Shown here one piece after another: positions 1 through 20,076 of a stretch of DNA of 20,076 nt. This DNA is from a virus. Numbering within the stretch: the stretch's first letter is position 1; each line of letters starts with the position of its first letter. The stretch lies in IMG/VR virus record IMGVR_UViG_3300008267_001113, positions 1 to 20,076 of that record; one strand, 5' to 3'. The translations under genes and the position numbers were made by a program. The notes under the pieces are model-generated. The model did no database searches and was not told the DNA's origin. It worked only from the letters and a program-made list of their open reading frames with translations.

Positions 1-1
1 T

Positions 2-85
2 ACTAATATCGCAATAGACAAGGCTGTGTTTGTTGGCTCCACAGCAGATCTACTCAAACGATTAAAGAATGAATCTGCCGACTAG
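2..85 (+). CDS. 16: Small terminase subunit, C-terminal end only (partial)
   Basis: An open frame enters the window at base 2 and ends at a TAG at 83-85, giving a 27-residue tail that reads TNIAIDKAVFVGSTADLLKR and then LKNESAD. It overlaps the start of the large terminase gene by 17 bases, as expected for the two packaging subunits in T4-like phages, where gene 16 lies directly upstream of gene 17. The small subunit recognises phage DNA and regulates the gp17 motor. The identification rests mainly on position and on the general look of the tail, since no domain can be seen in so short a piece. It could be another small gene ending here. Confidence 0.55.
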   Translation, partial: TNIAIDKAVFVGSTADLLKRLKNESAD

Positions 86-1697
86 AATTAAAAATTATTT
101 GGGGAATCCCAACTTAAAGCGAATCAACATGCAGTTGTCGCTCACGGAAGATCAGGTCCGCGAGTATGTCAAGTGCGCGAAAGATCCACTATACTTTATC
201 GAGAACTATGTTAAGATTATTACTCTTGATAAAGGTTTCGTGCAGATTTCTCTGTATCCATTTCAAAAGCAAGCCGTCCAAGATATCAATGACAATCGCC
301 GAGTAATAGTAAAGGCTGGTCGTCAGGTTGGTAAGACCACAATGGTCGTTGGATATATCCTGTGGTATATTCTGTTCAATGAAGACAAGTTCGTAGCAAT
401 TCTGGCGAACAAAGCACCCACGGCTCGCGAAATCCTGAATCGCATTAAAATCGCATATGAGTCATTGCCGTTGTGGCTGCAACAAGGTGTTAAGACTTGG
501 AACAAGGGCGACATTGAGTTAGAAAATAATTGCCGCGTTCTTGCATCATCAACTGCTTCTAGCGCGATTCGTGGTTACTCTATCTCGCTGCTATATCTTG
601 ACGAGTTCGCATTCGTTCCTAGCAATATTGCTGAAGAGTTCTTCACCTCCGTGTATCCAACTATCTCCTCTGGTACACAGTCAAAGATTCTAATTTCTTC
701 CACACCAAATGGCATGAACCACTATTATAGAATGTGGACGGAGGCTGTTGAGGGTCAAAACGGATTCAAGCATATCGAAGCCAACTGGCGTCAGGTTCCA
801 GGTCGCGACCAGAAATGGGCAGACGAACAGCGCAGAGTTCTTGGTGAAGAAAAGTTCCTTCAGGAAATGGAATGCGAGTTTATGGGATCGGCTGGCACAC
901 TGCTATCAGCGGCGGCACTGAAATCTCTTGCGTTTGTCAAACCAATGCACCTTTCTGAGAATGGCATTAAGATCTATGAGCAACCACAGCAGGGGCATAA
1001 TTATGTCATTATTGCTGACACATCAAGAGGCAAGGGTCTAGACTACTCAGCCTGTGTGGTGATTGACTGCGCTATCCCATATAAACTCGTAGCCACATAC
1101 AAAGATAATAATATCAGCCCATTGGTCTATCCATCAATCATAAAGAAAATGGGCGATTACTACAATCAAGCATATGCATTGGTCGAGATTAATGACAACG
1201 GTCAACAGGTTGTGGATAGCCTCTTCGAAGATTATGAATATGAGAACATTCTATCGACCGTTGAAATTAAAAATAAGATCGCTCTGACCTGGGGATACGG
1301 CAACAAGTCTAATCGCGGTGTTCGTACGACCAAATCTGTCAAGCGTCTGGGTTGTTCAATTGTTAAAAGTTTAATCGAACAGCAAAAATTACTCATTCAA
1401 GACTTTGACACAATTGCAGAATTATCCACCTTTATCGCTAAAGGCACCAGTTTTGAGGCAGAAGAGGGTAGCCATGACGACTTGGTAATGTGTTTGGTGT
1501 TATTCGCGTGGATGACCAACCAAGCCTTTTTTGCAGATTTGACCAATACAAACCTAAAAGAACGATTATATGAAGACCAAATGAAGCAGATTGAAGAAGA
1601 TGCGCTTCCATTGCCTATGGCGGGTCATCTAGATGTTGATAATCCAGATTTCGATTTCGTGTCTGGCGGTTCAGTTTGGAAGGTCGTGGATCGTTAG
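69..1697 (+). CDS. 17: Terminase large subunit (DNA packaging ATPase and nuclease)
   Basis: This is the motor that pumps DNA into the prohead through the portal and cuts the concatemer. The 542-residue protein has the two domains of T4 gp17 (610 residues). The N-terminal ATPase has Walker A GRQVGKTT at 84-91, Walker B LLYLDEF at 174-180 with D178 and E179, and the coupling motif SSTPNG at 210-215. The C-terminal RNase H-like nuclease has acidic residues at D317 (IIADTSRG), E373 (VEIND) and D470/D471 (HDDLV), matching the three acidic positions of the T4 enzyme. The ATG at 69 lies inside the end of the small subunit gene, which suggests translational coupling; only a weak AAAGA precedes it. 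All motifs are intact. Confidence 0.97.
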   Translation: MNLPTRIKNYLGNPNLKRINMQLSLTEDQVREYVKCAKDPLYFIENYVKIITLDKGFVQISLYPFQKQAVQDINDNRRVIVKAGRQVGKTTMVVGYILWYILFNEDKFVAILANKAPTAREILNRIKIAYESLPLWLQQGVKTWNKGDIELENNCRVLASSTASSAIRGYSISLLYLDEFAFVPSNIAEEFFTSVYPTISSGTQSKILISSTPNGMNHYYRMWTEAVEGQNGFKHIEANWRQVPGRDQKWADEQRRVLGEEKFLQEMECEFMGSAGTLLSAAALKSLAFVKPMHLSENGIKIYEQPQQGHNYVIIADTSRGKGLDYSACVVIDCAIPYKLVATYKDNNISPLVYPSIIKKMGDYYNQAYALVEINDNGQQVVDSLFEDYEYENILSTVEIKNKIALTWGYGNKSNRGVRTTKSVKRLGCSIVKSLIEQQKLLIQDFDTIAELSTFIAKGTSFEAEEGSHDDLVMCLVLFAWMTNQAFFADLTNTNLKERLYEDQMKQIEEDALPLPMAGHLDVDNPDFDFVSGGSVWKVVDR

Positions 1698-1709
1698 AAC
1701 CTCAAAAAT

Positions 1710-1718
1710 ACTAAATAA
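1710..1718 (+). promoter_or_regulatory. Late promoter-like element before the sheath gene
   Basis: ACTAAATAA lies between the gp17 stop and gp18, 39 bases before the sheath ATG. It resembles the T4 late promoter TATAAATA, read by RNA polymerase carrying gp55. A clear ribosome site AGGAG (1745-1749) follows. The match is by eye. The same ACTAAATA recurs at 10001-10008. Confidence 0.55.
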
Positions 1719-1756
1719 ACCGTAGAATTTCTATTCTCCCAAACAGGAGTAAAACC

Positions 1757-3499
1757 ATGGCATTTTTAGTTTCTCCAGGAGTGAACACTTCTGAAATTGA
1801 TTTAACAACATCCGTTCCAGCAGTTGGTACATCAACTGGCGCAACGGTTGGCGTATTTCGCTGGGGTCCAGCAAATACAATCATCCAAGTTTCAAGCGAA
1901 TCAGATCTAGTTCAGAAGTTTTTTGAACCAGATGCAAATACAGCAGGATCGTTCTTATCTGCTGCAAACTTCCTTGCTTACGGTAACGACCTTCGCGTCA
2001 TTCGTGTGCTTAATCCAACGGCTGGTGCAAACGCGTCTAACAACGCTGTTTCTAACACAAGCCACTTTATCACCATTGCTAATGACGAAGATTACTTCAA
2101 CAACCAGTACTCTGCATCAAACACTCTCGTACAGTGGTCAGCAAGATATCCTGGTGCGGTTGGTAATTCGCTTCGTGTTTCTGTCTGCGCTGATGGTTCA
2201 ACATTCTCTGGCTGGGCATATGCATCGTTCTTTGATGCTGCACCAAATACTTCGAACTATGCTGCTGCAACAACTGGAAACAACAACCTCAAGGACGAAC
2301 TCCATGTTGTCGTGGTTGACGAAGATGGTCTCCTAACAGGAACAGCAAATACAGTTCTAGAAAGATGGGCAAATCTATCCAAGGCAAGCGATGCTCGCGG
2401 AGACGACGGTTCCTCAATCTATTACAAGGAAGTTCTATTCCGTAACTCACAGTGGATTCACTGGCTAGGACATGCTGCTGGTTCAAATGCTACAAATGCA
2501 TGGGGTCAGACAGTTGCAACAGTAAATGCTTCTGGTGACAAGTTCCACCAGCCAGCAGTCTCAACGCTATCACTATCAAATGGTGCTGATGGTTCTGTGA
2601 CTCAGGCAAATCTAGTAACAGCAATCAACCTATTCAACAATGCTGAGAAGGTTGACATCTCCTTGCTATTCGCTGGAGATTGCGGTGTTGGTGCTAACGC
2701 AGCAGTTGATGCTGCTACAGTAGCAAATCAATATCTAACAGTTGCCTCTGCTCGTAAGGACTGCGTTGCCTTCGTATCGCCAGCCCTAGCGAATGTTGTT
2801 GGTACACTAGCCTCTGCTTCTGCAGTTGTCAACTATCGCAACGCGCTAACCAGCACTTCATACGGTGTAATGGACTCGGGTTGGAAGTATCAGTACGACA
2901 AGTACAGTGATGTTTACCGTTGGGTTCCACTCAATGCTGATATTGCTGGTCTCTGCGTTCGTACAGACCTACAACGCGACCCATGGTTCTCACCTGCTGG
3001 TCTAAATCGTGGTCAGATTCGTAATCTAGTCAAACTAGGATTAAATCCAACGCAATCAGAGCGCGATACGCTATACAAGTCTGGTGTAAATCCAGTTGTA
3101 TCGTTCCCTGGAGAGGGTACAGTTCTCTTCGGAGACAAGACTCTACAGGGTCGCCCAAGCGCATTTGACCGCATCAATGTTCGCCGCTTGTTCATTGTAC
3201 TAGAAAAGGCAATCTCTTCAGCAGCAAGATCTAGCCTCTTCGAATTCAACGATGAGTTTACAAGAGCACAGTTTGTTGCCCTCGTGGAACCATTCTTGAG
3301 AGATGTACAGGGTCGTCGTGGTATCTTTGACTTCCGTGTTGTTTGTGACGAAACAAACAATACAGCGGGTGTCATTGACCGTAACGAGTTTGTTGGCGAT
3401 ATCTATGTCAAACCAGCAAGAAGCGTAAACTTCATCCAGTTGAACTTTGTCGCTGTTCGCAGCGGCGTTGCCTTCGACGAGATCGTTGGACGCTTCTAA
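1757..3499 (+). CDS. 18: Contractile tail sheath protein
   Basis: This protein forms the contractile outer cylinder of the tail, polymerising around the gp19 tube and shortening on infection. The 580-residue product is a little shorter than T4 gp18 (659) and close to sheaths of other marine T4-like phages. The N-terminus MAFLVSPGVNTSEIDLT is typical of the family. The C-terminal part, with QGRRGIFDFRVVCDETNNT and an ending in a VRSGVAFDEIVGRF pattern, is the conserved domain that joins neighbouring subunits. AGGAG sits 7 bases before the ATG. The middle of the protein is rich in Ala, Asn, Ser and Thr, as in the variable surface domains of sheaths. The tail tube gene follows immediately, as expected. 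Confidence 0.95.
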   Translation: MAFLVSPGVNTSEIDLTTSVPAVGTSTGATVGVFRWGPANTIIQVSSESDLVQKFFEPDANTAGSFLSAANFLAYGNDLRVIRVLNPTAGANASNNAVSNTSHFITIANDEDYFNNQYSASNTLVQWSARYPGAVGNSLRVSVCADGSTFSGWAYASFFDAAPNTSNYAAATTGNNNLKDELHVVVVDEDGLLTGTANTVLERWANLSKASDARGDDGSSIYYKEVLFRNSQWIHWLGHAAGSNATNAWGQTVATVNASGDKFHQPAVSTLSLSNGADGSVTQANLVTAINLFNNAEKVDISLLFAGDCGVGANAAVDAATVANQYLTVASARKDCVAFVSPALANVVGTLASASAVVNYRNALTSTSYGVMDSGWKYQYDKYSDVYRWVPLNADIAGLCVRTDLQRDPWFSPAGLNRGQIRNLVKLGLNPTQSERDTLYKSGVNPVVSFPGEGTVLFGDKTLQGRPSAFDRINVRRLFIVLEKAISSAARSSLFEFNDEFTRAQFVALVEPFLRDVQGRRGIFDFRVVCDETNNTAGVIDRNEFVGDIYVKPARSVNFIQLNFVAVRSGVAFDEIVGRF

Positions 3500-3505
3500 T
3501 AAATA
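3497..3505 (+). promoter_or_regulatory. Late promoter-like element before the tail tube gene
   Basis: TAATAAATA overlaps the sheath stop codon and lies 26 bases before the tube ATG. It fits the T4 late pattern at AATAAATA. The AGGAG ribosome site is at 3521-3525. Confidence 0.5.
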
Positions 3506-3531
3506 GAATAGGATAAAGTCAGGAGAATACA

Positions 3532-4077
3532 ATGGCTTTTAATGTATCTGAATTTCGTTCTCAAATGCAGTTTGACGGCGCAAGAGCCAATCTGTTTGAA
3601 GTTGAGATGAATTTTCCATCCTTTGCACAGCCAGGAAACGCAGCAAGAAAACTGCGTTTCGTCTGTAAAACTGCACAGATTCCAGGATCTACAGTTGGTA
3701 TAGTGCCAGTACAATACTTCGGTCGCGAAGTAAAGTTTGCTGGCAATCGTACATTTGCTGACTGGACTGTGACAGTATTGAACGACGAAGATTTCGTTGT
3801 TCGCAATGCCTTCGAAAGATGGATGAATGGGATCAATTCTCATCGCTTCAATACTCGCTCAGCTTCTGCTGCTACACCAACATCTTATGGAACTGATGCC
3901 TTTGTCAAGCACTATGGCAAGACAGGTAAGATCATCAAGCAATATAAGTTTGTAGGCATGTTCCCAAATGACCTCGCACCAATCGATCTCGACTGGGGCA
4001 ACAATGATTCGATTGAAGAATACTCAGTGACTTTTGCATATCAATGGTGGGAAGCAGCAGCCGAAAGCGTTGTTTGA
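3532..4077 (+). CDS. 19: Tail tube protein
   Basis: This is the subunit of the hexameric rings that stack into the inner tail tube through which DNA leaves the head. The product is 181 residues against 163 in T4 gp19. It has the family layout: an N-terminal FRSQMQFDGARANLFEVEM segment, a central FADWTVTVLNDEDFVVRNAF segment before an RWMNG helix, and a C-terminal YSVTFAYQWWE strand. Position directly after the sheath gene supports the call. A late-type promoter element and an AGGAG site lie just upstream, so it may be transcribed alone as well as with gp18, which would suit the high copy number of both proteins. Confidence 0.94.
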   Translation: MAFNVSEFRSQMQFDGARANLFEVEMNFPSFAQPGNAARKLRFVCKTAQIPGSTVGIVPVQYFGREVKFAGNRTFADWTVTVLNDEDFVVRNAFERWMNGINSHRFNTRSASAATPTSYGTDAFVKHYGKTGKIIKQYKFVGMFPNDLAPIDLDWGNNDSIEEYSVTFAYQWWEAAAESVV

Positions 4078-4089
4078 TCACTTTGGTCA
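4075..4089 (+). terminator. Short hairpin after the tail tube gene, possible weak terminator
   Basis: TGATCA (4075-4080) can pair with TGGTCA (4084-4089) around a 3-base loop, giving six pairs including one G-U. A loosely T-rich stretch, CTATTTTATC, follows. The hairpin starts at the gp19 stop codon. It is weak and may only attenuate transcription or protect the 3' end of an abundant tube transcript. Confidence 0.3.
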
Positions 4090-4112
4090 CTATTTTATCA
4101 TGGAGTTAATTT

Positions 4113-5714
4113 ATGGCAGGGATTAGACTATTCGGATTCGAGATAAGCCGAGATAAATCCACAGAGGTATTGCAACCAGCAGTCACTGCACCAACTACTG
4201 ATGATGGTGCAGTGACTATTACCTCTGGTGGTTATTTTGGTACATATCTAGATCTTGATTCCTCATTCAAAACAGAAAACGATCTTATCACAAGATATCG
4301 CGAGATGGCAATGCAGCCAGAACTCGAGTCTGCTATTGATGACATCGTGAATGAATCAATTGTGCACGATGAGAAAGGCAAATCCGTTACAATCATTCTT
4401 GACGATCTAGACCAGCCAGATAACATCAAAGACATGATTCGCACAGAGTTTGATAATGTCCTAAGACTAATGGACTTCTCAAACAACGGCAATGACATTT
4501 TCCGTCAATGGTATATCGACGGTAGATTGTATTATCAAGTTCTCATTGACGAAAAGCAGCCAAAAATTGGCATTCGAGAATTAGTGTATCTTGACCCTCG
4601 TAAGGTCAAAAAGGTTCGAATTCTTGATAAGAAAAGAGACCCAAGAACGGGAGTTGAAGTTGTAACTGGCTCTCGTGAATTTTATGTCTACAACGAAAAG
4701 GCAACGCAAACGGGGCAAACATTTGTCTCTTCACCATCAGATTCTGGTGTGAAAATTGCTGCTGATGCCGTTGTAAATGTTAACTCTGGGTTGATGGACC
4801 CAAAGAGAAGTATGGTTATGTCATACCTTCATAAAGCCATCAAACCATTGAATCAACTTCGCATGGTCGAAGACGCGATTGTTATCTATCGTATCTCTCG
4901 CGCACCAGAGCGTCGTGTATTCTACATCGATGTTGGTAATCTACCAAAGACAAAGGCAGACCAATATCTAAAGGACTTCATGACAAAGTTTAGAAACAAG
5001 GTTGTCTACGATAGTTCTACTGGTGAAGTTAGAGACGATCGTAAGTTTATGTCAATGATGGAAGACTTTTGGATTCCTCGTCGCGGTGAAGGTAAGTCTA
5101 CAGAGATTACAACTCTTCCTGCTGGTGAGAATCTTGGCGAACTGGCTGATGTTCGTTACTTTGAACAAAAACTATACAAGTCATTGAATGTTCCTGTGTC
5201 AAGACTTGAACCACAAACTGGTTTTAGCCTTGGTCGTGCATCAGAGATCACTCGCGATGAACTGAAGTTTATGAAGTTTATTGACAAACTTCGTTCAAAA
5301 TTTACATTGATGTTCGACGAACTAATGGAGCGTCAACTAGCACTCAAGGGCATTTGCTCAGTCGATGAGTGGAAAGAGTTGAAACAAAAGATTCACTACG
5401 ATTTTCTTAAAGACAACAATTTTGCTGAACTCAAGAACGCAGAATTGTTAACAACAAGATTAGATATTATGCAGAGAATCGATCCTTATGTCGGTGTCTA
5501 TTTCTCGAAGGATTACATTCGCAAGAAGGTGTTGAACCTCGACGAAGAAGAGATCGAAGAGATTGTCGGACAGATTGAGCAAGAAAGAGAAGATGAGCCA
5601 GTAATGCCAGAGGCTGCAGGTGGAGTTGCTCCAGTTGCTGCACCAATGGGACCTGCTGCTGCTCCGCAAACAAACGACATCAATCAGATGTTTAAATCAC
5701 AATTGGCTAAATAA
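4113..5714 (+). CDS. 20: Portal vertex protein
   Basis: This is the dodecameric ring at the special head vertex, where head assembly starts, DNA enters under gp17 and the neck attaches. At 533 residues it is close to T4 gp20 (524). Typical segments are visible: the N-terminal YREMAMQPELESAIDDIVNE, the YLDPRKVKKVRIL strand pair, MVEDAIVIYRISRAPERRVF in the stem region, and VPVSRLEPQTGFSLGRASEI near residue 370. The last 45 or so residues are rich in Pro, Ala and Glu and are probably flexible. TGGAG at 4101-4105 serves as ribosome site. It lies between tube and prohead core genes, as in T4. Confidence 0.96.
   Translation: MAGIRLFGFEISRDKSTEVLQPAVTAPTTDDGAVTITSGGYFGTYLDLDSSFKTENDLITRYREMAMQPELESAIDDIVNESIVHDEKGKSVTIILDDLDQPDNIKDMIRTEFDNVLRLMDFSNNGNDIFRQWYIDGRLYYQVLIDEKQPKIGIRELVYLDPRKVKKVRILDKKRDPRTGVEVVTGSREFYVYNEKATQTGQTFVSSPSDSGVKIAADAVVNVNSGLMDPKRSMVMSYLHKAIKPLNQLRMVEDAIVIYRISRAPERRVFYIDVGNLPKTKADQYLKDFMTKFRNKVVYDSSTGEVRDDRKFMSMMEDFWIPRRGEGKSTEITTLPAGENLGELADVRYFEQKLYKSLNVPVSRLEPQTGFSLGRASEITRDELKFMKFIDKLRSKFTLMFDELMERQLALKGICSVDEWKELKQKIHYDFLKDNNFAELKNAELLTTRLDIMQRIDPYVGVYFSKDYIRKKVLNLDEEEIEEIVGQIEQEREDEPVMPEAAGGVAPVAAPMGPAAAPQTNDINQMFKSQLAK
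5707..5713 (+). promoter_or_regulatory. CTAAATA element at the portal/core junction
   Basis: The heptamer CTAAATA overlaps the portal stop codon. It matches the elements before gp18 and the 10032 gene, but only 12 bases separate it from the gp67 ATG. A transcript starting at the usual distance would lose or crowd the GGAG site at 5717-5720, so it may be fortuitous. Confidence 0.25.
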
Positions 5715-5725
5715 TTGGAGATATT

Positions 5726-5983
5726 ATGGATACTGTAGAATTAGTAAATTTGGCAATCGCTGGTGACAAAAACGCGCTAGAAACAGCATTTAATGCTGCT
5801 ATGGCAACTAAAGTCGCAGACGCATTAGAAGTTAAGAAAGTAGAAATCGCATCTAACCTATTAGGCACAGAAGAAACAGATGAACCTACAGACGCTACGC
5901 TTGAAGTTGACGGAACAGATGGATCAACAGACATCGAATCCGATGCAACAACAGCAGAACCTGCAGAAACAGAACAGAACTAA
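5726..5983 (+). CDS. 67: Prohead core protein, gp67-like
   Basis: This is a small acidic protein of 85 residues in the place of T4 gene 67, whose 80-residue product is part of the internal prohead core and is degraded by gp21. The N-terminal half, MDTVELVNLAIAGDKNALET followed by an AMATKVADALEVKKVEIASN helix, has the alternating helical pattern of T4 gp67. The C-terminal half is almost all Asp, Glu, Thr and Ala, as in that protein. GGAG at 5717-5720 lies at good distance from the ATG. The call rests on position, size and composition. Confidence 0.7.
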   Translation: MDTVELVNLAIAGDKNALETAFNAAMATKVADALEVKKVEIASNLLGTEETDEPTDATLEVDGTDGSTDIESDATTAEPAETEQN

Positions 5984-6134
5984 CGCTCAGCGCATTGCTC
6001 AGTTGGTTCGCGGTGGCTTGATGAAAGCCAGTGAGTTGCCTGCACTTAAAATTGCAATGGCGCGTCATGGCAACATTCAACGATCCTCCAATGATGTTGA
6101 TTCTAAAGCGTCAGGGAATTCGTATTTTCCCTGA
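5880..6134 (+). CDS. Overlapping frame after gp67, possibly a remnant or small core protein
   Basis: A third-frame ORF overlaps the ends of gp67 and of the next gene. Its upstream part is just gp67 read out of frame. From 5985 to about 6075, however, it reads NAQRIAQLVRGGLMKASELP and then ALKIAMARHGN, which looks like real amphipathic coding sequence of the sort seen in small phage core or neck proteins. In this stretch neither other + frame encodes a convincing protein. The true start is unclear: ATG at 6021, TTG at 6003, ATG at 5880, or a +1 shift out of gp67 near its stop. After about 6075 the convincing sequence moves to the next frame (see 6067). It may be a small independent gene or one part of a broken gene 68 equivalent. 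Confidence 0.3.
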   Translation: MNLQTLRLKLTEQMDQQTSNPMQQQQNLQKQNRTNAQRIAQLVRGGLMKASELPALKIAMARHGNIQRSSNDVDSKASGNSYFP

Positions 6135-6495
6135 CGGTAAAAGAGTTGCATTGTATAAGAACGAAAAACTAGGATTGTCTTTTACTGTGCCATATTCTTC
6201 AAATGGTCCAGAGCAAGAACTTACTGGTGTTTCAGAAGGGATTATGGAAAGTTTTGAACAAGTTGCTGCATATGCACAACAAGAATCACCTAGTGCTACG
6301 GCAAAACACATGAAGTTTGAGGATGGTTCTAAACTCAAGGTTAGTCACGGCGCAGCAAAAGCCATTCATATGGTTCACGGTGCGCTAAATGATGAGAATA
6401 AAAAGAAGTTTCAAGAGATGCTCACCAATCCAAAAGGATTCACAAAAGCAGCACACTTTGCATTAAGCAAGGTCAATCTTAGCATAAACAAATGA
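6067..6495 (+). CDS. Conserved-looking small protein in the gene 68 position, function unknown
   Basis: A 142-residue product if it starts at ATG 6067; GTG at 6031 would add 12 residues of poor quality. It contains GIRIFPDGKRVALYKNEKLG, a likely beta-hairpin segment, then a helical C-terminal half with KFQEMLTNPKGFTKAAHFAL. No ribosome site precedes either start, so translation probably depends on the overlapping upstream frame or on a frame change. Its stop overlaps the next ATG as ATGA at 6492-6495. By position between gp67 and gp21 it stands where T4 has gene 68 (prohead core), but I cannot confirm similarity. Function is unknown beyond a probable role in the head core. Confidence 0.6.
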   Translation: MATFNDPPMMLILKRQGIRIFPDGKRVALYKNEKLGLSFTVPYSSNGPEQELTGVSEGIMESFEQVAAYAQQESPSATAKHMKFEDGSKLKVSHGAAKAIHMVHGALNDENKKKFQEMLTNPKGFTKAAHFALSKVNLSINK

Positions 6496-6821
6496 GCAAC
6501 ATCTTAAACGCTATTAAAGATATTATTGTTGAAGCGGTAAAAAAGAACCGTAATGTGGTTCGTATGGGGCGCACTAAACTTATTCGTGCGCGTGTGAGAA
6601 CTGTAAAGGGTAAAGTAACAGTGCAGAGAAGAAAAAAGTTCTCGGCTGTTAAAGGATATACAATTCGTGGTGGTAAGGTTACGCGCATGACATCTGCTGA
6701 AAGATTAAAGCGTCGTATCTCACAACGAAAAGCAAAAATTAAGCGCAAAGCAAAAGCCGCTCGCGCATTAATAAAAAGAAAAAGATCAATGCGTCGTAGG
6801 CAGTCATTGGGGTTAAAATAG
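6492..6821 (+). CDS. Very basic small protein in the prohead core cluster
   Basis: A 109-residue protein dominated by Lys and Arg, including SAERLKRRISQRKAKIKRKA and a second run ending RKRSMRRRQSLGLK. The N-terminus MSNILNAIKDIIVEAVKKN is an amphipathic helix, and the middle holds YTIRGGKVTRM. It starts in an ATGA overlap with the previous gene, so it is translationally coupled, and it ends at a TAG immediately followed by an ATG at 6822. Similar Arg/Lys-rich proteins occur in the head gene cluster of other T4-like phages. A role inside the prohead, binding the acidic scaffold or DNA, is an inference from charge and place. It has no enzymatic motif. Confidence 0.65.
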   Translation: MSNILNAIKDIIVEAVKKNRNVVRMGRTKLIRARVRTVKGKVTVQRRKKFSAVKGYTIRGGKVTRMTSAERLKRRISQRKAKIKRKAKAARALIKRKRSMRRRQSLGLK

Positions 6822-6873
6822 ATGAACAGAAACAATTGAAGAAGTAAAACTCATCACCGAAGAAAAGAACGGT

Positions 6874-7458
6874 GTGAAGTCTCTCTTCATTCAAGGTCCA
6901 TTTCTCGTAGCAGAAATGAAGAACCGTAATGGTCGTATGTATAAGACTGATACTCTCGCAAAAGAAGTTGGTCGCTACAACGAAGAATATGTCACGAAAA
7001 ACCGTGCATTCGGTGAGTTAGGTCATCCTGATTCTCCGTCAATCAACCTAGACCGAGTATCACACTTGATCACCTCACTCAAGCAGGAAGGTAATCAGTG
7101 GATCGGTAAGGCAAAAATCCTTGAAACACCAATGGGTAAAATCGCCAAGTCCCTTATGGAAGGCGGTGCAACTCTTGGTGTATCATCACGCGGCATGGGT
7201 TCACTTAAAGAAGTGAATGGTGTCAATGTGGTGCAAGACGATTACTATCTAGCCACAGCGGCAGATATCGTAGCGGATCCGTCCGCTCCAGGCGCTTTTG
7301 TTCAGGGCATTATGGAAGGCAAGGAATGGGTATGGGATAACGGTAAGGTCAAGGAAATTGACATTAATCGTTACTATGAAGATATTAAGAATGCTCGTCA
7401 AAAGCAATTAGATGAAGTTGCGCTGAAGATCTTTACGAACTTCGTGTCAAAACTTTAA
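6874..7458 (+). CDS. 21: Prohead core protease (5' end frame problem)
   Basis: This serine protease of the T4 gp21 family (S77/U9) removes the scaffold and trims gp23 during head maturation. From GTG 6874 the product has 194 residues. The active-site regions match T4: GELGHP with His51 (T4 His85) and LGVSSRGMGS with Ser104 (T4 Ser140). TAADIVADPSAPGAF is also typical. The reading frame continues upstream to 6826 and encodes TETIEEVKLITEEKNG, which looks like the authentic N-terminus, but it is closed by TGA at 6823-6825 with no usual start codon. An ATG at 6822, directly after the previous stop, is one base out of frame. Removing a single A would join them. GTG 6874 is therefore a fallback start. 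Confidence 0.88.
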   Translation: MKSLFIQGPFLVAEMKNRNGRMYKTDTLAKEVGRYNEEYVTKNRAFGELGHPDSPSINLDRVSHLITSLKQEGNQWIGKAKILETPMGKIAKSLMEGGATLGVSSRGMGSLKEVNGVNVVQDDYYLATAADIVADPSAPGAFVQGIMEGKEWVWDNGKVKEIDINRYYEDIKNARQKQLDEVALKIFTNFVSKL

Positions 7459-7462
7459 ATTT

Positions 7463-7470
7463 TATAAATA
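7463..7470 (+). promoter_or_regulatory. Late promoter, exact TATAAATA, before the scaffold gene
   Basis: TATAAATA is an exact match to the T4 late consensus. It lies just after the gp21 stop and 27 bases before the gp22 ATG, with the ribosome site AGGAG at 7484-7488 between them. It is the best late promoter in the window and would drive gp22 and gp23. Confidence 0.75.
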
Positions 7471-7497
7471 ATATTACTTCTTCAGGAGTTAAAACAA

Positions 7498-8592
7498 ATG
7501 AGTAAGACATTATCAGAATCTGCTGCTGAAATCCTAAAATCATCACTTGCATCAGCAGGTAAGGAACCAGCGCAAAAATTGCCAGGCGAGGAAGAAGATC
7601 TCGGCGGCGCAACAGAAACAGACCCAGCGGGTGGCGAAGTCGGCAAGAAGGCTGCTGCTTCCGTTGGTGAAGCACCAAAGCCAGCCGCAAAGGGCGACGC
7701 CAAGTCTGCAAAGACTCAGGCTATGGAAGAAGTCGAGGCTGTCGCCGAATCAAAGGGCGAGAAATACGACGACGAAGAAGAAGACGACATGGAAGAAATG
7801 GATGAAGCAGCCCTTGCAGAAGCCAAGAAGAAGATGAGAATGGACATGGTTGCCAAGCATAAAGGCTCAATGGCAGAAGATGTCAATGCTCTATTCAACG
7901 GCGAATCCCTTTCAGAAGATTTCCGTGTAAAGGCTACAACCATTTTCGAAGCAGCCGTTCAGTCCCGCGTCGAGAAGATCGTTGAAGATGTCGTTGCTGA
8001 TAACGATGCAATCCTAGCAGAGGCTGTTGAAGAAATCAAGACAGACCTAGCAACACAAGTTGATGAGTATCTCAACTATGTTGTCGAGCAATGGATGGAA
8101 AACAACACAGTGGCAATCGAATCAGGTCTCCGTGCAGAGTTGACTCAAGACTTCATTAACGGTCTAAAGAATCTCTTCACAGAGCACTACATCGATATCC
8201 CAGAAGAGAAACTAGAAGTCGCTGAAGAACTTGCTGCCAAGGTTGTTGAGATGGAAGAATCAGTTGCCGCCTATGAAGCCGCAGTTGTAAATCTATCAGA
8301 AGAACTAAATGCTGCAAAGAAGCACGAAGCAATTCGCAAGATTTGTGAAGGTCTAACCGAAGTACAAGTCGGCAAAATGAAATCGCTCGCAGAGGGCGTG
8401 GAGTTCACCACAGAGGGTGAGTTTAATAATAAGCTCGCAGTAATTCGCGAGAACTACTTCCCAGCCAATAAAGTGAAAAGTGAGGTTAAGGCTGTACAGG
8501 AAACGACGGTTTCCGAAGAAACACCAGAAGTAGTCGCAACAGGCGTTATGTCACATTATGTTAAGGCAATTTCCAAGTCACTCCCAAAGTGA
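7498..8592 (+). CDS. 22: Prohead scaffold (core) protein
   Basis: This is the main internal scaffold around which gp23 assembles; gp21 later cuts it to peptides. The product is 364 residues, longer than T4 gp22 (269) but similar to homologues in other marine T4-like phages. Residues 1-85 are Ala, Gly, Pro and Lys rich. Residues 89-103 form an acidic run (KYDDEEEDDMEEMDE). From about 125 the conserved core begins with EDVNALFNGESLSEDFRVKA, and long helices with heptad character extend to about 300 (VVEMEESVAAYEAAVVNLSE and beyond). It is preceded by a perfect late promoter and AGGAG and followed by gp23, as in T4. Confidence 0.92.
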   Translation: MSKTLSESAAEILKSSLASAGKEPAQKLPGEEEDLGGATETDPAGGEVGKKAAASVGEAPKPAAKGDAKSAKTQAMEEVEAVAESKGEKYDDEEEDDMEEMDEAALAEAKKKMRMDMVAKHKGSMAEDVNALFNGESLSEDFRVKATTIFEAAVQSRVEKIVEDVVADNDAILAEAVEEIKTDLATQVDEYLNYVVEQWMENNTVAIESGLRAELTQDFINGLKNLFTEHYIDIPEEKLEVAEELAAKVVEMEESVAAYEAAVVNLSEELNAAKKHEAIRKICEGLTEVQVGKMKSLAEGVEFTTEGEFNNKLAVIRENYFPANKVKSEVKAVQETTVSEETPEVVATGVMSHYVKAISKSLPK

Positions 8593-8621
8593 CATTTTTA
8601 ACTTGAACGGAGAAATCTAAC

Positions 8622-9926
8622 ATGTATCTAAATGAAACACATGCAAAGAAGTGGGCTCCAGTTCTTGATCACCCAGAACTCCCAAAGATCAGCGACCCAT
8701 ACAAGCGCGCTGTTACTGCACTAGTTCTAGAGAACCAAGAGCGAGCCGTACAAGAAGAAGCAGCTAATATGAGCCGCTTGTTCGAAGCAACACCAATCAA
8801 TGTTGCTCCAACATCACCATCTTCAGGCAACATCCAGGGCTTCGACCCAATCCTAATCGGATTAGTTCGTCGCGCACTTCCAAACCTAATGGCATATGAC
8901 ATCTGCGGCGTGCAGCCAATGACAGGTCCAACAGGACTTATCTTTGCAATGCGCACCAAGTATGACAATCCAACATCAGGCGCTGAAGCATTCTACAACG
9001 AAGCCAACACAGTATTCGCAGGAACAATCGGCGATATCGCCAATGTTCGTAGCGATCTATCATTGAATGTCGCTTCAATGACAACTGCTAATACAGGTAC
9101 TGGCGATTCAACAGCTAACTTCGAAACGAAGAACATGGCAAATATGGCGTTCACAATCGAGCGCGTATCTGTCACTGCTAAGACTCGTGGTCTACAGGCT
9201 TCTTACACGATGGAATTGGCACAAGACCTTAAGGCAATTCATGGTCTTGACGCTGAGACGGAACTAACAAACATCCTCTCAACTGAAATCCTTGCTGAAA
9301 TCAATCGTGAAGTTGTTCGTACAGTCTATGCTACAGCCAATGTTGGTGTCGTAGGTGCCGCAACTGCAGTATTCAACCTATCAAGCAACACTGATACATC
9401 AGGTCGCTGGCAGGTTGAGAAGTACAAGAGCCTCCTATTCGCAATCGAGCGCGCAAGCAACAAGATTGCAAAGGATACTCGTCGTGGTAAGGGTAACATG
9501 CTCATCGTTTCAACCGATGTTGCATCTGCTCTAGCAATGACTGGTCTTCTTGACTACAACTCAGCACTATCAAACAACACAAACCTAACTGTTGACGATA
9601 CAGGTAACACCTTCGCAGGTACCCTATTCGGACGCATCAAGGTCTATGTTGACCCATACTCAGTAGTCGGTACAGACTATGTCGTAGTTGGATACAAGGG
9701 ATCGTCACCATATGACGCTGGCTTGTTCTACTGCCCATATGTTCCTCTACAGATGGTTCGTGCTATCGACCCAGACAACTACCAGCCAAAGGTTGGATTC
9801 AAGACTCGCTACGGCATGGTCTCAAATCCATTCGCAGGTGGTGGCAACGCTTCACTAAACGGCGCTATTACGACAAATACAAATGTCTACTACCGCAAGT
9901 TCGCAGTGTTGAATGTTGCTCAGTAA
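8622..9926 (+). CDS. 23: Major capsid protein
   Basis: This protein forms the hexamers of the head shell. The precursor has 434 residues, against 521 in T4 gp23, in line with capsid proteins of cyanophage-type T4-like phages, which lack part of the insertion domain. Family segments include GFDPILIGLVRRALPNLMAY, followed by DICGVQPMTGPTGLIFAMR, and the end YYRKFAVLNVAQ. LFE|AT at residues 53-57 fits the gp21 cleavage rule (Leu/Ile-X-Glu before Ala/Gly), so maturation would remove 55 residues. GGAGA at 8609-8613 is the ribosome site. A strong terminator follows. No separate vertex protein gp24 gene is present next to it. Confidence 0.97.
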   Translation: MYLNETHAKKWAPVLDHPELPKISDPYKRAVTALVLENQERAVQEEAANMSRLFEATPINVAPTSPSSGNIQGFDPILIGLVRRALPNLMAYDICGVQPMTGPTGLIFAMRTKYDNPTSGAEAFYNEANTVFAGTIGDIANVRSDLSLNVASMTTANTGTGDSTANFETKNMANMAFTIERVSVTAKTRGLQASYTMELAQDLKAIHGLDAETELTNILSTEILAEINREVVRTVYATANVGVVGAATAVFNLSSNTDTSGRWQVEKYKSLLFAIERASNKIAKDTRRGKGNMLIVSTDVASALAMTGLLDYNSALSNNTNLTVDDTGNTFAGTLFGRIKVYVDPYSVVGTDYVVVGYKGSSPYDAGLFYCPYVPLQMVRAIDPDNYQPKVGFKTRYGMVSNPFAGGGNASLNGAITTNTNVYYRKFAVLNVAQ

Positions 9927-9968
9927 TATTATTGCCAATTAATAATACTAATAAGGCAAAGTGAACTG

Positions 9969-9996
9969 GGGGGAGCATTTCTGCTCCCCCTTTTTT
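9969..9996 (+). terminator. Rho-independent terminator after the capsid gene
   Basis: GGGGGAGCA (9969-9977) pairs perfectly with TGCTCCCCC (9982-9990) around a TTTC loop and is followed by six T. This is the strongest intrinsic terminator in the window. It ends the head gene transcript about 40 bases after the gp23 stop and insulates the next gene, which has its own late-type element. Confidence 0.93.
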
Positions 9997-10000
9997 ATGC

Positions 10001-10008
10001 ACTAAATA
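10001..10008 (+). promoter_or_regulatory. Late promoter-like element after the terminator
   Basis: ACTAAATA lies right behind the terminator and 23 bases before the next ATG, with GAGGA at 10021-10025 as ribosome site. It is the same octamer as at 1710-1717. A promoter is expected here because the terminator separates this gene from gp23. Confidence 0.6.
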
Positions 10009-10031
10009 TCTGTATCGTTCGAGGATTTTAA

Positions 10032-10574
10032 ATGACAGTACTCAACCGTAATCCTATCAACCCAGATTTATTGCAAAGCACGAAGTTCCGTGTCACATTT
10101 TCAAGACTTCCTGGCGTCACATACTTCTGCAATAGTGCAAATCTTCCAGGCATTTCGCTCACAGAAATTCCTATGCCAACTCCATTCGTAGAACTCTATC
10201 TACCAGGAGAAAAGGCAATCTACGACACATTTAATATTACCTTTCTAGTCGACGAAGATCTACGAGCATGGACAGAACTCCATGATTGGATTCGCGGTGC
10301 AACCTTTCCTACAGAATTTGAAGAGTATGTAAACCTTGCTCGAACAAATCCAGGTGCAAATATTCGTAGTGCTGCTGTTCGTCCACCAGTGTATACTGAT
10401 GCTACATTATCAATCTATACTAACAAGAACAATCCAAACTTCAGAGTAAAGTTGGTAGATGTATTCCCAACGAATGTGGGTTCGCTTTCATTCTCTTCTG
10501 GAGATTCCGCTGAGAACATTGTTACAGCAGATGCAACTTTTAGGTTCTCTTATTTCAACTACGAAAGAATCTAG
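10032..10574 (+). CDS. Tail tube-family protein (second gp19-like; possibly tail completion gp3)
   Basis: A 180-residue structural protein. It begins MTVLNRNPINPDLLQSTKF and carries NLPGISLTEIPMPTPFVELY, then ITFLVDEDLRAWTELHDWIR, the VDEDL-x-x-W pattern typical of gp19-superfamily proteins. Comparison with the true tube protein at 3532 shows the same plan: an N-terminal strand, an NLPG or QIPG loop, a DED motif before a helix, and a C-terminal strand pair, with little direct identity. T4-like marine phages carry a gene in this place between gp23 and uvsY, sometimes named for the tail completion protein gp3. I therefore favour a tube-end, neck or baseplate protein with the tube fold rather than the tube itself. 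The exact role is inferred. Confidence 0.8.
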   Translation: MTVLNRNPINPDLLQSTKFRVTFSRLPGVTYFCNSANLPGISLTEIPMPTPFVELYLPGEKAIYDTFNITFLVDEDLRAWTELHDWIRGATFPTEFEEYVNLARTNPGANIRSAAVRPPVYTDATLSIYTNKNNPNFRVKLVDVFPTNVGSLSFSSGDSAENIVTADATFRFSYFNYERI

Positions 10575-10643
10575 AATATTCCATTCATCGTCGACATAGT
10601 CTATCATATAGTGCAACCAATCACTAGTCAAACTATTGTACAT

Positions 10644-10672
10644 TTGCTTTGTAACACCAGATATAGTATAAT
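10644..10672 (+). promoter_or_regulatory. Probable host-type promoter for the uvsY operon
   Basis: TTGCTT (10644-10649, 3 of 6 matches to the -35) and a perfect TATAAT (10667-10672) are separated by 17 bases, in the 127-base gap before uvsY. Transcription would start near 10679, about 23 bases before the ATG. No TAAATA late element was seen here, which suits early or middle expression of recombination genes. The -35 is weak. Confidence 0.5.
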
Positions 10673-10701
10673 GAAAGTCCTTGTAACTATATTCTTGATA
10701 T

Positions 10702-11145
10702 ATGGAAACACCACCACTAGATGAAATAATGCGGCAATGGGAAAAGGACAGCAATGTCGATTCCACTGAGCCAGGCAAAGAGATCCTCCGTATTCCCCTT
10801 CTACACAACAAGTATAACAAATACTTGTCATTGCATACTCTATCGGCAAGGAAGTGTGCCTTTGAGTATGACAAGGTCAAGAAACTCAAATGGGAATACT
10901 ATACTGGCAAATTGGACCAAGACGAACTGCAAAAGTTGGGATGGGAACCGTTTAGATTTGTTCTAAAGTCAGACATCAGCGTGTATATCGACGGCGATGA
11001 TGACCTGAATAAACTCAAGCGCAAGAAATCTTACCATGAAGAAACAGCCAAGTACTGTGAAAATGTCATGAAGGAACTTAACGCAAGAACATATCAACTC
11101 CGTGCGTTTATGGACTGGGAAAAGTTTATTCAGGGTGCTCGTTGA
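10702..11145 (+). CDS. uvsY: UvsY recombination mediator
   Basis: This protein loads the UvsX recombinase onto gp32-coated single-stranded DNA. The product is 147 residues against 137 in T4. Shared features include LHNKYNKYLSLHTLSARKCA in the N-terminal helix, an EYYTGKLDQDE segment like the YYSGRGDGDEF of T4, a VLKSDISVYIDGDDDL segment matching the VLSADKDVLKVD region, and a C-terminal QLRAFMDWEKFIQGAR like the QDMRAFEAGK end. No clear ribosome site precedes the ATG, which is unusual here. It is followed directly by uvsW, with the TGA sharing its last base with the uvsW ATG. Confidence 0.85.
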   Translation: METPPLDEIMRQWEKDSNVDSTEPGKEILRIPLLHNKYNKYLSLHTLSARKCAFEYDKVKKLKWEYYTGKLDQDELQKLGWEPFRFVLKSDISVYIDGDDDLNKLKRKKSYHEETAKYCENVMKELNARTYQLRAFMDWEKFIQGAR

Positions 11146-12608
11146 TGTGTGATGTCAAGATTGAAAAGATAAATAACATCTATGCGCAAATAGATGCTGA
11201 TGATGGCATTCTTCAAGAGATGTCAGACTTCTTCACCTTTTCAACTCCAGGATATCAGTTTAGCCCCGCCTTCAAAAGTAAGCACTGGGATGGAAAGATT
11301 CGATTACTGAATCTTAAAACTAAACAGATATATGTTGGACTTATTGGCTATGTAAAAAAGTTTTGTAAGGATAATGATTACACATTCGAGGTCTTAGATG
11401 AAGACAAGGAAGTTTACCCAGTCGATACGAAGAATCTTGCAAATGCTCTCTCCCTTCCACTTGAGGCAAGAGATTATCAGTTATTGGCATCTAGCGTTGG
11501 ACTTACACGAAAAAGAACTGTACTCGTTTCACCCACGGCGTCGGGGAAATCGCTAATCATCTATATGATGATTCGCCACTTGCTTAACACAGGCAAGAAA
11601 CGCGGATTACTTATTGTCCCAACGATTAATCTTGTCACTCAGATGCATAGTGACTTCAAGAGTTACTCAACCAACAACGGATGGGATGTAGAAAAGTATT
11701 GCCAAAAGATTTATGGTGGCGAGAGCAAGATTCCTGACACTGACTTGATTATCTCTACTTGGCAAAGCATTTACGACATGCCAAAGAAGTATTTCGCGCA
11801 GTTTGATTTTATCATCGGCGACGAGGCTCACACCTTTAAAGCCAAGTCGCTCACAAGCATCATGACAAAACTTATCAACTGTGATGTGCGCGTTGGTACA
11901 ACAGGAACACTCGACGATAGCAAGGTCAACAAGTTAGTCCTTGAAGGATTGTTCGGTCCTGTATTCAAAGTCATCTCTACAAAAGAACTCATTGACCGCA
12001 AGCAATTGGCTGACTTCAAGATTAAATGTCTGATACTCAAATATCCAGAAGAAGTCTGTAAGGCTGTAAAGGGATTCGCGTATCCCGACGAGATGAACTT
12101 TATTGTCAGCCACGAAGGTCGCAATAACTTCATTCGCGATTTGGCTATCAATTTAAATGGCAATAGTCTGATTTTATTTACTTATGTGGAGAAACACGGT
12201 AAAATACTTTATGACCTGTTAACTGAAAAGGCAAAAGGTCGCAAGATATTTTTCATTCACGGCGGTGTAGAGGCTGAAGACCGCGAGGCAGTTAGGCATA
12301 TTACAGAAAAAGAAAATGATGCAATCATCGTAGCCAGTTACGGGACTTTTTCGACTGGTGTGAATATTCGTAATCTGCATAATATCATATTCGCCTCACC
12401 AACTAAAAGTAAGATTCGTTCGTTGCAGTCTATTGGTCGTGGTCTTCGTTTAGGGGATAATAAAACTGCAGCAACTCTCTATGATATTGCTGACGATCTT
12501 CGATATGGTCCGTATACAAATTTCACATTAAAACATTATGAAGAGCGCGTGAAGATCTATAGTGAAGAAAAGTTTATATTTACCACAACAAGTGTAAGGA
12601 TAAGTTAA
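11145..12608 (+). CDS. uvsW: UvsW DNA/RNA helicase
   Basis: This superfamily 2 helicase unwinds branched DNA and R-loops; in T4 it switches replication from origin to recombination-dependent initiation. I chose ATG 11145, which overlaps the uvsY stop (TGATG), over a TTG one codon earlier; the product has 487 residues. Residue numbers count from that TTG, so subtract one: a short N-terminal domain (1-105), Q-type YQ at 112, motif I PTASGKS at 131-137, DEAH at 227-230, TGT at 254-256, and motif VI QSIGRGLRLG at 429-438. All catalytic motifs are intact. T4 UvsW has about the same core with a small extra C-terminal part. Confidence 0.95.
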   Translation: MCDVKIEKINNIYAQIDADDGILQEMSDFFTFSTPGYQFSPAFKSKHWDGKIRLLNLKTKQIYVGLIGYVKKFCKDNDYTFEVLDEDKEVYPVDTKNLANALSLPLEARDYQLLASSVGLTRKRTVLVSPTASGKSLIIYMMIRHLLNTGKKRGLLIVPTINLVTQMHSDFKSYSTNNGWDVEKYCQKIYGGESKIPDTDLIISTWQSIYDMPKKYFAQFDFIIGDEAHTFKAKSLTSIMTKLINCDVRVGTTGTLDDSKVNKLVLEGLFGPVFKVISTKELIDRKQLADFKIKCLILKYPEEVCKAVKGFAYPDEMNFIVSHEGRNNFIRDLAINLNGNSLILFTYVEKHGKILYDLLTEKAKGRKIFFIHGGVEAEDREAVRHITEKENDAIIVASYGTFSTGVNIRNLHNIIFASPTKSKIRSLQSIGRGLRLGDNKTAATLYDIADDLRYGPYTNFTLKHYEERVKIYSEEKFIFTTTSVRIS

Positions 12609-13033
12609 TGGAAGAAAAGCAACTAAAATTCGTAAGGCTTCGACATTTTCCAGAAGATCTTATTGGATATGTGACTCGCTATGACGAACATATTGTCATC
12701 GAACGACCATTGCGCGTCGACATTGAGACTTATATGGATATGGAAGATAGCAGACAAATTCTTACTCTTCAAGAATATATTCCGCAGTCAATAGTCGATC
12801 TCCAAGAGATGGAGATTTTGTTGAATGATATTTCATTAATTGTGCCAGTCAGAGAAGAATTTTTCAAGCAGTATGAATCCGCTTCAGAGTTTTTCTATTT
12901 TGAAAAACTTAAAAGCAAAACTTCTGTCGCAACAACCAATGAAGAGGGAAGTGAATCTACGCAAGACAAATTGAAAAAGGTAGTTTCTATCCTTGAAGCA
13001 ATGGCAAATAAAAAAGATAAATCAGTACACTAA
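12608..13033 (+). CDS. Conserved small protein of unknown function next to the late sigma gene
   Basis: A 141-residue acidic protein. The N-terminal 95 residues look like a small beta barrel: alternating strands in KFVRLRHFPEDLIGYVTRYD, then HIVIERPLRVDIE, ILTLQEYIP, and ISLIVPVREEFFKQYES. This resembles the Sm-like or SH3-like small proteins common in T4-like marine phages, but I cannot confirm a family. The last 40 residues are charged and probably flexible or coiled. Its ATG overlaps the uvsW stop (TAATG), and gp55 starts two bases after its own stop, so the three are co-translated. A role in late transcription or recombination is suggested only by the neighbours. Confidence 0.75.
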   Translation: MEEKQLKFVRLRHFPEDLIGYVTRYDEHIVIERPLRVDIETYMDMEDSRQILTLQEYIPQSIVDLQEMEILLNDISLIVPVREEFFKQYESASEFFYFEKLKSKTSVATTNEEGSESTQDKLKKVVSILEAMANKKDKSVH

Positions 13034-13035
13034 TC

Positions 13036-13575
13036 ATGGCAAAAAATCATTACATCAATAACAAAGACTTTCTTGCCGAGATGATTAAGTATCGTCAGGC
13101 TATCGACGAAGCAAAGCAACTTGGGTCACGGAAGCCGCAGATCCCAACTTATGTTGCCAAATGCTTTATGATGATTGCAGAAAATCTTTCACATAAACCA
13201 AATTTTCTTTCGTATACTTTTAGGGACGAGATGGTCGCTGATGCAATTGAAAACTGCGTAATGTATGTTGACAATTTTGACCCAGCAAAATCCAGTAACC
13301 CGTTTGCTTATTTCACGCAAATAACTTATTATGCATTCTTAAGGCGAATTCAGAAAGAGAAGAAGCAATTATATGTTAAGTACAAGTCTACTGAGACTGC
13401 TGGTATCCTCGACGAGTACGAACTCAACGAGAACGAGGATGGCACTTTTAGGCAGTTTGAACTATACGAAAACATTTCATCGTTCATTGAAAACTATGAA
13501 AATGCCAAAAAGGCAAAGAAAGAAAAGAAGGCTGGACTGGAGAAGTTTGTAGATGAAGATAGCAATACTCGGTGA
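13036..13575 (+). CDS. 55: Late transcription sigma factor
   Basis: The phage sigma factor directs host RNA polymerase to the short TATAAATA late promoters, coupled to the sliding clamp. The 179-residue product is close in size to T4 gp55 (185). Matching segments are NHYINNKDFLAEMIKYRQAI at the start (YNYVNNKELLQAI in T4), MIAENLSHKPNFLSYTFRDE (IAEGLSKRFNF and further), NFDPAKSSNPFAYFTQITYY (region 2-like, NFDETKYKNPHAYITQ) and RRIQKEKKQ (QRIKKERKE). The C-terminus GLEKFVDED may correspond to the clamp-binding tail of T4. Its last 23 bases overlap gene 47. It would read the TAAATA elements found upstream of the head and tail genes. Confidence 0.93.
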   Translation: MAKNHYINNKDFLAEMIKYRQAIDEAKQLGSRKPQIPTYVAKCFMMIAENLSHKPNFLSYTFRDEMVADAIENCVMYVDNFDPAKSSNPFAYFTQITYYAFLRRIQKEKKQLYVKYKSTETAGILDEYELNENEDGTFRQFELYENISSFIENYENAKKAKKEKKAGLEKFVDEDSNTR

Positions 13576-14608
13576 CACTCACCACGGCATGAGAGGCGAT
13601 TCTATCGCGTTTCATAACCTATATAGCAAGTTCTATAAAGAAATTTTCGTTCCCTATTTGGTGCAAAATGGAATTACCACCGTGTTTCAAATGGGTGACT
13701 TATTTGATCGTCGGAAGTATATTTCTTTTCAATCTCTTGCTCTTTGCCGCAGTTACTTTTTTGATGAGTTAGCAAAGAACAATATTGAATTGCATGTGCT
13801 TCTTGGCAATCATGATATCACCTATCGCAATACTTTAGAAGTTAATTCACCAGAGTTGCTTCTTCAGGATTACACTAACATCAAGATTTATAATGAACCT
13901 GCGTCTTGGCAGGGAATTGACATCATTCCTTGGATTTGTAAAGAAAACGAACAAGACATTAACGAGTTTATCTACGAAAGCAATAACTCTATTTGCTTCG
14001 GTCACTTCGAGATTGCTGGGTTTGAGATGGATCGAGGCAATATATGCCACGAAGGTATGGATCCTGATATTCTTCGTCGTTATGATATTGTGCTTTCGGG
14101 TCACTTCCATCACAAAAGTTCGCAAGGCAATATCACCTATGTCGGCACTCCTGGCGAGATGACATGGGCAGATTATAACGACGAGCGTGGATTCCATATC
14201 TTCGACACGGATACTCGGGAACTAGAGTTTATTCCTAATCCGCACAAGATGTTTTACAAGATTAAGTACAATGACGAAAATGTGTCGTACAATGATATTG
14301 CTGATGCAGATTACTCAGAATACACAGGTAAGCAGGTAAAGATTGTAATCGAAAAGAGAACAAACTCTTTTGTCTTTGACACATTGGTCGACTGTTTAGC
14401 GAAAGTAAATCCCATGGATGTTTCTGTGGTTGAAGATTTCAGTGATGTTATTCTAGCGCCAGATGATATAAAAATTGATGAGGCGCAAGATACAATCTCA
14501 ATTTTAAATTCGTATGTCGATAACTTGACTTTACCAGTAGAATCAGATAAGATTAAAGCAATCCTTCGTGATGTCTACAATGAAGCAATTGCTATAGAAA
14601 ACACATGA
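13553..14608 (+). CDS. 47: Recombination endonuclease subunit, Mre11/SbcD type
   Basis: This is the nuclease partner of gp46; the complex resects DNA ends for recombination-dependent replication and degrades host DNA. At 351 residues it is near T4 gp47 (339). The calcineurin-like metal-binding motifs are all visible: GDTHHG (D8, H10), GDLFDRR (D49), GNHD (N86, H87), GHFE (H151) and SGHFHH (H184, H186). The start MKIAILGDTHHG puts the first motif where the family has it, so the 23-base overlap with gene 55 is real. The C-terminal 130 residues are the gp46-binding and capping part. The stop overlaps the gp46 start as ATGA. Confidence 0.96.
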   Translation: MKIAILGDTHHGMRGDSIAFHNLYSKFYKEIFVPYLVQNGITTVFQMGDLFDRRKYISFQSLALCRSYFFDELAKNNIELHVLLGNHDITYRNTLEVNSPELLLQDYTNIKIYNEPASWQGIDIIPWICKENEQDINEFIYESNNSICFGHFEIAGFEMDRGNICHEGMDPDILRRYDIVLSGHFHHKSSQGNITYVGTPGEMTWADYNDERGFHIFDTDTRELEFIPNPHKMFYKIKYNDENVSYNDIADADYSEYTGKQVKIVIEKRTNSFVFDTLVDCLAKVNPMDVSVVEDFSDVILAPDDIKIDEAQDTISILNSYVDNLTLPVESDKIKAILRDVYNEAIAIENT

Positions 14609-16311
14609 TCCAATTTTCAAAAGTTCGGTACAAGAATTTCCTATCGACTGGCAATTACTTCACCGAGATTAGTCTTAATACTAATCCAACAACACTGATT
14701 ATCGGTGAAAATGGCGCTGGGAAATCAACATTCCTGGACGCCATCACATTTGGCTTATTCGGTAAGCCATTTAGAAACATCAACAAGCCTCAGTTGGTCA
14801 ACTCTATCAACGATAAAGACTGCGTTGTAGAGGTTGAGTTTAGCATTGCATCGAAGCAATACAAAATTGTTCGCGGTATCAAACCAAATCAATTTGAAAT
14901 ATATTGTGATGGTGTTCTACTGAACCAAGACGCCAAAGCAAAAGATTATCAGGACCAACTCGAGAAACTGATTCTGAAGATGAACTATAAGTCGTTCACG
15001 CAGATTGTTATTCTCGGTTCAACAAACTTTACTCCATTCATGCAGTTATCAGCGGCAGATCGCCGTTCTGTTATCGAGGATCTACTGGATATTCAGATCT
15101 TCTCTGCGATGAATGTTGTAGTCAAGAATAAGTTGAACTCATACAAGAGCGAAGCAGCACAGTTAAAGATTCAAATCGACGCTACCAAGGGAAAGATTGA
15201 ATTACACAAGAAGCATCTAGACGAACTCAAAAGAAATACTAAAGATATTGTAGATGCAAAGAAAAAAGAAGTCACAGAAAACAATACTGCACTAGAAACA
15301 CTAGCGACTGAATCAACAGCCAAAGATTCTCAGATTGATGCATTGTTACTACAGATATCTGACGAAGATGCTAGTAACAAAAAGTTTACAAAACTCAATC
15401 AATTCGAAGCAAAGATTGAAGGCAATATCCAGAAACTGGAAAAGGACATTGAGTTCTATTCTGTAAATTCAACCTGCCCGACCTGCGATCAGGCAATCAA
15501 TAACAAAGAAGAAAAGGTGCACAGTTGTAATTCCAAGATTACTGAACTGGGTGACGGATTAAAGAAACTAAAGGATGAAAGTAATGCCGTTCTACAGCGA
15601 ATCAATACCATCAAAGCAACTCAAAAAGAACTCAAGTCTCTTGAACAAGATCTTGTGCGCATTAATACTTCTAGTAAGCAGATTAGAAACTACATTAAGA
15701 AACTTGAATCGGAAATTGACGAGATAGAAAATAAGCCAGCGATGAGCAATGAGTTTAAGGCGCAAAGCAAGACGCTATTAAACGAACTGCAAACACAGAA
15801 CGATAAACGAAAGGCAGCATCAGAAGCAATTACAAACTATGACATTATCTCACAGTTGTTAAAAGATGGTGGAATTAAGTCTAAGATTATCAAACAGTAT
15901 ATTCCTATCATCAACAAATTAGTAAACAAGTATCTGGCTTCGATGGACTTCTTTGTAAACTTCAACCTAGATGAAGAGTTTAAAGAGTCTATCAAGTCCA
16001 GACATCGCGATGACTTTAGTTACGAGAACTTCAGCGAAGGTGAGAAGAAGCGCATTGACCTTGCTTTGTTATTTACTTGGCGAGCAGTTGCTAAGATGAA
16101 GAACAGCGCCAATACTAATCTTCTCATCTTCGATGAAGTCTTTGATGGTTCACTAGATACTAACGGTACGGAAGAATTCCTCAAGTTGATAAATATGTTT
16201 AATGATGGCACAAATATCTTTGTTATCTCACACAAGGGTGATGTTCTTGCTGACAAGTTTAAGCATACAATTAAATTCGGGAAAGTCAAAAACTTCTCAC
16301 AGATGGTGTAA
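14605..16311 (+). CDS. 46: Recombination endonuclease subunit, Rad50/SbcC type
   Basis: This is the ATPase partner of gp47. The 568-residue product is close to T4 gp46 (560). Walker A GENGAGKS lies at 34-41. Long coiled-coil arms cover roughly 175-410 and are split by the zinc hook CPTC at 291-294. The ABC signature FSEGEKKR is at 476-483, Walker B LLIFDEV at 505-511 and the switch histidine in ISHKG at 543. All elements needed for ATP-driven opening of the complex are present. The ATG overlaps the gp47 stop by four bases. Deformylase starts two bases after its stop, so the operon continues. Confidence 0.97.
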   Translation: MIQFSKVRYKNFLSTGNYFTEISLNTNPTTLIIGENGAGKSTFLDAITFGLFGKPFRNINKPQLVNSINDKDCVVEVEFSIASKQYKIVRGIKPNQFEIYCDGVLLNQDAKAKDYQDQLEKLILKMNYKSFTQIVILGSTNFTPFMQLSAADRRSVIEDLLDIQIFSAMNVVVKNKLNSYKSEAAQLKIQIDATKGKIELHKKHLDELKRNTKDIVDAKKKEVTENNTALETLATESTAKDSQIDALLLQISDEDASNKKFTKLNQFEAKIEGNIQKLEKDIEFYSVNSTCPTCDQAINNKEEKVHSCNSKITELGDGLKKLKDESNAVLQRINTIKATQKELKSLEQDLVRINTSSKQIRNYIKKLESEIDEIENKPAMSNEFKAQSKTLLNELQTQNDKRKAASEAITNYDIISQLLKDGGIKSKIIKQYIPIINKLVNKYLASMDFFVNFNLDEEFKESIKSRHRDDFSYENFSEGEKKRIDLALLFTWRAVAKMKNSANTNLLIFDEVFDGSLDTNGTEEFLKLINMFNDGTNIFVISHKGDVLADKFKHTIKFGKVKNFSQMV

Positions 16312-16313
16312 TT

Positions 16314-16871
16314 ATGACGAAGATTGTAAAGTATAGAGATGGAATGCTGATTGAGTATGAAATCCTGAAGTTAGTAGACTTCTATGACCCAATTCTCAGA
16401 ACACCAACTGTTCCTTATGATTTTGAAAATAGAAATGATGCAGAATATATTGCATACTCTTTAGTTGAAACCATGGGTCATTATGGTGGATTAGGTTTGT
16501 CTGCCAATCAAGTTGGATTAAAAGACAGAGTCTGTGTTATCAACATGGGCGAAAAGGCATGGGTGATGTTCAACCCACAGATTATTGAATCTTCTGGTAA
16601 GATTGCAGATTTCCAAGAAGGCTGCTTATCTTATCCAGGATTGTACATCAAGTGTAATCGTTTAGACCACATCAAGGTTAAGTTCCAAGCAGTCGGTGGA
16701 CAATTCGTAGAGCATGAATTTGATGGATTGACAGCCGTTTGCGTTCAGCATGAAATTGATCACCTAGACGGAATTGTGTACACCAATCATATCAGTCCAA
16801 TCAAACTTGACATAGCCAAGAAAAAGGCTAAATCGAACCTGAAAAAGATGGCAAGAGTAAAGACTGCGTAA
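16314..16871 (+). CDS. def: Peptide deformylase
   Basis: This metalloenzyme removes the formyl group from new protein N-termini. The 185-residue product has the three family motifs: GLGLSANQVG at 59-68 (GxGLAAxQ with Ala to Ser, Gln66 kept), EGCLS at 102-106 (metal ligand Cys104), and QHEIDH at 145-150 (ligands His146 and His150, catalytic Glu147). The N-terminal YDPILRTP is also typical, and about 20 extra residues precede it; ATG 16344 is an alternative start. T4 has no such gene, but several marine T4-like phages do. Placement behind gp46 in the same operon suggests expression during takeover and late protein synthesis. It looks functional. Confidence 0.95.
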   Translation: MTKIVKYRDGMLIEYEILKLVDFYDPILRTPTVPYDFENRNDAEYIAYSLVETMGHYGGLGLSANQVGLKDRVCVINMGEKAWVMFNPQIIESSGKIADFQEGCLSYPGLYIKCNRLDHIKVKFQAVGGQFVEHEFDGLTAVCVQHEIDHLDGIVYTNHISPIKLDIAKKKAKSNLKKMARVKTA

Positions 16872-16887
16872 GTTATTGATTCTATTA
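16865..16887 (+). repeat. Direct repeat, copy 1 (upstream half of the cobT promoter cassette)
   Basis: A 23-base segment starts in the last sense codons of the deformylase gene, includes its TAA and ends in ATTGATTCTATTA. It matches 19194-19216 at 22 of 23 bases (T against C at the tenth base). Confidence 0.85.
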
Positions 16888-16900
16888 GAGTTTTTTCCGC

Positions 16901-16938
16901 TTTACAAAACAACCATTGTATAGGATAATGGTTGTATG
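16901..16938 (+). promoter_or_regulatory. Strong sigma70-type promoter for cobT, predicted leaderless transcript
   Basis: TTTACA (16901-16906, 5 of 6) and GATAAT (16924-16929, 5 of 6) are spaced by exactly 17 bases. The expected start, seven bases past the -10, is the A of the cobT ATG at 16936. The block GATAATGGTTGTATG is identical to that before cobS. AGGA at 16922-16925 could serve as ribosome site only on read-through mRNA from the deformylase gene. Confidence 0.75.
16910..16934 (+). repeat. Inverted repeat over the cobT promoter, operator-like
   Basis: CAACCATT (16910-16917) and AATGGTTG (16927-16934) are perfect 8-base inverted repeats around a 9-base spacer. They cover part of the -35/-10 spacer, most of the -10 and the bases just before the start. 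Centres are about 17 bases apart, which fits a dimeric repressor less well than 10 or 20, so an RNA hairpin in read-through mRNA is an alternative. The cobS promoter has only the right arm. Confidence 0.5.
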
Positions 16939-19200
16939 AATTCTAATCTACAGTCCTCCAAGAGTATTCTAGCGAAACTTCTCGCCGCCGAGAACATCAC
17001 TGTCTCGCACCAGAATATCAAGACCGCGATGTTCAATCTGAAGACTCGCACTCTCATTTGCCCTGTCTGGAAGGATATGGACGGCGACCTGTATGACTTG
17101 CTCATGGGTCACGAGGTTGGTCATGCGTTGAATACGCCAGAGGCTGGTTGGCACTCTGCGATTCATGATGAAAACGGCAAGCCACTCGGCAAGTTCAAGG
17201 ATTTCTTGAATGTCATCGAGGATGCGCGCATTGAACGACAGGTCAAGCGCAAGTTCCCTGGTCTTGCGAAGTCGTTCGCCACAGCGTACAAGTCGCTGTA
17301 CGACCGCGACTTCTTCGGCATCAAAAATATCGACGCCAACAAACTAAATCTCATCGACCGCATCAATATTCGCTACAAGATGGGCGCACATATTCCTGTT
17401 GCGTTCAACGATGATGAGCGTGTGTTCCTTGTCGACATCGACAATGCTGAGACTTGGGATCAGGTTGTTGATGTTGCTCGTCGCGTGTATGCTTACTGCA
17501 AGCAGCAGAAAGAAGAGCAAAAGTCGCAGATCAATAACATGCAAGATCTTCAAGAAGAACTGCAGCAGCAGTTCGAAGAAAACCAATCTGAATTCCAAGA
17601 CTTCACCGACGAGTCCGACGACTCGGCTGATGATTCCGATGATGACTCTGCTGATTCTGATGAAGATGGCACACCAGAAGAAGATTCGGCTGACGACAGC
17701 GACTACGAGGAAGACTCTGAGCCAAATGATGGCGTTCAGAGTGCCAGCAGCGAGCAAGAAGATCTCGATGAGTCAACTGATGACGACCCCGAGTCTGTGA
17801 CTGACCGCAATTTTCGCCGACGCGAAGATGAATTGGTCAACCAGACTGGCGAAGTCTTCATGATTGAATTGCCCGAAGCCGTTCTTGAGAATATTATCCT
17901 TCAGAACAAGTTTGTGATGGACGACCTCGAGTCATTCATTCGCAAGCAGGTTGCGATTAATGATTACGGTAAGCATTTTATCTCCTTTGAGACTGTTGCT
18001 GCCAAGTGTGTGCGCAAGTTTAACACAAACAACAAAAAGTTTATCATGCATATCTTGAAGGAATTCGAGATGCGCAAGAAGGCTGCGGATTATGCTCGTG
18101 TTCAGACTGCCAAGACTGGTGAGTTGAACATGCGTATGCTGCACAACTACAAGTTTACCAATGACCTGTTCAAGAAAATCTCTGTTGTGCCGAAGGGCAA
18201 GAGTCACGGCATGGTCATGTATGTTGACATGTCTGGCTCAATGGATTATATTCTGCGCAACACGATTGAACAGTGCCTTGTGCTTGCTTCATTTTGCCGT
18301 CTTGCGAAGATTCCGTTCGATGTGTATGGCTTCAGCGATGACCATTATAACTCGAGTGATTCGAATATTTTTGCTTCAAAGAAGTTCATCAATTCGACTG
18401 AGAATGAGGGATCTTCTGGGCATATGAGAAATAGCAGTTTCCACCTCAAGCATCTGCTGGGTTCGACTTTGTCGCCCACCGATTATCGCCGCTCGTTTAC
18501 CAATCTTTGTATTGTTGCGAATGAGTATCATCGCGGCAGGGGTTTGGATCACAATGACAAAGACCATGGCAGATTTGATGCGTATTGGGATGAATCTGGC
18601 TTTGGTCTGAACGGAACTCCGTTCCAGCAGACTTTGCTGGCTTCACGCGACATGATTAACAATTTCCGCGCCAAGCACAAGTTGGATATTGTCAATGTTA
18701 TCTATCTGACCGACGGCGAGGGTGGTGAAGGTATACAGATGCCGTGGAGACGCAACGGTGTTTATTATCTTGTCGACAAGAAGACCAAGAAGAAGATTCG
18801 CAGCGAGGGTAATATCCAGGCTGCGTTGACTCAGTTGGTTCGCGATGTGACTGGTTGTAAGCATCTTGGCTTCTTCCTTGCATCCAAGAATGATGTGAGC
18901 CGAGTTTGCAAAGATCTTGAGTATGTGCAAAAGATTGATCTTCTACAGAGCAAAAATTTCAAGAAGCAGTTTCGTGAGGAGAAGTGTGTCGCGATCCCAA
19001 ATCTTGGGTATGACAAATACTTTTATATCCAGTCAGCGGCTAGTAGTATTCAAGAAGATGAGATGTCGATTGACGGCAGTATGAGCAAGAACAAGATGGC
19101 GAATGAGTTTTCTCGTTCTGTAAACAGCAAGAAGACCAGCCGTGCTCTTGTGACTCAGTTCGCCGAGGAAATTTCGGCGAGTTTGAAGTGGGTTGCGTAA
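16936..19200 (+). CDS. cobT: CobT-like protein: HExxH metallopeptidase-like domain, acidic linker, VWA domain
   Basis: A 754-residue protein with three parts. Residues 1-200 carry LLMGHEVGHALNTP, a zinc HExxH motif at 59-63, and IEDARIE at 94-100, whose Glu95 or Glu100 could be the third ligand as in gluzincin peptidases; this piece also recalls the EQARVE region of cellular CobT. Residues 224-285 are almost only Asp, Ser and Glu, as in the CobT acidic linker. The C-terminal VWA domain has a complete MIDAS: DMSGS 431-435, Thr561 and Asp593 (LTDGEGG). Cellular CobT works with the AAA+ CobS in cobaltochelatase, and the next gene is CobS-like, but no CobN is seen. A remodelling or proteolytic role is as likely as a chelatase role. 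ATG 16936 is the only in-frame start that keeps the conserved N-terminus. Confidence 0.85.
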   Translation: MNSNLQSSKSILAKLLAAENITVSHQNIKTAMFNLKTRTLICPVWKDMDGDLYDLLMGHEVGHALNTPEAGWHSAIHDENGKPLGKFKDFLNVIEDARIERQVKRKFPGLAKSFATAYKSLYDRDFFGIKNIDANKLNLIDRINIRYKMGAHIPVAFNDDERVFLVDIDNAETWDQVVDVARRVYAYCKQQKEEQKSQINNMQDLQEELQQQFEENQSEFQDFTDESDDSADDSDDDSADSDEDGTPEEDSADDSDYEEDSEPNDGVQSASSEQEDLDESTDDDPESVTDRNFRRREDELVNQTGEVFMIELPEAVLENIILQNKFVMDDLESFIRKQVAINDYGKHFISFETVAAKCVRKFNTNNKKFIMHILKEFEMRKKAADYARVQTAKTGELNMRMLHNYKFTNDLFKKISVVPKGKSHGMVMYVDMSGSMDYILRNTIEQCLVLASFCRLAKIPFDVYGFSDDHYNSSDSNIFASKKFINSTENEGSSGHMRNSSFHLKHLLGSTLSPTDYRRSFTNLCIVANEYHRGRGLDHNDKDHGRFDAYWDESGFGLNGTPFQQTLLASRDMINNFRAKHKLDIVNVIYLTDGEGGEGIQMPWRRNGVYYLVDKKTKKKIRSEGNIQAALTQLVRDVTGCKHLGFFLASKNDVSRVCKDLEYVQKIDLLQSKNFKKQFREEKCVAIPNLGYDKYFYIQSAASSIQEDEMSIDGSMSKNKMANEFSRSVNSKKTSRALVTQFAEEISASLKWVA

Positions 19201-19216
19201 GTCATTGATTCTATTA
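19194..19216 (+). repeat. Direct repeat, copy 2 (upstream half of the cobS promoter cassette)
   Basis: Second copy of the 23-base segment at 16865-16887, with one mismatch. It spans the cobT stop codon just as the first spans the deformylase stop. The distance to the -35 is 13 bases in both copies. Confidence 0.85.
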
Positions 19217-19229
19217 ACGAAAATAGATC

Positions 19230-19258
19230 TTTACTTTCGAGCCTATTCGAGCGATAAT
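19230..19258 (+). promoter_or_regulatory. Sigma70-type promoter for cobS with direct repeats in the spacer
   Basis: TTTACT (19230-19235) and GATAAT (19253-19258) are spaced 17 bases apart, the same layout as the cobT promoter. The spacer consists exactly of TTCGAGC, CTA, TTCGAGC: two 7-base direct repeats 10 bases apart, one helical turn. This looks like a binding site for a regulator on one face of the DNA. The predicted start is at about 19265. Confidence 0.75.
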
Positions 19259-19264
19259 GGTTGT

Positions 19265-19294
19265 ATGGTAAATTATATTTGTTATGGAGTCTGA
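19265..19294 (+). CDS. Possible 9-codon leader ORF before cobS
   Basis: An ATG at the predicted transcript start opens MVNYICYGV and stops at TGA 19292-19294, one base before the GTG that has the better ribosome site for cobS. It lies in the duplicated promoter block, where the same ATG starts cobT in the first copy. It could be a leaderless coupling peptide or simply a by-product of cassette duplication. Confidence 0.25.
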   Translation: MVNYICYGV

Positions 19295-20076
19295 TGTGAG
19301 AAAGTCGTTCTATGGTACTCTTGCCGCGCAGACGGAATTTCTTGAGAAAATTCATGCGCATTTCGACAAGGAGAGCATCTCCTTGAAGGAACTCAATACC
19401 TTCTGCAGTGACCCGAAGAACGGTGTGGAAAATTTCCCATACTTCATTCTTCGTGAGCGCAAGGTTGCTCGCAATACCTTCAACATCGCACCGAAGCATG
19501 TTGGCAGCGTGACGCCCACTGCTCCTCAGCAGCAGTCTGTCTCGGCTGTTGCCATGGCTCCCGTTGCGCAGGTTGTAAATCTTGCGTCGCGTCGTGCGCA
19601 GAATGTGACTGAGTCGTTTGTGCCAGAAAAGAATGGCACCTATGTTCCGTTCGGATTCTACAACGATCTCAAGAACATCATCAAGTCTCGCATCTTCTAC
19701 CCTATCTACATCACTGGTCTTTCTGGTAACGGCAAGACCATGATGATTGAGCAGGTGTGTTCTGCGCTCAAGCGTGAGTTGGTTCGCGTGAATATCACCA
19801 AGCGCACCGATGAGTCCGACCTCATCGGTTCCTATGAACTGATTGACGGTAGCACCGTTCGCCGCGAGGGACCTGTGCTGACTGCGATGCGTCGTGGTGC
19901 TGTGCTTCTTCTTGACGAGTGCGACCTTGGCACCGAGGACATCCTCTGCCTTCAGCCGATTCTCGAAGGCAAGCCATACTTCGACAAGAAGACTGGTGAG
20001 GTTGTCCATCCTGCTGCTGGTTTCAATGTGATTGCTACTGCGAACACGAAAGGCAAGGGCAGTGATGACGGTCGAT
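19284..20076 (+). CDS. cobS: CobS/MoxR-like AAA+ ATPase (3' end outside the window)
   Basis: The open frame runs to the window end, 264 codons so far. Residues 1-115 are an N-terminal region with a low-complexity part (PQQQSVSAVA and neighbours). The AAA+ domain follows: Walker A GLSGNGKT at 145-152, Walker B VLLLDECD at 207-214 and sensor I IATAN at 250-254. DLIGSYELIDG and LQPILEGK are typical of the CobS branch, known from T4-like cyanophages. It probably acts with the CobT-like VWA protein upstream. Two starts are possible: ATG 19284, which lacks a ribosome site, and GTG 19296, with GGAG at 19286-19289 six bases upstream; I favour GTG but give the longer form. This stretch is visibly richer in G and C than the recombination genes. 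Confidence 0.9.
   Translation, partial: MESDVRKSFYGTLAAQTEFLEKIHAHFDKESISLKELNTFCSDPKNGVENFPYFILRERKVARNTFNIAPKHVGSVTPTAPQQQSVSAVAMAPVAQVVNLASRRAQNVTESFVPEKNGTYVPFGFYNDLKNIIKSRIFYPIYITGLSGNGKTMMIEQVCSALKRELVRVNITKRTDESDLIGSYELIDGSTVRREGPVLTAMRRGAVLLLDECDLGTEDILCLQPILEGKPYFDKKTGEVVHPAAGFNVIATANTKGKGSDDGR

Follow-up and report, generated by a model that had tools for sequence, protein, structure and literature searches.

A zincin-like peptidase-VWA protein and its MoxR-type ATPase partner in T4-like marine phages: a candidate AAA+-powered metallopeptidase

We analysed a virus contig of 20,076 bases with T4-like gene content, referred to in its whole length as the window, and found that it carries two adjacent genes whose products probably form a two-part, phage-encoded AAA+-powered zinc metallopeptidase, with zinc binding, peptidase activity, docking and ATP gating all being predicted properties. 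The evidence favours such a protease machine over a pair of vitamin-B12 (cobaltochelatase) parts. Among the core genes of cyanophages, the ATPase gene cobS has long stood as a 'B12 gene', and ocean surveys count it with the metabolic genes. Should it instead encode the motor of a protease, the B12 reading would fail for hundreds of isolates, and a core step of infection by marine phages would have gone unstudied.

Earlier accounts describe cobS as a cyanophage core gene (PMC3037559) and report that group 2.2 jumbo phages pair a MoxR AAA+ gene with a vWA protein bearing a metallopeptidase domain at its N-terminus (ASV44729.1/ASV44728.2), for which a role in virion assembly was proposed (PMC7824862). 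We liken the window to that pair by its description: the adjacent AAA+ gene (PF07728), the vWA domain with an intact MIDAS and the N-terminal metallopeptidase domain are all present. Others read such pairs as CobST and call the peptidase label 'mistaken' (PMC8651126), and the two studies disagree on the identity of these pairs. Because the jumbo-phage and cyanophage core-gene accounts precede ours, the pair is not new as a phage system, contrary to the original prediction. What is new here is that it has cellular relatives beside AAA+ genes, some with an intact HExxH, and that the CbbO/NorD-type proteins and CobT look, by sequence comparison, like dead versions of it.

In the window the pair (Table 1) is placed after a series of T4-like genes coding for terminase, sheath, tail tube, portal, head maturation protease, scaffold, major head protein, a second tail tube protein, UvsY, UvsW, late sigma factor, gp47, gp46 and peptide deformylase. 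A tblastn search found the peptidase-VWA protein in 463 phage records, among them records named Synechococcus (365), Cyanophage (61) and Prochlorococcus (24), and a search with the ATPase gave the same three counts. In each annotated cyanophage or pelagiphage locus inspected the ATPase gene lies directly 3' of the peptidase-VWA gene, at a site between gp46 and gp45. A CobS-like gene was found in 109 of 138 loci, many of the others being cut by the locus end; in 105 it is downstream on the same strand with a median gap of 87 bp, compared to about 84 bp in the window. In one subgroup of phages the 2.4-8 kb that follow the peptidase-VWA gene downstream contain no CobS, and in one record the ATPase gene is found at another place, away from it. 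The nearest relatives of the window protein are on uncultured contigs (70-76% identity), and the core 'peptidase' (T4-GC 146) and cobS (T4-GC 150) of T4-like cyanophages are direct homologues in the same order and at the same gp46-gp45 site, with about 30% identity to the window. The pair is fixed in T4-like marine phages, a standard and already-catalogued component rather than an unusual one.

Table 1. Features of the peptidase-VWA/ATPase region and related elements of the window
Feature	Position	Strand	Basis
Head maturation protease, the window's own	6874-7455		PHROG 207
Promoter-like element before peptidase gene: ATTGATTCTATTA box 16875-16887; TTTACA-17-GATAAT 16901-16929	16875-16929	+	
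Metallopeptidase-VWA protein (P0001, 754 aa)	16936-19200	+	PHROG 459 'peptidase', E=1.8e-178
N-terminal zincin-like domain (predicted), residues 1-205	16936-17550	+	AF2 model; Foldseek PDB
HExxH, His59-Glu60-Val-Gly-His63	17110-17124	+	24/24 in motif-independent set
Glutamate helix N92-VI-E95-D96-A-R98-I99-E100	17209-17235	+	Invariant N92, E95, D96, R98
Acidic disordered linker, residues ~200-290	17533-17805	+	Sequence; pLDDT <50 at 215-282
VWA domain, residues ~420-700	18193-19035	+	Foldseek: MDN1 MIDAS domain and NorD VWA among top matches
MIDAS DxSGS, D431-S435 (D431-M-S433-G-S435)	18226-18240	+	Invariant in 24-sequence set
MIDAS partner T561	18616-18618	+	Invariant in 24-sequence set
MIDAS partner D593	18712-18714	+	Invariant in 24-sequence set
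Near-copy of promoter-like element before ATPase gene: box 19204-19216; TTTACT-17-GATAAT 19230-19258	19204-19258	+	
CobS/MoxR-like AAA+ ATPase, first 264 aa, the rest cut by the contig end	19284-20076	+	PHROG 249 'porphyrin biosynthesis'; PF07728
Walker A GLSGNGKT	19716-19739	+	Sequence
Walker B VLLLDE	19902-19919	+	Sequence

The original prediction recognised in the first protein an HExxH, a downstream IEDARIE, an acidic linker and a VWA domain whose MIDAS is complete, all of which are confirmed by the translation, and the match to PHROG 459 goes far past chance; a Pfam search of this protein returned no meaningful family. The second protein had been called a CobS/MoxR ATPase, and its match to PF07728 (E=5.4e-20) is the basis of the MoxR-type label that we keep. 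A defence-system protein is ruled out, as the PADLOC search gave 0 matches for the peptidase-VWA protein and the ATPase has just a marginal match to BrxF in the P-loop region (E=0.004).

We estimated the conservation of the putative metal site in 24 relatives collected with tblastn and with HExxH-free patterns, covering 21-76% identity to the window protein. H59, E60, H63 and E95, the residues on which the original prediction turned, are invariant in 24/24, as are N92, D96, R98 and the MIDAS residues. In a larger set HExxH is found in 136 of the 136 sequences with letters at these residues; that set is partly selected on the motif, one search pattern having contained part of it, while the count of 24/24 is free of such selection. 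N92, E95, D96 and R98 are likewise invariant in the larger set. A chance HExxH is ruled out by the invariance of the motif across a set chosen without it.

An AlphaFold (AF2) model of residues 1-205, built from 115 sequences, is confident (pLDDT 88.9, pTM 0.83) and places HExxH inside a helix at 50-66 and E95 inside a second helix at 87-106, making E95 the likely third zinc ligand. When the model was compared to the PDB with Foldseek, the first 14 matches were all zincin metallopeptidases, the best having E=0.078 with leading probabilities of 0.98-1.00 and none falling below E=0.001. The minigluzincins jannalysin/selecase and abylysin lead this list, which also holds ArdC, an M61 aminopeptidase and BlaR1. 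The minigluzincins, with E-values of 0.08-1, are the nearest solved folds; unlike the window protein they are small stand-alone proteins with neither VWA domain nor AAA+ partner. Among viral models the fold recurs in CobT- or VWFA-named phage proteins and in the VWFA proteins of haloviruses. A PDB sequence search with profiles of the family alignments gave nothing useful. Sequence and model together favour a zincin-like N-domain with a predicted zinc site. Proteins with HExxH may be non-peptidases.

With the N-domain profile as query, about 1,200 genomes yielded two groups of bacterial relatives, both with AAA+ or Walker A-bearing genes close by. Members of the first, from Chloroflexota and one alphaproteobacterium, combine a VWA domain with an intact HExxH and a helix that reads EDxRIE or EDxRVE. 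Those of the second have HAAAH or HQAAH with EDARVE and are provisionally assigned to the CbbO/NorD type by their architecture and neighbouring ATPase. Compared to the phage N-domain, the profile of the intact group matched with probability 97.6 over 169 columns and that of the CbbO/NorD-type group with probability 95.8 over 64 columns, the E-values of both being those of single comparisons with few sequences behind them.

One rival explanation is that the phage pair is a metal-insertion or remodelling chaperone of the NorQD/CbbQO type, whose zincin domain would bind metal or substrate without cutting. The phage pair and NorQD/CbbQO have the same plan of N-domain, disordered linker, VWA domain and MoxR AAA+ partner, as is known for NorD (PMC13036017), the phage VWA model matches that of NorD, and the related domain around EDAR(I/V)E is recognisable in the CbbO/NorD-type proteins. 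The two such proteins that we inspected have HAAAH or HQAAH in place of HExxH, while in the phages Glu60 shows the same invariance as the two histidines, and pure metal binding would not need it. The targets of NorQD and CbbQO, cNOR and Rubisco, are unrelated to phages, and the window holds no gene for either. We consider a non-cutting chaperone unlikely and prefer a protease.

It was also proposed that the pair is a viral CobST, which replaces host CobS and CobT, inserts cobalt with host CobN and raises the supply of B12 (PMC8651126). The cobaltochelatase CobS/CobT likewise combines an AAA+ protein with an acidic-linker VWA protein whose distantly related N-domain has a conserved E(D/Q/T)AR, and the window ATPase resembles CobS. 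A phmmer comparison with the solved CobT gave E=4e-4, the acidic linker contributing; TIGR01651 (CobT) matches 8 of the 24 members of the motif-independent set, and the N-domain profile matches CobT with a probability of about 72 over 105 columns, weaker than for either bacterial group. When full-length profiles were compared, the VWA domain alone aligned (probability 13). On these comparisons the similarity to CobT is real but distant.

The phage proteins fall well short of the curated cut-offs for CobT and CobS. The window protein scores 21.5 bits with TIGR01651 against a cut-off of 759, and PF06213 has 0 matches in the window. With TIGR01650 (CobS) the window ATPase scores 40 bits against a cut-off of 558, and complete homologues included, scores remain at 40-75 bits. 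The original prediction had noted that cellular CobT is not known as a peptidase, and HExxH is indeed found in 0 of 15 cellular CobTs, which carry RG(T/E)AD opposite the phage GHEVGH in the N-domain alignment. The motif is kept in the phage 'CobT'/porphyrin-biosynthesis proteins of five other lineages (SSU5, Cyrano, ICP2, T5S1 and Rhizobium N1_10) and in the Ochrobactrum phage OC protein, from the 24-sequence set. These cut-offs and the lost zinc site of CobT rule out an unchanged cellular CobT captured by a phage.

Unlike the cobaltochelatase, the phage pair comes with no gene for a CobN partner: CobN is absent from the window, in agreement with the original prediction, and from 21 phage records, of which 13 are named phages searched whole. 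In line with a viral CobST, CobN-family (PF02514) proteins are present in the genomes underlying two Synechococcus loci, one Prochlorococcus locus and one Rhodobacteraceae bin. The E. coli control genome has none, even though phages of E. coli possess a related pair, and none is present in the Nonlabens genome G002, whose assembly has a T4-like contig with the pair. Taking both sides into account, we regard a viral CobST as quite improbable. Because the CobT scores lie below cut-off, HExxH is kept in phages and CobN is absent, the 'peptidase' label looks right rather than mistaken. The first interpretation of this locus holds for the conserved zincin-like HExxH domain, the separation from CobT by curated cut-offs and the lack of a phage CobN; it fails for the novelty of the system, and we found no positive evidence for its suggestion of metal loading into a host target.

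The cellular comparisons suggest that some VWA partners of the CobS, CbbQ and NorQ ATPases are dead relatives of a metallopeptidase whose intact form persists in phages. We tentatively hypothesize, giving it slightly less than an even chance, that ATP-driven zinc metallopeptidases were the ancestors of CobT, CbbO and NorD, which are now dead as proteases with the remodelling part kept, while phages and some bacteria would keep the active protease, phage 'CobTs' being proteases. We did not find this common origin of the MoxR VWA partners stated in the literature searched. The N-domain of NorD has been described as not conserved (PMC9976466), and a link between CobT and CbbO/NorD would explain the origin of the poorly conserved N-domains of these partners.

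In the proposed protease machine the CobS/MoxR-type AAA+ protein would assemble as a ring. In NorQD structures a finger of the VWA domain is held in the AAA+ pore, and the authors propose that, as ATP is hydrolysed, the VWA domain is rotated and the linker becomes stretched (PMC13036017). As the phage VWA domain matches the folds of NorD and of the MDN1 MIDAS domain, we infer that it docks in an equivalent manner, via a finger in the ring pore. The VWA domain would capture a protein substrate on its MIDAS side and ATP hydrolysis would move the VWA domain and the acidic linker, gating cleavage of the captured protein by the tethered zincin domain. His59, His63 and Glu95 would bind zinc and Glu60 would act as the catalytic base.

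The same protease chemistry could serve a chaperone for virion assembly which, in addition, would cut structural proteins, its targets being virion proteins (PMC7824862). The architecture matches that account, which also reports that a MoxR-vWA pair lacking the peptidase is needed for tail assembly of Acidianus two-tailed virus. Against this, the window has its own head maturation protease, and the pair is not found in structural modules: in T4-like phages the PHROG 459/249 pair lies between gp46/gp47 and gp45/gp44, and the related pairs of SSU5, Cyrano, T5S1 and Rhizobium N1_10 adjoin or are near DNA polymerase genes. We therefore rate a virion-assembly role as very unlikely. The location in replication/recombination modules in several unrelated phages suggests that the protease would act on a protein of host or phage while replication is under way. 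With that siting and the phage's own gp21-type protease, standard head maturation is less likely.

The T4-type late promoter motif shows no excess in the window and is absent upstream of the pair. A different promoter-like element stands ahead of both genes, in the window as well as in its nearest relatives, and the two copies have identical internal spacing and near-identical sequence. This common element suggests that the peptidase-VWA and ATPase genes may be co-regulated.

The two promoter-like copies, one preceding the peptidase-VWA gene and one preceding its AAA+ partner (see table), share an identical 49-base spacing. Since the −10-like hexamer lies very near the start codon of the peptidase gene, this gene could give rise to an almost leaderless transcript. 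In Ochrobactrum phage OC (locus L022) a peptide deformylase gene likewise immediately precedes the pair.

Features of the window
Feature	Position	Remark
Tail tube gene 1	3532-4077	PHROG 45
Tail tube gene 2	10032-10574	PHROG 45; between major head protein gene and uvsY
Phage peptide deformylase	16314-16871	Immediately precedes the peptidase-VWA/AAA+ pair
Promoter-like element, near-duplicate copies	16875-16938 and 19204-19267	One ahead of each gene of the pair

CobT of the Caulobacter vibrioides control genome scores above the curated cut-off and no PF02514 match was found in that genome; thus even cellular CobT may occur without CobN. No CobN family member was found in the host genome of Nonlabens xiamenensis, an isolate whose assembly includes a 188 kb T4-like phage contig (L053), possibly a carried phage, with the gene order uvsW, gp47, gp46, peptidase-VWA/AAA+ pair, gp45 and gp44.

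In the 2.4-8 kb of downstream sequence at peptidase-VWA loci L102, L110, L112, L117, L119, L120, L123, L125 and L132, we found no CobS-like gene. The peptidase-VWA proteins of this subgroup are about 690-720 aa long, and one of its records, that of L119, has a PHROG 249 gene elsewhere (L230).

The motifs are altered in four Chloroflexota VWA proteins, where NDMRVNR replaces EDARIE (L193, L196, L226 and L227) and HEAAEA replaces HExxHA (L193 and L196), and these proteins possibly form a further degenerate branch. AAA+ genes adjoin the VWA genes of this group wherever flanks were read.
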